A DNA stretch of 64,000 nt from Actinomycetota bacterium (GTDB taxonomy: Bacteria; Actinomycetota; Acidimicrobiia; Acidimicrobiales; Acidimicrobilacustridaceae), in contig JACPNV010000031.1 of the NCBI GenBank assembly GCA_016185305.1, positions 1-64,000 of the forward strand. The letters run 5' to 3'. The translations under genes and the position numbers were made by a program. Under the pieces are notes generated by a model. The model worked only from the letters and a program-made list of their open reading frames with translations. It searched no databases and was not told the DNA's origin. Of this stretch, positions 1-64,000 are shown one piece after another (within the stretch, counting starts at the first letter, position 1; every line of letters begins with the position of its first letter).

Positions 1-1
1 G

Positions 2-130
2 CCAAACGGCGCCTTCACCGGCACACCCGAAGAAGCCCTCGACTGCGCCTGCGGCCTCTACCTCAACGACCCCACCGCCTGGACCAGGCTCTCAGACGAT
101 GACCTCCCAGATACACGCGAGGACTATTGA
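2..130 (+). CDS. 3' end of an unidentified protein
   Basis: An open frame enters from the left edge and stops at TGA 128-130. It gives 42 residues ending in an acidic stretch (LSDDDLPDTREDY). I do not recognise the family. It lies on the same strand as the regulator gene that follows, and probably belongs to the same integrated island. Only the tail is visible, so no function is proposed. Confidence 0.4.
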   Translation, partial: PNGAFTGTPEEALDCACGLYLNDPTAWTRLSDDDLPDTREDY

Positions 131-216
131 AGAGGACCACTAAGCATACCCGACGAACACAACGGAGGGAAGATGTCAATATCACCGTCCCGTTATGTCC
201 GTGCTAGTGTGCGTCC

Positions 217-909
217 GTGCGCAAAGCATCGAAGACGTCCGGCGATCCCATGCGTCAGGCCGACGCCGACCTGAACCAGATCGTCGCCTACAACTTCAAA
301 GCGGCCCGAGAGCTGCGGGGCTGGACCCAGGAAGAGGCGGCGATCCGGCTCGAACCGCTCCTCGGCCAGCGGCTGCCCCAAGCAAGCATTTCCGCGATCG
401 AGCGTGCCTACGAGGGCGACCGCCACCGGGAGTTCGACGCGCACGAGCTGCTGGCGTTCGCCGAGGCGTTCAGCCTCCCGATGATCTGGTTCCTGCTGCC
501 ACCACCTGGTGACGACCGCTGGCTCCGCAGCACGGAACGCCGGGTGAGCGATCTCTACGGCCTCGTCTTCGGCCGGCCTGAGACCCTCCCACCGGTGTAC
601 GACCGGCTACGCCAACTCGGCATCGAGGAGCCAACCGAGGCCGATGTCGCCGTCGAGCAGATCCTCGGCACGACGAGCGATGCTCGCCAGCGGAGCTTCA
701 CCGAGCGGCGCACCGAGGTGTTGATGGCGTTGCTCGACCGCGAAGCCAGCAACCTCGACCGGGCCGCGGACGAGCTCGGTGCGTTCTTCGATCACCTCCG
801 CCGCGTCGGCGTCCGAGGGTTCGTGGCGGAGAACATCCACCCCAACTCGATCGGCGACCAGCCCGGCCTACCGCCCGAGGCTCGACCGGCGAACCGGTCG
901 AAGCCGTAG
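217..909 (+). CDS. XRE-family HTH regulator
   Basis: The protein has a Cro/C1-type helix-turn-helix at about residues 20-95 (AARELRGWTQEEAAIRLE, then SISAIERAYEG), followed by a helical C-terminal half of about 130 residues that I do not recognise. XRE proteins bind operator DNA as dimers. The start is GTG 217; a TANNNT-type -10 (TAGTGT, 205-210) lies 6 nt upstream, which would give a leaderless mRNA. An internal ATG at 250 is the alternative start. The stop is 21 nt before the RelE-like gene on the same strand, so it may act as antitoxin or autorepressor of that pair. That role is inferred from position only; the HTH call itself is secure. Confidence 0.8.
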   Translation: MRKASKTSGDPMRQADADLNQIVAYNFKAARELRGWTQEEAAIRLEPLLGQRLPQASISAIERAYEGDRHREFDAHELLAFAEAFSLPMIWFLLPPPGDDRWLRSTERRVSDLYGLVFGRPETLPPVYDRLRQLGIEEPTEADVAVEQILGTTSDARQRSFTERRTEVLMALLDREASNLDRAADELGAFFDHLRRVGVRGFVAENIHPNSIGDQPGLPPEARPANRSKP

Positions 910-930
910 CCGGCCACGCCGGAGGTCACC

Positions 931-1407
931 ATGCCGTCGAAGCGGAAGAAGCAGCCGGCCAAGCCGCCGCGGTTCACGTTGAGCTTCGTCGGGAGTGCGC
1001 TCGAGGACGCCAAGCAGGTGCCGGTCAAGCTGCGCGCGCAGCTCACGCGCATCCTCGAGCAGCTTTCGATGGAAGGCTGCAAGGCCGCCGGCTACGCGCT
1101 CAGCGGCCCGCCGCCCTGGCCCCATCTCTGCTCCGTCCACTTCGACGGCTGGCGCGTCGTGGTTGCCTTTCCGGTCGACGACGAGGTCACCGTCGTCAAG
1201 ATCGCCGAGCACGATCCCGACAGCGACCCCTACCACGAGATCGCCGACGAGCTGGACGTTCCCGTGTCGAAGGAAGAGCGCACCAAGCCGCCGTGCTGCG
1301 GTCCCGACCGCGAACCGCCGATCGATCCTCAGGTGGTCGAGGACTTCGACGCCGCATTCAACGCGTTGATCCGGCGCGAACGCCGGGAGCGATCACGCCG
1401 ACCGTGA
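931..1407 (+). CDS. RelE/ParE-like protein (possible toxin)
   Basis: This 158-aa protein has a central segment of about 90 residues with the RelE/ParE pattern: a helical hairpin (VPVKLRAQLTRILEQL), then beta strands in which an Arg/Trp-bearing strand (VHFDGWRVVVAF) leads to a last strand (EVTVVKIAEHD). A Lys/Pro-rich N-terminus and an Arg-rich C-terminus flank it. RelE/ParE proteins are mRNA interferases or gyrase inhibitors; the catalytic residues cannot be assigned here, so the activity is unknown. The gene follows the XRE gene by 21 nt, as expected of a HigB/HigA-like pair although in the reverse gene order (regulator first). Its 3' end overlaps the convergent HTH gene by 15 bp. Confidence 0.55.
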   Translation: MPSKRKKQPAKPPRFTLSFVGSALEDAKQVPVKLRAQLTRILEQLSMEGCKAAGYALSGPPPWPHLCSVHFDGWRVVVAFPVDDEVTVVKIAEHDPDSDPYHEIADELDVPVSKEERTKPPCCGPDREPPIDPQVVEDFDAAFNALIRRERRERSRRP

Positions 1408-1917
1408 CGCCCGCTCACCGAAGAGCTGTTCCTCGATGTGCTCGGGATCGATGCGTACACGGGAGTCGAGCTCGTCGATGCGCCCGGCAAGTTCGAGACG
1501 GGTCCGCTGGTCCTCCAACGCGTCGAGCAGCCGGCGAAGGAGCCGCTCGTCCTGACCGATCCGCCGGATCGTGCTCGACGCGGCGAGGGTCTCTCCGAGC
1601 GACCTCGGCGTGATCGAGACGGGCTTCGCATCGGGAACGGCATCGAGCACCCCACGCTCGAGCCAGGTCCGCACGGTCGGCTCGGTGATGTCGAGGAGTC
1701 GTGCAGCAACAGAAACCGGGATGCCACCTCCGGCTTCATCGGCTCGCGCCACGATGGCCGCAAGGTGACGGGCGACGCCGGTCGGAACGGCAGGCTCGCC
1801 CAGGGCCGAAACGGCGTCCGCTACATCCACCGCGAGCGCGACGTTCGCCCGCCGATCACGACGGAGGTCGAGCACCCAGGAGGGAAGGGAACGTGCTGAT
1901 GCTGCTGACGAAGCCAT
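1393..1917 (-). CDS. HTH protein, MerR/excisionase-like
   Basis: The 174-aa protein has a helix-turn-helix of the MerR/excisionase kind in its middle (VSVAARLLDITEPTVRTWLE, about residues 85-104), followed by a charged, probably coiled-coil helix (QDERLLRRLLDALEDQRTRL) that could dimerise. It begins at ATG 1917. An AT-rich perfect inverted repeat (1935-1970) sits just upstream, which suggests autoregulation. Its 3' end overlaps the RelE-like gene tail-to-tail. The direction matches the restriction operon, but the gene is separated from hsdR by its own regulatory region. Candidate roles are antitoxin-type repressor or controller of the restriction system; the sequence does not decide between them. 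Confidence 0.6.
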   Translation of the reverse strand: MASSAASARSLPSWVLDLRRDRRANVALAVDVADAVSALGEPAVPTGVARHLAAIVARADEAGGGIPVSVAARLLDITEPTVRTWLERGVLDAVPDAKPVSITPRSLGETLAASSTIRRIGQDERLLRRLLDALEDQRTRLELAGRIDELDSRVRIDPEHIEEQLFGERASRSA

Positions 1918-1934
1918 GAGCGAAGACTACCAAG

Positions 1935-1970
1935 ATTTCTTTCTGAAATCAGATCTAATCCGAAAGAAAT
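1935..1970. promoter_or_regulatory. AT-rich inverted repeat, probable operator
   Basis: Perfect 9-bp arms (atttctttc at 1935-1943 and gaaagaaat at 1962-1970) flank a spacer that contains a second, imperfect palindrome centred on agatct. The site lies 18 bp upstream of the minus-strand HTH gene and 15 bp beyond the hsdR stop. No T-tract follows on either strand, so a terminator is unlikely. It reads best as an operator in the HTH gene promoter. Confidence 0.5.
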
Positions 1971-1985
1971 GCCGGTGGGCGCCAC

Positions 1986-4900
1986 TCAGGTCAGCGAGGT
2001 CTCGCTCTCGTCGTCGTGAGCGACGCGATCCTCGACGATCTGATCCAGGTTCACGATCGGGTCTGACGTGATCACCTCGGCCCACGTCTGGCAAACGGCC
2101 TGCGCCCAAGCGGCCGCCTCGGCCGCGTCACCGGTGCGGTAGCCGTAGCCGTTGATCTCGATGCGAACGTTGTCGGAGTTCGACGAATCGGCGCTCCAGT
2201 GCCAGTTGCGGACGTTGTGACTCGGCAACTGCTTGGCGAGGCGGTCTTCGTAACGGTCGTGAAGGATGTCGAGCACCGCCGAGTTCTCTTCCCTCGTGTC
2301 GTACCCAGCGATGTGGAGGCCCACGGAGCAGGACTCCTGCGTGGTCTTTATGCTCAGGCGTGCCGATCGCCCGTCGAGCTCTGAAGAGGACGGGAAACGC
2401 ATCTCGATGTACGCGCCGCGTGTGTGCATCCGGATGTGTCGCAGCCCTGCGCCGGACAACGGGGCTTGGACGATGTCGAGGACGGCCTTCAGGTAGGCCT
2501 TCTTGTCGGCGTTCACCTTGCCGGCTGTCGCGCTGCCCTTCCGGTTTTTCGATTGCCGCAGAAACGTGTTCGGCTTGGCGAGGATGTCGAAGTCGACGTG
2601 GTACACGTGATCTGCGCCCTGCGTGAATCGCACCCGCGTGAGGACGTAGCCGACATCTGACGACGAGGTCCGGTTCAGGAAGTCGATGGCAGCGACATGG
2701 GCCTCGGCGCTCGTCTCTGTCACCCACACGGCGAGGCCGCGGCCCTGTTGTGCGAGATAGGTGATGAGTGGTCCGAGGTGCCTGTGGTCAGTGATCGAGT
2801 ACTGGTTCTCGATCACGACCGGGAACTCCGTCCCGTCGTCGTCGGTTCCTGCGGCGAGGATGTCGAGCCGCTTCTCTGCCGCCGCGACTTCGGTGTCGAC
2901 GAGGGTCAGCTCCGCAAGCCCGAGTGCGTCTGCGAGGAGGTCCAGATTCTCGGCGAGCCACGGCGTGAAGTGGGTGGCCTCGCCCGGCAGAACGTCACGG
3001 GCCGGCACCCACGCCATTGGCTTGATCACCGGCGGACCAACATGGCTCATCGTCCGATGATGCCACTTGGGGAGGCTCGCCCCAGTTCGTCGGGGTTTGA
3101 CCTTCTTGTAGTCGCTCTCGAGGCCCACCGGCCGTCCATCGTCGTCGACGCCGATTAGCAGCGCCCCGCCCTGACCGTTGAGGAAGCCGGCGACCGTCTT
3201 GGCGATGATCTGCTCGGAGAGTTGCGGGTCATCGGGATCGCCCACACTCCACCTCGCGGACTGCTTGAACTCCACCAAGCGCGTCTCGTCAGCCAAGAGC
3301 TCCTCGGTGGACATCGTCCAGGTTTCGCGCAGCCCGAAGACCTCCTCCATCAGCCGGGCGAACACCTCGGGGTCCTGCCGGGCCTGCTCCAGGAGGTCGT
3401 CGCCGATATCGGCCGCCTTGCTCGGCAGCGTCGCCACCGGTGCCTTCTCCCGTGGCTCCTCGAACGCTCCCGTGTACACCGACTGGCCGTTGTCGAAGTA
3501 GCTGGCGTAGATGTGCTCGTAGACCCGCTGCACCTTGTCGTCGAATAGCTCGGGGCCGTAGACCTCCGGCAATCCGTTGTCGAGGATCTCCCCCACCGCT
3601 ACCTGCACGGCGGCCCGGGTGTGCTGGCGCTTGCGCCAGTCGAGCACCAGCTTCTCGGTGACGTGTTCGAGCAGCTTCTTGGCCGTCGCCTTGACCTGCT
3701 TCCGCTCGGCCTCGGTCAGCTCCGGCTCGGGCTTCGTCAGCAGATCGAAGACGGCCAGCTCGTCTTCGGTGAGGTCTTCGCGCACCGTGCGCTGCTCGTC
3801 CTCGTTCAGCTCGTCGTTGATGGCCTTGAGCCGGCGGAGGAACTCTTCGAGGTTGTGGGTGCCTGCGTTGTACTCGTCGATCAGGCGCCGGAACCGTTCG
3901 GCAAGATCGAGGCGCGTCGGGTTCTTGCGCACGGCGTCGTCGAGGCGGCGTTCGAGGTTCTGCTCGATGTTCTTCGCCGCGGTGCGCTTGTTGCCGGCGA
4001 AGCGGAGGGCGAGCTGCTCGAAGTCGAGCTGGTTGAGGTCGATGAGCGGGCTGGAGTCACCACCGCTGCGGATCACATACTCCTCGGCACCGACGGACCG
4101 GTCGAGCAGCTCGCTCACACCGTCCATCACGTCGCTGATGTCCGGAGCCTCGGTGATCGACTCGAGCTTCGCCGCGAGCGTGCGGATCACCGCCACGCGG
4201 TGCGTCGCCTCCTGTGCGGCCGGATCAGGCAGGAGCGACTTGAAGATGGCCCGCAAGCGCCGCGCCAGGCTGACGAAGCGGCGGCGGGTGGCATCGTCGA
4301 CGAGGAGCGATTCCACGGCCGCCTTCTGGAGCGCAATGAACTCGAACCCCTTGGCTGCTTCGAGGTCGGCCAGCTCGACGTCGTTGGCGTCGAGGAACTC
4401 GACGATCTCGGCGAGGGCCTCCTCCAGCTCCTCGGCCAGCGCGTCCTTCGACTCGATCGGGGTGAAGCCGCCCTCGCGCGTGGCCCCGTAGATCGCGAGA
4501 GCGGCTTCGAGGTTGCGAAACACCCCGACGTAGTCGACGATCAGCCCGCTGTCCTTCTCGGGAAACACCCGGTTGGCGCGGGCGATCGTCTGCATCAGCG
4601 TGTGGTTGCGCATCGGCTTGTCGAGGTAGATCGTCGAGCAAGACGGTGCGTCGAAGCCGGTGAGCCACATCGCGCACACGAACACGAGGCGGAATGGGTC
4701 GTCGGGGTCCTTGAACTTGGAGTCGAGGTCCTCCTCGTTCATGCGCTTGCGGTGCGTAGCGATGTCGAGGCCGACGTCGGCCATGTCAGCCACCTCGTTC
4801 TGCGATTGCGAGACCACGACGGCCATGTCGGTGGTGCGCATGAACTCGATCGTCTCGGCGAGCGGTGGCCGCTCCAGCTCCGGCGTCGTCTCCAGCTCGG

Positions 4901-6608
4901 CTTCGAGCTTGCTGAGGTGCTCGGCCCAGTGCTTCTGCACGAGGTCGTACATCCGCACCGCGGTCGCCTTGTCGATGGCGATGTGCATGGCCTTGCCCCG
5001 GAAGCCTCGACCGACGAAGTGGTCGACCAGGTCGGCGGCGATCTCGTCGAGGCGCTCGGCGCGGGTGATGAGGTGGTACTGGCGGGAGAACTGCCGCGCA
5101 ACCGCCTTCTCCTGGTCGGGGTCGAGGGCGGCGTCGTCGAGCAGCGCTTCGAGCTCGGCGTCGAACTCCTGGTTGGTGAGCTGCAGCTCGGGAATGCGGT
5201 TCTCGTAGTAGAGCGGGACCGTCGCCCCGTCGATGATCGAGTCCCGGAAGTTGTAGGTCGACACGTAGTCGCCGAACACCTGGCGGGTCAGCTCCTCCTC
5301 GCCGGCGATCAGCGGCGTGCCGGTGAACCCGAGGAACGAGGCGTTGGGCAGCGCCTGGCGCATGTTCCAGGCGAGCTGGTCGTACTGCGAGCGGTGCGCC
5401 TCGTCGGTGATGACGATGATGTCCCTGCGGTCGGAGAGGACCGGCATCGGCTGGCCGGCCTCCGGCGGCCGGAACTTGTGGATCAGCGTGAAGACGTAGC
5501 GGTGGTCCTGCCCGAGCAGCTCGCGCAGGTGCTCCGACGTCTCGGCGTGCACGTTCTCGCCGGACGTGAGCACGCCCGAGTCGGCGAACTCCTCGTAGAG
5601 CTGATCGTCGAGCTCCTTGCGGTCCGTCACCTCGACGAAGGTCCAGTTGCCGGGCAGCTTCCGCAGCACCTTCTGCGTGAACCACAGGTTCGAGAGCGAC
5701 TTACCGCTGCCCTGGGTGTGCCAGAACACGCCGAGCTTCGAGCTCTCCTCCGCGCGCGCCGTGTGCAGCGCCTCGATGGCGTTGTTGACGCCGAGGTACT
5801 GGTGGTTCTTCGCGACAGCCTTGACAAGTCCGCCGGGCCGCTCGGTGTAGGTCACGAAGTTCTCCACGAGATCGAGCAGGCGGTAGGGATCGCATGTGCC
5901 GCGCAAGGCCGTCTCGAGACTGACAACGCCGACCTCGCCTTCCGAGTTGATCTTCTTCCAGTCGGCGAAGAAGTCCCACGGCGCGTAGGTCGAACCGACC
6001 TTCGTCTCCGAGCCGTTGGACAGGATCACGAACGCGTTGAACCAGAAGATCTGCCCGATGGTGTCGCGGTAGTCGCGCAGGTTGTCGTCGTAGGCGTTGC
6101 GGATGTTCTTGTGCGAGACCTTCAGCTCGATGAACACGAGCGGGATGCCGTTGACGAACAGCACGATGTCGGCCCGCCGTTTGTACATCTCGCCGGTGAC
6201 CCACAGCTGCGAGACGGCGAGCCAGTCGTTCGCCTCGACGTTGTCCCAGTGGACGAAGCGGATGGTGACGGTGTCAGGTCGACCATCGATCTCGGTCTGG
6301 ACCTTCACGCCGTCGCGCAGCAGCCGGTGGACCTCGCGGTTCGCCCGCACCCGATCCATCGTCGAGCGGCTCTCGGCGAGGATCTCGACCGCCGAGTCGA
6401 GTGCCGCATCCGGCACACCGGGGTTGAGACCCCGCAGCGCTACCCGGAGGCGGTGATGCAGGACGACCTCGGCCTGAGAGTCGCGGCCCAGTGTGCCGGC
6501 CGGGCCGAGCATCTCGTCGAAGCCGGAGGCGACTTCCCACCGGAGGTCGCGTAGCAGCCGCATCGCGGGCTGCTCGACCAGTGCATCCTCCGTCAGCCCG
6601 CCAGCCAT
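1986..6608 (-). CDS. hsdR: Type I restriction subunit HsdR fused to AlbA_2 and DUF4268 regions
   Basis: HsdR is the ATP-dependent translocase and nuclease of a type I restriction enzyme. Residues 1 to about 1090 are a full HsdR: an N-terminal PD-(D/E)XK site (D147, E161-L-K163), Walker A in GVFWHTQGSGKS (about 293-304), DEAH at 402-405, and FTGTP as motif III. The protein then continues to 1540 residues, where HsdR usually ends near 1000-1100. Residues about 1107-1172 match the start of an AlbA_2 (Schlafen-type) domain (VEFKQSARW, LLIGVDDDG, GLESDYKKVK). From about 1205 comes a DUF4268-type protein beginning FTPWLAENLDLL, with a second nuclease-like motif (RLDIL...VVIENQ, D1249 and E1267, Gln in place of Lys). 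The gene lies 2 nt after hsdS. The fusion is read directly from one open frame; its function is unknown. Confidence 0.93.
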   Translation of the reverse strand: MAGGLTEDALVEQPAMRLLRDLRWEVASGFDEMLGPAGTLGRDSQAEVVLHHRLRVALRGLNPGVPDAALDSAVEILAESRSTMDRVRANREVHRLLRDGVKVQTEIDGRPDTVTIRFVHWDNVEANDWLAVSQLWVTGEMYKRRADIVLFVNGIPLVFIELKVSHKNIRNAYDDNLRDYRDTIGQIFWFNAFVILSNGSETKVGSTYAPWDFFADWKKINSEGEVGVVSLETALRGTCDPYRLLDLVENFVTYTERPGGLVKAVAKNHQYLGVNNAIEALHTARAEESSKLGVFWHTQGSGKSLSNLWFTQKVLRKLPGNWTFVEVTDRKELDDQLYEEFADSGVLTSGENVHAETSEHLRELLGQDHRYVFTLIHKFRPPEAGQPMPVLSDRRDIIVITDEAHRSQYDQLAWNMRQALPNASFLGFTGTPLIAGEEELTRQVFGDYVSTYNFRDSIIDGATVPLYYENRIPELQLTNQEFDAELEALLDDAALDPDQEKAVARQFSRQYHLITRAERLDEIAADLVDHFVGRGFRGKAMHIAIDKATAVRMYDLVQKHWAEHLSKLEAELETTPELERPPLAETIEFMRTTDMAVVVSQSQNEVADMADVGLDIATHRKRMNEEDLDSKFKDPDDPFRLVFVCAMWLTGFDAPSCSTIYLDKPMRNHTLMQTIARANRVFPEKDSGLIVDYVGVFRNLEAALAIYGATREGGFTPIESKDALAEELEEALAEIVEFLDANDVELADLEAAKGFEFIALQKAAVESLLVDDATRRRFVSLARRLRAIFKSLLPDPAAQEATHRVAVIRTLAAKLESITEAPDISDVMDGVSELLDRSVGAEEYVIRSGGDSSPLIDLNQLDFEQLALRFAGNKRTAAKNIEQNLERRLDDAVRKNPTRLDLAERFRRLIDEYNAGTHNLEEFLRRLKAINDELNEDEQRTVREDLTEDELAVFDLLTKPEPELTEAERKQVKATAKKLLEHVTEKLVLDWRKRQHTRAAVQVAVGEILDNGLPEVYGPELFDDKVQRVYEHIYASYFDNGQSVYTGAFEEPREKAPVATLPSKAADIGDDLLEQARQDPEVFARLMEEVFGLRETWTMSTEELLADETRLVEFKQSARWSVGDPDDPQLSEQIIAKTVAGFLNGQGGALLIGVDDDGRPVGLESDYKKVKPRRTGASLPKWHHRTMSHVGPPVIKPMAWVPARDVLPGEATHFTPWLAENLDLLADALGLAELTLVDTEVAAAEKRLDILAAGTDDDGTEFPVVIENQYSITDHRHLGPLITYLAQQGRGLAVWVTETSAEAHVAAIDFLNRTSSSDVGYVLTRVRFTQGADHVYHVDFDILAKPNTFLRQSKNRKGSATAGKVNADKKAYLKAVLDIVQAPLSGAGLRHIRMHTRGAYIEMRFPSSSELDGRSARLSIKTTQESCSVGLHIAGYDTREENSAVLDILHDRYEDRLAKQLPSHNVRNWHWSADSSNSDNVRIEINGYGYRTGDAAEAAAWAQAVCQTWAEVITSDPIVNLDQIVEDRVAHDDESETSLT

Positions 6609-6610
6609 GC

Positions 6611-7816
6611 TCAGGCCACCGGTTCCAGGTCGAGTTCAAGGCGCGAGAGATCAAGCTCACCGCTGATGAGCCGCGGCAGGAGAAGATCTCGGGCTTGACG
6701 AAGAGCGGTGTTCTGTCGAATCAGGTTCGATCTCAGCTCGTACATCTGATCCACGACGACGGCGAACCGTTCGAGTACCTCGGCCGGGGGCCTGAGAACC
6801 TTCAGGCCATAGGCTTGGTCACGCGATAGGCCGGGGACGGCAGCGTGCGAGTCGATGAACTCCAGCGTCTGTAGTAGGTGAAAGCAGTAGATGAGGGGCG
6901 CTTCCGTCCGCACGAAGTACGTCGTGTCGATCGGCCAGAAGTCGCCGTCGGACCAGTGCACAGCTCCGACGTTGCCCTTCCGGCCCACGACGATGCCTGG
7001 CCCCCTTACCAGCGACCTGTCATGCCAACCAACGATGCCCGAGGAGCCGTAGACAGCCACGGGCCCAGCGCGACGATCGTCGGCTTTGAGCGCCTTTCCG
7101 TAGGCAAGCTCGAGAATCTCTGATAATGGGACGACAGCCCAGTCAGCCGGAATCGGGCCAAGCTCCGAATCGACTAGTTCTGAATTACTGCTTCCTGAGT
7201 GTCGGAAGCTGACGAACCACTCGCGGTAGATCGACCGGGCCATCTCTTCCAGCACTTGGATCCGTCTGAGGTTGCTCCCGATTAGCTCGTCGTAGGAGGA
7301 GATGAGGTAGACGATCTGATCCTGAACCATGGCCGGAGGTACAGGCACATGTAGTTGACGTTGGGCCGAGATGCTGACGAAGGGCCGCGTCGATTGATTA
7401 CCGATGGCGAACATCTCCGCCTTGAATGCCGGACTTCTGAAGGCGCACGCGAGGTACCGCGCACGAAGCAGGTCTTCGTTTACCCGGTAGTAGGTCACCT
7501 GAGGCGTGAGCATGGCGTATGCCTCCAACGGTGGAAGCACCGCCACCTCGCCCAACGTTCCCTTGTGGCTGAGCAAAACGTCTCCCGGCCGGGCAAAGCC
7601 GACCCGAAGAAGATCCGCCTGCTCGCGTCGCAGGTGTTCACAACCGTCGAGCAGCACCCGACCGTCGCGTAGATTCCTCGACATGATGAATGGGATCCCA
7701 TCCTCGACGTAGTCCGCAGCCTTCGGATGCGCTGCGCCGTGATTCCCGTCCTGGATCGCAATGATCGCTCCGGACCGCTCGAGTTGACCGACAGTATGGA
7801 TCTCAGGGCGAGTCAT
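6611..7816 (-). CDS. hsdS: Type I restriction specificity subunit HsdS
   Basis: HsdS gives sequence specificity to the methylase (M2S) and restriction (R2M2S) complexes. The 401-aa protein shows the duplicated layout of the family: target-recognition domain 1 to about residue 165, a conserved helical spacer ([20 protein letters not shown]), target-recognition domain 2 from about 225, and a C-terminal spacer ([20 protein letters not shown]) followed by the usual [10 protein letters not shown] tail. Length is normal, so recognition should be bipartite. The start overlaps the hsdM stop by 14 bp and the stop lies 2 nt before hsdR, so all three are co-transcribed. Confidence 0.93.
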
Positions 7817-9374
7817 GCGACACCGGCAATGTCAACAGATTGGCCACGGCGGCGGCGATCCGCCCTTGATGCTCCAACGCTTCGCCGTTCAGGGCCTCCA
7901 GTTCCTCCTGGAGTTGCTCCAGCCGAACAGCGAACTCGAAGCCATCGTCCTCTGCAGCGGCCAGTCCCACATATCGACCAGGGTTGAGGCTCCAGTCTTG
8001 GGCCTTGATCTCCTCGATGGTCACCGCCCGGCACTGGCCAGCAATGTCGGCGTAGGTGCCGTCAGGAAAGGAGTCGGCAATCCACGATGAACCCGAGTTC
8101 TCCGTCGCGGCGCTCGTCTCACCACGGTAAAGGCGAGCTATGCACGCGAGGTACTCGATCTGTTCGGGCAGGAAGTCGCGGTGCGCTCGATCAATCTGGT
8201 TAAACACACCTCGAGCATCAATGAAGAGCACCCTGTCGGCGCGCGCAGTGTCCCGCTTGCCGTTGTCGAGGAACCACAACGTCACTGGCAAGGCCACGGT
8301 GTAGAAGAAGTTCGTACCCACCGACACAATCACGTCGACAACGCGGTCCTCGATGAGCTGGCGACGGATCTCCATTTCTGAGCCGCGAGCGTCCGACGCC
8401 GAGTTGGCCATGACGAACCCGGCCCGGCCGGTCTCGTTGAGCGCTGAGTAGAACGCCTGGATCCAGAGGTAATTGGCGTTGTCGGGCTTCGGGAGGCCGA
8501 AGGGGAACCGCTTGTCGTCCTCGAGCTTGGCCTTGTCGACCTTGTTCACGTTGAACGGCGGATTGGCCATGACGAAGTCGAACTTGCCAATCGCGTTGTG
8601 CAGGTCCTCGTAGTAGGTGTTCGCCTCACGGATGTCGCCGGCGAGCCCGTGCACCGCCAGGTTCATCTTCGCCAGGCGCACTGTCTCCTTCGTCTTCTCC
8701 TGCCCGTAGACCGACAGCTCGGATCCGGGGTCCTTGCGGTGGCGCTCGACGAAGTGCGCCGACTGCACGAACATGCCTCCCGATCCGCACGCAGGGTCGT
8801 AGATCTTGCCGTGGTATGGCTCGATGATCTCGACGATGAGTTTGACGATCGACGTCGGCGTGAAGAACTCGCCGCCCTTCTGGCCCTCGGCAAACGCGAA
8901 CTTGGCGAGGAAGTACTCGTAGATGAGACCGAAGCCGTCGCCCTCGATCGAGTGCGGGAGCCGGCCGAGGAGCCGCAGCAGCTCGACGAGCACCTCGTTC
9001 GGCAACCCGGCGTACGCGCGGGGCAACACGCCGTCGAGATCCGGGTTCGTTCCCTCGATCGCCGCCATCGCATCGTTCAGCGCCTTGCCGATGTCAGCGC
9101 CCTCGGGCAACGACACGAGCTTGTCGAAGCGAGCCTCCTCAGGCAGGTAGAGCACGCCACGCGCGTGGTAGTCGGCGGGGCCAACCTTCCGCCGACCCGT
9201 GCCCTTGCCCTCGAGCTCGTCGTGGACAGCGGCGAAGCGCAGGTCCGCGTAGCGCAGGAAGATCAGACCGAGCACTGGCGTCGAGTACTCCGACGCGCGC
9301 AGGCCCGAATTGGCGCGCAGCTGGTCGGCGGCCTCCCACAGCCGGTTCTGCAGTTCGTTCAGATCCGTCGCCAT
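7803..9374 (-). CDS. hsdM: Type I restriction N6-adenine methyltransferase HsdM
   Basis: HsdM transfers a methyl group from SAM to adenine N6 in the site chosen by HsdS. The 523-aa sequence has an N-terminal helical HsdM_N domain (residues about 5-130), SAM-binding motif I ([10 protein letters not shown]) and catalytic motif IV (NPPF in [10 protein letters not shown]). Length is normal. A GGAGAG ribosome-binding site lies just before ATG 9374. It is the first gene of hsdM-hsdS-hsdR, and the integrase gene ends 45 bp upstream on the same strand. Confidence 0.95.
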
Positions 9375-9418
9375 CTCTCTCCTGTCGGTCGGTATCGCTC
9401 AGGTGTGACTGCTTGCGC

Positions 9419-10630
9419 CTACAGCTCGAGCGCGGTGATGGCCTTGCGCTTGCCGACGTCGGTGCGGCCGTCGTAGTGGAGCCGCAGCGTCGCCTCGCTG
9501 TTGCCGAGGATGTCGGCGACCGTGCGGTAGGACTCGCCGGCGTCGAGCATCGCCGTCGCGGTGTAGTGACGCAGGTGCAGCAGCGTGATCGGCGACGCGC
9601 CACGGGCCGTGGCCCAACGGTTCGTCACGTTGTCGGGCCGCATCGGTGTCGTGCCTTCGATGCCGGCCGGGAAGATGTACTCGTTCGGCGCCGGCTCGCG
9701 CCGGAGTAGTTCCGTCCGCCGCTCGGCCTGCCGCTTGAACGCCTCGACCGCGCCGGTCGTCAACGGCACGTCCCGCCAGTCCGATCGCTTGGTTGCCTTG
9801 TAGGCGAGCCCGATGCCGGGGCCGCCGTCACTGATCGCCGCCGCCACGTGGACCTCGGCCAGGTCGAGGTCCACGTCCGACCACCGCAGCGCGATGAACT
9901 CACCCCGGCGCATGCCGGTGCTCGCCAGGATCGTCGCCGCATCCTTGATCTCCGGGTCGTGCCGTTCGGCCTTGGCCAGCACGGCTCGAACCTCGTCGCT
10001 CGTCGGCGCCCACGGCTTCGACCGTGACGTGCGCGGGCGAGCGGCGTCCTTCGCCGGGTTCGAGTCGAGGAGTCCGCGCTTGCGGGCGAGGTCGAGAGCT
10101 CGGGTCAGGACGGTGGCGCAGCGCCGCACGTACGCCGGGCTCTTCCCCTCCGAACGCATCGCGCCGTAGAGGTACTCGATGTCCTGCCACGTGAGACGGC
10201 TGAGGCGGATCGACCCGAACTCCCGGCCGTCGGGCAGCTCGGTCGCCGACATGACCCGGGTCGCCGAGCGGACGGTGGCGATCGTGCTCGGAGCCAGCTC
10301 GATCAGCCCGGCGTCGACCGCTTGGAGGTAGAGCTGGAAGACGGCAGCCACCGACCGGGCGTTGGTGCCGCCGGCCGGCAGGCGCTTCTCGTGGTCGGCG
10401 ACCTTCAGCCGGGCGAGCGCGATCTCGGCGTCTACACGCGTGCCGTGGACCGTGCGGGACACGCGCCGGCGACGACCGGTGACCGGGTCGCGACCGACCT
10501 CGACATCGACGCGCCAGACGCCCTCGCGCACGGCGAAGACGCCGCCGCTCCCGCGCCGCCGTGCCCGCTTCGTCGACCGCTCTACCGAGGGGGAACGGCG
10601 TGCTCTCGATGTGGTCGCGGCTCGTGCCAT
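9419..10630 (-). CDS. int: Tyrosine recombinase (site-specific integrase)
   Basis: The 403-aa protein has a basic N-terminal arm-binding region, a SAM-like core-binding domain (about 100-190) and a C-terminal catalytic domain with the family residues: Arg in STGMRRGEF, the HxxR pair in LLHLRHYTATAML, and the nucleophile Tyr in ATLRLHYDGRTD. Such enzymes integrate and excise genomic islands, often at tRNA genes. The gene starts 120 bp from the 3' end of tRNA-Gly, which is the usual place for the integrase of an island using that tRNA as attB. The island therefore extends to lower coordinates. No excisionase is obvious next to it; the HTH protein at 1393-1917 is a possible candidate. Confidence 0.92.
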   Translation of the reverse strand: MARAATTSRARRSPSVERSTKRARRRGSGGVFAVREGVWRVDVEVGRDPVTGRRRRVSRTVHGTRVDAEIALARLKVADHEKRLPAGGTNARSVAAVFQLYLQAVDAGLIELAPSTIATVRSATRVMSATELPDGREFGSIRLSRLTWQDIEYLYGAMRSEGKSPAYVRRCATVLTRALDLARKRGLLDSNPAKDAARPRTSRSKPWAPTSDEVRAVLAKAERHDPEIKDAATILASTGMRRGEFIALRWSDVDLDLAEVHVAAAISDGGPGIGLAYKATKRSDWRDVPLTTGAVEAFKRQAERRTELLRREPAPNEYIFPAGIEGTTPMRPDNVTNRWATARGASPITLLHLRHYTATAMLDAGESYRTVADILGNSEATLRLHYDGRTDVGKRKAITALEL

Positions 10631-10752
10631 GACTCACCTCCGAGGTAGAGCGGCGCTGGAACCCCGGAGATGGTAGAGCGTTTGAGTAGAGCGTGAGAGG
10701 ATGAGCGCGGCAGAGGCCCTCCGGAGAGGGCCTCTGACCAGGCATTTCTTGG

Positions 10753-10825
10753 AGCGGACGACGAGATTCGAACTCGCGACCCTCACCTTGGCAAGGTGAT
10801 GCTCTACCAACTGAGCCACGTCCGC
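10753..10825 (-). tRNA. tRNA-Gly (GCC anticodon)
   Basis: On the minus strand a 73-nt cloverleaf can be folded. The 7-bp acceptor stem is GCGGACG with CGTCCGC, the D arm contains GCTCAGTTGGTAGAGC, the anticodon stem CACCT/AGGTG carries loop TTGCCAA (anticodon GCC), and the T arm contains GTTCGAATC. The 3' CCA is encoded (10750-10752). This is the probable integration target of the island to its left. Confidence 0.95.
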
Positions 10826-10924
10826 GTGGACCCAGACTCTAGCAAGCGCCCCGCTCACGACACACCTGCGAAGCCCGAACCGGTCTGGCGCGTACGGCCC
10901 GATGTGTCACCCGGTTGGGTGCTG

Positions 10925-12235
10925 CTAACCCAGCTCGGCAACGCTGGCGCGGACGAGGCGGGCCATCTCATGCGCGATCGGGCGATCGGTGATGCCCGAA
11001 ATCGTGACGTTGAGGCCACCGCCGATGAACGTGAGCGACGCCGAGCGATCGTCCTGGAGACCCTGCACCACAAGGTCGATACCGATCTCGAAAACGATCA
11101 CTTCGGGCGACCACTCGCGCTCGTTGACCAGCAACACCCGCTGATCGGTTAGCGCCGCCACACCGCTTGCGTTGTTGAAACGGCCCTGCACCACGCAATC
11201 GAGCACCTCGCTCGGGCGCATCGTCACCGACAAGACCGCAAGCGAGGCGCGGGCGGCCACCAGCGAAGGCGGCGAGAGGGCGCCGATCGCGCCGGCCATG
11301 CCATGAGGATCGGCGAACTCCTCGCCGCCTTCGCCGGCTTCTGCCGGCGGGCGAACGGCCCCTGCAGGAGGAGGTGGCCCAGCGGCCGGGGGCGGGGGTG
11401 GTGGCGAGAACGCCGGAGCAGGCGGTACGGGCGGCGGCTGGGGAGGGGGATCGAAGGCGGGTGGTGGTGGCCGGAGCGGGCCGGCTGATGCGGGCGGACC
11501 GCTCGCCGGGGACAGAGCGCTGTCCGGCAACGGCGCGCCGAAGACCGTCGAGGACGAAGCCGGGGGCGGTGCCGATCCCGCTCCCTGCGGGTCGGGCGGA
11601 GGAGGCGGCGGCGGCGGCGGCACCGCACCAGACGGCGGCGGCGGCGGCGGACCAGACGACGACGACGGCACCGCACCAGACGGCGGCGGCGGACCAGACG
11701 ACGACGACGACGACGGCGACGGCGGACCAGACGGCGGTGCGCCGGCCGCACCCGATGCTTGGGCTTCGAGAGGCGGCGTTGCTCCTGCTTCTTGTTCGTC
11801 GAGAACATCGAGCAATGACTTGCCGGGCGGCGGCGGCGTGAAGTGAAAGACGGTGGTCTTCTTGGCGTCGAAGGCCTCCCGCTCGCTCGGCCGAAGATAG
11901 GTGTCGTCTTGCTCACCCGGCAGCTTCTCTGCCGGTGTCGACAGCAACAGCTCGAGCCCGTCCTCCTCGCCACCGCTGGCGTCGGCCGCTGGCGGACCTG
12001 ACGGTGGCGCGGGCGGGGATGGCGGCGCCGACCCGCTCGAAGGAGGCGGAGGCGGCGGCGCGCCGGGTGACGGCACGCCAACGGCGGGCGGCGGCGGCGG
12101 GGGTGCAGGGACTCCAGGGCTCGCGGCGCCGGGCGGGGTCTCGATCGGCGCGTCGGCGGCAGGAATCCGCGAGCCACACCGGAAGCAGAACTTCGAGCCT
12201 TCGGCGTTCTCGTTGCCGCATGTCTGGCATCTCAT
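10925..12235 (-). CDS. Zinc-ribbon protein with Pro-rich linker and PH-like C-terminus
   Basis: I chose ATG 12235 because the protein then opens directly with a double-CxxC zinc ribbon (MRCQTCGNENAEGSKFCFRC). About 280 residues of Pro/Ser/Gly/Ala low-complexity linker follow, with runs of eight or more prolines and six serines. The last 110 residues (from about LSPPSLVAARASLAV) form an ordered alpha/beta segment with strands such as DQRVLLVNERE and EIGIDLVVQGL; this resembles bacterial PH-like domains, though the match is weak. No membrane segment is seen. The linker DNA (about 11580-11730) contains trinucleotide repeats and a longer direct repeat. Function is unknown; two other zinc-ribbon/linker proteins lie within 12 kb. 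Confidence 0.8.
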   Translation of the reverse strand: MRCQTCGNENAEGSKFCFRCGSRIPAADAPIETPPGAASPGVPAPPPPPPAVGVPSPGAPPPPPPSSGSAPPSPPAPPSGPPAADASGGEEDGLELLLSTPAEKLPGEQDDTYLRPSEREAFDAKKTTVFHFTPPPPGKSLLDVLDEQEAGATPPLEAQASGAAGAPPSGPPSPSSSSSSGPPPPSGAVPSSSSGPPPPPPSGAVPPPPPPPPPDPQGAGSAPPPASSSTVFGAPLPDSALSPASGPPASAGPLRPPPPAFDPPPQPPPVPPAPAFSPPPPPPAAGPPPPAGAVRPPAEAGEGGEEFADPHGMAGAIGALSPPSLVAARASLAVLSVTMRPSEVLDCVVQGRFNNASGVAALTDQRVLLVNEREWSPEVIVFEIGIDLVVQGLQDDRSASLTFIGGGLNVTISGITDRPIAHEMARLVRASVAELG

Positions 12236-12321
12236 AGGGCCACCTGTCTGCGCGTCATCGTCTCCGGCTCCGCAAGAGCCACACGATACCCGCACCTCGC
12301 GTTGCGTGGATTGAAGCGGGC

Positions 12322-12912
12322 TCAGGGCGGCAGCAGCGCGAGCTCGAGCAATCGCCGGTCGGCGGGCCTCATCGGGAGCGCGAGCGCTGCGGTCTTCGCT
12401 CGCTCACTCATCTTCGCCAAGGTCTTGCGCACGATGGCCACGGTCTTGTCTTCGCCGAGCCTCGCCGCCAGCTCGGAGAACTGCGTCTCGAGGAACGTGA
12501 GGCACAGCGCGTCCTCGTGGGTCTGCACCTGCGCGTCGGTCGCACGCCGCTCTTTGCGGATGATCTGCTCGACGCGCTCGATCGTGGCGGCGTCGTACCC
12601 ACATGACGCGAGGATGGCCGCGACCTCTTCCGCGTGCTGGCGGCCGAGGGTCGTGCGCCAGCGCAAGTACCCGGCTCGGCCCTCGGGGAACGAACTGCGA
12701 GGCACGGTCCACCGCCGAAGGTGGTTGGCTCGAGCCGCGAGCAGCTGGACCTGCGTCGCCCCGGGGTCGAGGCGGCGCACCCACTGCGTCATCAGCTCGG
12801 CATGGGCCAGCTCCTTCGGCCTGGTCTGACCCTGGACGTCGAGCACATGCGGATCGTCGGCGTTGGCCCGGTCGATCGCCGCCATGGCTTGCTCGAACCG
12901 GTCGGATCCCAC
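12322..12912 (-). CDS. DUF4202-family protein
   Basis: The 196-aa protein matches the DUF4202 pattern: an N-terminal RFEQAMAAIDRANADDP, then HAELMTQWVRRLDP, HLRRWTVPRSSFPEGRAGYLRWR, and HEDALCLTFLETQF. The conserved His and Asp residues (HLRRW, RQHAEEV, EDALCL) resemble metal-dependent HD-type phosphohydrolases, but I cannot assign a substrate. Length is typical for the family. It is a soluble protein between the zinc-ribbon gene and a small conserved gene, all on the minus strand with gaps under 100 bp. Confidence 0.75.
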   Translation of the reverse strand: MGSDRFEQAMAAIDRANADDPHVLDVQGQTRPKELAHAELMTQWVRRLDPGATQVQLLAARANHLRRWTVPRSSFPEGRAGYLRWRTTLGRQHAEEVAAILASCGYDAATIERVEQIIRKERRATDAQVQTHEDALCLTFLETQFSELAARLGEDKTVAIVRKTLAKMSERAKTAALALPMRPADRRLLELALLPP

Positions 12913-12922
12913 CCCATCAGCC

Positions 12923-13162
12923 TCAGCGGCGCGTCTCGGGCGGGCGGAGATCGATCTTCAGCACCAGGACCCCGTCGTCCACCGAGCCGACCGCGTCGCC
13001 GATTATCGCAAAGTCTTGGAAGTCGACCTGGGCCTGCTGGATGAAGTGCGAACGCTCCTCGCCGGCCACAGGTGGCAGCGGTCGGTTCTTCACGGCATGG
13101 GCGCGTTCACGAAACCGTTGGATCATCGCGTCGACGTCGAGGGAATCAGCCACGAGGGTCAC
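12923..13162 (-). CDS. Small conserved-looking protein, function unknown
   Basis: This 79-aa protein (MTLVADSLDVDAMIQRFRER...) has one amphipathic helix with a basic patch, then a run of hydrophobic strands (FAIIGDAVGSVDDGVLVLKIDL). There is no signal peptide or membrane segment. Its start overlaps the 3' end of the upstream membrane-protein gene by 17 bp and its stop lies 10 bp before the DUF4202 gene, which supports genuine translation in an operon. I do not recognise the family. Confidence 0.6.
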   Translation of the reverse strand: MTLVADSLDVDAMIQRFRERAHAVKNRPLPPVAGEERSHFIQQAQVDFQDFAIIGDAVGSVDDGVLVLKIDLRPPETRR

Positions 13163-14510
13163 CTGAACGGCTGCCCGCTCGTGCCTGCTCGATGTCTTCG
13201 AGCGTGACGATCTCCATCGGGTCAGGCTCGAGGGTCACCTGGTTGTCGTCCGCGCCCATCTGCTTGCCGGGGCGCATCGGGCCGAGGATGGTGACCGCGG
13301 ACGGAGCTGGGGGGCCGGCGACGGGTGCCGGATCTGCCACGGACTGGTGGACGTCGTCGAAACCGGTGTGATCGAAGGCCGGCTCGTTCGCGTCCGGCTC
13401 GGGATCGTCGGCCGCATCGGCATCTTCCTCACCGTAGGCATCGACCTCGCTCTCGTACACGTCGTCGCCGCTGTCGTGATGCTCGTCCTCGATGCCATAC
13501 ACGGACGGTTCGCGATGATCGAGCACGGCGTCGGGTTCGACGCCGCCCTCCACGTACTCCTCGTCGTGCTCGAAAGCACCATGCACCTCATCGCCGTCAG
13601 GCCCGGCAAGCCCGCCAGACGTCGCATCGACCCCCATGGCCACCGCTGCGGGCGCAACCCCGAAACCCGTCACGTCCGCCGCCTCGTCGACCGGGCTGAA
13701 CCGTGGTGGCGAGGTGGTCGACGAATCGTCTCCGCTGGTTGCGCGCGGGCCCTGCAACTCACTCAGGGGCTTGACAACTACCGAAGCGCCATCATCGGGC
13801 GGGTACGCCGAACGGGTGAGCACGGACGTTGCCGCCGCGGCTGTGGCCGCGCCGCCGATGCCGGCATCGACCGGTGGCACGACGCCAAAGTCGTCATCGT
13901 CACGGGGCGCGGCGACCGGCGTGACCGGCAGCGCGTCGGGGTGTGCCGCCGCGTCGTCGAGCTCGTCGTCATAGGGGTAGTAGTCGTCGTACCCGGGGCG
14001 AGTGTGACGCCAGAACAAGAACGTGAGCGTCGCGATGGCGGCGCCCACGCCGAGCAGGCCACCCACGACGAGTGGCAGCCGGCCACCACCACCCGACGAG
14101 CTCGCCTCCGCCTCTTTCACCGGCGTTGTGGTCGTGGTCGGCGCGGTCGTCGTCGTCGTCACTGCCTCAGTACTGGTGGGGGCAACCGTCGTCGGCGTCG
14201 TCGGCGGCGCAGTCGTGAACGGAACGGTGGTCTGGACCGGATGGGGCGCGGTGGTCGACACCCTGTAGGTCGTGGTCGGGTGGGGAACAGTTGTCGTCGG
14301 GGTGTTGTACCGCAACGTCGATTGCGGCGTCGGCCGGACCGTCGGCTGAACCGGCACGCTCGTCGGAGCGGTCGTCGTGTTCGACGCCGTCGTGGTCGTC
14401 GACTGCGCCATCGCGGCTCCGACGGGCAGCGCGAACACGACGAAGAGGGGAAGCAGCACCAGGAAGCGGCGCCACGGGAAACGGGGAGTAGGGGCTGTCA
14501 CGTTCAGCAT
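13146..14510 (-). CDS. Secreted/anchored Thr-rich membrane protein with acidic cytoplasmic tail
   Basis: From ATG 14510 the protein has a signal peptide (RFLVLLPLFVVFALPVGAAMA), then about 110 residues of Thr/Pro/Val repeats (TTTTAS, TTVPHP) likely to lie outside the membrane. A single transmembrane helix follows (RLPLVVGGLLGVGAAIATLTFLFW), with a basic stop-transfer (RHTRPG). A very acidic, disordered cytoplasmic tail of more than 240 residues, rich in Asp/Glu/Val, ends the protein. The layout is that of a type I membrane protein. No enzymatic domain is visible. A further in-frame Met lies upstream at 14558, but it would place 16 polar residues before the signal peptide. Function is unknown. 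Confidence 0.75.
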   Translation of the reverse strand: MLNVTAPTPRFPWRRFLVLLPLFVVFALPVGAAMAQSTTTTASNTTTAPTSVPVQPTVRPTPQSTLRYNTPTTTVPHPTTTYRVSTTAPHPVQTTVPFTTAPPTTPTTVAPTSTEAVTTTTTAPTTTTTPVKEAEASSSGGGGRLPLVVGGLLGVGAAIATLTFLFWRHTRPGYDDYYPYDDELDDAAAHPDALPVTPVAAPRDDDDFGVVPPVDAGIGGAATAAAATSVLTRSAYPPDDGASVVVKPLSELQGPRATSGDDSSTTSPPRFSPVDEAADVTGFGVAPAAVAMGVDATSGGLAGPDGDEVHGAFEHDEEYVEGGVEPDAVLDHREPSVYGIEDEHHDSGDDVYESEVDAYGEEDADAADDPEPDANEPAFDHTGFDDVHQSVADPAPVAGPPAPSAVTILGPMRPGKQMGADDNQVTLEPDPMEIVTLEDIEQARAGSRSGDPRG

Positions 14511-14645
14511 CCTCGACTTGGGTACGTGAGAAGAACCGTCGTGGGCCGTACGACACACACCCGGTTCGACGCAGACGGTCCGGCCAGGTTAGTGCGCGGG
14601 TGCTTCCCGGCGACAGGTCGGGGAGCCAGACGGCCCAACTGCAGG

Positions 14646-15455
14646 TCAGCGCTGGTGCGCCGGGCACGAGTATGTGGTGCGGCCACCGACGGTACGGCGC
14701 TCGAGGGGATGGCCGTCACGTGGGCACGCCGCACCCGGCGCTCGAGCTTCCATCAGCTCGCCCGTGTGCGAACCGCCGCGGCGCAACAGCTCGGGAAGCG
14801 CGGATCGGATGGTCCGGTGCAGCCGGCCGAGCTCGGCATCGCTCATCGACCCCGCCGGACGGGTGGGGTCAAGCGAGGATCGCCAGAGAACCTCGTCGAC
14901 CAACAGGTTGCCGAGCCCGGCGACGCGGTGCTGGTCCATGAGGCGGGACTTGAGCGGGGCCGCACTGCCTGCGAGTGCCGTGCGCAACTGGCCGAGCGTG
15001 AGCCGCATCGCGTCAGGACCGAAGCGAGACTCGTCGGGATCGAGCTCGACACCGCCGAGTCGTCGCGGGTCGCGCAGCCGCAGCACACCACCATCGTCGA
15101 AGTGCACGGCGAAGCGGTCCCACGCGGGCTCATCGCGGGGACTGCCGTACTCGAGGCGATCGACGCCAGCGAAGCCATCGACAAGGAGTCGCCCGGTCAT
15201 GCCGAACCGCAGCCCGAGCACCGACGATCGAGCGCCACCATCGAGATGATCGTGCGCCACATCGAGCAGCAGCACCTTGCCCGCCCGGCGAGCCGAGCAG
15301 AACCGCATGCCGACCAATGCGTGCTCGACCTCGAGCGCCTCCAACCCACCTTTCAAGAACCACGCGTCAGGCGCGGCGACCGCAGCGATCAGCCGGCCAA
15401 GAGCACGCCGTTCGGCCAGCCGACGGTAGAGCTCGATCTCCAGACCCTCGGGCAC
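14646..15455 (-). CDS. Fpg/Nei-family DNA glycosylase
   Basis: Enzymes of this family excise oxidised bases and cut the abasic site, using the N-terminal proline as nucleophile. I chose GTG 15455 because it places Pro-Glu (PEGLEIELYRR) directly after the initiator, as catalysis requires. The beta-hairpin lysine is present (RRAGKVLLLD) and the H2TH region reads DQHRVAGLGNLLVDEVLW. The C-terminal finger (CPRDGHPLERRTVGGRTTYSC) keeps only two of the four cysteines, since the pattern is C-x4-H and CPAH. It is therefore either an altered zinc site or a zinc-less finger. The mature length of 269 aa is normal. The lesion preference (8-oxoG or oxidised pyrimidines) cannot be read from sequence. Confidence 0.88.
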   Translation of the reverse strand: MPEGLEIELYRRLAERRALGRLIAAVAAPDAWFLKGGLEALEVEHALVGMRFCSARRAGKVLLLDVAHDHLDGGARSSVLGLRFGMTGRLLVDGFAGVDRLEYGSPRDEPAWDRFAVHFDDGGVLRLRDPRRLGGVELDPDESRFGPDAMRLTLGQLRTALAGSAAPLKSRLMDQHRVAGLGNLLVDEVLWRSSLDPTRPAGSMSDAELGRLHRTIRSALPELLRRGGSHTGELMEARAPGAACPRDGHPLERRTVGGRTTYSCPAHQR

Positions 15456-15510
15456 CAGTCCAGCAGAGCAAAGTCTCGGGGGCCTCGGCCAACCACAACG
15501 CCGCTCGGCG

Positions 15511-16638
15511 TCAGTAGCTGCCCCAAAGCGGGTCGCCACTCGTCGGGCGCTGGTCGAGACGACCGGTCCGCGCCGCTGCCGCAGCCGCTTCAGCTTCCAC
15601 CTGTTCGTCGGCGACCCGTGCTTGCGCAGCCTTGTTGTGAAGCTGCCGGAGCGAGGGACGCGGCGAGGTGCCGAGGCGGTCGACCCGGGCCTCCTGACGG
15701 TCGGCGATCTGATCAGCCAGGACGGCGAGGGCACCCAAGCCCAAGACAAGAAGCAGATATCCGCTCACGCCGATGAGCAAAGCAACGCGCAGCTGGCCCT
15801 CGTTGCTCGCGACGACGTCGGGCATCAGCGCGACCGAGAGTGGGATGAGCAACAACGCGCAGATCAGCGCCACCCAACCCACGTTGGAGAGGAGCGGCGC
15901 CGGACGCTTCCGCCACGTACTCGACCTGAAGCCGACCGCAGGATCGCTCGCCCGGAACAGATCGTCGGTGATCGGCTTCGACAGCCACACGTTCGCGAGC
16001 GGGATCAGCCACGCCACACGAGCGAGGGTCACCGACACGCGCAGGCCGCGGATTTGCATCGGGAGAAGGTTGCGATAGGCCCGGCTCGTCCACCACGCCG
16101 CGGCAACGCACACCAGCACGACGATCGCCACGACCTCGGTGCGAAGGCGACCGATCCAGTCGGCCCAAACGCTGTTGTCGACCGGGAGCCTCGGCAGGAT
16201 CGGGTCGAGGCCGGCGTAGTACGCCAAGTGCGCGAACGCGCTGGCCAGCGACACGACGATCGCGAGCATCAGCACCGAGCGGAACACTCTGGTGCGGGCG
16301 CGGATCGAGCGGTACGTGAGCAAGCCGTGCGGGCCCGGCGCGGTCCACACTCCTTCCTGTGGGCCGTCGATCCCGTGCCGGTGAGCGCCTGCCATGCTCA
16401 TGCCGCACAGCCCGCAGAACTCGACACCCTCGAAGTCGGGCTGGCCGCACCGGGGGCAAAGCGGGGTGCCGATGGCAAGCGCCGGCGGTTCGGGCGCGAT
16501 GCGCTCTGCCAGCTCGAGATCGGTCAACGACGAGGGGAACCGCGGTCGAAGCCGGCCGCCCATGTTCGGCGCGTGGCAAGCATCGCAGTACCGGTCGGTC
16601 GCGTTGAGTTGCGCTCCACAGCTACCGCACGTTCCCAC
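15511..16638 (-). CDS. Zinc-ribbon DUF4328 membrane protein
   Basis: The N-terminus holds two zinc ribbons (CGSCGAQLNATDRYCDAC and CPRCGQPDFEGVEFCGLCG). A DUF4328-type membrane region follows, with four hydrophobic helices and the family motif AYRNLLPMQ...WLIPLANVWLSKPITDDLFRASDP. A charged, Ala-rich tail ends the protein. DUF4328 proteins have no established function. The gene reads toward the glycosylase gene, 55 bp away. A terminator for the upstream methionine genes lies 37 bp before its start, so it should have its own promoter. Confidence 0.85.
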   Translation of the reverse strand: MGTCGSCGAQLNATDRYCDACHAPNMGGRLRPRFPSSLTDLELAERIAPEPPALAIGTPLCPRCGQPDFEGVEFCGLCGMSMAGAHRHGIDGPQEGVWTAPGPHGLLTYRSIRARTRVFRSVLMLAIVVSLASAFAHLAYYAGLDPILPRLPVDNSVWADWIGRLRTEVVAIVVLVCVAAAWWTSRAYRNLLPMQIRGLRVSVTLARVAWLIPLANVWLSKPITDDLFRASDPAVGFRSSTWRKRPAPLLSNVGWVALICALLLIPLSVALMPDVVASNEGQLRVALLIGVSGYLLLVLGLGALAVLADQIADRQEARVDRLGTSPRPSLRQLHNKAAQARVADEQVEAEAAAAAARTGRLDQRPTSGDPLWGSY

Positions 16639-16674
16639 GCTGGAGGTATCGGCAGGCCAGCGCAGTTGCCTGAG

Positions 16675-16700
16675 GAAAAACTAGGTCAAATGGCCTAGTT
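16675..16700 (-). terminator. Rho-independent terminator of the metX-PLP enzyme unit
   Basis: On the minus strand the stem AACTAGG / CCTAGTT (7 bp, 16700-16694 and 16685-16679, 8-nt loop) is followed by a run of five T. The first arm includes the TAG stop of the upstream PLP enzyme. The stem is AT-rich for this genome, but shape and position fit an intrinsic terminator. Confidence 0.7.
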
Positions 16701-17879
16701 ACCTCGCTCGGCGAGGTCGAGGGCGCCGAAGAAGTCGGCGACGAGGTCGTCAGGGTGCTCGAGGCCGACCGAAACTCGGACGGTCCCGGGCCCGATGCCG
16801 TTGGCGGCGAGCTCGTCGGGGGTGAGGTTGACGTGCGTCGTCGACGCCGGGTGCGTCACCAGCGTCTCTGGCCCGCCGAGCGACGTGGCGAGCTGGGCGA
16901 CCTCGACGCCCTCCACGAAGCGGCGACCGGCGTCGCGCCCGCCGGCCACGTCGAAGGAGAGCAGGCCGCCCATGAGCGCCATCTGGCGCCGCGCCAGCGC
17001 GCGCTGGGGATGCGAGTCGAGGCCCGGATACCGGACCTCGGACACGTCGGCGCGGGACTCGAGCGCCTCGGCGAGGTGCTGCGCGCCGTCGGACTGCTGG
17101 CGTAGGCGCACGGCCAGAGTCCGGATGCCGCGCAAACCGTTCATCGCGTCGAACGGCGACGCGTTGGCGCCTTGCAGCACCGCGAACGACCACAGCCACT
17201 CGATCAGTTCCCTGGCGCCCGCGACGACGCCAAGGGTCGCGTCGTTGTGCCCGGCCAGTGCCTTGGTGGCCGAGTGCAGCACGAGGTCGGCGCCATGATC
17301 GAGCGGGCGCTGGCCCAATGGCGTGGCGAACGTGGAGTCGACCACCGTGATCGGCCCGGAGATCGCGCCGATCTCGTTCAGATCGACGAGATCGAGCTTG
17401 GGGTTGGCGGGTGTCTCGGCGAGCACCAACGTCGTCTTGCCCGGCACCACGGCGCTCGCGAACGCGCCGGGCTCTGTGCAGTCGACGAACGTGACGTCGA
17501 TGCCGAACCGCGGGCAGACCATCTGCAAGAGCATCTGCGTGCCTGCATAGAGCTGCCGCTGGGTGACGATGTGATCGCCGGTCGAGCACAAGCCGAGCAC
17601 CACTGCGCTGACCGCGCCCATACCGGACGCGAACGCACGCGCCGCTTCGGCGCCTTCGAGTGACGCCACCGCGTCCTCGAAGCCGGCAACAGTCGGGTTC
17701 CCATAACGCGAATAGAAGCGGGAGGCGCCCGCGCCGAGGGCCATGGCGCGGGCCTCTTCCACCGTCTCGGTCACGAAGGTCGTGGTCGGGACGAGCGTCG
17801 GTGCAAGCGCGCCATCGTTGTGCTCTCGGCCGGCCCGTATGGCAACGGTCTCGGCGTGCAGGCTGTCGCTGGTCGACAT
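16695..17879 (-). CDS. Cys/Met-metabolism PLP enzyme (cystathionine gamma-synthase / O-acetylhomoserine sulfhydrylase type)
   Basis: Family enzymes replace the acyl group of O-acylhomoserine with cysteine or sulfide, or cleave related thioethers. The 394-aa protein carries the PLP-binding lysine in HSATKALAGHND, the aspartate and serine of the cofactor pocket (VDSTFATP), and the conserved C-terminal SLGGPETLVTHPASTTH. GAGGAGG lies 5 nt before ATG 17879, 15 bp after the metX stop, so the two are one unit. With MetX supplying O-acetylhomoserine, a role in methionine or homocysteine formation is likely. Sequence alone does not separate the gamma-synthase, sulfhydrylase and gamma-lyase subtypes. 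Confidence 0.9.
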   Translation of the reverse strand: MSTSDSLHAETVAIRAGREHNDGALAPTLVPTTTFVTETVEEARAMALGAGASRFYSRYGNPTVAGFEDAVASLEGAEAARAFASGMGAVSAVVLGLCSTGDHIVTQRQLYAGTQMLLQMVCPRFGIDVTFVDCTEPGAFASAVVPGKTTLVLAETPANPKLDLVDLNEIGAISGPITVVDSTFATPLGQRPLDHGADLVLHSATKALAGHNDATLGVVAGARELIEWLWSFAVLQGANASPFDAMNGLRGIRTLAVRLRQQSDGAQHLAEALESRADVSEVRYPGLDSHPQRALARRQMALMGGLLSFDVAGGRDAGRRFVEGVEVAQLATSLGGPETLVTHPASTTHVNLTPDELAANGIGPGTVRVSVGLEHPDDLVADFFGALDLAERGN

Positions 17880-17894
17880 CGATCCTCCTCGGCC

Positions 17895-19082
<1,188 letters not shown>

Positions 19083-19213
19083 CGTGCGGAGTGGGCTCTG
19101 GGCGAATGATCGGTCATCGTCGGTTTGGGCGGGACGGACACCGGTTGGGTCTCGTCGGGCGATCTCGGCCGATCTCACCCGGACACTTCGTTGCCTCGCC
19201 GGCACGATGCTGG

Positions 19214-19320
19214 CTCGACCACATCCCCACCTTCCAGTTGGGCCGGATGATGGGATGGCACCTTGGGTGTCCGTCCCAGGTTGCCGGACCCGGTACGCCG
19301 GGCCGCTCGTGATGTCGTGG
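19214..19320 (-). promoter_or_regulatory. SAM riboswitch candidate (SAM-I/IV superfamily)
   Basis: Read on the minus strand, the 280-nt metX leader holds the conserved core of the SAM-I/SAM-IV clan in order. ATCACGAG (19313-19306) is followed by a P2-like hairpin CCCGG-CGTA-CCGGG, then TCCGGCAACC (GGCAACC at 19285-19279). A P3-like hairpin TGGG...CCCA comes next, then AAGGTGCCATCCC (GGTGCCATCCC at 19262-19252), and then a P4-like stem CATC/CCCA with TGGG/GATG. A short P1 can form from CGAC and GTCG. Position directly upstream of metX supports SAM-dependent repression. I cannot tell the exact class or the expression platform; a covariance-model search would settle it. Confidence 0.75.
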
Positions 19321-19362
19321 CTTCAAAGACTACCCGCGGCCTCGGCGCCGAGGTAGCTCAGT

Positions 19363-20226
19363 TCACGAATATTCGACCTCGAGGGCCTGTTGCTCGGGGT
19401 AGCCGACGACATCGGTGAACTGGTCGAAGGAGACGAGCTCGTCGAGGTCGTCACGCATGGAGCCCTTGGCGTGAAGGATTGACAGCGCGTCGGTCATCGC
19501 CCTGGTCGCGGCGAACAACGCGGTGAGCGGCGACACGATGAGATCGAAGCCGAGGTCGTGCAGCTCGCCGGGCGTGCACAGCGGGGTCCTGCCGGTCTCG
19601 ATCATGTTCGCCACGAGCACTCGGTCGGGAAGGGCAGCAGCAATCGCTTCCAGCTCCCCGAGCGACTCAGGCGCCTCGACGAACAGCGCGTCCACGCCGA
19701 GATCGGCCGCCATCCTCACTCGTTCGATCGCTTCGTCGATGCCGAGCGGAGCGCGCGCGTCGGTTCTCGCCGTCACGAACAGGTTCATGCGGTGGTCGAC
19801 AGCTGCGCGCAGCTTCGCCAGCCACTCGTCGCGCTCGACCACCTGCTTGCCGCCCATATGCCCGCACTTCTTGGGCCACACCTGATCTTCGAGGAACAAC
19901 CCGGCGGCACCCGCCTCCTCCCACAGCTCGACGGTGCGGATGGTGTTCAGCGGGTTGCCATAGCCCGTGTCGGCATCGACGACCACCATCAGGTCGGGGT
20001 TGGCGCGGCACACCCGGCGCGCGACCTCGGCCATCTCGGTCTGGGTCAGCAAGCCCGTGTCAGGCCGGCCGAGCAACGTGCCCGACGTGCAGTAGCCGGA
20101 GAGGAACACCGTGTCGAAGCCCGCTCGATGCGCCAACCGCGCCGACAGCGCATCCCACGCTCCCGGCATGACGACCGGTGTGCCTTGCCCGAGGCGCCGT
20201 CGGAGGTCGTCGCCGTCCATGCTCAT
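19363..20226 (-). CDS. Isocitrate lyase / PEP mutase family enzyme
   Basis: This TIM-barrel superfamily cleaves or rearranges C-C or C-P bonds of 2-oxo and hydroxy acids (methylisocitrate lyase, oxaloacetate decarboxylase, PEP mutase). The 287-aa protein has FLSGYCTSGTLLGRPDTGLL, the metal-binding DADTGYGN, and the catalytic loop KKCGH in EDQVWPKKCGHMGGK, followed by TARTDAR. The loop and length fit the methylisocitrate-lyase/oxaloacetate-decarboxylase side better than PEP mutase, but the substrate is not certain. ATG 20226 overlaps the stop of the upstream methyltransferase as ATGA, which fixes the start and implies coupled translation. Confidence 0.85.
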   Translation of the reverse strand: MSMDGDDLRRRLGQGTPVVMPGAWDALSARLAHRAGFDTVFLSGYCTSGTLLGRPDTGLLTQTEMAEVARRVCRANPDLMVVVDADTGYGNPLNTIRTVELWEEAGAAGLFLEDQVWPKKCGHMGGKQVVERDEWLAKLRAAVDHRMNLFVTARTDARAPLGIDEAIERVRMAADLGVDALFVEAPESLGELEAIAAALPDRVLVANMIETGRTPLCTPGELHDLGFDLIVSPLTALFAATRAMTDALSILHAKGSMRDDLDELVSFDQFTDVVGYPEQQALEVEYS

Positions 20227-22067
20227 GCTCGTGACGTTACGCGCCGGCGAGGCAGGCGGCGCAACCACCACGCGAGCACGTCGTCGCCGTCGACCGTGTA
20301 CGCGTCGCACATGACACGGCCGAGCGCTTGCAGCGCGCCCCGAGAGGCTTCCTCGCTGTCGGCTCGGGACACCTCGCGAGCGAGTGCTGCGCCCTGATCC
20401 CAGAGCTCGTCGTGGGTGGGAGTCGGCAACGAGAGCACGTCTCGAGCCGCGAGCTTGATGGCGTCAGCCGAGAGGGCCCCACCCGCGAAGTTGGCCCACG
20501 CCCACGCGCTGACAGGCGGCGCCAGGGCGACCGCCGCTGCATGCCACACGCGGCCGGGATCGTGCGGCACGAGCGCGATGACCGGCACCGAGGGGTACCA
20601 CTCCCCGCGCTCGTCGACCGCGGCTTCGAGCACCCTGGTCTGGGTGGCGATCAACACCTTGGGCACGAGGAGATCGGACGCCCACGCCCGCAACCGGTCG
20701 TCGAGCTCGTCGAGGCAGACGGCCGGTTCGAGCCATCGCTCGCCGGCGAACTTGGTCGGACGCTCGCCCCACATGGTCCGGCCGGGGTCGATGAGCCCGG
20801 CCGTCACCAGCCGGCACGTTCGAGAAGTCGACGGGTCGGCGTCACCCTCCTCGAGGACATGCCCGACGAGGCCGTAGTACTGGTCGCGGAAGCCAGCCGT
20901 CGCGCGGCACCAGCCCTCGAGCGTGCCTCGGGACACGATCGTCACGGGCGGCACGCCGAAGAGGTCGGCGACCAAAGGCGACCACGTCGTCAGGCAGGCA
21001 GGTTCGCCGCGGCGCCACGGCCTCGGGTCACGCGGTTCGAACGCCTCGCCCTCGAACCGCCGCAGCGGCGCACCGGTGCCGCCCGAGCCGTTGGACGAGG
21101 CCGGAAGCTCGAGCACCGGCGCGCACACGCGGACGCCAGCATCGAACGCGAGGTCGGGGCAATGCCAAAGCGCGATGAGCGTGGCATGCCTGAGGACGTG
21201 CTCGCGGGCGGCCGCCGCGTCGCGCGCCATGAGGAAAGGCAGCGGTTGCAGCAGCGCGGCCCTGCCCCCCGGCCGGGTCAGTTCGACGGCGTGAACCAGG
21301 AACAGCGTTGCGGTGTCGGCGTAGGCCTGCACCGCAGACCCGAAACGGCGGCGCAGACGATCGATGTCGAGGGGCGATCGGGCCGTCGACGTGCCGAGTT
21401 GGTTCTGGAACGGCGGGTTCCCGATCACGGCGTCGAAGCGGTCGGGAGCGGCAGGTCCAGCCGGCCGTTGATCGCGCAACGAGTCGCCGACCGCGATGTT
21501 CGCGGACCCGACCGGGGCACCCCGCACCACGGCCCAGAGACACAGCGCCGCTTCGGCTACCGCAGCCGCCAGCGGATCGATGTCCACGCCCCACAGGACG
21601 TCTTCGACGATCTGGTGGGGAGGAAGGCCGCGTGCGTCGAGGTGCCGCGCCGCCGCGAGCAGGAAGGCGCCCCCGCCGCACGCGGGATCGCAAACGGTCG
21701 GGCGTTTCGCCGAGCCACCCTCGATGTGCTCGAGCGCCAGCTCGGTCAACGGCATGGTGATGGCGGCAGGCGTGTAGAAGACGCCGCGCCGGTGGCGGTG
21801 CGCTCGCGCCAACAGCGCCTCGTGCACGCGGCCGAGCGTGTCGGGCCACCCCTCGGGCGCGCCGTCAGGAGCTGCAACCGCCGGGATAGGCACCCCACTC
21901 GCGCCGGCGAGCTCGTGCAGGCGAAGGTTCTGCGGCGCCGCCCCGAGCGACGAGGTGCAGGCGTCGAACAGCCCCGCCAGAGATGCCGCCGGAGCATCAG
22001 GCCGCGGCTCAGCGAGGAAGGCTTCGGCGTCGATGGCGGCGAGCCTACCGGCGCGCCAACCAGTCAG
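20223..22067 (-). CDS. Solitary N6-adenine DNA methyltransferase (Eco57I/TaqI-like)
   Basis: The protein has a region leading into RRGVFYTPAAIT, SAM motif I DPACGGGAFLLAA, and catalytic motif IV NPPF (DAVIGNPPFQNQL). A long C-terminal part with TaqI-like specificity-region features follows (SRGTLEGWCRATAGFRDQYYGLVG, LVPKVLIATQTRVLEA). Family members modify adenine; several are fused or paired with a nuclease, but none is next to this gene. No ATG or GTG precedes the conserved part in frame. The only option near the upstream stop is CTG 22067, which overlaps that stop; GTG 21893 would remove about 58 coding-like residues. The start is therefore unresolved. The stop overlaps the next gene as ATGA. 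Confidence 0.85.
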   Translation of the reverse strand: MTGWRAGRLAAIDAEAFLAEPRPDAPAASLAGLFDACTSSLGAAPQNLRLHELAGASGVPIPAVAAPDGAPEGWPDTLGRVHEALLARAHRHRRGVFYTPAAITMPLTELALEHIEGGSAKRPTVCDPACGGGAFLLAAARHLDARGLPPHQIVEDVLWGVDIDPLAAAVAEAALCLWAVVRGAPVGSANIAVGDSLRDQRPAGPAAPDRFDAVIGNPPFQNQLGTSTARSPLDIDRLRRRFGSAVQAYADTATLFLVHAVELTRPGGRAALLQPLPFLMARDAAAAREHVLRHATLIALWHCPDLAFDAGVRVCAPVLELPASSNGSGGTGAPLRRFEGEAFEPRDPRPWRRGEPACLTTWSPLVADLFGVPPVTIVSRGTLEGWCRATAGFRDQYYGLVGHVLEEGDADPSTSRTCRLVTAGLIDPGRTMWGERPTKFAGERWLEPAVCLDELDDRLRAWASDLLVPKVLIATQTRVLEAAVDERGEWYPSVPVIALVPHDPGRVWHAAAVALAPPVSAWAWANFAGGALSADAIKLAARDVLSLPTPTHDELWDQGAALAREVSRADSEEASRGALQALGRVMCDAYTVDGDDVLAWWLRRLPRRRVTSRA

Positions 22068-23734
22068 TTGTCGACGACGATCTCGGCTTGGTACCGGCCA
22101 CCGCCCGCACCCACACAGGTCAGCGAGTAGGTAGCGCCGTTCCCAGCGACGTCGCGGATGACGATCTGCTGGCTGGCGCCCGGGTTCAGCGAGCCCTGAC
22201 CCGGCTCGACCCGCGGCCCGGTGGTGCTGCAGTTGAACTCGCCGGCACCTCCACCCGAGTTCGAAGCAGAGATGGAGATCGAACCGAACTTCCGCAGCCG
22301 GAGGGGGGATGCCGGGCCGAAGAAGTTGATCGCGGCCGGGGCGGCCAGCGTCGTCTGCGGTTGGCTGAACGGTGTTGTGTTCGGCGTGTTCGGGATCGTC
22401 ACGGTCGCGCGCGGCGTCGAGGGCACCGTCGTCGCGGTCGTGACCGCTGAGCTCGCCGGCTCGGTGCTCGCCGTCGTGTCGGTCGATTCGGTGGACGGCA
22501 CGGTCGTCGTCGCCTCCGACGGTGAAGGAGTGGTGGTGGTGGTCGCCGCCTTCGCGGGGTTGCTTGCGTCTTTCTTCGCGGGTATGGCCGTGCTCGACGG
22601 GGAGGTCGCGACATCGTTGCCGCCCCCGCCGCGGGTCAGCGCGAACGCGATGGCGCCGATCAGCAGCAGACCGACGACGACCACGGCGGCGATGAGCGGG
22701 CCGCGGCTGCCCCTTGCACTGGATTCGACGGGGCCCGTGCCGTACGGCATCGACTGTGCGGTCGTGCCGACGAGCCCCGGCGGCACGTCGATGCCGCCGG
22801 CCTCGCCGGGTTCGGCTTCTGGAACCACGGCCCAGGCGGCCGCCGGTGCTTCGGCGGCGCTCGCCGCCGCCTGCTCGCCCGCGATGGCGCCCGCGGCCCC
22901 GACCGCGCCGCCCGCGAGCGCAGCGCCGGCTGCCGGTGACTTGCCGTTGCCGCCCGGCTTCTCGGGTGCGTCTTGGGACTCGTCGACACCCGCACCATGA
23001 GCGTTGCCGACCATCGGCTCGGAGACGGCCCACGAGCCCTCGGCGGGTGGGGGGAGCGGCTCGGCCATCGTCGGATCGGCGTACAGCACCGCGGCCGGTT
23101 CGCTCGGCGGCGTGGGCTCGGACTCGGGCGTCTTCGCCTCCGCGACCAGACCGGACAGCGGCGCGAGCTGTGCGGTCGTGCTGGGGTCGAACTGGCCAGG
23201 AGCCTGCCCCGCCGGCGAACCCTGGCCGGCAGCTTCTGGTCCCGGCAGGTCGGTTCCGGCCGCGGCTGATGTTCCGGCCTTCTCTTCGGCCGCGGCAACC
23301 TCCGCGACGGACTCGACGCCGGCTGCCGCTTCGCCCCGGTCTTCGAGCGCGGATGCAGCCGGGTCGATGATGAGCTCGGGCTGCTTTCGCGGTTCTTGCC
23401 CCGGAACGACCGCAGGCTGCTCGTCCATCTCGACGAGCTCGTCGAGCATGCCGTCGTCTTCGTCCTCGTCTCCGTCCATGGCGACGGGTGTGCCGCACTC
23501 ACCGCAAAACGACGCGCCGGACGGCAGCAACGCACCGCAGGCGCCGCATGCGTATTGGATCTCCATCGCGTCGGGCACGTCATCGATGGCGACGCCATCC
23601 GATTCGACCATGGCCGTCGACTCGCCGCCCTCCCGGGGGGGTTTGGCTCCCGGGCGGCCCAACGAGAAGAGCGTGCGAGGAGCCTTCACTCCCCCTCTGT
23701 CGTTGCCTTCCGCACTCATCGTCTTGCGTCCCAT
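22064..23734 (-). CDS. Zinc-ribbon membrane protein with extracellular Ig-like domain
   Basis: The 556-aa protein begins with a basic segment, then a zinc ribbon (CGACGALLPSGASFCGECG). About 240 residues rich in Glu, Ala and Pro (cytoplasmic, probably disordered) precede one transmembrane helix (GPLIAAVVVVGLLLIGAIAFAL). A Thr/Ser/Pro-rich stalk then leads to a C-terminal beta-rich domain of about 90 residues with two cysteines (EFNCSTTGP, SLTCVGAGGG), which looks like an Ig-like fold stabilised by a disulfide. The topology suggests a cytoplasmic zinc sensor or scaffold linked to an outside binding domain. That is inference; no homologue of known function is recognised. A second Met at 23719 is an alternative start. 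Confidence 0.78.
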   Translation of the reverse strand: MGRKTMSAEGNDRGGVKAPRTLFSLGRPGAKPPREGGESTAMVESDGVAIDDVPDAMEIQYACGACGALLPSGASFCGECGTPVAMDGDEDEDDGMLDELVEMDEQPAVVPGQEPRKQPELIIDPAASALEDRGEAAAGVESVAEVAAAEEKAGTSAAAGTDLPGPEAAGQGSPAGQAPGQFDPSTTAQLAPLSGLVAEAKTPESEPTPPSEPAAVLYADPTMAEPLPPPAEGSWAVSEPMVGNAHGAGVDESQDAPEKPGGNGKSPAAGAALAGGAVGAAGAIAGEQAAASAAEAPAAAWAVVPEAEPGEAGGIDVPPGLVGTTAQSMPYGTGPVESSARGSRGPLIAAVVVVGLLLIGAIAFALTRGGGGNDVATSPSSTAIPAKKDASNPAKAATTTTTPSPSEATTTVPSTESTDTTASTEPASSAVTTATTVPSTPRATVTIPNTPNTTPFSQPQTTLAAPAAINFFGPASPLRLRKFGSISISASNSGGGAGEFNCSTTGPRVEPGQGSLNPGASQQIVIRDVAGNGATYSLTCVGAGGGRYQAEIVVDN

Positions 23735-23888
23735 CCCCGATCCAGCCTATGGCTGTGGTCTGCCGTGTTCGCTGAGTATGCACCCCGAACGCGACGAACG
23801 CGCCGCGCCCGCGGGCTTCCCTACCTGTCGGCAAGAACCACCCTGGTCTGGAGGTTTGTCACCGGCAATTCTCGGATCGGCTCGTCGA

Positions 23889-25118
23889 TCACCGCGCCGC
23901 GGCCTTGACCTCGGCGTCGACCAGCGTGGCGACGAGCTCGTCGAGCGCGACCGCCCGGCCCGGCCCACCCGATACCTCGACGGCCAACGAGACGTACCGA
24001 CCGAGGGTTTGCTCGCTGAGTTGGCGGAACACGTACTGCCCGACCGTGTCAACGCCAGGCGCCCCTACCGCCAGCACTTTGATGCCTGCAGCCTGCGCCG
24101 AGCGCAGCGCTTGGGCGTAACCGAGCTCGTAGTCGGCATGAGCGGGGGCATCACCGACCAGCACGACCAGCTTCGCGGTCGCGTCGTTCCTCCAACTGGG
24201 CTTCGCCACCGCGTCGCGGAGGCCGGTTGCGAGGTCTTCAGGCGTGTCGCCACCGCCGTCGGCGACGACCTCGCCGAGGGCAGCCGAGAACGCCGATGCG
24301 TCGCTGGTCAGATCGAACGTGCGGGTTCCGAACAGGTCGCCCCGATCGCGGTAGAGCGTGAGGCCGAACCGCGGGTTCGCGCCGCCGGCCCGGACCTTGG
24401 ACACGATCGAGGCCACGTTGGCCTTGAGGCGATCGATCTCGTCCGCCATGCTGGCGGTCGCGTCGAGCAGGAACAAGACGTCGACCGCGATCGGGTTGGC
24501 TGCGGCGCGGACAGCCCCGTCCAGGGTCACGGTCACCGCCGCCTGGTCACGGCGCAGGGTGGCTTTCGCGATCGACGAGCCGTAGGCGGCCGTGACCGTG
24601 AAGTCGGCCGGCTGCTCGGGGAAGAACAGGGCGCGACCGCCGGCGTAGGTGCGAAGGGACGCGACGTTGCGGCCGGATTCGTCGGTGATCATCAGGTCGG
24701 CACCGAACACGGCCCCGCCCGTGGCGTCCTGCACCGTGATGACCCGCCGGTTCGCGGTGAAGGTGTCATCGACTGCGGCATCGGGATACGCCCCCGCGAA
24801 CTCCGAGACATAGCCCTGGTACTCGTTCCACTGTTCGTTGTCGTCAACGCTCGCCGCGAGATACGGAACCGGCTGGCTGGGCTGGTTGCGCTGGATGGTC
24901 GGGCCGCCCCCGGCGCCGGCCCGACTCTTCGCGGTCCGCGGACCGTCTGACCAGGTACACCTTCCACCGGGGCAGTCCCATCGTCGCCCGGTGCCGCCGG
25001 CGGCCGTGCCGCCCGACTCCTTGCTGGCCGACGTCGGCGATCCGGCGGCGCACGCGGCAAGCCCCAGCGCCATCACGCTCACCAACGAGATCCCCGCCAT
25101 CGCCTTCGACCTCCCCAT
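23889..25118 (-). CDS. VWA-domain lipoprotein
   Basis: ATG 25118 gives a lipoprotein signal (SLVSVMALGLAACAAG) with the lipobox cysteine. The middle contains an Ig/SdrD-like segment (ITVQDATGGAVFGADLMI). The C-terminal 200 residues form a von Willebrand A domain with a MIDAS motif of the DxTxS type (FLLDATASMADE), plus the following threonine (GGGDTPEDLA) and aspartate (VLVGDAPAHAD). VWA domains bind protein ligands through a metal ion. The protein should sit on the outer face of the membrane and need Lgt, which is encoded 7 kb away. No partner is obvious; the next gene upstream encodes a membrane protein. Confidence 0.85.
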   Translation of the reverse strand: MGRSKAMAGISLVSVMALGLAACAAGSPTSASKESGGTAAGGTGRRWDCPGGRCTWSDGPRTAKSRAGAGGGPTIQRNQPSQPVPYLAASVDDNEQWNEYQGYVSEFAGAYPDAAVDDTFTANRRVITVQDATGGAVFGADLMITDESGRNVASLRTYAGGRALFFPEQPADFTVTAAYGSSIAKATLRRDQAAVTVTLDGAVRAAANPIAVDVLFLLDATASMADEIDRLKANVASIVSKVRAGGANPRFGLTLYRDRGDLFGTRTFDLTSDASAFSAALGEVVADGGGDTPEDLATGLRDAVAKPSWRNDATAKLVVLVGDAPAHADYELGYAQALRSAQAAGIKVLAVGAPGVDTVGQYVFRQLSEQTLGRYVSLAVEVSGGPGRAVALDELVATLVDAEVKAAAR

Positions 25119-25183
25119 CGGCGCCCTCCTGTTGTGACCCGCCGTATCCGACGAGCTCCGGGCACCCATGGTTCCCGAAGATC

Positions 25184-26266
25184 TCAGGACGGGGGGATCG
25201 CGAGGCTGGCCGCCACCTTGGGCCGGCGCAACTTCCAGATGAACCCGTCATAGAACACGTGCAGCCCGCCGAGGGTGAAGAACACCACGGCGTAGAGCAC
25301 GGGCGAGCCGCGCCACTCGAGCAGGCTGACGATGCCGGTCACGATGCCGAGGTAGATGGCGAAGAAGCCGAGCCGGCCGGGCCGGGCGCGCACAGCCCGG
25401 CCGAGCGGTGACCGGCCACCGGTCACGGGGTCGCCGTAGCGGCGGCCGAGGCTCTGGTGGACGATGGCGAAGTACTCCACGGCGTGCGCCCCGACATACC
25501 CCATGATCCCGGCGATCGGGTCGATGAGGATCACGACGAACAGCACCGCCGTCGACCCGAGATAGAGCCATTTCACCGGGTTCACCGTGCCGCCGGCGTT
25601 CACCGTGCGCCGCTCGTCGAACAACCATCGCACCAGCAGGCCCATCGAGACGAGCACGACGGGCAGCACGAGCCAGCCGGCAACGGGGCGGAGGCTCGCG
25701 AGGAGCTCGACGCCTCGCGAGTTGTTGTCGCCGAGGCTCACCGTTGCGAGGCGGTCGGGTGTCTGGGCATCGGCGGCAACCCAGACCAGACCGATCCCGA
25801 GCCAGGAGAACAGCAGGAGCTTCTCGACCAGCCCGTCGTGCTGGCTCACCTTGCGACCGTAGATGCGGGTGATGCCGTAGCGCTGCATCAAGGTGTGCTC
25901 GGCGTTCCACAGCCCGCCGGCGACCGCGAGCAGCACGACCGAAACGTTGGAGGCGACGAGCACGGCGACCGCGAAGACCAGCGGGCTCCACGTGAAGATG
26001 GCGCGCCGCAACCGGAACTGCTCCGTGTCGCCGTACACCAGCGCGATCGTCAACGGTTGGTGTGCGAAGGACAGCAGGAACACACCCGTGACGAAGAGAT
26101 CGAGCGAGCCACGACTCGGCTCGAGTCGATGGGCGACGAGGGCGAACGGGACCCAGCACAAGGCGATCAAGACGTCGACCGCGGGCCGATGGATCCAAGC
26201 GGCGCGCACCGCGGCGGCGTGGTCGACGGTGGTGGTGTTCTCGGCGGATCTTGACTGTGTGATCAC
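25184..26266 (-). CDS. Multi-pass membrane protein, function unknown
   Basis: The 360-aa protein has about eight to nine hydrophobic helices. Conserved-looking polar motifs lie in or near them: FAHQPLTIALVYGD, GLWNAEHTLMQRYGITRIYGRK, VGAHAVEYFAIVHQSLGRRYGD and GGLHVFYDGFIWK. The spaced histidines (NAEHT, GAHAVEY, VHQS, LHVFYD) resemble a metal-binding membrane oxygenase such as the Brp/Blh carotenoid family, but this is a loose pattern and I do not assign an activity. The start is ATG 26266. It ends 66 bp before the VWA lipoprotein gene on the same strand. Confidence 0.75.
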   Translation of the reverse strand: MITQSRSAENTTTVDHAAAVRAAWIHRPAVDVLIALCWVPFALVAHRLEPSRGSLDLFVTGVFLLSFAHQPLTIALVYGDTEQFRLRRAIFTWSPLVFAVAVLVASNVSVVLLAVAGGLWNAEHTLMQRYGITRIYGRKVSQHDGLVEKLLLFSWLGIGLVWVAADAQTPDRLATVSLGDNNSRGVELLASLRPVAGWLVLPVVLVSMGLLVRWLFDERRTVNAGGTVNPVKWLYLGSTAVLFVVILIDPIAGIMGYVGAHAVEYFAIVHQSLGRRYGDPVTGGRSPLGRAVRARPGRLGFFAIYLGIVTGIVSLLEWRGSPVLYAVVFFTLGGLHVFYDGFIWKLRRPKVAASLAIPPS

Positions 26267-26323
26267 CTGACCCCTTCGGTCGGCCGTCGGTCAATCCGTC
26301 GGGTCAATGTAGGGGATCGGCGG

Positions 26324-26821
26324 TCAGCTCGCCTGAGGAAGGTTCTCCTCGATCAGCTTCGCGATGCGCTCGTCGTCGGGCTCGGTCTGGGGTCGGAACC
26401 GACCGACGATCTCGCCGTCGGGTGCAACCACGAACTTCTCGAAGTTCCACGTGATGTCGCCGGCCGGTTTGCCGCTGCTGTAGTCGACGGCGGTGAGCGC
26501 CGCGTAGAGCGGATGGCGGTCGTCGCCGTTCACGTCGATCTTCTCCGAGAGCGGGAAGTCGACGCCATAGGTCGTCGAGCAGAACTCCTTGATCTCCTCG
26601 GGTGTGCCCGGCTCTTGACCGAGGAACTGGTTGCAGGGGATGCCGATCACGGTGAAGGCTTCGTCGCCGTACTTGTCGTGCAGCTTCACGAGCCCCTCGT
26701 ATTGCGGGGTCAGCCCGCAGCGCGACGCGACGTTGACGACGAGCGACACCTTTCCCTTCTGCGCGGCGAGCAGACCCGGACTTCCGTCCAGACCATCGAT
26801 CGAGATGTCGTAGATCGACAT
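26324..26821 (-). CDS. Glutathione peroxidase-family thiol peroxidase
   Basis: Proteins of this family reduce hydroperoxides. The 165-aa sequence has the peroxidatic Cys in NVASRCGLTPQY (Cys, not selenocysteine), the Gln of GIPCNQFLGQEPG, and the Trp/Asn of ITWNFEKFVV, completing the catalytic tetrad. A cysteine further on (IKEFCSTTYG) could be a resolving residue, which in bacteria usually means reduction by thioredoxin rather than glutathione. The start at ATG 26821 is supported by a GGGAGG site 9 nt upstream. The gene is divergent from the dioxygenase gene, with a 131-bp intergenic region. Confidence 0.92.
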   Translation of the reverse strand: MSIYDISIDGLDGSPGLLAAQKGKVSLVVNVASRCGLTPQYEGLVKLHDKYGDEAFTVIGIPCNQFLGQEPGTPEEIKEFCSTTYGVDFPLSEKIDVNGDDRHPLYAALTAVDYSSGKPAGDITWNFEKFVVAPDGEIVGRFRPQTEPDDERIAKLIEENLPQAS

Positions 26822-26952
26822 GGTGTTCCTCCCGTGATCGTTCCGCGTCCATGCGGCCCGCACGCACGCTATCGGGGTGCGCGACGAAAACGGCCGGTAG
26901 CCGGTGGGCCAGTACGATGACGGGCGCTGCGGGATCCACGAGGGGACATGCC

Positions 26953-27774
26953 ATGGCCAGCACGCACACGACGGACATCGACGTCAAAGCGCACGCGCGC
27001 CGGATCGCGGACGAGGGCTACACGATCATCGAGCGCGCCATCGAGCCCGAGCTCATAGACGGCTTGCACGCTGACCTGCTCCGCCTCGAGCGCGAGATGC
27101 AGATCAAGCCGGCGACCAACGACTTCGAGGGCAGCCACACCGTCCGCATCTACAACCTCCTCGTCCATGGCAAGCGCTTCGAGCAGATCCCGGTGCATCC
27201 GAACGTCCTTCCCCTCGTCGAGCGCGTGCTCGACCCCGGGTGCCTCATCTCCTCGCTCTCGTCGATCAGCATCGACCCCGGCGAGACCGCGCAGCCGATC
27301 CACGCCGACGATCAGCTCATCCCGCTGCCCAAGCCCCACCCGGCGACCGTGTGCAACACCATGTGGGCGCTGACCGACTTCACCGCAGCAAACGGCGCCA
27401 CCCGCATCATCCCCGGCACGCACCTCTCTGACCAGAGCCCCGACTACTTCGGCACCTACGACTCGATGCCGGCCGAGATGGCCAAAGGCAGCGTGATGGT
27501 CTGGCACGGAAGCCTGTGGCATGGCGGCGGCGCCAACACCTCGGGCGAGCGGCGAGTCGGCATCGCCATGAACTACTGCGCGGGCTACATCCGCCAGCAA
27601 GAGAACCAGCAACTCGGCATCTCGACCGACCTCGTGAAGACGTTCGAGCCGCGGCTGCGCGAGCTCGTCGGCTACAGCGTCTACAACGCGCTGATCGGCC
27701 ACATCGACAAGCGCAACCCGTCGTTCCTCCTCGACGAGTCCGGCGATCACCACATGGTCTGGGATGTGAGCTAG
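26953..27774 (+). CDS. Phytanoyl-CoA dioxygenase (PhyH) family Fe(II)/2-oxoglutarate oxygenase
   Basis: PhyH-type enzymes hydroxylate a carbon next to a carboxyl or thioester, or other substrates, using Fe(II), O2 and 2-oxoglutarate. The metal triad is visible: HxD in QPIHADDQ and the distal His in HGSLWHGGGANTS, followed by the Arg that binds 2-oxoglutarate (GERRVGIAMNY). Length (273 aa) is typical. AGGGGAC lies just before ATG 26953. It is the first of four plus-strand genes that continue with a kinase, an acyl-CoA ligase and a ThDP lyase. This context favours an acyl-CoA 2-hydroxylase role, but PhyH proteins are diverse and the substrate is not readable. Confidence 0.88.
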   Translation: MASTHTTDIDVKAHARRIADEGYTIIERAIEPELIDGLHADLLRLEREMQIKPATNDFEGSHTVRIYNLLVHGKRFEQIPVHPNVLPLVERVLDPGCLISSLSSISIDPGETAQPIHADDQLIPLPKPHPATVCNTMWALTDFTAANGATRIIPGTHLSDQSPDYFGTYDSMPAEMAKGSVMVWHGSLWHGGGANTSGERRVGIAMNYCAGYIRQQENQQLGISTDLVKTFEPRLRELVGYSVYNALIGHIDKRNPSFLLDESGDHHMVWDVS

Positions 27775-27856
27775 GGATGCGCGTAGCGCTCGCCGGTTCG
27801 CGGCATGCTGTGGGCTGCACACGGAGCAGGCGCATGAGCAGCGGGCACCACCAGCG

Positions 27857-28921
27857 GTGAGCGACACCTTTGCGATGGCCCGGGCGCGTCGCGCCTTGAT
27901 GGAAGCCGGGCTCGACGCGCATGTCCCGCTCGAGCGGACCAGCAGCGTCACGAACGAGGTGTGGCTGTCGCCCGACCTCGTCATCCGCGTGAACCGCCAG
28001 CCCAACCAGAGGCTGCGACGCGAAGCCGCGCTCGGCCCGATGCTTCCGTCCTCGGTCAACTATCCCGACGTGATCGCGTACGGCGGCCAACTCGGTGCCG
28101 ACTGGCTCATCCTCCGCCGGCACGCCGGCACGGTTCTGAGTCGTGCGTGGCCGGCCATGACCGCTGAGGAACGTCGCGAAGCGGTGCGCCAGTTCGCGCA
28201 GATCCTGCGCAACCTGCACGGCGTCGAGTGCCCGACCGACCTCCCCGAGATCGACACACCCCAACTCATCGGCGGCCATGGCTTCAACGCGGTAGATCCA
28301 CTGCTCGCCGCGCTCGACAAGACCGCCACACTGCAATATGTCGACGCCTTGTTCGTCGATCGGCTCCGCCAGCTCGTCCTCGACACGTCGTCGGTCGTCG
28401 AGCCGTATGACACGACCCATCTCGTACATGGCGATCTCCACTTCGAGAACGTGCTCTGGGATGGGGCAACCATCACCGCCCTGTTGGACTTCGAGTGGTC
28501 GCACGGCGCGCCAGCCGACGTCGACCTCGACATCTTCCTGCGCTTCTGTGCCTACCCGTTCCTGCACGTCGCCGAGGACTACGAGCACCTCACGCGCACC
28601 GAGGACTACGCGCCGATCCCCTACTGGCTGGCCGAGGACTACCCCGAGCTGTTCAGCACGCCGCATGTGTTCGAGCGCACCCAGCTCTACTGCATCGCGT
28701 ACGACATCCGCGAGCTGTTGCTGTTCCCGCCACCGCGTCCGCCGCGTGAGCTGTCCAAATACCATCCCTACAACCGGCTCGACCTCGTGCTGCGGAAGTT
28801 CAGCCACCTCCATCGCCTGGCCGGGCGCGAATCGTTCGATCAGATGAGCATGGAGAGCAGCCTGTCGCTCGGGCCCGTGCCCGGCGTACCGCCCGACGCC
28901 GTCCCGCCGCTGGCCGGCTGA
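27857..28921 (+). CDS. APH-like phosphotransferase
   Basis: The 354-aa protein has the aminoglycoside-phosphotransferase (APH/ChoK) kinase fold: an N-lobe with SVTNEVWLSPDLVIRVN, the catalytic loop HGDLHFENVLWD, and the metal-binding DFEW in ALLDFEWSHG. It is unlikely to be a resistance gene. APH-like kinases also act on acyl and sugar substrates, and the same domain is fused to acyl-CoA dehydrogenases in human ACAD10 and ACAD11. Here it sits between a PhyH-type oxygenase and an acyl-CoA ligase, so a hydroxylated acyl substrate is a reasonable guess. The start is GTG 27857; a Met six codons in is the alternative. Confidence 0.85.
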   Translation: MSDTFAMARARRALMEAGLDAHVPLERTSSVTNEVWLSPDLVIRVNRQPNQRLRREAALGPMLPSSVNYPDVIAYGGQLGADWLILRRHAGTVLSRAWPAMTAEERREAVRQFAQILRNLHGVECPTDLPEIDTPQLIGGHGFNAVDPLLAALDKTATLQYVDALFVDRLRQLVLDTSSVVEPYDTTHLVHGDLHFENVLWDGATITALLDFEWSHGAPADVDLDIFLRFCAYPFLHVAEDYEHLTRTEDYAPIPYWLAEDYPELFSTPHVFERTQLYCIAYDIRELLLFPPPRPPRELSKYHPYNRLDLVLRKFSHLHRLAGRESFDQMSMESSLSLGPVPGVPPDAVPPLAG

Positions 28922-28987
28922 CCACTGAGTGGCCTCCGACCTCATCGCACGATCCGTCTTGTACGGGATGGATCGACCTCCGCGAGA

Positions 28988-30535
28988 ATGGGAGGCGTGC
29001 CACCGCCGCCGACGACCAGCACCCTCGACACGCTCTGGCGGTCTGCCGATCCCGCCGCGGTGGCGGTACACGATCGGTCCCGCGAACCGATCTTCTACCG
29101 CGAGCTCGGTGAGCGGATCGAGCGGGCCGCGTCGGCGCTGCGGGCGGCGGGCATGGGTGCCGGCGACGTCGTCGGAATCGTGCTGCCGAACGGCGTCGAC
29201 TTCCTCGTCGCGTTCCTCGCGGTCACGTCGGCTCGCGCCGTCGCCGCGCCGCTGAACCCCTCGTACACCGCGGCCGAGCTGGCGTTCTCTCTGGGCGACG
29301 CGCGGGCGAGGGCGGTGCTCGCCGCCGAGACGACATCCGACGCTCTCGCCGCGGCGGCGTCAGCCTCACGACTCCCGGTCTGGACGATGCCCGACCTCGA
29401 AACATCCGGGGCGAGCGCGCGTCTACTCGATGCTCCCTCCCCAAACGACGTGGCGCTGTTCCTGCACACGAGCGGCACGACGAGCCGGCCCAAAGGTGTG
29501 CCGCTGACGCAAGGCGCCCTGATGGCATCGCTCGACAACATCGTCGCGACGTACGCGCTCTCTGCCGACGACCGGTCGGTGGTGGTGATGCCGCTGTTCC
29601 ACGTGCATGGGCTCATCGGCGTCACGCTCTCGACGCTCCGCTCGGGGGGGACGTTGGCCCTTCCGCCCCGCTTCTCGGCCTCGTCGTTCTGGGAAGAGGT
29701 TCGAGCGCTCGGTGCGACGTGGTACTCCGCGGTGCCGACGATCCACCAGATCCTCCTGCAGCGCGCCCGCAAGCTTCCCGACGAACCGGCGCGGCTCCGC
29801 TTCATCCGGTCGTGCAGCGCGTCGCTTCCCCCGGCGACGCTGCGCGATGTCGAGGCCAGCTTCGACGCACCGGTGCTCGAGGCCTACGGCATGACCGAGG
29901 CCGCACACCAGGTCGCATCGAACCCGCTGCCTCCGGCCGCGCACAGGCCGGGGTCGGTCGGGCTCGGCACGGGTGTGGAGGTCACGATCCGCGACGAGCG
30001 GGGCCAGGTGCTCGCGTTCGGCGCGCATGGTGAGGTCTGTGTGCGCGGCCCGAACGTGATGCTCGGCTACCAGACGAACGACGAAGCACGCGGCGACCGA
30101 CCTGCGCCCGATCCGAACATCGCGGCGTTCTTCCCTGACGGTTGGTTCCGCACGGGCGATCAGGGCGTGCTCGGTCCCGACGGGTACCTGTCGCTCACCG
30201 GACGCATCAAAGAGCTCATCAACCGCGGCGGTGAGAAGATCTCCCCGCTCGAAGTCGACGCCGTGCTGCTCGAGCATCCCGCTGTCGCCGAAGCGGTGTG
30301 CTTCGCCGTGCCCCACGACAAGTACGGCGAGGAGGTCGAGGCCGTGGTCGTGACCGCGCCGGGAACAGCGATCGACCTCGACGACGTGGCGCGCTTCTGC
30401 CTCGACCGCCTCGCCGGCTTCAAGGTCCCGAAGCGCATCCACCTCACTGACGCGATACCCCGCACCGCCACCGGAAAGGTCCAGCGCCGTTTCGTCGCCG
30501 CCGCGTTCAGGGAGGTGCCGGGTGGGCGCGCCTGA
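28988..30535 (+). CDS. AMP-forming acyl-CoA synthetase
   Basis: The ANL-family enzyme activates a carboxylate to acyl-AMP and then to acyl-CoA. Motifs in order are the P-loop LHTSGTTSRPKGVP, the substrate-region EAYGMTEAAHQV, the ATP-binding GWFRTGDQGVLGPDGYLSLTGR, and the catalytic Lys in PRTATGKVQRR. The overall pattern resembles the oxalate-CoA ligase (Pcs60/AAE3) branch, but a medium- or long-chain substrate is also possible. The ATG at 28988 gives 515 aa, a normal length. The last 14 bp overlap the ThDP enzyme gene, so the two products are probably made together and used in sequence. Confidence 0.9.
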   Translation: MGGVPPPPTTSTLDTLWRSADPAAVAVHDRSREPIFYRELGERIERAASALRAAGMGAGDVVGIVLPNGVDFLVAFLAVTSARAVAAPLNPSYTAAELAFSLGDARARAVLAAETTSDALAAAASASRLPVWTMPDLETSGASARLLDAPSPNDVALFLHTSGTTSRPKGVPLTQGALMASLDNIVATYALSADDRSVVVMPLFHVHGLIGVTLSTLRSGGTLALPPRFSASSFWEEVRALGATWYSAVPTIHQILLQRARKLPDEPARLRFIRSCSASLPPATLRDVEASFDAPVLEAYGMTEAAHQVASNPLPPAAHRPGSVGLGTGVEVTIRDERGQVLAFGAHGEVCVRGPNVMLGYQTNDEARGDRPAPDPNIAAFFPDGWFRTGDQGVLGPDGYLSLTGRIKELINRGGEKISPLEVDAVLLEHPAVAEAVCFAVPHDKYGEEVEAVVVTAPGTAIDLDDVARFCLDRLAGFKVPKRIHLTDAIPRTATGKVQRRFVAAAFREVPGGRA

Positions 30536-32204
30536 GAACGACGAGGCGCCGGGCGGGCATCAGATCACCGGCGGGCACCTCGTTGCCCGTGCCCTGCGGG
30601 CCGAAGGCGTCGACGCCATCTTCACGCTCTGCGGCGGGCACATCATCGACATCTACGAGGGATGCCTCGACGAGGGCATCCGCATCATCGACGTCCGCCA
30701 CGAGCAGACCGCTGCCCACGCGGCTGATGCGTACGCGCGCCTGACCGGTGTGCCGGGCGTGGCGGTCGTGACCGCAGGTCCGGGCACCACCGACGCCGTC
30801 ACCGGGGTTGCCAACGCCTTCCGAGCACAGGTCCCGATGCTTGTGATCGGGGGGCAAGCAGCTCGCCGCCAGTACCACCAGGGCGGGCTGCAGGAGCTCG
30901 ACCATGTGTCGCTGATGAAGCCGATCACCAAGTTCGCGACCGCAGTGCTCGACACCGAGCGGATCCCCGAGCTCGTCTCGATGGCCTTCCGTGAGGCGTT
31001 CAACGGCCGGCCGGGCCCGGTCTTCCTCGAGATCCCGCGCGACGTCCTCGATGCAGGCGTCGACGAGCGCGACGTCGTCTTCCCCCAGCGCTACCGCACG
31101 ACTGGACGCGCGCACGGCGATCCGGTTCTCGTCCAGGAGGCTGCCGATGTCCTCTCGCGAGCCAAGCGGCCGGTCGTGCTCGCTGGCAGCCAGGTATGGC
31201 ACGCCCGGGCAAGCGATGTCCTCGCCGAGCTCGCGGAGGCCGTCCAAGCTCCGACCTACCTCAACGGCGCGGCGCGGGGTTCGTTTCCGCGCGACTTCGA
31301 GCTCACCTTCAACCGGTCGCGCCGACCGGCGCTCGCCGACGCCGACGCCGTGCTCGTCGTCGGGACCCCGTTCGACTTCCGGCTGGGCTACGGCCGGCGC
31401 ATCGGGCCCAAGGCGTCGGTCATCCAGGTCGACCTCGACGCAAGCGAGCTCGGCCACAACCGCGACGTCGACGTGGCGATCGCCGGCGATGCGAAGGCGG
31501 TGATGGGCCAGCTCGTGGCTGCGAGTGACCGGCGCGCGTCGACCTCTCCGTGGTTGACCGCGCTCCGAGCCACCGAAGCCGCTCGGCTCGAAGCCGACCG
31601 GCCGTTCCTCACCTCCGACGCAGTACCGATCCACCCGTTGCGCCTCGCGCGCGAGATCGACGACTTCCTGCTCGACGACTCGTACTTCATCGGCGACGGT
31701 GGTGACGTCGTGACGATCTCCGCCAGCGCGATAACGCCGCGGCGGCCCGGCCACTGGCTGGACCCCGGTCCGCTCGGCACGCTTGGGGTCGGCACGCCGT
31801 TCGCCATCGCCACGAAGACGGTGATGCCGCGCGCTGACGTCGTCTGCCTCTTCGGCGATGGCGCGTTCGGCTGCACCGGCTTCGACTACGACACGCTCAT
31901 CCGCTTCGGCCTGCCGGTGGTGGGTGTGGTGGGGAACAACGCGGCGTGGAACCAGATCCGGTTCGGCCAGATCGCCCGGTATGGCAAGGGCGAGCGGGGC
32001 GATGCCGCCAACCTGCTCGATCCGACTCGCTACGACCGCGTCGTCGAGGCGCTCGGCGGCTACGGCGAGCTCGTCACCGAACCCGACGGCATCCGCCCTG
32101 CGCTCGACCGCGCTCGCGAGTCTGGTTTGCCGGCACTTGTCAACGTGATGATCGACCCCGACGTCTACAGCAGTGGAACCCAGAACCAGACGATGTACTC
32201 GTAG
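30522..32204 (+). CDS. ThDP-dependent enzyme (2-hydroxyacyl-CoA lyase / oxalyl-CoA decarboxylase / acetolactate-synthase family)
   Basis: The 560-aa protein has all three domains of the acetolactate-synthase group. The pyrimidine-binding domain carries the catalytic Glu (DVRHEQTAAHAADAYAR), a central domain follows, and the PP domain has the ThDP motif from GDGAFGCTGFDYDT to NNAAWNQ. Family members break a bond next to a carbonyl. The ligase gene that overlaps it favours an acyl-CoA substrate, so either oxalyl-CoA decarboxylase or 2-hydroxyacyl-CoA lyase fits better than acetolactate synthase. No small regulatory (ilvN-like) subunit gene follows. The start is GTG 30522. Confidence 0.88.
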   Translation: MGAPENDEAPGGHQITGGHLVARALRAEGVDAIFTLCGGHIIDIYEGCLDEGIRIIDVRHEQTAAHAADAYARLTGVPGVAVVTAGPGTTDAVTGVANAFRAQVPMLVIGGQAARRQYHQGGLQELDHVSLMKPITKFATAVLDTERIPELVSMAFREAFNGRPGPVFLEIPRDVLDAGVDERDVVFPQRYRTTGRAHGDPVLVQEAADVLSRAKRPVVLAGSQVWHARASDVLAELAEAVQAPTYLNGAARGSFPRDFELTFNRSRRPALADADAVLVVGTPFDFRLGYGRRIGPKASVIQVDLDASELGHNRDVDVAIAGDAKAVMGQLVAASDRRASTSPWLTALRATEAARLEADRPFLTSDAVPIHPLRLAREIDDFLLDDSYFIGDGGDVVTISASAITPRRPGHWLDPGPLGTLGVGTPFAIATKTVMPRADVVCLFGDGAFGCTGFDYDTLIRFGLPVVGVVGNNAAWNQIRFGQIARYGKGERGDAANLLDPTRYDRVVEALGGYGELVTEPDGIRPALDRARESGLPALVNVMIDPDVYSSGTQNQTMYS

Positions 32205-32263
32205 CCTCGTGCGCCAAAGAGCGAGAGGGCGCGGCGCGGCGGACTGGGCACGCCGATAGCGAT

Positions 32264-33232
32264 CTACGTCTGTTCGGCATCGCGGCGATGGTCGTCGCTC
32301 GCGGGCTCGGGCGAGGCGTCTGGAGCCGCGGCCGGGGTTTGCTGCTCTGCTTCGATCTCGGGTGACGCTTCGGGCGGCACGAAGCGGTGGCCGTCGCGGT
32401 AGGGCTCGTCGCTGTCGCCGGGCCGGCGCCTCACGCCACCGATGAGCAGGACGAGGATCGCACCGGCGATCGCGAGCACGCTGGTCCAGATGTTCACGCG
32501 CAGGCCGAAGATCAGGTTGGCTGAATCTGACCGGAGTGACTCGACCCAGAGCCGTCCAAGGAAGTAGCCACCGATGTAGACCGCGAACAGCCGCCCGGGC
32601 CGGATCACCCGCTTCTTGTCGAGCCAGAGCAGGAGACCCACGAGCGCCAGGTTCCAGAGGGACTCGTAGAGAAAGGTCGGTTGGAACGTCGTGTCCGCGG
32701 GATAGGCGTTGCAGTTGTACTCGGTCGACTCGCGCACCCGGCAACTGATCTGCAGCCCCCAGGGCAGCTCCGTGGGCCGGCCGTAGAGCTCCTGGTTGAA
32801 CCAGTTGCCGAGCCGACCGATCGCTTGCGCGAGGGGGAGCGCGGGCGCAACCGTGTCAAGACCGGGCGGCAGCCGAAGGCCCTTCTTGTACGCGACGAAC
32901 AGCCCGACACCGACGCCGACGACGATCCCGCCCGGGATGCCCAAGCCGCCGTTCCAGATCGCGAACGCTTCCCAGGGGTTCTTGCCCTCACGGAAGTAGA
33001 GCTGGTTGTCGGTGATGACGTGGTAGAGCCGCGCACCGATGAGCCCGGCCGGCACGGCCCAAAGTGCGATCGTCGAGATGTCTTCGGGATCGCCACCGCG
33101 ATCGCGCCACCGGTTGCGGGCGAGCCACACGCCGAGCACGACGCCGGTGGCGATCATCAACCCGTAGGCGGTGAACGGGCCAAGCCTGTTGCTCGACGGG
33201 CTCGGTATGGCCGCGATCATGCTCATGAACAC
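32264..33232 (-). CDS. lgt: Prolipoprotein diacylglyceryl transferase
   Basis: Lgt transfers diacylglycerol from phosphatidylglycerol to the lipobox cysteine of prolipoproteins in the plasma membrane. The signature GRLGNWFNQELYG is intact, as are GARLYHVI and GGLGIPGGIV. Seven hydrophobic helices fit the family. The C-terminus carries an extra acidic, Pro/Ala-rich tail of about 60 residues after the last helix (RRRPGDSDEPYRDG...), as is common in actinobacteria. The start is GTG 33232; ATG codons two and four positions on are alternatives. A TANNNT-type -10 (TAGGGT, 33245-33240) lies 7 nt upstream, so the message may be leaderless. Confidence 0.95.
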   Translation of the reverse strand: MFMSMIAAIPSPSSNRLGPFTAYGLMIATGVVLGVWLARNRWRDRGGDPEDISTIALWAVPAGLIGARLYHVITDNQLYFREGKNPWEAFAIWNGGLGIPGGIVVGVGVGLFVAYKKGLRLPPGLDTVAPALPLAQAIGRLGNWFNQELYGRPTELPWGLQISCRVRESTEYNCNAYPADTTFQPTFLYESLWNLALVGLLLWLDKKRVIRPGRLFAVYIGGYFLGRLWVESLRSDSANLIFGLRVNIWTSVLAIAGAILVLLIGGVRRRPGDSDEPYRDGHRFVPPEASPEIEAEQQTPAAAPDASPEPASDDHRRDAEQT

Positions 33233-33280
33233 GGCGGCGACCCTAGTCCGTTCAACCGGGCGCGCGAACGTCGCGACGCT

Positions 33281-33300
33281 GGCTAAAGCTGGCTAAAGCT
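33281..33300. repeat. 10-bp tandem duplication at a stop codon
   Basis: The unit ggctaaagct occurs twice in direct succession. The stop codon of the acyl-CoA dehydrogenase (33293-33295) lies in the second copy, so the first copy repeats the 3' end of the gene just beyond its stop. It has no clear function and looks like a slippage product. Confidence 0.8.
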
Positions 33301-35092
33301 GATCGACGGGAACCGCCATCGTGGTGGCATAACCGGCCGTCACGGCGGGTGCGAGTGAGGTCGCCGCCGGCAAGATGTTCTCGCAGAAGAACACCGCGGT
33401 GGCCAGCTTCGCTTCGAGGAACGCCCGGTCGCCCTCGCCTGCGTCGAGGGCCTGCTTGGCGGCGATCGCCTGCTTCGCCATGAGCCATCCGGCGGTCACC
33501 AGGCTGAACATGCGGAGGTACGGCGAGGCACCGGCCAGCGCGTCGCGGGGGTCTTCCATCCCCTGCTTCATGATCCAGTAGGTCGTGTCGGCCAGCTTGG
33601 TGAGCGCGTCGGCGAGGTTCGAGCGGATCGGGCCGAGCTGGGCGCCCCCCCGGAGCAGCACCGGGTCGAGCGTGGCGATGATCGACAGGAACTCGGTCAC
33701 CACCGCACCACCCTTCATCGGCAGCTTGCGGCCGACGAGGTCCATCGCTTGGATGCCGTTGGTGCCCTCATAGATGGGTGCGATGCGCGAGTCGCGGAAG
33801 TGCTGGGGAGCGCCCGACTCCTCGATGTAGCCCATCCCCCCGAAGATCTGGATCGTGAGCGACGCAACCTCCACGCCCATGTCGGTGCACCATGCCTTGG
33901 CGATGGGTGTGAGGAGCTCGACGAAGTCTTCTCTCACCTCGCGCATCTCGGGATCAGGGTGATGGCGCGCCAAGTCGATCGACTCGGCCTCGACGTAGAT
34001 GATGGCCCGCATGGCCTCGATGAGCGACTTCTGGGTCATCAGCATGCGCCGAACATCGGGATGCTCCACGATGAGCGACTGCTCGCCGGCCAGGCTGCCG
34101 ACGGCGCGGCCCTGCCGGCGCTCCTGCGCATACTGCTTCGCGTCCTGGTAGGCGCGCTAGGCGATGGCGAGCCCTTCGAGACCGACGGACAGCCGGGCGT
34201 TGTTCATCATCGTGAACATGTAGCGCATGCCCTGGTTCTCCTCGCCGATGAGGTAACCGATGGCGCCCCCGTCCTCGCCGTAGGACATCACGCAGGTCGG
34301 GCTGGCCTTGATGCCCATCTTGTGCTCGATGGAGACGCACCGGACATCGTTGCGATCGCCGAGCGAGCCGTCGTCGTTGACGAGGAACTTCGGCACCACG
34401 AAGCACGAGATGCCCTTGGTGCCCGGAGGTGCGTCGGGCGTGCGCGCGAGCACGAGATGCACGATGTTGGCGGCCATGTCGTGCTCGCCGAACGTGATGA
34501 AGATCTTCGTGCCGGTGACGCGATACGTGCCGTCGTCCTGCTTCACGGCCCGGGTGCGCACGGCACCCACATCGGAGCCTGCCTGAGGCTCGGTGAGGTT
34601 CATGGTGCCGGACCACTCGCCGGTGACCATCCGCCGGACGTAGACCTCCTTCTGCTCCTCGCTGCCGTGCTCGAGCAGCATCTCGATCGCGCCCTGGGTG
34701 AGCAGCGGCGCCATCGAGAACGCCATGTTGGCGGACGTGATGACCTCCTGCATCGCCATCGCCATGACCCACGGGAAACTGCCGCCGCCGTGCTCGGCGG
34801 GAAACGGCACCGCCCCCCAGCCGGCAGAGACGTACTGCTCGTAGGCGTCGCGGAACCCGGCCGGGGTCGTCACCGTGTTCGTGGACGGGTCATGAACGCT
34901 CCCCTGCTCGTCGCCGGGGCGGTTCAGCGGTCCGACTTGATCGGCCACGAATCGGCCGTACTCCTCCAGCACGCCTTTGACCGTCTCAGGATCGGTGTGC
35001 TTGTAGGTCTCGAGCTGGCAGAGCTCGTCCATATCGACAAGATGGTCGAGAACGAAGTTGATGTCGCGGTACGGAGGTCGGTAGTCAGCCAC
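33293..35092 (-). pseudogene. Acyl-CoA dehydrogenase (FadE type, about 600 aa) interrupted by an amber codon
   Basis: The frame from GTG 35092 (VADYRPPYRDINF) to 33293 encodes the long acyl-CoA dehydrogenase type with an extra C-terminal domain: the N-terminal helical domain, the flavin-binding GTMNLTEPQAGSDVG and GTKIFITFGEHD, and the C-terminal GTNGIQAMDLVGRKL. One TAG (34157-34159) interrupts it in GLEGLAIA*RAYQDAKQYA, where relatives have a Glu. The frame is unchanged on both sides, so a single G-to-T change (GAG to TAG) explains it. As it stands the product ends before the catalytic and tetramer-forming C-terminal half. Recent mutation, sequencing error, or suppression are the options; nothing nearby suggests programmed readthrough. 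Confidence 0.88.
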
Positions 35093-35273
35093 GCCGGACA
35101 GGGTACGCAATCCCGAAACCAGCCGTGGCGCCGACCAGTGCAGTCGCTTTTCGAGCGCCACACGCCGAAACTTGCCAAGATTCCCTTCTCTGAGATCTGC
35201 GCACGGCGACGAGCACCTGCCGTAGCCCGTCGGGCCGAAGAGACCCGACGAGGCGGGCCGAAGGAGGAGAGGC

Positions 35274-37820
35274 GTGGACAACCCACTGGCCGGGCGGCGA
35301 TGGCGGGGGCGATGGATATGGCCCGCGACCGCCCCGATCGAGCTCGACGCCGAAGCCGCGCCTGTCATCGACCATGCCGCAGCCAGAAGCTGGGTGTGCC
35401 TGCGCAAGACCTTCCGGGTCACCGCCGTGCCCCCGGCTGTCCCTGCCCGCTTCACCGCCGACTCGCGCTACGTCCTCTGGCTCAACGGCGTGGAGATCGC
35501 CCGCGGCCCGGTGCGAGGCAACCCGGGACGGCTGCACTTCGACACGGCCGACCTTGCCGGCCACCTCGTCGCCGGTGACAACACCATCACGATCCTCGCT
35601 CGCCACTACGGGGCGCCGATGCCGTGGTGGATGCCGGTGTACCCGACCTATGGCCTCGGGGGCGGGGCGTTCGTGCTCGAAGCCAAGATCGGGTCGGGCG
35701 CGTCCGGTTGGCTCGTCAGCGATGGCTCCTGGCGCGGCGTCGTGTGCGATGCGTGGGATGACGGTGACCCTTCCGGCCAAGACATCGGTGGCCTCACCCC
35801 CGGCCGGCCCGAGCGCTTCGACGCCCGCCTCCTGGCAGTGAACTGGAACCAACCCGAGTTCGACGATCGAGCATGGTCGCCGGTCGTCGAGCTGAAGACC
35901 AACCACGTCGGCTGGGACGGCGATCACCATCCCCCGAACCACCCCTATGGCCCACTGCTGCCTCGGCCCATCCCGCCCCTGAGCGGCGACACCAAGGTCG
36001 CGTCGGTGGCGAGCGCGGGGGCGGTCAAGGGAAGCCCTCCCGTCGACGACCCCATCGATCAGGTGGCCGGCGACTTCGAGGCCGCCCCCGGACTCCGGCC
36101 CGTGCTCGGGCACCGGCTCCCCGTCAAGGTCGAGCTCACCGGCGAGTTCGACGCCGGCCTGCTCGTCCTCGACTTCGGTGAACAGGTGTCGGGGCTGCTC
36201 TCGATCGAGCTCGACGCCAACGAAGGAACGACGCTCGACGCTCGCGTGGCCGAAGCCGTCGACAACAGCGGCGCGCTCCAGCCCTTGCAGCAACGCAACG
36301 GCTTCCGTTACACCACCCGCGGATCCGACGACAGCTTCGAGACCTTCGATCCCGTGGGCCTGCGCTATCTCGGCTTGTCGTTGCGGGGTTCTGGTTCGGT
36401 GACGATCAAGTCGGCCCGCGTCCGAGAACAGCTCTTCCCCCGGCCAAGTGGACCGTTCTTCGAGTGCAGCGACGACACCCTGAACGAGATCTGGGCCATC
36501 GGGCGGCGAACGGTCGACCTCTGCTCGCATGACGCCTACCTCGACTGCCCGTCGCGCGAGCAGCGGGCATGGACTGGCGATGCCGTCGTCCACCAACTCG
36601 TCGATCTCACGACGAACCCCGACTGGAGCCTGGCGCGCTGGAACCAGGAGCTGGGCGCCTCCCCCCGCCCCGACGGCATGCTCCCGATGGCCGCCGGCGG
36701 CGACTTCGAGTACGCCGATTCCACCTACATCCCCGATTGGGCGCTGCACTGGATCCATGGCCTGTACAACCTCGCCCGCTACACCGGCGACGAGGACTAC
36801 ATCCGCGCCCTGCTGCCGGTGGCCGAGCGCATCCTGCAGTGGTTCCTGCCGTTCCAAGCGGACGACGGCCTGCTGACCAACGTGACCGGTTGGGTGCTCA
36901 TCGACTGGAGCGCGGTGTCGACCGGCGGGAAGTGCGCCACGCTCAACGCTTTGTGGGGCCGCGCGCTGCGTGAGGTCCAGAAGCTGGCCGACCAGGTCGG
37001 CGACGGCGGTCGAGCGCGGTGGGCGGGGAAGCTCTGGGTCCGGCTGCGCCGCGACTTCGAGCAGTTCTGGGACGACGACCGAGCGGTCTTCGTCGACAAC
37101 CTGCCCGAGCGCGGCCGGCCAGACAACCTGGCCGAGCTGCCGGTGAGCCAGCACGCGAACGCGGCGGCGATCACCGCAAGGCTCACTCGCGGGATAGACA
37201 CCTCGAAGCTCATCGAGACGATCTGCGATCGCGACCGACTCGTGCACGCGGCTTGGCTCGCGCCGAACAAGGACGCGCGCTTACACTCGATGAGCGATCC
37301 GGGCGACATGTACGAAGGCTTCGCGTACCTCGTCAGCGGCACACCCGAACCGTGGTGGGACGTCAAGAACGCGATCGTCGCGGCCCAACCGTTCTTCCGC
37401 TACGTCGTGCACGACGCGGCCGCCGATGCCGAGCGGGCCGACCTCATCCCCGAGCTCTGCCGCGACTGGGCGGCGCTCATGCACCGCTCTTCGACCACGT
37501 GGTCCGAAACGTGGTATGGCGGCAGCCACACCCATGGCTGGTGCTCCACCCCGACGCGCGACCTCATGCAGTACACCCTCGGCATCACGCCGGCCCAACC
37601 GGGATTCAATCGGGCCCACGTCGCACCCGCGCTCGGCGATCTGTCGTGGGCGAAGGGCGAGGTCCCCACCCCGCACGGCCCGATCCGCGTCGATGTCGAG
37701 ACCGACAAGCTGGCGCTCGACACGCCCGTCGAAGCTGTGGTCGTGTTCGGCGGCATCGACACGAGAGTCCAACCCGGCCACCACGAGTTCGCTTCGCCTC
37801 CGAGAGCGGAGCGTGCGTGA
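35274..37820 (+). CDS. Glycoside hydrolase family 78 (alpha-L-rhamnosidase-like)
   Basis: GH78 enzymes remove terminal alpha-L-rhamnose by an inverting mechanism. The 848-aa protein has N-terminal beta domains (KTFRVTAVPPAVPARFTADS, a carbohydrate-binding-like jelly roll) and an (alpha/alpha)6 barrel with the diagnostic acid motif YLDCPSREQRAWTGDA (catalytic Glu in SREQ). HTHGWCSTPTRDLMQYTLGI and a beta-sandwich end follow. No signal peptide is visible, so it is probably cytoplasmic and acts on imported glycosides. GAAGGAGGAGA lies 5 nt before GTG 35274, which fixes the start. It is divergent from the acyl-CoA dehydrogenase, with about 180 bp between them. Confidence 0.88.
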   Translation: MDNPLAGRRWRGRWIWPATAPIELDAEAAPVIDHAAARSWVCLRKTFRVTAVPPAVPARFTADSRYVLWLNGVEIARGPVRGNPGRLHFDTADLAGHLVAGDNTITILARHYGAPMPWWMPVYPTYGLGGGAFVLEAKIGSGASGWLVSDGSWRGVVCDAWDDGDPSGQDIGGLTPGRPERFDARLLAVNWNQPEFDDRAWSPVVELKTNHVGWDGDHHPPNHPYGPLLPRPIPPLSGDTKVASVASAGAVKGSPPVDDPIDQVAGDFEAAPGLRPVLGHRLPVKVELTGEFDAGLLVLDFGEQVSGLLSIELDANEGTTLDARVAEAVDNSGALQPLQQRNGFRYTTRGSDDSFETFDPVGLRYLGLSLRGSGSVTIKSARVREQLFPRPSGPFFECSDDTLNEIWAIGRRTVDLCSHDAYLDCPSREQRAWTGDAVVHQLVDLTTNPDWSLARWNQELGASPRPDGMLPMAAGGDFEYADSTYIPDWALHWIHGLYNLARYTGDEDYIRALLPVAERILQWFLPFQADDGLLTNVTGWVLIDWSAVSTGGKCATLNALWGRALREVQKLADQVGDGGRARWAGKLWVRLRRDFEQFWDDDRAVFVDNLPERGRPDNLAELPVSQHANAAAITARLTRGIDTSKLIETICDRDRLVHAAWLAPNKDARLHSMSDPGDMYEGFAYLVSGTPEPWWDVKNAIVAAQPFFRYVVHDAAADAERADLIPELCRDWAALMHRSSTTWSETWYGGSHTHGWCSTPTRDLMQYTLGITPAQPGFNRAHVAPALGDLSWAKGEVPTPHGPIRVDVETDKLALDTPVEAVVVFGGIDTRVQPGHHEFASPPRAERA

Positions 37821-37821
37821 C

Positions 37822-38748
37822 TCAGACGCTCTCGCCGGCGAGGAAGCGGTTGACGGTGTCGAAGAAGCGGTCGGGCGCTTCGACCCAGGGGTACTGGCCG
37901 GCGCCGGGCATGACGAGCAGCCGCGCGTCCGGCAGCGCGCCGAGCCACTCTTCGGCCAGCTCGACCGGGTCGGCGTCGGCGGTGCCGTGCACGACCAGCG
38001 TGGGCACGTCGAGGTCGCGCAGCTCTGACCGCCAGTCGTAGTGGGCCAAGCCGGCGAAGATGCAGACCATCGACCGAGCCACGCGGCGGGGCTGCTCGTT
38101 GGGCATCGAGCACGGCGAAGCAAGCCTCTCGAATGCAGCGGGAACGCCCATGCGCATCGGCACATACGCGCGCCGCCACTCCTCGCACCACCGCCTCGGA
38201 TCGTCGTCGGGAACACCCTCGGCCTGGAGCTGGTCGAGATGGGCAAGGACATGGGGCGGAGGCTCGGGGATCGGCGAAGGCGGTATGCCCGACCGCACTG
38301 GTATCCCCGCGGCCAGAACCAGGCGATCGACACGGGTCGGGCGAGCCATCGCGAACTGCGCGGCGACGCCCGCCAGGTAGGACCATCCGAGGATCGAGCA
38401 GCGCTGCAGACCGACCTCGTCGCACACCAGCGCGAGGTCAGCGATCTCTTCGGTGAACCCGAGCCGGGCGAGATCGGCGACCGGATCTGACCGCCCACGG
38501 TTGCGCACGTCGTAGTAGACGACGCGCCTCCCCTCGGTCTCGATCGGCGCGAAGTCGGCGTGGTTGCCGCAGCACGGGACAACGACGGTCTCGCCTGCTT
38601 CGCCGTCACGGCGGTCGACCACCTTGCACCACACGCGGACGCCTCGATCGACCGTCACCATCGACTCGTCACGAGCCGTCTCGCTGGCGCGCTCGCTGGC
38701 CTCACCCTGAGCGGCTGGCGCTCGCTTCCGGCTCCGGCCAAAGACCAT
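37822..38748 (-). CDS. Alpha/beta-hydrolase
   Basis: The 308-aa protein has the alpha/beta-hydrolase fold with a nucleophile elbow GWSYLAG (Ser), an acid residue candidate in VVHGTADADPV, and a C-terminal segment GAGQYPWVEAPDRFF. In this last segment the usual catalytic His (GxGH) is replaced by Gln-Tyr, so the triad may be incomplete. The first 29 residues are charged and poorly conserved, and an internal ATG at 38661 starts where the fold begins. A GGAG 4 nt before the outer ATG favours 38748. The gene is tail-to-tail with the GH78 gene (1-bp gap). Substrate unknown. Confidence 0.8.
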   Translation of the reverse strand: MVFGRSRKRAPAAQGEASERASETARDESMVTVDRGVRVWCKVVDRRDGEAGETVVVPCCGNHADFAPIETEGRRVVYYDVRNRGRSDPVADLARLGFTEEIADLALVCDEVGLQRCSILGWSYLAGVAAQFAMARPTRVDRLVLAAGIPVRSGIPPSPIPEPPPHVLAHLDQLQAEGVPDDDPRRWCEEWRRAYVPMRMGVPAAFERLASPCSMPNEQPRRVARSMVCIFAGLAHYDWRSELRDLDVPTLVVHGTADADPVELAEEWLGALPDARLLVMPGAGQYPWVEAPDRFFDTVNRFLAGESV

Positions 38749-38761
38749 GGCTCCGACGATG

Positions 38762-39187
38762 TCAGGCTGGCTCGCGAGCGTCGGCCGGATCGACGAACAG
38801 CTCGAGTTGGATGCGGTCGGGGTCGCGGAAGATCAGGACGGTGCCGTAGTTCTCCTCGAGGACCGGCTGCACCTCAACTGCCCGTTCGGTGAGGTGGGCT
38901 CGCCACTCCTCGAGCGCGTCCTTCGACGGCACACGGAACGAGAGATGATCGAGCCCGGGCCGGAACTCGCTGAACGTCGAGCCTTCGTGGGCCTTGTGCT
39001 CCTGGAGGAGTAGGACGAAGCCTGTCCGTTGCGCGAGCACGACCGTGCGCCCATCGTCGTGCAGGTCTTCGCCGAGCTGACGGAAGCCGAGCACGTCGCA
39101 GTACCACGGCACCGATCGATCGAGATCGGAGACCGTGAGGGACAGATGGTGTACGCCGATGACCGGGGGTACGGCGTTGTCAATCAT
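38762..39187 (-). CDS. VOC (glyoxalase/bleomycin resistance) superfamily protein
   Basis: The 141-aa protein is a single vicinal-oxygen-chelate unit. It opens with a metal-ligand His (GVHHLSLTVSDLDRS), has a second His in GLDHLSFRV and ends with the Glu of RIQLELFVDP. The usual beta-alpha-beta-beta-beta repeats are present twice. Enzymes of this kind include glyoxalases, epimerases and dioxygenases, and the specific reaction cannot be told. ATG 39187 overlaps the stop of the GGDEF gene by 8 bp. Its stop lies 13 bp before the alpha/beta-hydrolase gene, suggesting one transcript. Confidence 0.85.
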   Translation of the reverse strand: MIDNAVPPVIGVHHLSLTVSDLDRSVPWYCDVLGFRQLGEDLHDDGRTVVLAQRTGFVLLLQEHKAHEGSTFSEFRPGLDHLSFRVPSKDALEEWRAHLTERAVEVQPVLEENYGTVLIFRDPDRIQLELFVDPADAREPA

Positions 39188-41327
39188 CGTTGGATGTCTC
39201 GAAGCCGCTGGCCGCGCCCGGCCCGCCCTTGGTCGCGACCACGAACTCGTACCGGCCGCGCCCGGCCGACTTGGCCCGGTACATAGCGGAATCCGCCATC
39301 GCCATGAGGGCATCGCCCTCGGCACATGAGGCCGAGGCGATGACGGCACCGATGGACACGCCGACTCGCACGACGATCTCGTCTTCGAGCTCGATGGGTT
39401 GGCCGATGGTTTCGATCAGCCGCGATGCGAGCTGGGCGAGCGTGGGCTGGTCGCCGACGCCCTGGATGAGGACGGCGAACTCGTCACCACCGATCCGGGC
39501 CGCGGTGTCCGTGTCGCGGACGACGGTGTGGATGCGATCGGCCACGACCATCAAGACGGAATCGCCGACGTTGTGTCCCATGTCGTCGTTGATGGGCTTG
39601 AACTCGTCGAGGTCGAGGTAGAACAAGGCGACCGCGTCGCCATGGCGGTGGTAGCGGGCCAATGCCTTGTCAAGATGGTCATACAGCAGCACCCGGTTGG
39701 GCAGACGGGTGAGGTAGTCATGGGTCGCGAGGTAGCGCATGCGGCTTTCGACGGCCTTGAGGTCGGTGATGTCGCGAGCGACGATGCTGATGGATTCGAT
39801 GTGGCCGGTATCGTTGTGCTGGGCGAGCACCAGCGCGGAGACCGGCAGGTATTGACCGTTCCGGTCGCGGAGCGTCAGCTCACCGCGCCAGATGCCCGCC
39901 TCGTGCAGCACCGGCTCGATCACCTCGTAGAAGAACTCGAACGAGTCGTCGTCGAGCACATCCATCAGGAAGCTGCCGTCACCACCGTTCGCACCGCGCA
40001 CGCCGAGCGTCTCCATCGCCGCGTCGTTGACATAGGAGATGCCACCGTTGCGCTCCGCGATCATCAAGAAGTCGGAGCCGGCGTCTATGACGCGAGCCAG
40101 TCGATCTGCCCGTGAACCCGCGGCCACCTCGTTGGAGATGTCGGTGAGCGTCGCGACGAAACCGTCGTGCACGCCATCGTCGGTGAAGACCGGCGCGACC
40201 CGGAGCTCGCCCCAGTACTGGGGCCGGTTGCGACCATCGAGCCGCGGCAACCCCGAGACCATCGGGTCGACCGCTCGTACTCGCATCACGAACGGGTCGC
40301 CGGTGGTGACGCTCTTGGACGCACGCCGCACGATCTCGTCGACGTGGTCGGGGATCAGCACCTGCTGCCAGTTCAGCCGGTTCAGCCGGTCGTCGGGGTC
40401 GTCGATGATGTCGGCCCACCGGCCGTTGGCGTAGGTGATGTTGCCGTCGGCATCGGTGCGCAGCACGGCGATCGGGCCGGCCTCGGTGATGCTGCGGAAC
40501 AGCTGGCGCACGCTCTCGAGCTCGCGCCGTAGCGCCTCGTGCTCTGAGACGTCGAAGCTCACTCCGGCGTACCCCTCGAACGAGCGGCCCGCGGCGAACA
40601 CGGGGACGGCGCGGTGATGCAACCATCGCCAGTCGCCGTCGCTGCGACGGGATCGGGCGACGAAGTCGAACGGCTCGCGCTGGGCGATCTTGTGCACCAG
40701 GCGCGGGCGCTCGGACTCGAAGTCGTCGGGGTGCATCGTCTCGAACAAGGCTCGGCGCAGCTCGCCGGAGTGCTCGGGCAAACCGAGGAACCGGAAGCTC
40801 TCGGGGTTCCCGTCGCGGGGCACGCCCTGATCGTCGGTCACCCACAACATCGCCGGCGCATGATCGGACAGGCGCTCGGACCGGGTGCGGTCGGAGCGGC
40901 GGTTGGCAAAGCTGTAGATCTGGGAGATGAAGTATTCGGGCCCACCGCTCGGCCCGTAGACCCCGATGAGGTAGGTCCGAAGCCAGAGGTCGGTGCCGTT
41001 GGGCCGGCGGCACCGGAAATCGCACTCGAAGTAGTTGCGCACGCCGTTCCACACATCGCGCACCAGGTCGCGAACGCCGGCGGCGTCGTGGGGATCGATG
41101 AAGCTCTCGAAAGGCTGCCCGATCAGCTCGGTGCGTGGCTGCGCGACGAGATCGCAGAGAACCGGGTTGGCATGGAGGAGCTCGCCGTCGACGGACCACA
41201 CGCCGACCGCGATCGGAGCCGCGTCGAACACCGCAGCCAACCGGCTGATGTGGCGCGTCAGAGCGAACGCCGTCTGGCTGGTCGGTTCATGTCCCAATCC
41301 GCTGGCCTGACGTGGCCGTTCAGCCAT
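39180..41327 (-). CDS. Multi-PAS diguanylate cyclase
   Basis: GGDEF proteins make cyclic-di-GMP from two GTP. The 715-aa protein has four PAS-type sensor segments in succession (starting near AVFDAAPIAVGVWSVDGE, DHAPAMLWVTDDQG, SITEAGPIAVLRTDADG and VIDAGSDFLMIAERNGG) with PAC-like linkers, and a C-terminal GGDEF domain. The signature is intact (ARIGGDEFAVL, about 613-617), as is the metal aspartate region (LFYLDLDEFKPIND). An RDTD motif five residues before GGDEF matches the allosteric inhibition site. No membrane helix and no EAL domain are seen, so it is a soluble sensor-cyclase. GGAG lies 8 nt before ATG 41327; the open frame extends upstream without coding character. Confidence 0.93.
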   Translation of the reverse strand: MAERPRQASGLGHEPTSQTAFALTRHISRLAAVFDAAPIAVGVWSVDGELLHANPVLCDLVAQPRTELIGQPFESFIDPHDAAGVRDLVRDVWNGVRNYFECDFRCRRPNGTDLWLRTYLIGVYGPSGGPEYFISQIYSFANRRSDRTRSERLSDHAPAMLWVTDDQGVPRDGNPESFRFLGLPEHSGELRRALFETMHPDDFESERPRLVHKIAQREPFDFVARSRRSDGDWRWLHHRAVPVFAAGRSFEGYAGVSFDVSEHEALRRELESVRQLFRSITEAGPIAVLRTDADGNITYANGRWADIIDDPDDRLNRLNWQQVLIPDHVDEIVRRASKSVTTGDPFVMRVRAVDPMVSGLPRLDGRNRPQYWGELRVAPVFTDDGVHDGFVATLTDISNEVAAGSRADRLARVIDAGSDFLMIAERNGGISYVNDAAMETLGVRGANGGDGSFLMDVLDDDSFEFFYEVIEPVLHEAGIWRGELTLRDRNGQYLPVSALVLAQHNDTGHIESISIVARDITDLKAVESRMRYLATHDYLTRLPNRVLLYDHLDKALARYHRHGDAVALFYLDLDEFKPINDDMGHNVGDSVLMVVADRIHTVVRDTDTAARIGGDEFAVLIQGVGDQPTLAQLASRLIETIGQPIELEDEIVVRVGVSIGAVIASASCAEGDALMAMADSAMYRAKSAGRGRYEFVVATKGGPGAASGFETSNDD

Positions 41328-41479
41328 CAAAACTCCGAACCCGGATCTCCGCCCCGTTCGAGCGCAAGCGTACGACATCGACGACGAGCGAGCCACAGGC
41401 GGAGTTGGCCGGCCGGGCGGCTCGGACCCTCGCCTCGCTCGCCGATCGCACCGGCCGATCGGCATCTGAGCGGCGGCGT

Positions 41480-41761
41480 TCAGCGGGTGATGTAGATGAG
41501 CCAGAGGACGCCCAGCGCGAGGGCCACGAGGACCCCGACGATGAGGACGGCGTTCACCCAGCCGCGCTTGCGGTCGGCGAGGCCGAAGTCGAGCAGGTCC
41601 TCTCGGCTACGGCGCAGCAGGTAAGCGTCGTCCTCGGCCGTGCCTGTCTTCGGCAGGTGCTCGCGGTGCTCGTCGCGGGTGCGACCTTTCTGCTTGTTGT
41701 GAGCCTGCCGGCGCTGCGCCTGCGCCTTCTTCTTCTGCTTCTTCGCCTTGGACGTCGCCAT
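41480..41761 (-). CDS. Small basic single-pass membrane protein
   Basis: The 93-aa protein starts with a strongly basic segment (MATSKAKKQKKKAQAQRRQA, many Lys, Arg and Gln). A short charged region follows (LRRSREDLLDFGLADRK), and one C-terminal transmembrane helix (AVLIVGVLVALALGVLWLIYI) ends four residues before the stop. The basic part should stay in the cytoplasm, perhaps touching nucleic acid or phospholipid. Family unknown. Confidence 0.65.
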   Translation of the reverse strand: MATSKAKKQKKKAQAQRRQAHNKQKGRTRDEHREHLPKTGTAEDDAYLLRRSREDLLDFGLADRKRGWVNAVLIVGVLVALALGVLWLIYITR

Positions 41762-41775
41762 CGCCGCCGAGGCTA

Positions 41776-41796
41776 GTTGCCTGGGGGCTGCGCCCC
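41776..41796. repeat. GC-rich palindromic repeat, copy 1
   Basis: The sequence gttgcctggggg followed by ctgcgcccc forms a short hairpin. It lies just before the small membrane-protein gene. A near-identical copy is found at 52106-52128. Two copies in 10 kb suggest a dispersed palindromic repeat of this genome. Confidence 0.5.
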
Positions 41797-41855
41797 GCTA
41801 CGCCACCAGACACGCTCCGCCGGCGCTCCGAGTGCTCCCATCGCCGACGGCGTTC

Positions 41856-42764
41856 TCAACGGGAGCTGTTCGCGAGCACCTTCTTGATGGCAGCGACGGT
41901 CCCTTCCGGATCCCAGTACTGGGCGTAGGAGCCGGCACTCTCCAGGTACTCGAACCTTCCGAACGGTGACTTCTGCGCGAGCTGCTTCTGGTCGTCGCGA
42001 CGCTTCTCGGGGTCGGGAAGGGGGAAGGTGGTGGTCGTCGGCGCGAACGGAGGGTCGGCGCTGTCAGGCAGCGCCGGCTTGGTGCCGTCGACACCGAGCA
42101 CGAGCGTCGGCGCCGGCGGCGGTGGCAGCGCACCCGCGCCGTACAGACCAAGATCCTTGTTGAGCTGCGGGAGGTAGTCGTATTCCGCCTTGACGCCATC
42201 GCTGGCGCTGCCGGGAAGCTGGAGATCGAGACCCCAGAGCGGCGGGTCGACGAGCACCAGGCCTGCCACCGCGCGCGGGTCGCTCGCGAACTTCCGGGCG
42301 ATGATCGTGCCGTACCCCTGGGCGACGAGGTAGACGGGCGCCGGCAGGTTGGCCGCCTTGATGACCGCGCTCAACTCCTGGGACTGGTTCGTGATCGAGC
42401 GCTCCGAGGTCGCCGGCTCGCTCGCTCCCAGCCCGGGACGGTCATAGACGCACACCGAGGCCTGATCGAGCAGGCCATCGGGAACCTTGCTCTTCCCCCA
42501 CCCCGCGGCGCCGTCCTGGCCGATGTCGCTGACGAAGAGCACGGTCTTCGGTGCGTCGCCCTGGCACGAGATCGAGACCTTGCGCCCCTCGACGTCGACG
42601 AGCTGCTGGCGGAGCGCCGTCCCCCCCACCGCGGCGGCGCGGGCCGTCGATTCCGGTTGGGTTCCGGGCGATGTCGTGGAACTGGCACCCGCGCACGCCG
42701 CCAGCACGACAGAGACCGCGAGCAGCAGGGGTGCCGGCCGCCAGAACATCCCGGCACGAGACAT
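41856..42764 (-). CDS. Alpha/beta-hydrolase-fold lipoprotein without nucleophile Ser
   Basis: From ATG 42764 the protein has a lipoprotein signal with lipobox (LLLAVSVVLAAC), a short Ser/Thr linker, and an alpha/beta-hydrolase fold recognised by VCVYDRPGLGASEPA. At the position of the nucleophile elbow (GHSxG in relatives) it reads VAQGYGTIIA: the Ser is Gly. It may therefore bind rather than hydrolyse its ligand. A Pro-rich insertion follows (ALPPPPAPT). The membrane anchoring depends on Lgt. Earlier in-frame ATGs at 42794 and 42860 are possible but add only basic, non-conserved residues. Function unknown. Confidence 0.75.
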   Translation of the reverse strand: MSRAGMFWRPAPLLLAVSVVLAACAGASSTTSPGTQPESTARAAAVGGTALRQQLVDVEGRKVSISCQGDAPKTVLFVSDIGQDGAAGWGKSKVPDGLLDQASVCVYDRPGLGASEPATSERSITNQSQELSAVIKAANLPAPVYLVAQGYGTIIARKFASDPRAVAGLVLVDPPLWGLDLQLPGSASDGVKAEYDYLPQLNKDLGLYGAGALPPPPAPTLVLGVDGTKPALPDSADPPFAPTTTTFPLPDPEKRRDDQKQLAQKSPFGRFEYLESAGSYAQYWDPEGTVAAIKKVLANSSR

Positions 42765-42849
42765 CCAGGAACGAGCTCCCCTACGCCCTCGCATCAGGCC
42801 CAGGACACTACCGCCGGACGCACGCGCCGCGGCAACACCCCGCCTTCGG

Positions 42850-42895
42850 TTCCGCCTCACGTGCCCTTGTAGTTCCGCCTCACGTGCCCTTGTAG
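42850..42895. repeat. 23-bp tandem duplication at the rtcB 3' end
   Basis: Positions 42850-42872 and 42873-42895 are identical 23-bp units in direct succession. The second contains the last codons and stop of rtcB (42880-42882); the first repeats them just beyond the stop. A similar, shorter duplication occurs at 33281-33300. Confidence 0.85.
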
Positions 42896-44058
42896 TTGAG
42901 GACGGCTTGGAGGGTGTGGTCGACCTGGACGAGATCGGCCTGGTCGCGCATGACCTGGTCGATGTCCTTGTAGGCCATCGGCGCCTCGTCGAGAAGTTGC
43001 TTGGCCTTGCCGGCTTGCCACGTCCGCCCCTGCATCGCCTTCTTGAACTGCGCCGTCGTGAGCGTGCGCTTCGCTTGCTTGCGACCCATCCGGCGGCCAG
43101 CGCCGTGCGAGGCAGAGTGGTAGCTCGACGGCTCTCCCAGCCCGGTCACGATGAAGGTGCCCGCACCCATCGAGCCGGGGATCACGCCCCGATCACCCAC
43201 CTGGGCGCGGATCGCTCCCTTGCGGGTGATCCACAGCTGGCGGCCGTCGTGCTCTTCGCGGGTCGTGTAGTTGTGGTGAGCGTTGATGCGCTCCACCTCG
43301 GTGAACCGCTTGCCGATGTGCTTGCGAACCACGCCGAGCAAGGCGTCCATCATGAGCGCGCGGTTCTCGAGCGCGTAGGCCTGGGCCCACAACATGTCGT
43401 CGACGTACGCCTGGAACTCGGCGTCTGACTCGAGGAAGTACGCGAGGTCTCGGTCTTCGATGCGGCGATGCAGCTTGTCGCACAAGCCCTTGGCGGTGCG
43501 GATGTGGCGCGTCGCCATCGTGTTGCCGACACCGCGGCTTCCCGAATGGAGCACCGTCCACACCGCCTGGCGCTCGTCGAGGCACACCTCGACGAAGTGG
43601 TTGCCGCTTCCGAGCGTGCCGAGCTGCGCACCCACCTTGCGGTGCATCGAGTCGGTCAGCTCGCTCGGGCGCGGCACGGGGTTCGCCGCCAGCCACCGCC
43701 ACGCCGCCTTGGTCGTGTCGGCATGCTTCGCGAACCCGGCCGGGATCGCCTGGTAGATGTCGTCGAGGACGTCGTCGAGCTTGGAGGGCAGGTCGCTCGC
43801 CGTCAGCGAGGTCTGGACCGCGATCATCCCGCAGCCGATGTCGACGCCGACCGCGGCCGGGATGATGGCGCCTTCGGTTGGGATCACCGAACCGATCGTC
43901 GCGCCGATCCCGATGTGCGCATCCGGCATCAGCGCGACCGGACCGGCGACCGCGGGCGACCGCGCCGACTTCTCAGCCTGGCGCAGGGTGCCCCTCTCGA
44001 TGTCGCTGGCCCACGACCGCACCAGCTCGCGGTCGCCGTCCTTGCGGATCTCGTGCAT
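42880..44058 (-). CDS. rtcB: RNA ligase RtcB
   Basis: RtcB joins 2',3'-cyclic phosphate or 3'-phosphate RNA ends to 5'-OH ends using GTP and Mn2+, in RNA repair or tRNA splicing. The 392-aa sequence contains the metal-binding Asp/Cys (GVDIGCGM), GSGNHF, HSGSRGVGN, and the guanylylated His in YHSASHGAGRRMGR. Length fits the short actinobacterial form. AAGGA lies 8 nt before ATG 44058; the frame upstream of it overlaps the divergent promoter region. No archease or rtcA gene is adjacent. Confidence 0.94.
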   Translation of the reverse strand: MHEIRKDGDRELVRSWASDIERGTLRQAEKSARSPAVAGPVALMPDAHIGIGATIGSVIPTEGAIIPAAVGVDIGCGMIAVQTSLTASDLPSKLDDVLDDIYQAIPAGFAKHADTTKAAWRWLAANPVPRPSELTDSMHRKVGAQLGTLGSGNHFVEVCLDERQAVWTVLHSGSRGVGNTMATRHIRTAKGLCDKLHRRIEDRDLAYFLESDAEFQAYVDDMLWAQAYALENRALMMDALLGVVRKHIGKRFTEVERINAHHNYTTREEHDGRQLWITRKGAIRAQVGDRGVIPGSMGAGTFIVTGLGEPSSYHSASHGAGRRMGRKQAKRTLTTAQFKKAMQGRTWQAGKAKQLLDEAPMAYKDIDQVMRDQADLVQVDHTLQAVLNYKGT

Positions 44059-44103
44059 GGTCTCGTTCCTTCGCCGTTCGCATTGTGGTCGTTGGATGGG
44101 TCG

Positions 44104-44131
44104 TTGACACATGCATCCGTTCACGTACGCT
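44104..44131 (+). promoter_or_regulatory. Promoter for a leaderless NadD-like gene
   Basis: A perfect -35 (TTGACA, 44104-44109) and a -10 of the TANNNT type (TACGCT, 44126-44131) are 16 bp apart. The ATG of the next gene follows the -10 by 7 nt, so transcription would start at or next to the ATG, giving a leaderless message. This is common in actinobacteria. Confidence 0.6.
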
Positions 44132-44138
44132 CCGGTAG

Positions 44139-44637
44139 ATGTCCGTGACGGTTCGAGGCGTCTACCCGGGTTCGTTCAACCCACCGACGGTCGCTCACCT
44201 CGCGATCGCGGAGGCCGCAGTCGCCCGATGTGGCCTGGCCTCGCTCACGCTCGTCATCTCCCTCGACCCGCTCGGGAAGGACGGCGACGATCTGCTGCCC
44301 CGCGATCGTCGCTTGGCGGTCCTCGAACGTGCCGCAACCACGCGCCCGTGGCTGCGCTTCGGGACGACCGAGCACCGGCTCATCGCCGACATCGCCGCCG
44401 GCTACGACGTGATCGTGGTTGGTGCGGACAAGTGGGGCGCTCTCCCGATTGCCGCGTGTCGCGATCGCACCCCGCACCGGGTTCGCGGTCCCACGCCCCG
44501 AAGATCACCCCGAGCTCGACCTCACGATCCTCGATCTGCACGAGGACCATCACCACGTCTCGGCGACCGCCGTTCGCGCCGGTCGAACCGACTGGCTGCT
44601 GCCCGAAGCGAGCGACATCGCCGGCGAGTGCCTCTGA
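44139..44637 (+). pseudogene. NadD/cytidylyltransferase-like gene with internal deletion and frameshift
   Basis: The first 98 codons encode a nucleotidyltransferase fold (GVYPGSFNPPTVAHLAIAEAA, with the TxxH part of the HxGH-type motif, and IVVGADKW). At about 44433-44440 the frame breaks. The continuation is in the next frame: SRLPRVAIAPRTGFAVP, then HHHVSATAVRAG (the family's ISST-like motif) and a stop at 44637. In relatives about 20 residues lie between GADKW and this segment, so a deletion of about 60 bp that is not a multiple of three is the likely cause. The promoter and start are intact. The present product would end in 65 meaningless residues. Confidence 0.8.
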
Positions 44638-44681
44638 CTTCCCGGTGAACGGTCGTGCTCATGGCCGCGCGCGCAGCCTAA

Positions 44682-45269
44682 TCACGAGCGCCGCCACTCG
44701 AAGAGGTTGGCGAGAAGGTCGGCTTGTTCAGTCGCGTCGTCTAGCGCATGGTGGGTGTGCGGCCGCTCGCCGAGGATCCCCGGCGGCATGTTGCGCTTGA
44801 TGGACCGGACGATGGGCTCGCCGCTCTTCACCGCGTAGAGCGTCTTGATGTCGAGATGGGTCGAGTGGCCGAACGGCGAGCCCTTGGTCGCGAAGTTCAC
44901 GAAGTACCAGTACGAGAACATCCAGTCGAAGCCGAGCGGGAAGGCGGCGAACACCGGCCGATCGCCGCGCGACACCTTGCGAACCCAGGCGTGCGCTCGG
45001 GTCATGGCCAGCGCCGGATCTTCCCCCGTCACCTGCAACCTGTCGCGATCGAGGCCCGCCACAGCGAGCGCCGCGGCGTCGTACTGCGACGAGATCGGCT
45101 TGAGCTCGGCGTAGAACCGCTGCTCGGGGTCGTCGATGTCGGCTCGCACGAACGTGGTGCCGTCGAACCGTCCGGCCACCACCATGCCGATCGACAGCAT
45201 CGAGTAGGGGCCGGGGATCGGTCCGTCCGCTTCGATGTCGACCGAGATGTAGCAATCGCGTCTCGCCAT
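44682..45269 (-). CDS. DEDD-type 3'-5' exonuclease-like protein
   Basis: The 195-aa protein shows the DEDDh exonuclease pattern: motif I YISVDIEADGP (D and E), motif II near FPLGFDWMFSYWYF (D), and motif III HTHHALDDATEQADLL (H and D). Enzymes of this kind trim DNA or RNA 3' ends with two metal ions. The length suggests a stand-alone nuclease similar to oligoribonuclease or polymerase III epsilon, though the spacing differs and the substrate is open. I chose ATG 45269; the GTG just before it is the alternative. Confidence 0.75.
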   Translation of the reverse strand: MARRDCYISVDIEADGPIPGPYSMLSIGMVVAGRFDGTTFVRADIDDPEQRFYAELKPISSQYDAAALAVAGLDRDRLQVTGEDPALAMTRAHAWVRKVSRGDRPVFAAFPLGFDWMFSYWYFVNFATKGSPFGHSTHLDIKTLYAVKSGEPIVRSIKRNMPPGILGERPHTHHALDDATEQADLLANLFEWRRS

Positions 45270-45393
45270 CACGCCAGCCTGTCAGGTGCGCCACGCCGAC
45301 CACGAGCGTTCTTGTCGAACTAGTGGCGGAACCCGTCCGATACGGACGGTATGCGCCACCGGTTCGTCGATGCGCAGGCAGTAGCCTGCCCTG

Positions 45394-46221
45394 ATGCCGG
45401 TCGCCGAAGGCGTGCTCGAAGCTGTCGCCCCGCCGGTCTTCGCGTGGGTGCAACGGCCGCACAGCCACGACGCGCCGAACGCGGGCGTCATCGTCGACGA
45501 CGATGGCATCACGGTCATCGACACCTTGCTCGTGCCGTCACAGGCCAACGCGTTGGCCGCCGAGCTCGAGGTGTTCGGCGTGCCGGTCAAGCGCGCCGTC
45601 TACTCGAGCAGCCATGTGGAGTTCGTCGGTGGCAGTTCGACGTTCTGGATGGCGGCCCGGTATGGACGTTCGTTGACGAGCACCATGCTCGACCAGCCGG
45701 CGAGCACGGCCGCGCTCCAACGGCTGCATCCGGCCTGTGCCGGCGAGCTCGCCGAGCTGAACACCCGCCCGGTCTCACACACCGTCGACACCGGCGCCTA
45801 CCTCACGGCCTCGCACCTCGTCGTTCCGACGCAGGGCCAGATGGCCGAGAACCTCGTCGTGCTGGTGCCCGCAGCCGGGGTGCTGTTCGCCGGCGCGATG
45901 TGCACCTTCGGCGTGACCCCCAACGCGTTCGACGGCGACCCGCTCGCCTGGGCCGACGCGCTCGGCGAGTTGAGCGAGCTCGCGCCCACGATCGTGCCGG
46001 GCATCGGGCCGGTCGGTGGCGCCGACGATCTGCTCGTGCTGCAGGCCTACCTGTACGCATGCGCCGATGCCGAAGGCGATGCCGCGAAGGTTCCGCCGGG
46101 CCCATGGGACGAATGGCCCGACCGCCACCTCGACGAGATCAACGTCGAGCGGGCTGCGCTTCTCGCTGCGGGCGATCGCTCGATCCCCCAATCGATGCTG
46201 CGCCTCGTCGGCATGGCCTGA
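45394..46221 (+). CDS. Metallo-beta-lactamase-fold protein lacking metal ligands
   Basis: The fold is recognised from the N-terminal strand region (NAGVIVDDDGITVIDTLLVPSQ) and the overall strand/helix order. The metal-binding motif HxHxDH is replaced by SSSHVEFVGG, the next His position reads QGQMAENLVV and the bridging Asp (GD in relatives) reads AGAMC. All the usual metal ligands therefore appear changed. The protein may be a non-catalytic or differently acting member. The 275-aa length is normal. It begins at ATG 45394, without an obvious operon partner. Confidence 0.75.
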   Translation: MPVAEGVLEAVAPPVFAWVQRPHSHDAPNAGVIVDDDGITVIDTLLVPSQANALAAELEVFGVPVKRAVYSSSHVEFVGGSSTFWMAARYGRSLTSTMLDQPASTAALQRLHPACAGELAELNTRPVSHTVDTGAYLTASHLVVPTQGQMAENLVVLVPAAGVLFAGAMCTFGVTPNAFDGDPLAWADALGELSELAPTIVPGIGPVGGADDLLVLQAYLYACADAEGDAAKVPPGPWDEWPDRHLDEINVERAALLAAGDRSIPQSMLRLVGMA

Positions 46222-46259
46222 CGAGCTACACCGCCTCTACCTGGCAGACGTGAACGCCA

Positions 46260-46838
46260 CTAGGAACCGAACTCCAACTCGCCGTCGAGACCCTTGCGGC
46301 CCGCCAGCCACAGCGCCAAGACTTCGCTGGTTCCCCTCATGGTCGTGCCGCGACCTCTCGCTCGCCCACCATCGGTCGGTTCGATGCGGTACTTCAACAG
46401 CTTCGAGAAGCCGAGCATCGATCCCTCGCGGAGCATCGCGTCGCGGATCGCGATCGGGATGGCGCGGTTGTGGCCTTGCCCGCGCAACACATCTTGATGG
46501 TGGATCGCGAGATCGCCGAGCAAGTACCACGCCGCCGGCCGGATCATCGGTGCCGGGTGCGCGGCCCAGGCCTTCGCCTCGCCGAGCAGATCCTCGCGAC
46601 CGAGCGATCGGAACCGCTCCACGATGTTGGCGTTGGCCCGGTTGACGTTGCCGTAGGTCTTGACATATTCGGGCAACTGCGAATCCAAGCCGACCAGATG
46701 CGCCAGGACGTCGCGGGGCGCCCACTCGTCGCAGAGCGTCGTGCCGTGTTCGAACTCGTCCGGCGAGAGCGACTCGATCGTTCGCACGACCGCAGCTCGT
46801 TCTTCGATGAACTCCTTCTCCAAGGGGAATCGCATCAT
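46260..46838 (-). CDS. DinB/maleylpyruvate isomerase-family protein
   Basis: The 192-aa protein is a four-helix DinB-like protein of the mycothiol maleylpyruvate isomerase type. It has an N-terminal ERAAVVRTIESLSPDEFEH, the conserved WAPRDVLAHLVG (metal-ligand His) and a later LLGDLAIHHQDVLRG (His pair). Such proteins often use mycothiol to isomerise or detoxify. ATG 46838 overlaps the SDR gene stop as ATGA, and AAAGGGA precedes it, so it is the last gene of the catabolic operon. Confidence 0.8.
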   Translation of the reverse strand: MMRFPLEKEFIEERAAVVRTIESLSPDEFEHGTTLCDEWAPRDVLAHLVGLDSQLPEYVKTYGNVNRANANIVERFRSLGREDLLGEAKAWAAHPAPMIRPAAWYLLGDLAIHHQDVLRGQGHNRAIPIAIRDAMLREGSMLGFSKLLKYRIEPTDGGRARGRGTTMRGTSEVLALWLAGRKGLDGELEFGS

Positions 46839-47731
46839 GTCCCTTTCCGCAACGTCTGCTCGATGTACTGCTCGCTGATCGACCAGAGGCGAGCACCGGC
46901 CTCGGGGTCGCGAGCTTGGCGCGACGGTCGGTGCCGGTGCACACCGGGCACGTAGCCGCCGACCCAATAGCCGCCGCTCACGCCCTCGAACCTGGGGGAC
47001 GCGGCCAGCACGACAAGCGGCTTCGCGCCCCGCCGGGGCGACACCATGAACGGACGGCCGAGCGCCACGATGAAGCGCTCGAAGCCGCGCGTGTCTTCCG
47101 CCGAAGCGAATCCCGAGCGAACGGCGCCAGGGTGACAGCAGTTCGCGGTGAGCGCGGCCGGGTCGAACTGGCGCGCCAGCTCCAAGGTGAAGAGGACGTT
47201 GGCCAGCTTCGACTGGCAATACGCGTCGGTGCCGACGTAGCCACCGGAGCGTTCGAGGTCGGTCCAGAGCATGGTGCCGGTGCGGTGGGCGATCGACGCG
47301 GTGGTGATCACCCGGGCCGGCGCGCTCGCGAGCAGCCGATCGAGCAGCAACTGGGTGAGGTAGAAGTGCCCGAGATGGTTCACGCCGAACGTCATCTCGA
47401 AGCCTTCCCTGGTCTCGCGCCGATCGGAGAGGACGCCGCCGGCGTTGTTGATCAGAACGTCGAGCCGGTCGAAACGATCGAGCACCTGCGCGGCGAACGC
47501 CTCGATCGAAGCGAAGCTCGCCAGGTCGAGGTCGAGCAGCACGATCCGGTCGCCGGCTCGTGAGTGCCGCCGCACGTACTCGCGAGCGGGCCCGCCGCGC
47601 AGCTCGCTGCGGGACGTGATCACGACCGTCGCGCCTCGCCGCGCAAGCGCGACGGCAGCCTCGCGGCCGATCCCGGCGTTGGAGCCGGTGATCACGACGA
47701 CCTTCCCGGTCATGTCTGCGAGCCTCACCAT
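46835..47731 (-). CDS. Short-chain dehydrogenase/reductase
   Basis: The 298-aa protein has the classical SDR features: NAD(P)-binding TGSNAGIGREAA, NNAG in DVLINNAGGV, Ser in ITTASIAHRTG, and the YxxxK pair in AYCQSKLANV. It resembles the retinol-dehydrogenase-like (RDH11-14, WW-domain oxidoreductase) branch. The Arg in VVITSRSELR after the second strand favours NADPH. The start is 30 bp from the ferredoxin stop and the stop overlaps the DinB-like gene. It probably oxidises or reduces an alcohol/ketone made by the P450. Confidence 0.88.
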   Translation of the reverse strand: MVRLADMTGKVVVITGSNAGIGREAAVALARRGATVVITSRSELRGGPAREYVRRHSRAGDRIVLLDLDLASFASIEAFAAQVLDRFDRLDVLINNAGGVLSDRRETREGFEMTFGVNHLGHFYLTQLLLDRLLASAPARVITTASIAHRTGTMLWTDLERSGGYVGTDAYCQSKLANVLFTLELARQFDPAALTANCCHPGAVRSGFASAEDTRGFERFIVALGRPFMVSPRRGAKPLVVLAASPRFEGVSGGYWVGGYVPGVHRHRPSRQARDPEAGARLWSISEQYIEQTLRKGT

Positions 47732-47761
47732 CGGAAAGGCTCGCGCGCCCGGGCGCTCAGT

Positions 47762-47959
47762 TCAGCCCTCCATCGCCAGAGCGTCCTCGGGGCAGTTGGC
47801 CACGGCCTGCTTCGCCACATCGACGAATCTCTCGGGCAGGTCTTCGTCATCGAACCGGAGCACGCAATGGCCCTGATCATCGGCGTCGAAGACATCCGGT
47901 GCCAGCGCGTAGCACCGGCCGTGACCGACGCACAGCTCGTCATCGAGGCGAACCTTCAT
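47762..47959 (-). CDS. 3Fe-4S-type ferredoxin
   Basis: The 65-aa protein has the cysteine pattern of P450-associated [3Fe-4S] ferredoxins (ELCVGHGRC and ANCPEDAL, three cysteines, with Gly-His in place of a fourth). It should carry electrons to the P450. ATG 47959 overlaps the P450 stop as ATGA, which fixes the start and the partnership. No ferredoxin reductase gene is present in the window. Confidence 0.92.
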   Translation of the reverse strand: MKVRLDDELCVGHGRCYALAPDVFDADDQGHCVLRFDDEDLPERFVDVAKQAVANCPEDALAMEG

Positions 47960-49155
47960 GCGAACACCAGCGGGAGAGATTTGATCTCCCGAATGCCGGG
48001 CGAGTACTCGAGGTCGGCACCGGCCGCGATCCGGTAGTCGGGAATGCGTTCGTGCAGCACTTCGAGCGCGACGCGCAGCTCCAATCGAGCGAGATGAGAA
48101 CCGAGGCACCGATGCGGGCCGCCGCCGAAGGCGAGGTGCCGGTTGGCCTCGCGATGCAGGTTCACGAGGTCTGCGTCGGCACCGAACTCACCGGGGTCGG
48201 TGTCGGCCGACCCGAGCATCACGACGGCGTGGTCGCCCGGCTTCATCTCGACGCCGTGCATCCGGTGCGGCCGCGCCACGACCCGCAGCACCTGCATGAC
48301 CGGCGTCTGCATCCGCAGCAGCTCTTCCACCGCGTTCGGTATCAGGCTCGGATCGTCGACGAGCTCGCGCCGATGATCGGGGTGTTGCGCGAGGTACGCG
48401 ATCGAGCAGTCGAGCGTGGCGGTGACGGTGTCGAGCCCGCCGAGGATGAACAAGTAGCAGAGGTCGAGCATCTCGTCCCGACTCATCAGCCGCCCATCGA
48501 CCTCGGTCTTCATGAACCGGCTGATGATGTCGTCGGTGCCGTTCGCCGCCCGCTGGTCGATGGCGTCCTCGAAGAACGCGTACATGTCGGCCCCGGTCTG
48601 GCGCCGGATGGCGGCGGCCTCGTCCATGTCGAACGTCTCAGGACGGATGATGTTGTCCTTCCAGGTGAGGAAGCGATCCAGCTCCCCCAACGGCAGACCC
48701 GTCAAGGACAGGAACACCAGGCACGGCAGTGGCATCGAGAACTCCGCATGGAAGTCGCACTCGCCCCGGTCGATGAACCGATCGACCACCTCGTTCACGA
48801 GCCGGCGGGCGTCGGCCTCGAGGTGCGCGAGCTCTTTGGCCGAGAGGTGCGGATCCATCACCCGGCGGTAGTGGGCGTGCTCGGGCGGGTCGATCTGCAA
48901 CGGGATGAGCGGGCGGTCCTGGCCGATGTCGACGGCGACGAAGTCCGACGAGAAGATCTCGTGGTGCTTGAGCGCGAACTTCACGTCCTCATACCGGCTG
49001 ATGATGTGGACGCCCTCCGGCATGCCCTCCATGGCCGCGACGGGGCACTCGTCGCGGAGCCGGGCGTAGAACGGCTGCGGGTGCGCCGCGACGACGGACG
49101 AGTACGGGTTGGCCGCGCGGTCTTCGGGATGGACCTCGGCAGCGCTGTCGATCAT
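47956..49155 (-). CDS. Cytochrome P450
   Basis: The 399-aa soluble P450 has the heme-ligand motif FGGGPHRCLGSHLAR, the ExxR helix (AVEELLRMQT), and the oxygen-activating I-helix motif FILGGLDTVTATL (Gly-Gly in place of the more usual Ala-Gly). It uses the ferredoxin encoded next. ATG 49155 overlaps the D-aminoacylase stop as ATGA. The neighbours (two amidohydrolases, SDR, DinB-like protein) suggest breakdown of a xenobiotic or a cyclic/amide compound; the substrate cannot be told from sequence. Confidence 0.95.
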   Translation of the reverse strand: MIDSAAEVHPEDRAANPYSSVVAAHPQPFYARLRDECPVAAMEGMPEGVHIISRYEDVKFALKHHEIFSSDFVAVDIGQDRPLIPLQIDPPEHAHYRRVMDPHLSAKELAHLEADARRLVNEVVDRFIDRGECDFHAEFSMPLPCLVFLSLTGLPLGELDRFLTWKDNIIRPETFDMDEAAAIRRQTGADMYAFFEDAIDQRAANGTDDIISRFMKTEVDGRLMSRDEMLDLCYLFILGGLDTVTATLDCSIAYLAQHPDHRRELVDDPSLIPNAVEELLRMQTPVMQVLRVVARPHRMHGVEMKPGDHAVVMLGSADTDPGEFGADADLVNLHREANRHLAFGGGPHRCLGSHLARLELRVALEVLHERIPDYRIAAGADLEYSPGIREIKSLPLVFA

Positions 49156-50894
49156 GGTTCCCCCTGATGCTCTCGATCCGGGCGGGCCCGGACGGTCGTG
49201 GTGTCGCGTCCCGCGCGCAGCACGGATCCCGGCGTGGCACCGGTGAGTCCGCCATCGCGCACGATCTCGACACCGTTCACGTAGACGTGGTGGAAGCCGT
49301 CGGCTTCCGCGTACAACCGGCTCGTACCACCGGGCAGGTCGTCGCGAGTGCGCTCTTCGCGCGGCGCCACCGCCGACGGGTCGAACACGACGAGATCGGC
49401 GGCGGCACCAACCTCGAGCCGCCCTCGATCGGTCAGCCCGTACAGACCGGCGGGAGCGCCGGTCAGCAACCAGACGGCTTCCTCGATGGAGAGCAGCCCG
49501 TGCTCGCGGACAGCCGGACCGACGAGGAACGACGAGTAGGTCGCGCCGCACATCATGTCGAGGTGGGCGCCGGCGTCGGACCCACCGACGATCACTCTGG
49601 GATCGCGCCAGACCTCGACCCGCGCCTTCCACACCTCCGGTGACTCCGGGGGCATCGCCGGCGAGACACCGGTGCGCAGGCGATCGGCGACGACGATGTC
49701 GAGCAGCGCGTCGAACGGCTCCTGCCCGGACGCTCGGGCGATGCTCTTCACCGAGCGCCCCTCATACGGCGCGTTCTCGGGCGCGAACGTCTCGACGATC
49801 CGCAGGTTCTCCCACGTGGCGAGCAGCCCGATCATGCCCGCGTCGGGTGAGTGCGCACCCTCGTCCATGCGCTTGCGCACCGCGGGATCGGACAGCGCGG
49901 CCAGGCGCTCGTCGACGGGCAACCCGAGGATCTCCTCCCACCCCGGCAACGCGTCGAGCACCATCCCCGACAGGAACGAGAGGCGAAGCTTCATGCCCGC
50001 CGGGATGGTGAGCGCGACGACACGGGCGCCGTGCGCCGCCGCGTAGTCGGACGCGGCGAGCTGGGAGAGATGCCCGTCACCGCCGCTCACGCCGAGGACG
50101 TTCCAGTTGAGCGGGCGATCCGCCGCGCTCGACATGCGCGCGAGCATCGCCTTCTCGTCCGCGGTGAAGCCGTTGATGCAGCCGGGCACGATGGCCTCGA
50201 GCTGCGTGCCGGGGAACACCGAGACGGCGCCGCACAGTGCGAGCAGCTCGTCGTCGGTGGCGAAGCGTGAGGGGATGGGGTTGCCGTCGCCGTCGTGGTG
50301 CGTGTGCGAGCGCGAGGTCGAGAAGCCCACAGCTCCAGCGGCGAGCATGTCGCGCAGCACGCCGACCATCGCGTCGATCTCGGCCGCCGATGCTGGTTCA
50401 CCGACGGCGCGGTCGCCCATGACTGCCCGGCGGATGGCGGAGTGCCCGGCAAGGAAGCCCGCGTTGACCGCGGTGCCGTTGTCCTCGATGCGCGCCAGCC
50501 AGTCACCGAAGCCCGACCAGTCGAACGGCACGCCCGCTTCGATCGCCTGCAGCGGGATGCCTTCGACGCGCGCCATCAGCCGGGTCAGGTACTCGACGTC
50601 CTCGTCGGCCGCCGGTGCGAGGCCGAAGCCGCAATTGCCGCCGAACACGGTGGTCACCCCGTGCAGCGGTGAGGGGCTCGCGGTCGGGTCCCAGAAGAGC
50701 TGGGCGTCGTAGTGCGTGTGGAGATCGACGAACCCGGGGGCGACGACGCAACCCGTCACGTCGATCGCGCTGGACGCCGGCCCGGCTGCCGGTCCTATGG
50801 CGGTGATCCGGCCGTCCTCCACCGAGATGTCGGCGACGGCGCCGGGCGCGCCCGTGCCGTCGCCGACGAGCCCGCCTCGCAACGTGAAGCTCAC
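49152..50894 (-). CDS. Amidohydrolase, N-acyl-D-amino-acid deacylase type
   Basis: The 580-aa protein belongs to the D-aminoacylase/dihydroorotase-like amidohydrolases. It has the metal motif VDLHTHYDAQLFWDP (HxH), a Cys-containing strand FGGNCGFGLAP, GVGFSTSR-like AVGFSTSRSHTHHDG, and the metal-ligand Asp in VGGSDAGAHLDMM. The C-terminus returns to the small beta domain (GRLEVGAAADLVVFDP). Members hydrolyse N-acyl-D-amino acids or related amides. The start is GTG 50894 with AGGGGG upstream. It is the third gene from the TetR end of the cluster. Confidence 0.88.
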   Translation of the reverse strand: MSFTLRGGLVGDGTGAPGAVADISVEDGRITAIGPAAGPASSAIDVTGCVVAPGFVDLHTHYDAQLFWDPTASPSPLHGVTTVFGGNCGFGLAPAADEDVEYLTRLMARVEGIPLQAIEAGVPFDWSGFGDWLARIEDNGTAVNAGFLAGHSAIRRAVMGDRAVGEPASAAEIDAMVGVLRDMLAAGAVGFSTSRSHTHHDGDGNPIPSRFATDDELLALCGAVSVFPGTQLEAIVPGCINGFTADEKAMLARMSSAADRPLNWNVLGVSGGDGHLSQLAASDYAAAHGARVVALTIPAGMKLRLSFLSGMVLDALPGWEEILGLPVDERLAALSDPAVRKRMDEGAHSPDAGMIGLLATWENLRIVETFAPENAPYEGRSVKSIARASGQEPFDALLDIVVADRLRTGVSPAMPPESPEVWKARVEVWRDPRVIVGGSDAGAHLDMMCGATYSSFLVGPAVREHGLLSIEEAVWLLTGAPAGLYGLTDRGRLEVGAAADLVVFDPSAVAPREERTRDDLPGGTSRLYAEADGFHHVYVNGVEIVRDGGLTGATPGSVLRAGRDTTTVRARPDREHQGEP

Positions 50895-50931
50895 GGCGCC
50901 CGCACCCCCTTGCCGGTGCTGGAGTGGGCGC

Positions 50932-52179
50932 TCATAGCCCCGGCTTTCCCTCGGGCAGTTGCCGATCGTCGGGCACGGGATGCCGGAACAGTGTGGCCGC
51001 GTTCTCCCACGTGATCTTGCGCACCGCAGACGCCGGCATGCCGGCCAGGCCCTCTGTCGCCAACGCTTGGGTGTCGGGCCAGGTCGAGTCGGCGTGCGGG
51101 TAGTCGCTCTCGAGCACGATGTGGTTGAGACCGATCTGGTCACCGAGCGCGCCGATGGTGGGGGTGACGTCGATGACGCCGAACCAGAAGTTGCGGCGCA
51201 GCACATCGGTCGGGTGCATGGCGCCGGCCGGCCAACCGCCCTGCCCGCTCGCCGAATGATCCATCACGTAGTCGATGCGGTTCGCGAGCATCGGCACCCA
51301 GTCGACGCCGCTCTCGGCCAGGCAGATGCGCAGCCCCGGGAACCGCAGCAGCACGCCCGACCACAGCCAGTCCGCGCAGGTGACGAGCGCGTTGACCGGG
51401 AAGAGGGTCGTGAGCTGTTCGAGCGGCGCGCCCGGCGTGTGCGACGCCGACCAGCCACCCGACGCGCAGTGCAGGCAGATGACCGTCTCGGTCTCTTCGC
51501 ACGCCGCAAGGAACGGGTCCCAGTGATCGGTGTGCAACGTCGGCAGCCCCATCTCGACGGGGTTCTCCACGAAGCTCACCGCCTTGAACCCGCGCTCGGC
51601 GTTGCGCCGGATCTCCCCTGCCGCGACGGTGGGATCGAGAAGCCACGGGAGCTGCAACGGGATCAACCGGTCGGGATGGGCGCCGGCCCATTCTTCGAGG
51701 TGCCAGTCGTTCCACGCCTGCATGCACGCGAAGCCGAGGTCGGGATCAGAGCACCGGGCGAACATCGTGCCGGCGAAGCCGGCGATGAGCGATGGGTAGC
51801 AGAGCGATGCGTAGACGCCGTCGAGGTCCATATCGGCGACGCGCTGGTCGACGTCGAAGCACCCGCGCCGCATCTCGTCGAAGCGCGCCGGCTCGAGCGA
51901 CCACTCCTCTCGAGGCCGGCCGACCACCGCGTTCAGCCCGATCTGGCCGTGGCGCTGGCCGTCGAAGTCCCACAGCTCTGTCCCGTCGTGTTCGACGACC
52001 CGAGGCGCCCGCTCGGCGAGCCGTGCCGGCAGGCGAGACGTGAACGTGTCGGCCGGCTCCACCAGGTGGTCGTCGACCGAGATGATGGTCAAGGCCAGGT
52101 CGCTCGTTGCCTGGGGGGGTGCGCCCCCACCGCCGGCGGGCTCCCTGGCGGTCGCGCCGCCGGAAGGCGCTTGCCCCAT
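50932..52179 (-). CDS. Amidohydrolase family 2 (ACMSD-like) enzyme
   Basis: Family members are metal-dependent TIM-barrel hydrolases or decarboxylases. The sequence has TIISVDDHLVEPADTF (with D-x-H in place of the first H-x-H), VICLHCASGG (His), and the catalytic/metal Asp in HIVLESDYPHADSTWP. ATG 52179 gives 415 aa, but the first 30 residues are Gly/Pro/Ala-rich. Their DNA includes a GC-rich palindromic repeat, so the repeat may have been inserted into the gene start. TTG 52092, directly before the conserved part, is a real alternative. It follows the TetR gene and is probably co-transcribed. Confidence 0.85.
   Translation of the reverse strand: MGQAPSGGATAREPAGGGGAPPQATSDLALTIISVDDHLVEPADTFTSRLPARLAERAPRVVEHDGTELWDFDGQRHGQIGLNAVVGRPREEWSLEPARFDEMRRGCFDVDQRVADMDLDGVYASLCYPSLIAGFAGTMFARCSDPDLGFACMQAWNDWHLEEWAGAHPDRLIPLQLPWLLDPTVAAGEIRRNAERGFKAVSFVENPVEMGLPTLHTDHWDPFLAACEETETVICLHCASGGWSASHTPGAPLEQLTTLFPVNALVTCADWLWSGVLLRFPGLRICLAESGVDWVPMLANRIDYVMDHSASGQGGWPAGAMHPTDVLRRNFWFGVIDVTPTIGALGDQIGLNHIVLESDYPHADSTWPDTQALATEGLAGMPASAVRKITWENAATLFRHPVPDDRQLPEGKPGL
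52106..52128. repeat. GC-rich palindromic repeat, copy 2
   Basis: The core gttgcctggggg...tgcgcccc matches the copy at 41776-41796, with two extra bases. The sequence can form a hairpin. This copy lies inside the predicted N-terminal codons of the amidohydrolase-2 gene and could be an insertion that lengthened the open frame. Confidence 0.5.
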
Positions 52180-52217
52180 CCACAACAACGTGTCGATCCG
52201 TGGCCGGAAGCGCCTGC

Positions 52218-52895
52218 TCACGCTCGCAGGCCTCCCCAGCAGAACTCCCACACATACGACGCCGCCTCTTGCACGGCCTCTTGCACGGTGTCCGCCGGGC
52301 GGCCGCCGCCCGCGAGCACGAGATCGTGGATGTGCCCCAGCACGACGTTGAGCACGGTGTGGGCGTCGCGAGCGGGGTCTCCGGCGCGAACATCGCCCTG
52401 CTCCATGGCGAGCGCGAGATCGTCGATCAGCAGTTGCACCAGTGGTTGGAGCGCGGTGGCGATCTCCGCGGGCCGAGTCTCGGCAAGGCGGCGGTGCTCG
52501 CGCACGAGCACGCCGACGTACCCCTCCTCGCCCGACGCCATCAGCTCGAAGACCCCTTCGATCCAACCACGAGCCCGGTCGACGGGACGGACCTTGCCGC
52601 TGATCATCTCGGCGAGGAACAGCGACCCGACCGAGCAGTCCTCTTCGATGAGCGCGAGCAGCAGCGCGTCCTTGCCGTCGAAGTAGCGGTAGAACGACTT
52701 CAGCGACTGCCCCGAGCGGGCCACGACCTGCTGCACGGTGAACGTGGAGCTGCCCGTCTCGGTGGCCAGCTCGCGGGCGGCCTGCACGAACAGCGATAGG
52801 CGCTGCACCGACCGGGCCCGCAGCTCGGCCATCGACCGGTCGAGCGCTCTGAGCTGCCAGGATGGTGTATCGCTCTCGCTCGGAGAGAATGCCAT
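52218..52895 (-). CDS. TetR-family repressor
   Basis: The N-terminal domain is a TetR helix-turn-helix (SSTFTVQQVVARSGQSLKSFYRYFDGKDALL, about residues 42-72), followed by a helical ligand-binding domain of about 140 residues. The protein is 225 aa from ATG 52895. It is the first gene before the amidohydrolase/P450 cluster on the same strand, so it is likely the regulator of that set, responding to a substrate or CoA ester. A TetR-type inverted repeat lies 11 bp upstream of the start. A second short inverted repeat (GAGAATG/CATTCTC) spans the start codon. Confidence 0.9.
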   Translation of the reverse strand: MAFSPSESDTPSWQLRALDRSMAELRARSVQRLSLFVQAARELATETGSSTFTVQQVVARSGQSLKSFYRYFDGKDALLLALIEEDCSVGSLFLAEMISGKVRPVDRARGWIEGVFELMASGEEGYVGVLVREHRRLAETRPAEIATALQPLVQLLIDDLALAMEQGDVRAGDPARDAHTVLNVVLGHIHDLVLAGGGRPADTVQEAVQEAASYVWEFCWGGLRA

Positions 52896-52905
52896 TCTCC
52901 CTAGT

Positions 52906-52921
52906 CTGACACGCGCGTCAG
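52906..52921. promoter_or_regulatory. TetR-type operator
   Basis: CTGAC and GTCAG arms (52906-52910, 52917-52921) are separated by 6 bp, immediately upstream of the TetR gene. The half-site spacing fits a TetR dimer. A second palindrome GAGAATG/CATTCTC (52885-52899) covers the start codon. Autorepression of the whole cluster is the simplest reading. Confidence 0.55.
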
Positions 52922-52976
52922 GTCGAGACAACCACGCGGTTGCCCGACGCCGCGCGCGGCGGGACCGGCGGAGCGG

Positions 52977-54986
52977 TCACGGGGCAAGCATCTGGCTCAC
53001 GACCCACCGGGCCATGAAGTCAGCGGCCTGCTTGTCGTAGTGGATGCCGTCCTCGCGCAACGTGATGCCGTCCATCTCATCGAGGCACGTGCGATCCGGG
53101 CAGACGAACCGGTCAAGCGCCAGGATGCGAGCCGCGGGCTTCGTCGCCGCCACCTCGCGGTAGACCTTCGACATGCAATCGGTGCGGGGATCTTGTGCGG
53201 CCCAATCCATCCACGGGAAACGCGAGTACGCCGCGGGCGCGATGAAGACCGTGGCGCCCGTGGTGGACAGGATGTCGATCGCCTCACTCACCTGGCCCCG
53301 GTACCACGCATCCCAGGCTGGGCTGCAAAGGTCCTGCCACGTGCCGGCCAGCTCGCGTTGCTCGGGAGGCGGGCCGCCATAGTGCATGAACACGACGTCG
53401 GGCCGGAACTTGTACACGTCTTCGATGAAGTACTTCGGCCACTCACGGCACTCGGCCCGCTCGTTGACGACCTGGCCCTGAGCCCGTGACCTACCCGAAT
53501 CGCTCGACAGCGGGCACGCGAACAGCGCTCGGTTGGTGGCCGTGATGTTGAGCGCCGGGGAGAGCTTCACCATGCTCTCGCCGAGGTTCCAGGCGACGGA
53601 GTCACCGACGACCATCACCCGTGCCCTCCGGCCGCCCGGTCGAGGGAGGGGACCCTCCGGTGGTGGCGGGGCCGTGGACGTCGTCGAACCGGCCATCAGC
53701 GCGCTGCCGTCGGGATCGTTCGCGAGGTCGGGCAAGGCTCTGCGTTCCTCGGCCGCGGATGCTCCCGCGGTGCCCTCGGCTGACGCGGCCGGCGTGGTGA
53801 TGGCTGAGCGGTCGACCCCGCCGACCGTCGACCACAGCAGCGCGAGCACGACGAAACCCGCGGTGGCGGGCAGCAGCACTGGCCGGCGCCACGCTGCCAA
53901 TCCGCGGTGACGGATCGGTTGCTCGAGGATGAAGTACGAGGCGACCGCGACGGCAAGGCTCATCGACAGCTTGAGCGCGAGGATGAGCCACTCGTTGAAC
54001 CCACGGGCATCGAGCCACACCCGGTTGGCGTCCACCACGATGTAGACAGGCCAGTGCCAGAGGTAGAGGCCGTAGCTGATGAGGCCGAGGGCACGCAGCG
54101 GTCGCCAACTCAGGGCGGCACCGAGTGGTCCTCGGACGGGATGCACCGCGGCTGCGATGACCACGACGGACAGCACACCGAGGACGAAGAACCCGAACCG
54201 GTAGAGGGCAGGGGTCGTGCCTGTGGCGAGGAGCCACACCGACAGGAGCGTGGCCGCGGCGGCGAGCGCCACCGCCTCCAGCACCACTCGTGCCCACCGG
54301 CCCGCGACCGGTCCCCACAGCCGAAGCGCGATGGCGAGCGATGCACCGAGCAGGACGGCCGCCGCTCGGGTGTCGGTGCCGAGGTACACCCGGTTGGGGT
54401 CGCCTTCCTCGAAGAGCACCAGCATAAGCGTCGACGACAGGACGGCCAGTCCCAACGACACGGCGAGCAGCACTCGCTTCGAGCCCCTCACCAGTGTCAG
54501 CACGCCGATGAAGATGAGCGGCCAGATCAGGTAGAACTGCTCCTCGATGGCGAGGCTCCATGTGTGGCGCAACGGCGAAGGCGCATTGAACTGCTCCCAG
54601 TAGCCGGCTCCGCCCGCGATCTGCCACCAGTTCGCGACGTAGAAGAGAGTCGCGAACGAGTCCCATCTCCACGGGTCGAGCTCGTAGGCCTTGGCGAACA
54701 CCGCGGCCAAGACCGCGACCAGCGCCACCAGACCGAACACCGCCGGCAACAGCCGGCGGGCACGGCGCGTCCAGAAGCCCCGCAGGTCGATCGAACCGTG
54801 CTCATCCCACTCGACGAGCAGCAACGAGGTGATGAGGAAACCGGACAGCACGAAGAACAGATCGACACCGAGAAAACCACCGGTGAGCTTGCCGCCGTGG
54901 AACGCCAGCACGCCGGTGACCGCAACGCCGCGCAAGCCATCGAGCGCGGGGAGGTGGTCGAGCCGCGCTCGGCGGTGCTCGCGCAT
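52977..54986 (-). CDS. OafA/YrhL-type acyltransferase with SGNH domain
   Basis: The 669-aa protein has an acyltransferase-3 membrane domain of about ten helices (LPALDGLRGVAVTGVLAFHGG, with the conserved His, and LFFVLSGFLITSLLL). A Ser/Ala linker follows, then a C-terminal SGNH domain with the Ser of VMVVGDSVAWN and the His of LREDGIHYDKQ. Such enzymes O-acylate cell-surface polysaccharides or antibiotics: the membrane part moves the acyl group across and the SGNH part transfers it. I chose ATG 54986; an earlier Met at 55013 is possible. No polysaccharide genes are nearby. Confidence 0.9.
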   Translation of the reverse strand: MREHRRARLDHLPALDGLRGVAVTGVLAFHGGKLTGGFLGVDLFFVLSGFLITSLLLVEWDEHGSIDLRGFWTRRARRLLPAVFGLVALVAVLAAVFAKAYELDPWRWDSFATLFYVANWWQIAGGAGYWEQFNAPSPLRHTWSLAIEEQFYLIWPLIFIGVLTLVRGSKRVLLAVSLGLAVLSSTLMLVLFEEGDPNRVYLGTDTRAAAVLLGASLAIALRLWGPVAGRWARVVLEAVALAAAATLLSVWLLATGTTPALYRFGFFVLGVLSVVVIAAAVHPVRGPLGAALSWRPLRALGLISYGLYLWHWPVYIVVDANRVWLDARGFNEWLILALKLSMSLAVAVASYFILEQPIRHRGLAAWRRPVLLPATAGFVVLALLWSTVGGVDRSAITTPAASAEGTAGASAAEERRALPDLANDPDGSALMAGSTTSTAPPPPEGPLPRPGGRRARVMVVGDSVAWNLGESMVKLSPALNITATNRALFACPLSSDSGRSRAQGQVVNERAECREWPKYFIEDVYKFRPDVVFMHYGGPPPEQRELAGTWQDLCSPAWDAWYRGQVSEAIDILSTTGATVFIAPAAYSRFPWMDWAAQDPRTDCMSKVYREVAATKPAARILALDRFVCPDRTCLDEMDGITLREDGIHYDKQAADFMARWVVSQMLAP

Positions 54987-55108
54987 GGCGGACCACCGTA
55001 GTTGCCAGACCATGGCGTCAACCCAGGCGAACGTCACCGCCGACCTCCTCCTCGTGTTCGACAATGAGGTGTCGATGCCTGCTCAGGAACAGTCGGTCGC
55101 TGTTGGCG

Positions 55109-55471
55109 TCACTCGTCCGATGCCCGCACCTCGGCGTACATGGTCGCGATTGCGGCTACAACATCGAGGTTCAATGCTTCCCTTCCCGACAGCCACAATA
55201 GCGATGGAGTTGAACCCTTTGCGGGCAACGCGTCCTGCAACATGAGGGGCCACGCAGCTGCTGAGTCCTCCAATACCGTAGCGCGCAACTCGTCAATGAG
55301 CTTTGGCTCGACAGATGGATCGGTGCTGATCGACACATAGTAAACACTGCGAAGAGTTATCGTGACGTCAGGCTTCGAAGGCCCCCACCTCAATTCCGCT
55401 TGGACGGTGTCGCCTGACTCCAGGATTGAAAATTCTGAGCACCTCGAGATTGAACCCTTGTGTCTCGGCAA
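55109..55471 (-). CDS. Small unknown protein in a low-GC zone
   Basis: The 120-aa frame has plausible ordered segments (DVTITLRSVYYVSISTD, PKLIDELRATVLED, REALNLDVVAAIATMYAEV) and no signal peptide. The start is TTG 55471 in the longest version, but the first 20 residues look out of frame with the rest, so the real start may be internal or lost to a frameshift. Base composition is clearly less GC-rich than in the flanking genes. By position behind the Rhs-like tail and the small membrane protein it could be an immunity-type protein; this is only a guess. Confidence 0.45.
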   Translation of the reverse strand: MPRHKGSISRCSEFSILESGDTVQAELRWGPSKPDVTITLRSVYYVSISTDPSVEPKLIDELRATVLEDSAAAWPLMLQDALPAKGSTPSLLWLSGREALNLDVVAAIATMYAEVRASDE

Positions 55472-55615
55472 CGGCCTTGCGCAGCTGACTGAATTGAGCC
55501 GTCATCGAACCGCGCGTTTATCAGTATTCTGCGAATTAGCTGGCTGGCCATCCGGACCATACCGAGGGGTCGCAGGGGGTCGCAGGGACGGGCCATCGTC
55601 ACTCGTCACCACTCG

Positions 55616-55825
55616 TCAGACGCATGCCAGGAGTGCATTTAGCCACGCTATCACCCCAAATAGTACGCCGATGACTAACAAGCCGGAAACTATAGTCATA
55701 TAGCAACTACTTGACGACAAGGAGACAAAGGGATTCGATTCAACTATCTTTCGGCGAAATACAATTCCCGCACTAAACGCCACAATCCCTAATCCGAATG
55801 CAATCAGGTTGGTAGGTTGGCACAT
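55616..55825 (-). CDS. Small two-helix membrane protein (possible immunity protein)
   Basis: From ATG 55825 the 69-aa product has two transmembrane helices (NLIAFGLGIVAFSAGIVF and MTIVSGLLVIGVLFGVIAWL) joined by a short polar loop. The start lies 13 nt after the stop of the Rhs-like tail, so the two are translated from one message. Small multi-helix membrane proteins directly behind a toxin tail are often immunity proteins. A TTG 16 codons upstream would give an 85-aa version overlapping the tail gene. GC content here is near 45 percent, far below the surroundings. Confidence 0.5.
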   Translation of the reverse strand: MCQPTNLIAFGLGIVAFSAGIVFRRKIVESNPFVSLSSSSCYMTIVSGLLVIGVLFGVIAWLNALLACV

Positions 55826-55838
55826 GTCGCAGGCGATT

Positions 55839-56330
55839 TCAGCCGCAGCCGCATTGGGCGCTGCTAGAAGCAAATGTATAGGTCGGTCCGGCTGAAACGC
55901 CAGCCTTAACCAGTGTCACACCGGCGGAGGCGTTAGTCACTGTTCCCCCAAGAAATACGCCTGCTGTTCCAGAAACGCCCCATCCGTTGAGCTTGCAGGG
56001 TTGGACTCCACGTATGTCCAATGAGAATCCGGGCGTTCCAAATGGACCTACCGTAAAGTAGAATCGTTTTCCTCCTTGACCAAACGAAATGCAAATGTAG
56101 CAAAGAGTGACTTGAATGAACGGGGGCACTGTTGGGCCGGGAGGTGACGGGATCTGACCTTGGACTGGTGGGACGCCGTTGGGAAGAGTCCCGCTGCCGG
56201 GATATTGCTTGCTCTCTGGGCCGGGTCCGTAACTACTCGGCCCACTTACAGGCCGCGCGAATTGTTCTGGGTGGCGTTTGTGCAGGTCAGGCGGGGTGCG
56301 GGCGGAGGGTTTGGGTATCCACCGGTCGCC
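55839..56330 (-). pseudogene. C-terminal tail of a Rhs-like or other secreted protein, 5' part missing
   Basis: The last 85 residues (VTLCYICISFGQGGKRFYFT, VGPFGTPGFSLDIRG, GWGVSGTAGVFLGGTV, AGVTLVKAGVSAGPTYTF) are Gly- and beta-rich and resemble the tails found behind Rhs/YD-repeat cores in actinobacteria. In another frame at the 5' edge, codons RFNPATGGYP look like an Rhs core motif, which suggests frameshift decay. The frame is cut off by the IS5-type element at about 56330. The open frame continues over the transposase only as a shadow. The Rhs link is tentative; the tail itself looks genuinely coding. Confidence 0.4.
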
Positions 56331-56344
56331 GGGTTGAACCGATT

Positions 56345-56857
56345 GTGATGTCGGTGTCACACAACTCGAACGAGCCGGTGGAGGCACCCAGTATGCGCAC
56401 CTATGACCCCGAAGTGCAGGACGCGGTGTGGGAGGCGTTCCAGCCACTGATCCCCGAACACCCCGAGACCCACCCCTACGGTGGGCATCGCCGCCGAGTT
56501 GCTGATCGACTCTGTTTCGACGTGATCGTGATCCGGTTGGCGAGCGGTGTTTCGTGGGTGGACGCCGCGCTTCTCGCTGGCGGTCATGTGTCGGACACGA
56601 CGGTACGCGCCCGTCGTGACGAGTGGATCGAAGCGGGGATCTTCGACGCGATCGAGTCCGAACGCTCGCCGCGTTCGATCGGATCGTCGGCTTGGACCTG
56701 TCAGAAGTATCTGTTGATGGCAGCCTTCACAAGGCCCCGTGCGGAGGTGAGGGAACCGGCAAAAACCCGACAGACAGGGGCAAACTCGGGTGGAAGTGGT
56801 CGATCGCGGTTGACGCGCACGGCATCGTTGTCGGTGTCGCGATCGACGGCGTCATAG
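56345..56857 (+). mobile_element. IS5-family transposase fragment (frameshifted, 3' truncated)
   Basis: The N-terminal part (MRTYDPEVQDAVWEAFQPLI, then RLASGVSWVDAALL and SDTTVRARRDEWIEAGIFDAI) is a DUF4096-type IS5 transposase. Near 56650-56680 the coding frame changes, and the next frame carries the first catalytic Asp region (LDLSEVSVDGSLHKAP) and GKLGWKWSIAVDAHGI...AIDG. After that the similarity ends, so the other DDE residues are missing. Frameshifting is normal in parts of the IS5 family, but the loss of the 3' half makes this copy inactive. It cuts into the Rhs-like tail on its left. No inverted repeats could be paired. Confidence 0.75.
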
Positions 56858-57221
56858 GACCAGCCCGCGGCGCAGCTCACCTCCACCTCCACCCCTCTCT
56901 CGAACACCACCAGTGCGAACACCCGGCCCGACCGGTGACCAAGACCCAAGCCGAGGTTCGCTCATCGGCGCGCCACGCCGCACACTTGCGCAACCATGCG
57001 AACACCAGCGCAACGGTACCAGACGTGCCACCGAGCATCATCAGCGCTTCGATCGCATCACCCCTCGAATCGTCACGCAGGAGGAGGCCGGCGTCATGCT
57101 CGATCCGGCCAGCTTGGTGTGGTTCTCCCACTGGACACCGCCGCCGATCGCGTCGCGTTGACGTGGGCACGGCCAAGCGGCTCGAGGACGTCCGCTCGGT
57201 GTGTGAGGAGAGAGCCGAGCC
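56858..57221. other. No intact gene; eroded sequence
   Basis: Neither strand has a convincing gene. On the minus strand a stretch reading DDSRGDAIEALMMLGGTSGTV and ALVFAWLRKCAAW (about 56970-57090) looks like the remains of a membrane protein. No ribosome-binding site or intact start goes with it. The area lies between the IS5 fragment and the integrase fragment. Confidence 0.4.
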
Positions 57222-57421
57222 GTGCGCGTCGAGCTGCCGGCCGATTCGTTCGCGTTCGCCATCCCGGCGGATGGCAGCCGTCCGTGGCGTCCGGGCAACG
57301 TGACGGCGCGCTGGCGACAACTGCGGACGAGGGTGGACCTCGATGGCTGCCGCCTGCACGATTATGCCGAGGCGCGCGTTAACGCGAGCGGATGCCGCGA
57401 TCGTCTTCTGCGTCATCGATG
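57222..57421 (+). pseudogene. Tyrosine recombinase fragment
   Basis: The segment SRPWRPGNVTARWRQLRTRV and DLDGCRLHDYAEARVNASG matches the region just before and at the HxLR motif of phage-type integrases (RLHDLRH in relatives). The LRH part is altered to DYAEARV and the frame ends at 57421 without the nucleophile Tyr. It is unrelated to the intact integrase at 9419-10630. It marks a second, old integration event at this locus. Confidence 0.6.
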
Positions 57422-57435
57422 AGAAGGAGACGATC

Positions 57436-57665
57436 ATGTCGACCACCACCCCTGGAACGCTCGTTGCAGAGAGCCATCACCACGCCCATTGCTGCGATGA
57501 GACCTTGTGGCCGCCAAAGTATTTCGGGAGAGCGCTCTCGCATGTCGGGCAGATACTTCGCGATGTTCCCATCGCAATTGGACAAGGCCCGTTCTGTAGC
57601 GGCCTCGTGAGCCTAGCCTCGCACCTGAGGGTCCCCTATTTTCCTCGCGAGCTCAGACAGGTCCT
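57436..57665 (+). other. Orphan gene start with strong ribosome-binding site, body unrecognised
   Basis: AAGGAG lies 6 nt before ATG 57436, which opens MSTTTPGTLVAESHHHAHCC. The frame continues to 57867, but the later part overlaps the HEPN frame and has no family resemblance. It looks like the 5' end of a gene joined to unrelated sequence. Confidence 0.3.
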
Positions 57666-58082
57666 GTGTTGCGACAGCCCGAGAATCGCCGCGTCTGCAT
57701 CCTTCTCCTGCGGCAAGCCGTCGACGAATCTGAGTGGCGTGTCGCCTACAAGACGTCATACGGCATCTACCGTCACGCCGCAGAAGCCGTCGATCTCGAT
57801 TCCGGCTACCGGGTGCTCGCCAGTCCGGGCGCACACCTCGCGACGTTCGCGTTGGCCGCGGCCGTGATGGGCGATGCCACCGGCGTGTTCGACACGGTGA
57901 ATGCCAGCACTATGAGCGGCACCCGCAACAAGCTCGAGTACGTGAACGCGGACCATCCCGAGGAGGTCACCGAGGACGACGCGAGACGGGCGGTTCAGCT
58001 CGCGGAACGATCACCACGGCGGGCGATGACTCGGCGACGCCCTTCGACAGGCCCGGGAATCCATCGCCGTCTGTCCTTCTGA
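57666..58082 (+). CDS. HEPN-like protein (possibly 5' truncated)
   Basis: The 138-aa frame contains two helices typical of HEPN proteins: SEWRVAYKTSYGIYRHAAEAV and a second with a polar cluster (TMSGTRNKLEYV), where other HEPN families have Rx4-6H. Between them is YRVLASPGAHLATFALAAA. HEPN proteins are often RNases and toxin components. Here the His of the catalytic motif is Tyr, as in some non-canonical members. The frame opens with TTG and no clear ribosome-binding site, so the real 5' end may be lost. It ends 2 nt before a strong palindrome and 96 nt before the AbiE genes on the same strand. Confidence 0.5.
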   Translation: MLRQPENRRVCILLLRQAVDESEWRVAYKTSYGIYRHAAEAVDLDSGYRVLASPGAHLATFALAAAVMGDATGVFDTVNASTMSGTRNKLEYVNADHPEEVTEDDARRAVQLAERSPRRAMTRRRPSTGPGIHRRLSF

Positions 58083-58083
58083 A

Positions 58084-58116
58084 CGCGCTTCAGTACTGTA
58101 CAGTCGCTGAAGCGCG
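58084..58116. promoter_or_regulatory. Nested perfect palindrome upstream of abiEi
   Basis: Ten-bp perfect arms (cgcgcttcag and ctgaagcgcg, 58084-58093 and 58107-58116) enclose a further palindrome, actgtacagt (58095-58104). The site begins 2 nt after the HEPN stop and ends 61 nt before the abiEi start. No T-tract follows. AbiEi antitoxins are known to bind inverted repeats in their own promoter, so an operator is the first choice; an intrinsic terminator is the second. Confidence 0.55.
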
Positions 58117-58177
58117 CCAAGTTGGACAGCAAATCTGGCAGCACAACCACGCGTCGAACCCCGAGGAGGCCCGAACC

Positions 58178-58984
58178 GTGTCTCCAGCAACAACCAGAGA
58201 TGTACCGGGGCGATTGGCCGGCGTGCTCGAGGATCTCGAACTCGAGCAACCCAAGATCGTCACCCGCACCATGCTCGACGAGCTCGCCACAAGCCGCGAC
58301 CTCGCCGTCGGAGGTGAGCAGCTCGCGCGCGATCTCCGAGCGCGCGGCTGGCTCCTTCCGCTGCGGACCGCGGGCGCGTGGGAGTTTGCGCCCGCGGCTA
58401 GGGCCGGGGCGATCGGCTCTGGCGACCCGTTCATCGAGCTACGCGCGACCTTGGCGAAGAAGACCCTTCCGCTGGCGATTGCAGCCGAGTCTGCGGCCTG
58501 GACTTTGCGGCTCTCAGGCCGGGCACCGACGACGCCGGTCATCGGTGCGCCCCCTGACACGCGCGTTCCACGAGCACTCGGCGCCTACCGACTCGTGCGC
58601 TGGCGCCCGGCAGCACCACTCGAGAAGGTCGACGGCCTGCCTGTATGGAGCAAACCGACTCTGCTGGCCGTCATGGCGGCCAATCCGACTTCCTACCGCG
58701 ATTGGCCGAACGTGGCGGAGTGGATCACCGAGGCAATCGACGAGAGCACAGCGGACGCGATCGCTCGCGAGTTGGTTGTCGAACCCTACGCCGCCTGGGC
58801 TCGCGCCGCCTACCTGCTCAAGTTCGCTGGCAACATCGGCGGGGCGGAAGCCCTCTACCAGAAGGCGCCCCCGCCGAAAGGTGGCCCTCACCATCTCGGC
58901 AAGCGTGACCGGCCGGGCAAGTACGACAAGCAGTTCGACGTTCACGACCACCTTCTCGCGCGACCTTCCTCAGCCAAGGCGTAG
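58178..58984 (+). CDS. abiEi: AbiEi-type antitoxin of a type IV toxin-antitoxin system
   Basis: AbiEi proteins repress their operon and prevent killing by the nucleotidyltransferase toxin without binding it directly. The 268-aa product from GTG 58178 has the N-terminal winged-helix domain (IVTRTMLDELATSRDLA, ARDLRARGWLLPL), followed by the C-terminal AbiEi region (LEKVDGLPVWSKPTLLAVMAA, YLLKFAGN). GAGGAGG precedes the start by 9 nt. The gene ends 2 nt before the toxin gene. A nested palindrome upstream is the likely operator. Confidence 0.85.
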   Translation: MSPATTRDVPGRLAGVLEDLELEQPKIVTRTMLDELATSRDLAVGGEQLARDLRARGWLLPLRTAGAWEFAPAARAGAIGSGDPFIELRATLAKKTLPLAIAAESAAWTLRLSGRAPTTPVIGAPPDTRVPRALGAYRLVRWRPAAPLEKVDGLPVWSKPTLLAVMAANPTSYRDWPNVAEWITEAIDESTADAIARELVVEPYAAWARAAYLLKFAGNIGGAEALYQKAPPPKGGPHHLGKRDRPGKYDKQFDVHDHLLARPSSAKA

Positions 58985-58986
58985 AG

Positions 58987-59868
58987 GTGAGAGTCACCGA
59001 AGGCCACCTTGGCCGCCACTACCAAGGCCGCGCCGGCGGGCGGGGACCAGCACTGCTCGACATCGCGCAAGATCACGCTCTGGCGATCCTGCAGGACCAA
59101 GGCCTGTTCGAACTCGGCGTCGTGTTCAAGGGCGGCACAGCGCTTCGCAAGTACCGCGCCGGAAACAGCGGACGCTTCTCAACCGATCTCGACCTCTATG
59201 CGCCCGACCCCGACGTCGCCGAGATGATCTTCGAAGCACTCGACAACAACAGCCTCGACGGCTTCTCGTTCAATGTCGAGGTGCTCGTCGCCGGTCGCCG
59301 TGCGCGCCTACTGATCGATACGCCGTTCGGTGTTCCGGACATCGACGGTCGGATCGACATCTCACTCCGGCCGCTCATCCTGCCCGCCGAGACCCTCGAG
59401 CCGATCCCCCTGCCGGTCCACGATCGCTACGACATTGAGTTGCGCCCGACGCCAGTCGTCCAGATGGAAGAGCTGATCGCCGAGAAGCTTGCTCGCTACC
59501 GCCGCGCGAGCCTCGCTCGTGATCTCTACGACCTCAGCTGGGCCTCGTACCAGCTGTTCGACGAACCCCTCGCCCGACGCCTGTGGGTCCTCAAGTGCTA
59601 CCTCGACATCGTCGACGACGGATTGGGTGATCGGCCAATCGACCCCGCAACTCTGCTGAGACATCGGCCGGCGAACGAGTTCGACGAAGAGGCGATCGGC
59701 TACCTCACCACGCCGATCGATATCCCCGCATGGGAAACGAGGGTGCGCACTCGGTACACCTTCGTCGCCAACCTCACCGACGACGAGCAGCGCTGGTCAG
59801 AGGCCAATCGTGGTGACGAGTGGGCCGTACGGCAAGCAGCCGACGAACTCCGGGAACGATCCCAGTAG
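58987..59868 (+). CDS. abiEii: AbiEii/AbiGii-family nucleotidyltransferase toxin
   Basis: The 293-aa protein has the NTase core FKGGTALRKYRAG followed by STDLDLYAP, the hG[GS]x9-13DhD signature. A further acidic strand (DIDGRIDISL) and the family helix PVVQMEELIAEKLARYRR with RDLYDLSW follow. AbiEii-type toxins transfer nucleotides, in some cases to tRNA 3' ends, and stop growth or abort phage infection. The gene starts with GTG 58987, 2 nt after the antitoxin stop. Length and motifs are complete, so the pair should be active although it lies amid decayed mobile DNA. Confidence 0.9.
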   Translation: MRVTEGHLGRHYQGRAGGRGPALLDIAQDHALAILQDQGLFELGVVFKGGTALRKYRAGNSGRFSTDLDLYAPDPDVAEMIFEALDNNSLDGFSFNVEVLVAGRRARLLIDTPFGVPDIDGRIDISLRPLILPAETLEPIPLPVHDRYDIELRPTPVVQMEELIAEKLARYRRASLARDLYDLSWASYQLFDEPLARRLWVLKCYLDIVDDGLGDRPIDPATLLRHRPANEFDEEAIGYLTTPIDIPAWETRVRTRYTFVANLTDDEQRWSEANRGDEWAVRQAADELRERSQ

Positions 59869-60170
59869 ACGGCCGACTTCGCGTGCGCGATCAAAGCGTC
59901 AGCCTTGAGCGACCGAGATCAATGCCGATCAGTCACCATGTGTCGGTAGTCCGGCGCGATAAGCACCTCCGGTCGCATGCCGTCCAGGCGCTGTTCTTCC
60001 AAGTAACTGGCATCTTCGAAGTTGCCTTCGGCCCCCTCGAGACCTGAAACGACGCCGAAGTCGAGAGGGTGTTACAGGCATCGCTTCGTGGGGATGAGCC
60101 CCGCGGTTACGGCGGTGCTCATTGGGGACGGCGTGGCTGACAGCGCGGCGACGCGCGCTAGACAACCGGC
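59869..60170. other. No gene seen
   Basis: This stretch follows the AbiEii gene. I find no open frame with a start signal or recognisable family on either strand, and no strong repeat. It lies between the toxin-antitoxin pair and the next transposon remnant. Confidence 0.4.
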
Positions 60171-60450
60171 GTGACGATCTCGTGGGCGTGTCGCTTGACG
60201 GTGGCAGAGTACGCGGCGGCCGGAGCGAGCCCGCCGGTGCCTCGTCCCGACTGCGGTTCGTGCGGACGGCCGATGACCTTCGACGGCACCTACCCACGGC
60301 GAGTACGCGAAGCCGGCGTCGAGTCACCGTGTTCATCCGCCGAGGCCGCTGCTCGCCCTGCGGTGTCGATGACGCGTTGTTGCCGGACTTCGTCGTTCGC
60401 CGCCGACGAGACAGCGCGTCAGCAATCGGTGCTGCAGTTCTCGGGGCGAG
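60171..60450 (+). pseudogene. DUF6431-type zinc-ribbon gene remnant (frameshifted, truncated)
   Basis: From GTG 60171 the frame reads VTISWACRLTVAEYAAAG then VPRPDCGSCGRPMTFDGTYPRR, the start of a DUF6431 protein (transposon-associated, zinc ribbon). After VREAG the similarity moves to another frame (RGRCSPCGVDDALLPDFVV and SASAIGAAVLG), so there is a frameshift near 60310. The gene is cut at about 60447 where an IS256-type end begins. Confidence 0.6.
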
Positions 60451-60745
60451 GGTGTCCGATTCTCTGTGTAGGAGGCGCTAGACCAGGGACAGGCGGAGTC
60501 TGTCCCGGAGAGGAAGCGTCATGGCACAGACCATCCGTCAGGAGCTGCTCGACGAGCTGCTCGCCGACTATTCGACCCGTGAGGATCTGACCGGCCCGGA
60601 CGGGTTGCTGAAGACCTTGTTCAAGCGGTTGATCGAGACCGCGGCGGGCGCGGAGCTCACCGAGTATCAGACGATCATGGCAAGGCAGAGGGGGGTGAGC
60701 AAGGTGTTGTGGCGGGCCGTTGGCCCCGTTCGCGGACGCCCGTAG
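60447..60745 (+). mobile_element. IS256-family transposase, 5' fragment
   Basis: The fragment opens with a terminal-repeat-like sequence (gtgtccgattctctgtgta) typical of IS256-type ends. Then ATG 60521 follows an AGAGGAAG site. The product MAQTIRQELLDELLADYS, EDLTGPDGLLKTLFKRLIE, AGAELTEY is the conserved start of IS256 transposases; the rest of the gene, including all catalytic Asp/Glu residues, is missing. The reading frame continues only into unrelated codons until 60745. Confidence 0.75.
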
Positions 60746-60754
60746 CCTGACTCG

Positions 60755-61211
60755 ATGGCCGAACGTGTTGAGGTGCATCGAGACATCGCCGCATCGGCGG
60801 AGGTGGTCTATGACCTGATCTCCGACGTCACTCTTATGGGGGAGTGGTCGCCCGAGACGACGGGTTGCGAATGGATGGGCGGAGCCGACGGGCCCGGCGG
60901 CCGGCGCCAAGTTCCGTGGCTGCAACCGCAACGGTTTCCGCCGTTGGTCGATGACATGCGTGGTCCTTGCGGCCGAGCCTGGCGCCCACTTGGCGTTCGA
61001 CGTCGCCGCCGGGCCCCTGCGCATCTCGCGCTGGGAGTACCAGTTGGCGGCGACCAGCGAGGGCTGCCGTGTCACCGGGGTCTGGCCCTCCGGGCGCGGC
61101 ACGATGATCGGGCGACTCGCGAGCGGCGTGAAAGATCGGACCGAGCACAACCGAGCGGGGATGGAGGAGACGCTGCGCCGGCTGGCGGTGTCGGCCGAGG
61201 CCGACAGGTGA
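60755..61211 (+). pseudogene. SRPBCC (polyketide cyclase-like) protein with one frameshift
   Basis: Frame one gives the N-terminal half of an SRPBCC protein (HRDIAASAEVVYDLISDVTL, MGEWSPETTGCEWMGGADGP). The second half is in the other frame: AGAKFRGCNRNGFRRWSMTC, PGAHLAFDV, RISRWEYQLA and the closing helix AGMEETLRRLAV, ending at 61211. The break lies in a run of G and C near 60890-60905, so one missing or extra base explains it. It could be a real mutation or a sequencing error. If corrected, the protein is about 152 aa, the normal length of a lipid- or ligand-binding SRPBCC protein. Confidence 0.75.
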
Positions 61212-61219
61212 AGACCTGA

Positions 61220-61666
61220 TTGGCCGAGCGTTGCCGGGCAACCGACGTGGAACGCATCGGACGGACCCGCGTACAACACCCGCACCGGGCGAAGCGTCTC
61301 GTGGAGGGCGCTCTCCGACGAGTGCCGAAGCGATCAGCCGCGTGGAACGGCGCGAAGATCGTCGGCCTTCGTCACCGAGGGACCTTGCCGACCAAACGGG
61401 GCGGGCTGGCCGCGACGGCGACGTGCAACGGCCAGATCGTCGCGGTGGGCGGCGAGGCCGATCACACCTTTCCGGAAGCCGAAGCGTTCGACGTGGCTTC
61501 GGGCGTGTGGCGAGCCCTGCCTGACACGCCGACGGCGCGGCACGGGTTGGGGGTGGTGACTATCGGATCGAACGTGTATGTGACCCACGGCGGCCGGACG
61601 CCCGGCATGTCCTCGTCTGCCGTCAACGAGATGCTCGACGTGTCCTCACTCGGGGCGTGTCGCTGA
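61220..61666 (+). pseudogene. Kelch-repeat protein fragment
   Basis: From about residue 50 the frame shows Kelch-type repeats (LAATATCNGQIVAVGGEAD, EAFDVASGVWRALPDTPTARHG, VVTIGSNVYVTHGG). The first 45 residues are arginine-rich and not Kelch-like. Only about one and a half repeats remain, where a propeller needs six or seven, so this is a remnant. Its end overlaps the convergent ferritin-like gene by 21 bp. Confidence 0.55.
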
Positions 61667-62182
61667 GTAGGCCGCGGGCGGCGGTTGCCAGCCGAACATC
61701 CGGACGGCGAACGGAAGCATCCAGTGTCCTCGGCAACGATCGCCGAACCATTTCTCGTGCCGGTCTTCCTCGATCGTCATCTCTTCGAGCCGAGCGACCG
61801 CTGCATCCCAGCCGAGCTTGTCGGCGATGTCGCGCGCGGACTCGTACTGCCCGACGTTCGTCGCCTCCAGCCGTCCCGCGGCGTACATCGGTCCGAACCA
61901 TCCGCCGACGAAGCACAGTGTCCCGAAGAACCGGCCGATCGAACCCATGAGCAGTTCTCGACGGCGCCGTGGACGAGCGCCGAGCACATCGAGGAGCATC
62001 GCCACCATGTTGCGGTGGTGCCACTCCGCTTCCTCGATGCGCAGCACCTCCGACTTCTCGTCGGGTTGTCGCAACGACCGGGCGTGGCCCCGGTACGCGT
62101 AGGCGGCGGCCAACTCGCCCGCGTGCGCGTCCTGCAAGATGCGTATCAGCGCGTCGGTGAACTCCTGCTCGTCACCAGCCAT
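61646..62182 (-). CDS. Ferritin-like di-iron protein (COQ7-like)
   Basis: The 178-aa protein has the four-helix carboxylate-bridged di-iron pattern: an acidic helix with DAHAGELAAAYAYRGH, EEAEWHHRNMVAMLL (ExxH), a third helix ARDIADKLGWD, and EEMTIEEDRHEKWFGD (Glu and ExxH-like). The central region has a hydrophobic segment (FFGTLCFVGGWFGPMYAAG), as in the membrane-associated COQ7 hydroxylases. The substrate is unknown. Both ATG 62182 and ATG 62200 are possible; neither has a strong ribosome-binding site. Confidence 0.7.
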   Translation of the reverse strand: MAGDEQEFTDALIRILQDAHAGELAAAYAYRGHARSLRQPDEKSEVLRIEEAEWHHRNMVAMLLDVLGARPRRRRELLMGSIGRFFGTLCFVGGWFGPMYAAGRLEATNVGQYESARDIADKLGWDAAVARLEEMTIEEDRHEKWFGDRCRGHWMLPFAVRMFGWQPPPAAYSATRPE

Positions 62183-62200
62183 CACGACATGGAACACCAT

Positions 62201-62564
62201 CTGCTCGTGTGGACGCACATCGCGTCTCGCCTTGGACCACGCTCGCGAAGCGGCCGTCGAATGGCGACATTGCCGGCTGCGCCGCGGTCGGCAGGAATGT
62301 ACGAAGGGCTTGGCTTCATTCCCTTGGGCGCTTGCGCACGGCGTCGCTTGTCGCATCGACCAGCATCCCTGAGCTGTCGATCACGAAGGACCTCCGCGCG
62401 CCGATGGCCGCCGCGGGCCCCGACGCAGTCGCGAACCTCCTGGCCGCCGTCGATCGAGTCCCGATCCCAACCGCAGCCGAACCTGAGGTCTGAGGTCGCC
62501 GCCAGGCGCGATCTACCGTTGCGTTCTTGCAACGGATCGTGCGGTTGGAACGTCGTTGGTTCGA
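62201..62564. other. No intact gene; one unexplained frame end
   Basis: A plus-strand frame ends at 62493 with a coding-like tail (SLVASTSIPELSITKDL, PDAVANLLAAVDRVPI), which may be the last part of a lost gene. Nothing upstream supports a start. The last 70 bp should contain the promoter of the sigma-factor gene; a GGAAC element (62548-62552) is the only ECF-like signal seen and lies too close to the start codon to be certain. Confidence 0.4.
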
Positions 62565-63083
62565 ATGACGGATCACGAGCTGGCCCTCGAGCCTCTGGCG
62601 GTGACGTTGCCCTTGTCTGGTGGCGCCAAGCCGACCGTCGAGGAGCTGGTTGCCCTGTTCCGATCGGAGTACGAGCCGATGCTTCGCGTCGCGTTCTTGC
62701 TGCTGGGTTCGCAGCCCGCCGCCGAGGATGTCGTGCAAGATGCTTACGCCGCGTTGTTCGAGCGGTGGAACAGGGTCGAGCGTCCTGGCGCCTATCTGCG
62801 CCGATGTGCGGTCAACCGTTGCTACGACCAGATGCGTCGACGCAAGACCGAGCACCTGCGCCGGGTCGCGCTGGCCGAACCCGAAGCGCACGATCAGCAA
62901 GCGAACGAGCTGCTCGACGTCCTCGACGGGCTGCCGGCAAAACAGCGCGTCGTCGTGATCCTCCGCTACTACGACGGCCTGGCACTGGAGGACATCGCGG
63001 TTGCGACGCGATGGCCGATCGGCACCGTGAAGAGCCTGCATCACCGGGCGATGGCCACCCTGCGAACGCAGGTCGAGCGATGA
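62565..63083 (+). CDS. ECF sigma factor (SigE-family type)
   Basis: The 172-aa protein has sigma region 2 (VEELVALFRSEYEPMLRVAF, AAEDVVQDAYAALFERW) and region 4 (VVILRYYDGLALEDIAVATR, PIGTVKSLHHRAMATL), as in the SigE-family ECF group of actinobacteria. It directs RNA polymerase to a small regulon. The start is ATG 62565; a TTG at 62556 is possible. Its stop overlaps the next gene's ATG as ATGA, so the downstream membrane protein is probably its partner, in the position where an anti-sigma factor is expected. Confidence 0.9.
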   Translation: MTDHELALEPLAVTLPLSGGAKPTVEELVALFRSEYEPMLRVAFLLLGSQPAAEDVVQDAYAALFERWNRVERPGAYLRRCAVNRCYDQMRRRKTEHLRRVALAEPEAHDQQANELLDVLDGLPAKQRVVVILRYYDGLALEDIAVATRWPIGTVKSLHHRAMATLRTQVER

Positions 63084-64000
63084 GCGCGTCGATGGAGCGT
63101 CTCGAGGTCGATATCAAGACGGCGTTGCACAACCGGGCAATGCAGGTGGACGCCTCGTCCAATCTCGTCGGCGCCGTTGCGCAGCGCGTCGCACGGCGGC
63201 GCCGTGATCGGGGTCGCCGGCGCGCGATCGCTCTCGTTTCGACGCTCAGCGCCGGCTTCATGCTGTTCGCGGTGGCGTACGCACGGGTGGACGACTCCCA
63301 AGTCGTGGTCGCATCGCCGCCTCAGCCCGCGTCCCCGAGCACGGCGCCGGCCTTCGCGTTGGTTCCGCGGGTCGCGATGTTCGGGGGCAGCATGGCGCTC
63401 GAGACGGCGTTCGGGCTCAACACGTGGGGCTCGCGCACGCGATCGATCGAGTTGGTCGGCGGGCGCACCCAGTTGGGGTGCGGCATCTCGCAAGCCCCGC
63501 TGCGGCTCGACGTCCGCGGTGTGGGCCGGATGGACGAGACCTGCCGGTGGCCCGTCACGTGGCAGCGCGAGCTCGACGGAGCCACACCCGACGTCGCCGT
63601 CGTCCAAGTGGGTGAGGTCGACCTCGCCGACCAGCGCCTCGACGAGAACGCGACCGGCTGGCTACGAGTCGGCGATCCGATCTTCGACGACTACCTGCGC
63701 AACCAGATGCTCGACGCAACCGACATGATCACCAGCCGGGGGACGACGGCGGTGTGGCTGACCCTCCCACCGACGAAGGCCCCTGCGGGCCGTGACCCGC
63801 GCGCATTGCGCGGCGCCGCCGCAGACCCCGCTCGGGCCGCCCGGTTCAACGAGCTGATCGCCGAACTGCCTCGTCTTCGCCCGAACGCTCCGATCGCGGT
63901 CATCGACCTCGCTGGTTGGCTCGCGACCCAGGACGACCAACGGCTCCGGCCCGACGGCGTGCGCTTCTCGCCGGCCACCGCCGCCGAGGTCGCCGACCGT
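63080..64000 (+). CDS. Membrane-anchored SGNH-like protein, partial (runs off the window)
   Basis: ATG 63080 overlaps the sigma-factor stop. The product begins with a soluble helix (RLEVDIKTALHNRAMQVDAS), a basic stretch, then one transmembrane helix (AIALVSTLSAGFMLFAVAYA). The outside part is an SGNH-like domain with block I FGGSMALETAFG (GDS changed to GGS), a Cys pair region (LGCGISQAP, DETCRWP) and the C-terminal RPDGVRFSPATA, where the usual catalytic His (DGVHF) is Arg. The active site may therefore be incomplete. By position the cytoplasmic helix may hold the sigma factor. No stop occurs before 64000. Confidence 0.8.
   Translation, partial: MSASMERLEVDIKTALHNRAMQVDASSNLVGAVAQRVARRRRDRGRRRAIALVSTLSAGFMLFAVAYARVDDSQVVVASPPQPASPSTAPAFALVPRVAMFGGSMALETAFGLNTWGSRTRSIELVGGRTQLGCGISQAPLRLDVRGVGRMDETCRWPVTWQRELDGATPDVAVVQVGEVDLADQRLDENATGWLRVGDPIFDDYLRNQMLDATDMITSRGTTAVWLTLPPTKAPAGRDPRALRGAAADPARAARFNELIAELPRLRPNAPIAVIDLAGWLATQDDQRLRPDGVRFSPATAAEVADR

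Follow-up and report, generated by a model that had tools for sequence, protein, structure and literature searches.

The EcoprrI type IC operon includes the gene of an effector, the anticodon nuclease PrrC, which serves as a back-up if restriction is inhibited (PMC3874165, PMC12707154). In the RRDM island of enteropathogenic E. coli, DarTG2 is placed between hsdS and hsdR (PMC12255303), and in the GmrSD (DUF262/DUF1524) type IV restriction enzymes DUF4268 is a known add-on (PMC4619093). The locus described in the present study resembles PrrC in that an effector belongs to a type I operon, but PrrC is a separate protein and an RNase, and is not covalently joined to HsdR. It resembles the RRDM island in that a type I operon hosts another defence effector, and DarT itself also occurs in the slot after hsdR in two of the loci that we compared (L206 and L220; loci are cited by our own numbers). 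The RRDM island, however, uses another position in the operon and contains no fusion. With GmrSD it shares the DUF4268 add-on, which is present in some of these enzymes, and we also found proteins that combine GmrSD_N with AlbA_2, as well as a GmrS gene that occupies the hsdR slot, but no HsdR is involved in the GmrSD fusions.

Two kinds of protein are closer to the locus. HsdR-SLFN_AlbA_2 (PF04326) proteins of Acidimicrobiia and other Actinomycetota have an HsdR body that is 72-88% identical to the one described here, and their AlbA_2 domain starts at the same place. These relatives end 0-14 residues past a complete AlbA_2, whereas our locus lacks the second half of AlbA_2 and continues with about 345 DUF4268-type residues. 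The PDC-S11/DUF4268 proteins, a PADLOC candidate defence family (PF14088), have the same nuclease-like N-terminal domain with E, D, E-N and H, and they recur in type I operons. All others that we found are separate proteins of about 300-500 residues, however, and the C-terminal part in our locus is divergent and falls below PF14088.

The fused reading frame and its island

We analysed a stretch of 64,000 nucleotides, which we call the window (Actinomycetota bacterium, order Acidimicrobiales; assembly GCA_016185305.1, contig JACPNV010000031.1). Its position 1 is also position 1 of the contig. The frame 1986-6608 on the minus strand is open throughout and has 1540 codons. The features of this frame and its surroundings are as follows.

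10750..10825, minus strand: tRNA-Gly (GCC), attachment site and left end of the island (ARAGORN; same tRNA placement in L017 and L189)
9419..10630, minus strand: tyrosine integrase of the island (PF00589, E 9.7e-18; first 74 residues 82% identical in L189)
7803..9374, minus strand: hsdM (PADLOC MTase_I, E 3.7e-217; 80% identity to hsdM of L017)
6611..7816, minus strand: hsdS (PADLOC Specificity_I, E 1.6e-70; PF01420)
3330..6608, minus strand: HsdR proper, residues 1 to about 1093 (TIGR00348, E 8.5e-145; Pfam; motifs)
3096..3326, minus strand: AlbA_2 remnant, N-terminal half only, residues 1095 to about 1171 (PF04326, profile 1-54 of 118)
3030..3095, minus strand: junction or linker, residues 1172-1193 (resembles former non-coding DNA)
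1986..3029, minus strand: PDC-S11/DUF4268-type protein, residues about 1194-1540 (PDLC04911, E 2.9e-45)
1393..1917, minus strand: helix-turn-helix protein, right-hand neighbour of the DUF4268-type part (65% identity to L189 9570-10061; weak HTH_23 match)
931..1407, plus strand: small convergent gene, toxin-like by eye (30-residue match, same place in L189)

Judging from these genes, the locus is a type I restriction-modification island at tRNA-Gly, made up of the tRNA, the integrase, hsdM, hsdS and hsdR. The same island at the same tRNA-Gly is present in L017, which comes from another family of the same order and encodes an HsdR of 1260 residues with a complete AlbA_2. L017 has both attL and attR, the latter being a repeat of the tRNA-Gly 3' end beyond hsdR. 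An attR was found neither in the window nor beyond the DUF4268 gene of L189, a groundwater actinomycete assembly that has the same tRNA-Gly and the start of the same integrase. At 217-1917 of the window, two helix-turn-helix proteins and the small convergent gene form a module that is partly conserved beside the DUF4268 gene of L189.

In the 1540-residue protein, Pfam recognized HSDR_N at 5-210, SWI2_SNF2 at 269-492, a T1R_D3-like region at 616-693 and a T1RH-like_C region at 716-1033. The features by which an HsdR subunit is known are all present, that is, the PD-(D/E)XK nuclease motif of HSDR_N (D147, E161-x-K163), an SF2 motor with Walker A (TQGSGKS, 298) and DEAH (402), and the C-terminal helical region. 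The HMM domain search of the C-terminal end gave half of an SLFN_AlbA_2 and then PDC-S11. A first-pass annotation of this DNA had described a single 1540-residue frame with a complete HsdR, a partial AlbA_2 and a near-complete DUF4268-type protein, and the open frame and the Pfam and PADLOC matches confirmed this description. Its statement that HsdR proteins end near 1000-1100 residues is untrue here, as HsdR-AlbA_2 proteins of 1130-1330 residues are common in the class, about 1270-1330 residues being ordinary.

Frames of this kind and length were numerous in 395 genomes of the class. In about 30 public-genome loci a single frame encoded both HsdR and AlbA_2, and nearly all of these frames stopped no more than 14 residues past a complete AlbA_2; the viral contigs searched held no HsdR-AlbA_2. 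The novelty therefore does not lie in the first two parts of the order. GmrSD_N proteins can also end in AlbA_2, and a type IIG restriction-methyltransferase contains it internally (L253, L243, L252); AlbA_2 is thus a shared add-on of several kinds of restriction enzyme.

The search for the fusion covered 61 relatives and 395 class, 396 phylum and 397 order genomes (overlapping samples, about 1,250) together with 61 viral contigs, and nowhere else in these samples was a DUF4268-type part fused to HsdR. In the same searches, the other homologues of its N-terminal domain were all in shorter frames without HsdR, mostly of 300-500 residues, and the C-terminal part as a direct query against genome contigs found no relative. 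The nearest named relatives were mostly Acidimicrobiia and other Actinomycetota. In the literature searched, which included few subscription papers, neither an HsdR-DUF4268 fusion nor HsdR-AlbA_2 was described. Within these searches, it is excluded that the fusion is already common and described, while the HsdR-AlbA_2 part of it is common. The new element, apparently unique among the sequences compared, is the loss of the second half of AlbA_2 together with the in-frame DUF4268-type protein; the two proteins so fused are of known defence kinds.

The AlbA_2 remnant and the junction

SLFN_AlbA_2 (PF04326) matched residues 1108-1168, which correspond to profile positions 1-54 of 118 (Pfam), and the match of the full-length AlbA_2 of L017 covered positions 1-115 of 118. 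The window protein has no complete AlbA_2: the C-terminal half with the NNSTR-like motif, which is invariant in relatives, is gone. The break follows GLESDYKKVK at about 3095 on the minus strand, as the first-pass annotation had placed it. That annotation was also right that AlbA_2 is shortened, but about the first half is left rather than the first two-thirds, and the lost end, judged by relatives, comprises the last 85-95 or so residues instead of about 40. The missing half was sought in the rest of the assembly and was absent.

The DNA of L017 aligns gap-free to window positions 3108-6625 with 83% identity, and the alignment ends at 3108. The G+C content at third codon positions was 0.65 in residues 1170-1195 as compared with 0.83-0.96 elsewhere in the frame (p 0.004). 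A value this low is what former non-coding DNA would be expected to give, and the linker of 22-26 residues resembles such DNA. No microhomology or repeat to account for the junction was found, and the linker RNA showed no unusual structure (z -1.0).

The identity of HsdR to L017 was 88% over residues 1-1100 and 88-91% over residues 1-1000. The AlbA_2 remnant was 60% identical to L017, and in the same stretch L017 was 97% identical to L188 and 93% to L189; no locus compared was closer than about 61% to the remnant. The relative-rate counts in the remnant, window versus L017, were 14:3 and 15:5 with L190 and L193 as outgroups (p 0.008 and 0.025, respectively) and were even elsewhere. When the distant outgroup L229 was used, the rates in the remnant were equal. 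The pairwise dN/dS of the remnant was 0.28-0.55 in pairs with the window and 0.04-0.23 in other pairs. A truncated AlbA_2 that was presumably freed from selection explains the fast remnant; it could instead be a foreign AlbA_2 allele recombined in from an unsampled lineage. We had also considered the open state of the remnant as a sign of maintenance and dropped it, since a stop-codon simulation was without power in such G+C-rich sequence.

Because only the window lineage has a fast remnant, with 60% identity to L017 where most of HsdR has 88-91%, the fusion seems to be old and not an assembly slip. Were it an artefact, strain variants or separate genes would have been joined at 3095, and the real genome would have an intact HsdR-AlbA_2 and a separate DUF4268 gene. 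The source assembly is metagenome-like (99 contigs, 72% complete), the junction is 3.1 kb from the contig end and the fusion is the sole example in all searches, which weighs against our preferred explanation; L189 shows, moreover, that such genes can adjoin. Nevertheless, synteny with L189 assigns both sides of the junction to the same locus, the frame stays open across it, the lost half of AlbA_2 is nowhere in the assembly, and the recent join of an intact gene would not give a remnant so divergent. We consider such an artefact improbable.

The DUF4268-type part

This part consists of an N-terminal PD-(D/E)XK-like domain (about residues 1205-1345) and a C-terminal domain (about 1366-1530). 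The PADLOC profile PDC-S11 (PDLC04911) matches residues 1199-1463 with its positions 9-260 of 318. Pfam DUF4268 (PF14088) gave no match in the window protein up to E 1 and matched in L189 and L105, and we attribute this to the divergent C-terminal half of the window protein. That is, the DUF4268-type identity given in the first-pass annotation holds by way of PDC-S11 but not by way of the Pfam family itself.

All invariant residues of the PDC-S11/DUF4268 family are retained in the window, and the conserved E, D, E-N and H of the N-terminal domain are present. The PD-(D/E)XK-like site proposed earlier was found at D1249 (2864-2862) and E1267 (2810-2808), with Gln (Q1269) in the position of Lys. 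The third catalytic position varies across the family (Q, M, F). With Gln in place of Lys and this position variable, catalysis by the fused domain is putative.

Structure prediction gave high confidence for the N-terminal part of the fused domain, for which a PD-(D/E)XK-like fold is predicted. In the model, the fold was closest to that of EndoMS/NucS (Z 11.2, rmsd 2.8 over 108) and was also near PaqCI, AspBHI, MspJI and FokI (Z 8-9). Model confidence was low for the AlbA_2 remnant and the linker, and the modelled C-terminal domain had middling fold matches (Z up to 8.9). A search for a solved structure related by sequence to the DUF4268-type part found none.

The last 165 residues of an OLD-like AAA protein in L273 (6142-8538, 798 aa) were 34% identical to the C-terminal domain only, and because of this homology we regard the C-terminal domain as a movable module. 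A second, stand-alone DUF4268-type gene is present in the genome of the window (L002, G000:C7, 1054-2007; 36% identity over 154 aa). In a tree, the window part was placed beside L148; this placement was set aside, as it joins two long branches.

We then considered whether the fusion might be real but dead, its C-terminal part being inactivated and the DUF4268 portion passive ballast, or the whole system decaying. AlbA_2 has lost its conserved half with the NNSTR motif and its remnant is accelerated, which agrees with such decay. The HsdR body, however, is strongly constrained (dN/dS about 0.10 for residues 1-750, window versus L017), and its rate on the window lineage is not above that of L017 in the relative-rate counts. 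In addition, hsdM and hsdS are intact in the same operon and on the same strand as the fusion, and the DUF4268-type part keeps every invariant family residue and a coding-like third-position G+C content of 0.83-0.86 over about 345 codons. A dead fusion therefore seems to us quite unlikely.

A somewhat less remote alternative, though still an unlikely one, is that translation of the DUF4268-type part begins also or mainly inside the frame (GTG, about 3029, or ATG, 3050), which would yield a separate protein that is still a free effector encoded by the operon. The N-terminus of the family aligns at about residue 1194, and the separate gene of relatives has its own start just after hsdR, both of which fit with this idea. 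On the other hand, no clear ribosome-binding site lies upstream of either start, and the frame is continuous with HsdR.

Of about 100 DUF4268 loci, about 11 had the gene within a type I operon and on its strand; in L105, L110, L143 and L181 it lay directly after hsdR. On unrelated contigs, DUF4268/PDC-S11 genes are inside type I operons or end them in L037/L159, L181, L105, L110, L143, L087, L089, L103, L125 and L148, at differing positions in the operon. Considering the recurrence of such genes together with the intact HsdR motifs and the predicted PD-(D/E)XK-like fold, we find it plausible, as the first-pass annotation suggested, that the product may be a restriction enzyme with an additional arm, either a nuclease or a sensor.

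The slot after hsdR and the origin of the fusion

Directly after hsdR, we found a GmrSD_N (GmrS) gene in L188, DarT in L206 and L220, Fic in L229, AAA_21 in L216, Mrr_cat in L191, DUF4268 in L189, a 297-residue protein of no known kind in L262, and nothing in L017. The gene in this place overlaps hsdR by four bases in L206, L220, L229 and L262. Because relatives hold GmrS, DarT, Fic or nothing there, we regard the position after hsdR as a cargo slot. In L194, a reverse transcriptase gene (8596-10239) begins 121 bases downstream of hsdR-AlbA_2.

In L189, hsdR ends with an intact AlbA_2 and a stop codon, and a separate DUF4268 gene follows 3 bases on. To the right of this gene lie homologues of the next two genes of the window, with their order and orientation kept. 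This shared order indicates that the DUF4268-type part occupies the same slot in the window and in L189. L189 also has a large internal deletion (7762-8504), by which the start of the integrase is joined to the AlbA_2 end of hsdR; most restriction genes were lost and the DUF4268 gene was kept. The two DUF4268-type sequences are only 34% identical over 149 aa, belong to different clades and are not orthologs, while the flanking genes are 65-82% identical. Thus, either the content of the slot has been exchanged or the DUF4268 genes diverge very fast. A direct unfused parent was not seen among the loci compared.

The first-pass annotation had explained the fusion by a deletion that joined two defence-related genes. 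The joining and the loss of the AlbA_2 end agree with the break near the alignment stop of L017 at 3108, with the separate genes of L189 and with the shared right-hand genes. A simple deletion between resident genes is, however, only one possible history, because the DUF4268-type part of the window is not an ortholog of that in L189. A segment with a different DUF4268 gene may have been recombined over the end of hsdR together with the earlier cargo. The different clade of the L189 gene between better-conserved flanking genes favors such a replacement, but the exact outer boundaries of the segment are not visible and the right-hand gene is shared. We give this replacement somewhat less than an even chance; it concerns only the history of the join and is compatible with the mechanism that we prefer.

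Our preferred explanation, which we think is probable, is that hsdR-AlbA_2 was joined in frame to a DUF4268/PDC-S11 gene of the slot, so that the restriction subunit carries a nuclease-like effector on a tether. The original gene would have been an HsdR-AlbA_2 gene with a DUF4268/PDC-S11 gene in the cargo slot just downstream, and a deletion or recombination would have removed the last 85-95 codons of AlbA_2, the stop codon of hsdR and the gap, as judged by relatives and leaving the exact event aside. The product is most likely one polypeptide, in which a working HsdR motor-nuclease is followed by the decaying AlbA_2 remnant as a linker and by a C-terminal PD-(D/E)XK-like effector. The tether itself is established at the level of the reading frame, and the fold of the effector is predicted by the model. 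The activity and the trigger of the effector we infer as follows: the HsdR2M2S complex would deliver its tethered effector to invading DNA that is unmodified, and the effector would cut or nick there a second time, or back up a blocked restriction, like the separate PrrC or DarTG effectors.

We also speculate, more tentatively, that HsdR-AlbA_2 systems are platforms with an exchangeable effector. In such platforms, AlbA_2 and the cistron after hsdR (DarT, Fic, GmrS, DUF4268) would be alternative abortive or second-strike effectors. Here one of them would covalently replace AlbA_2, so that target recognition by the restriction complex might directly position or trigger the effector. Seen as a whole, the fusion resembles a naturally made effector swap on a known enzyme rather than a novel type of system.

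That HsdR is naturally fused here to the product of a gene that is otherwise its operon neighbour is evidence of joint action of the two. The fusion offers a testable case of type I restriction complexes carrying effectors beyond the nuclease of HsdR itself, and it suggests where the uncharacterised DUF4268/PDC-S11 family is likely to act. Of more general interest is the variable slot right after hsdR-AlbA_2, which holds several kinds of toxin and nuclease.
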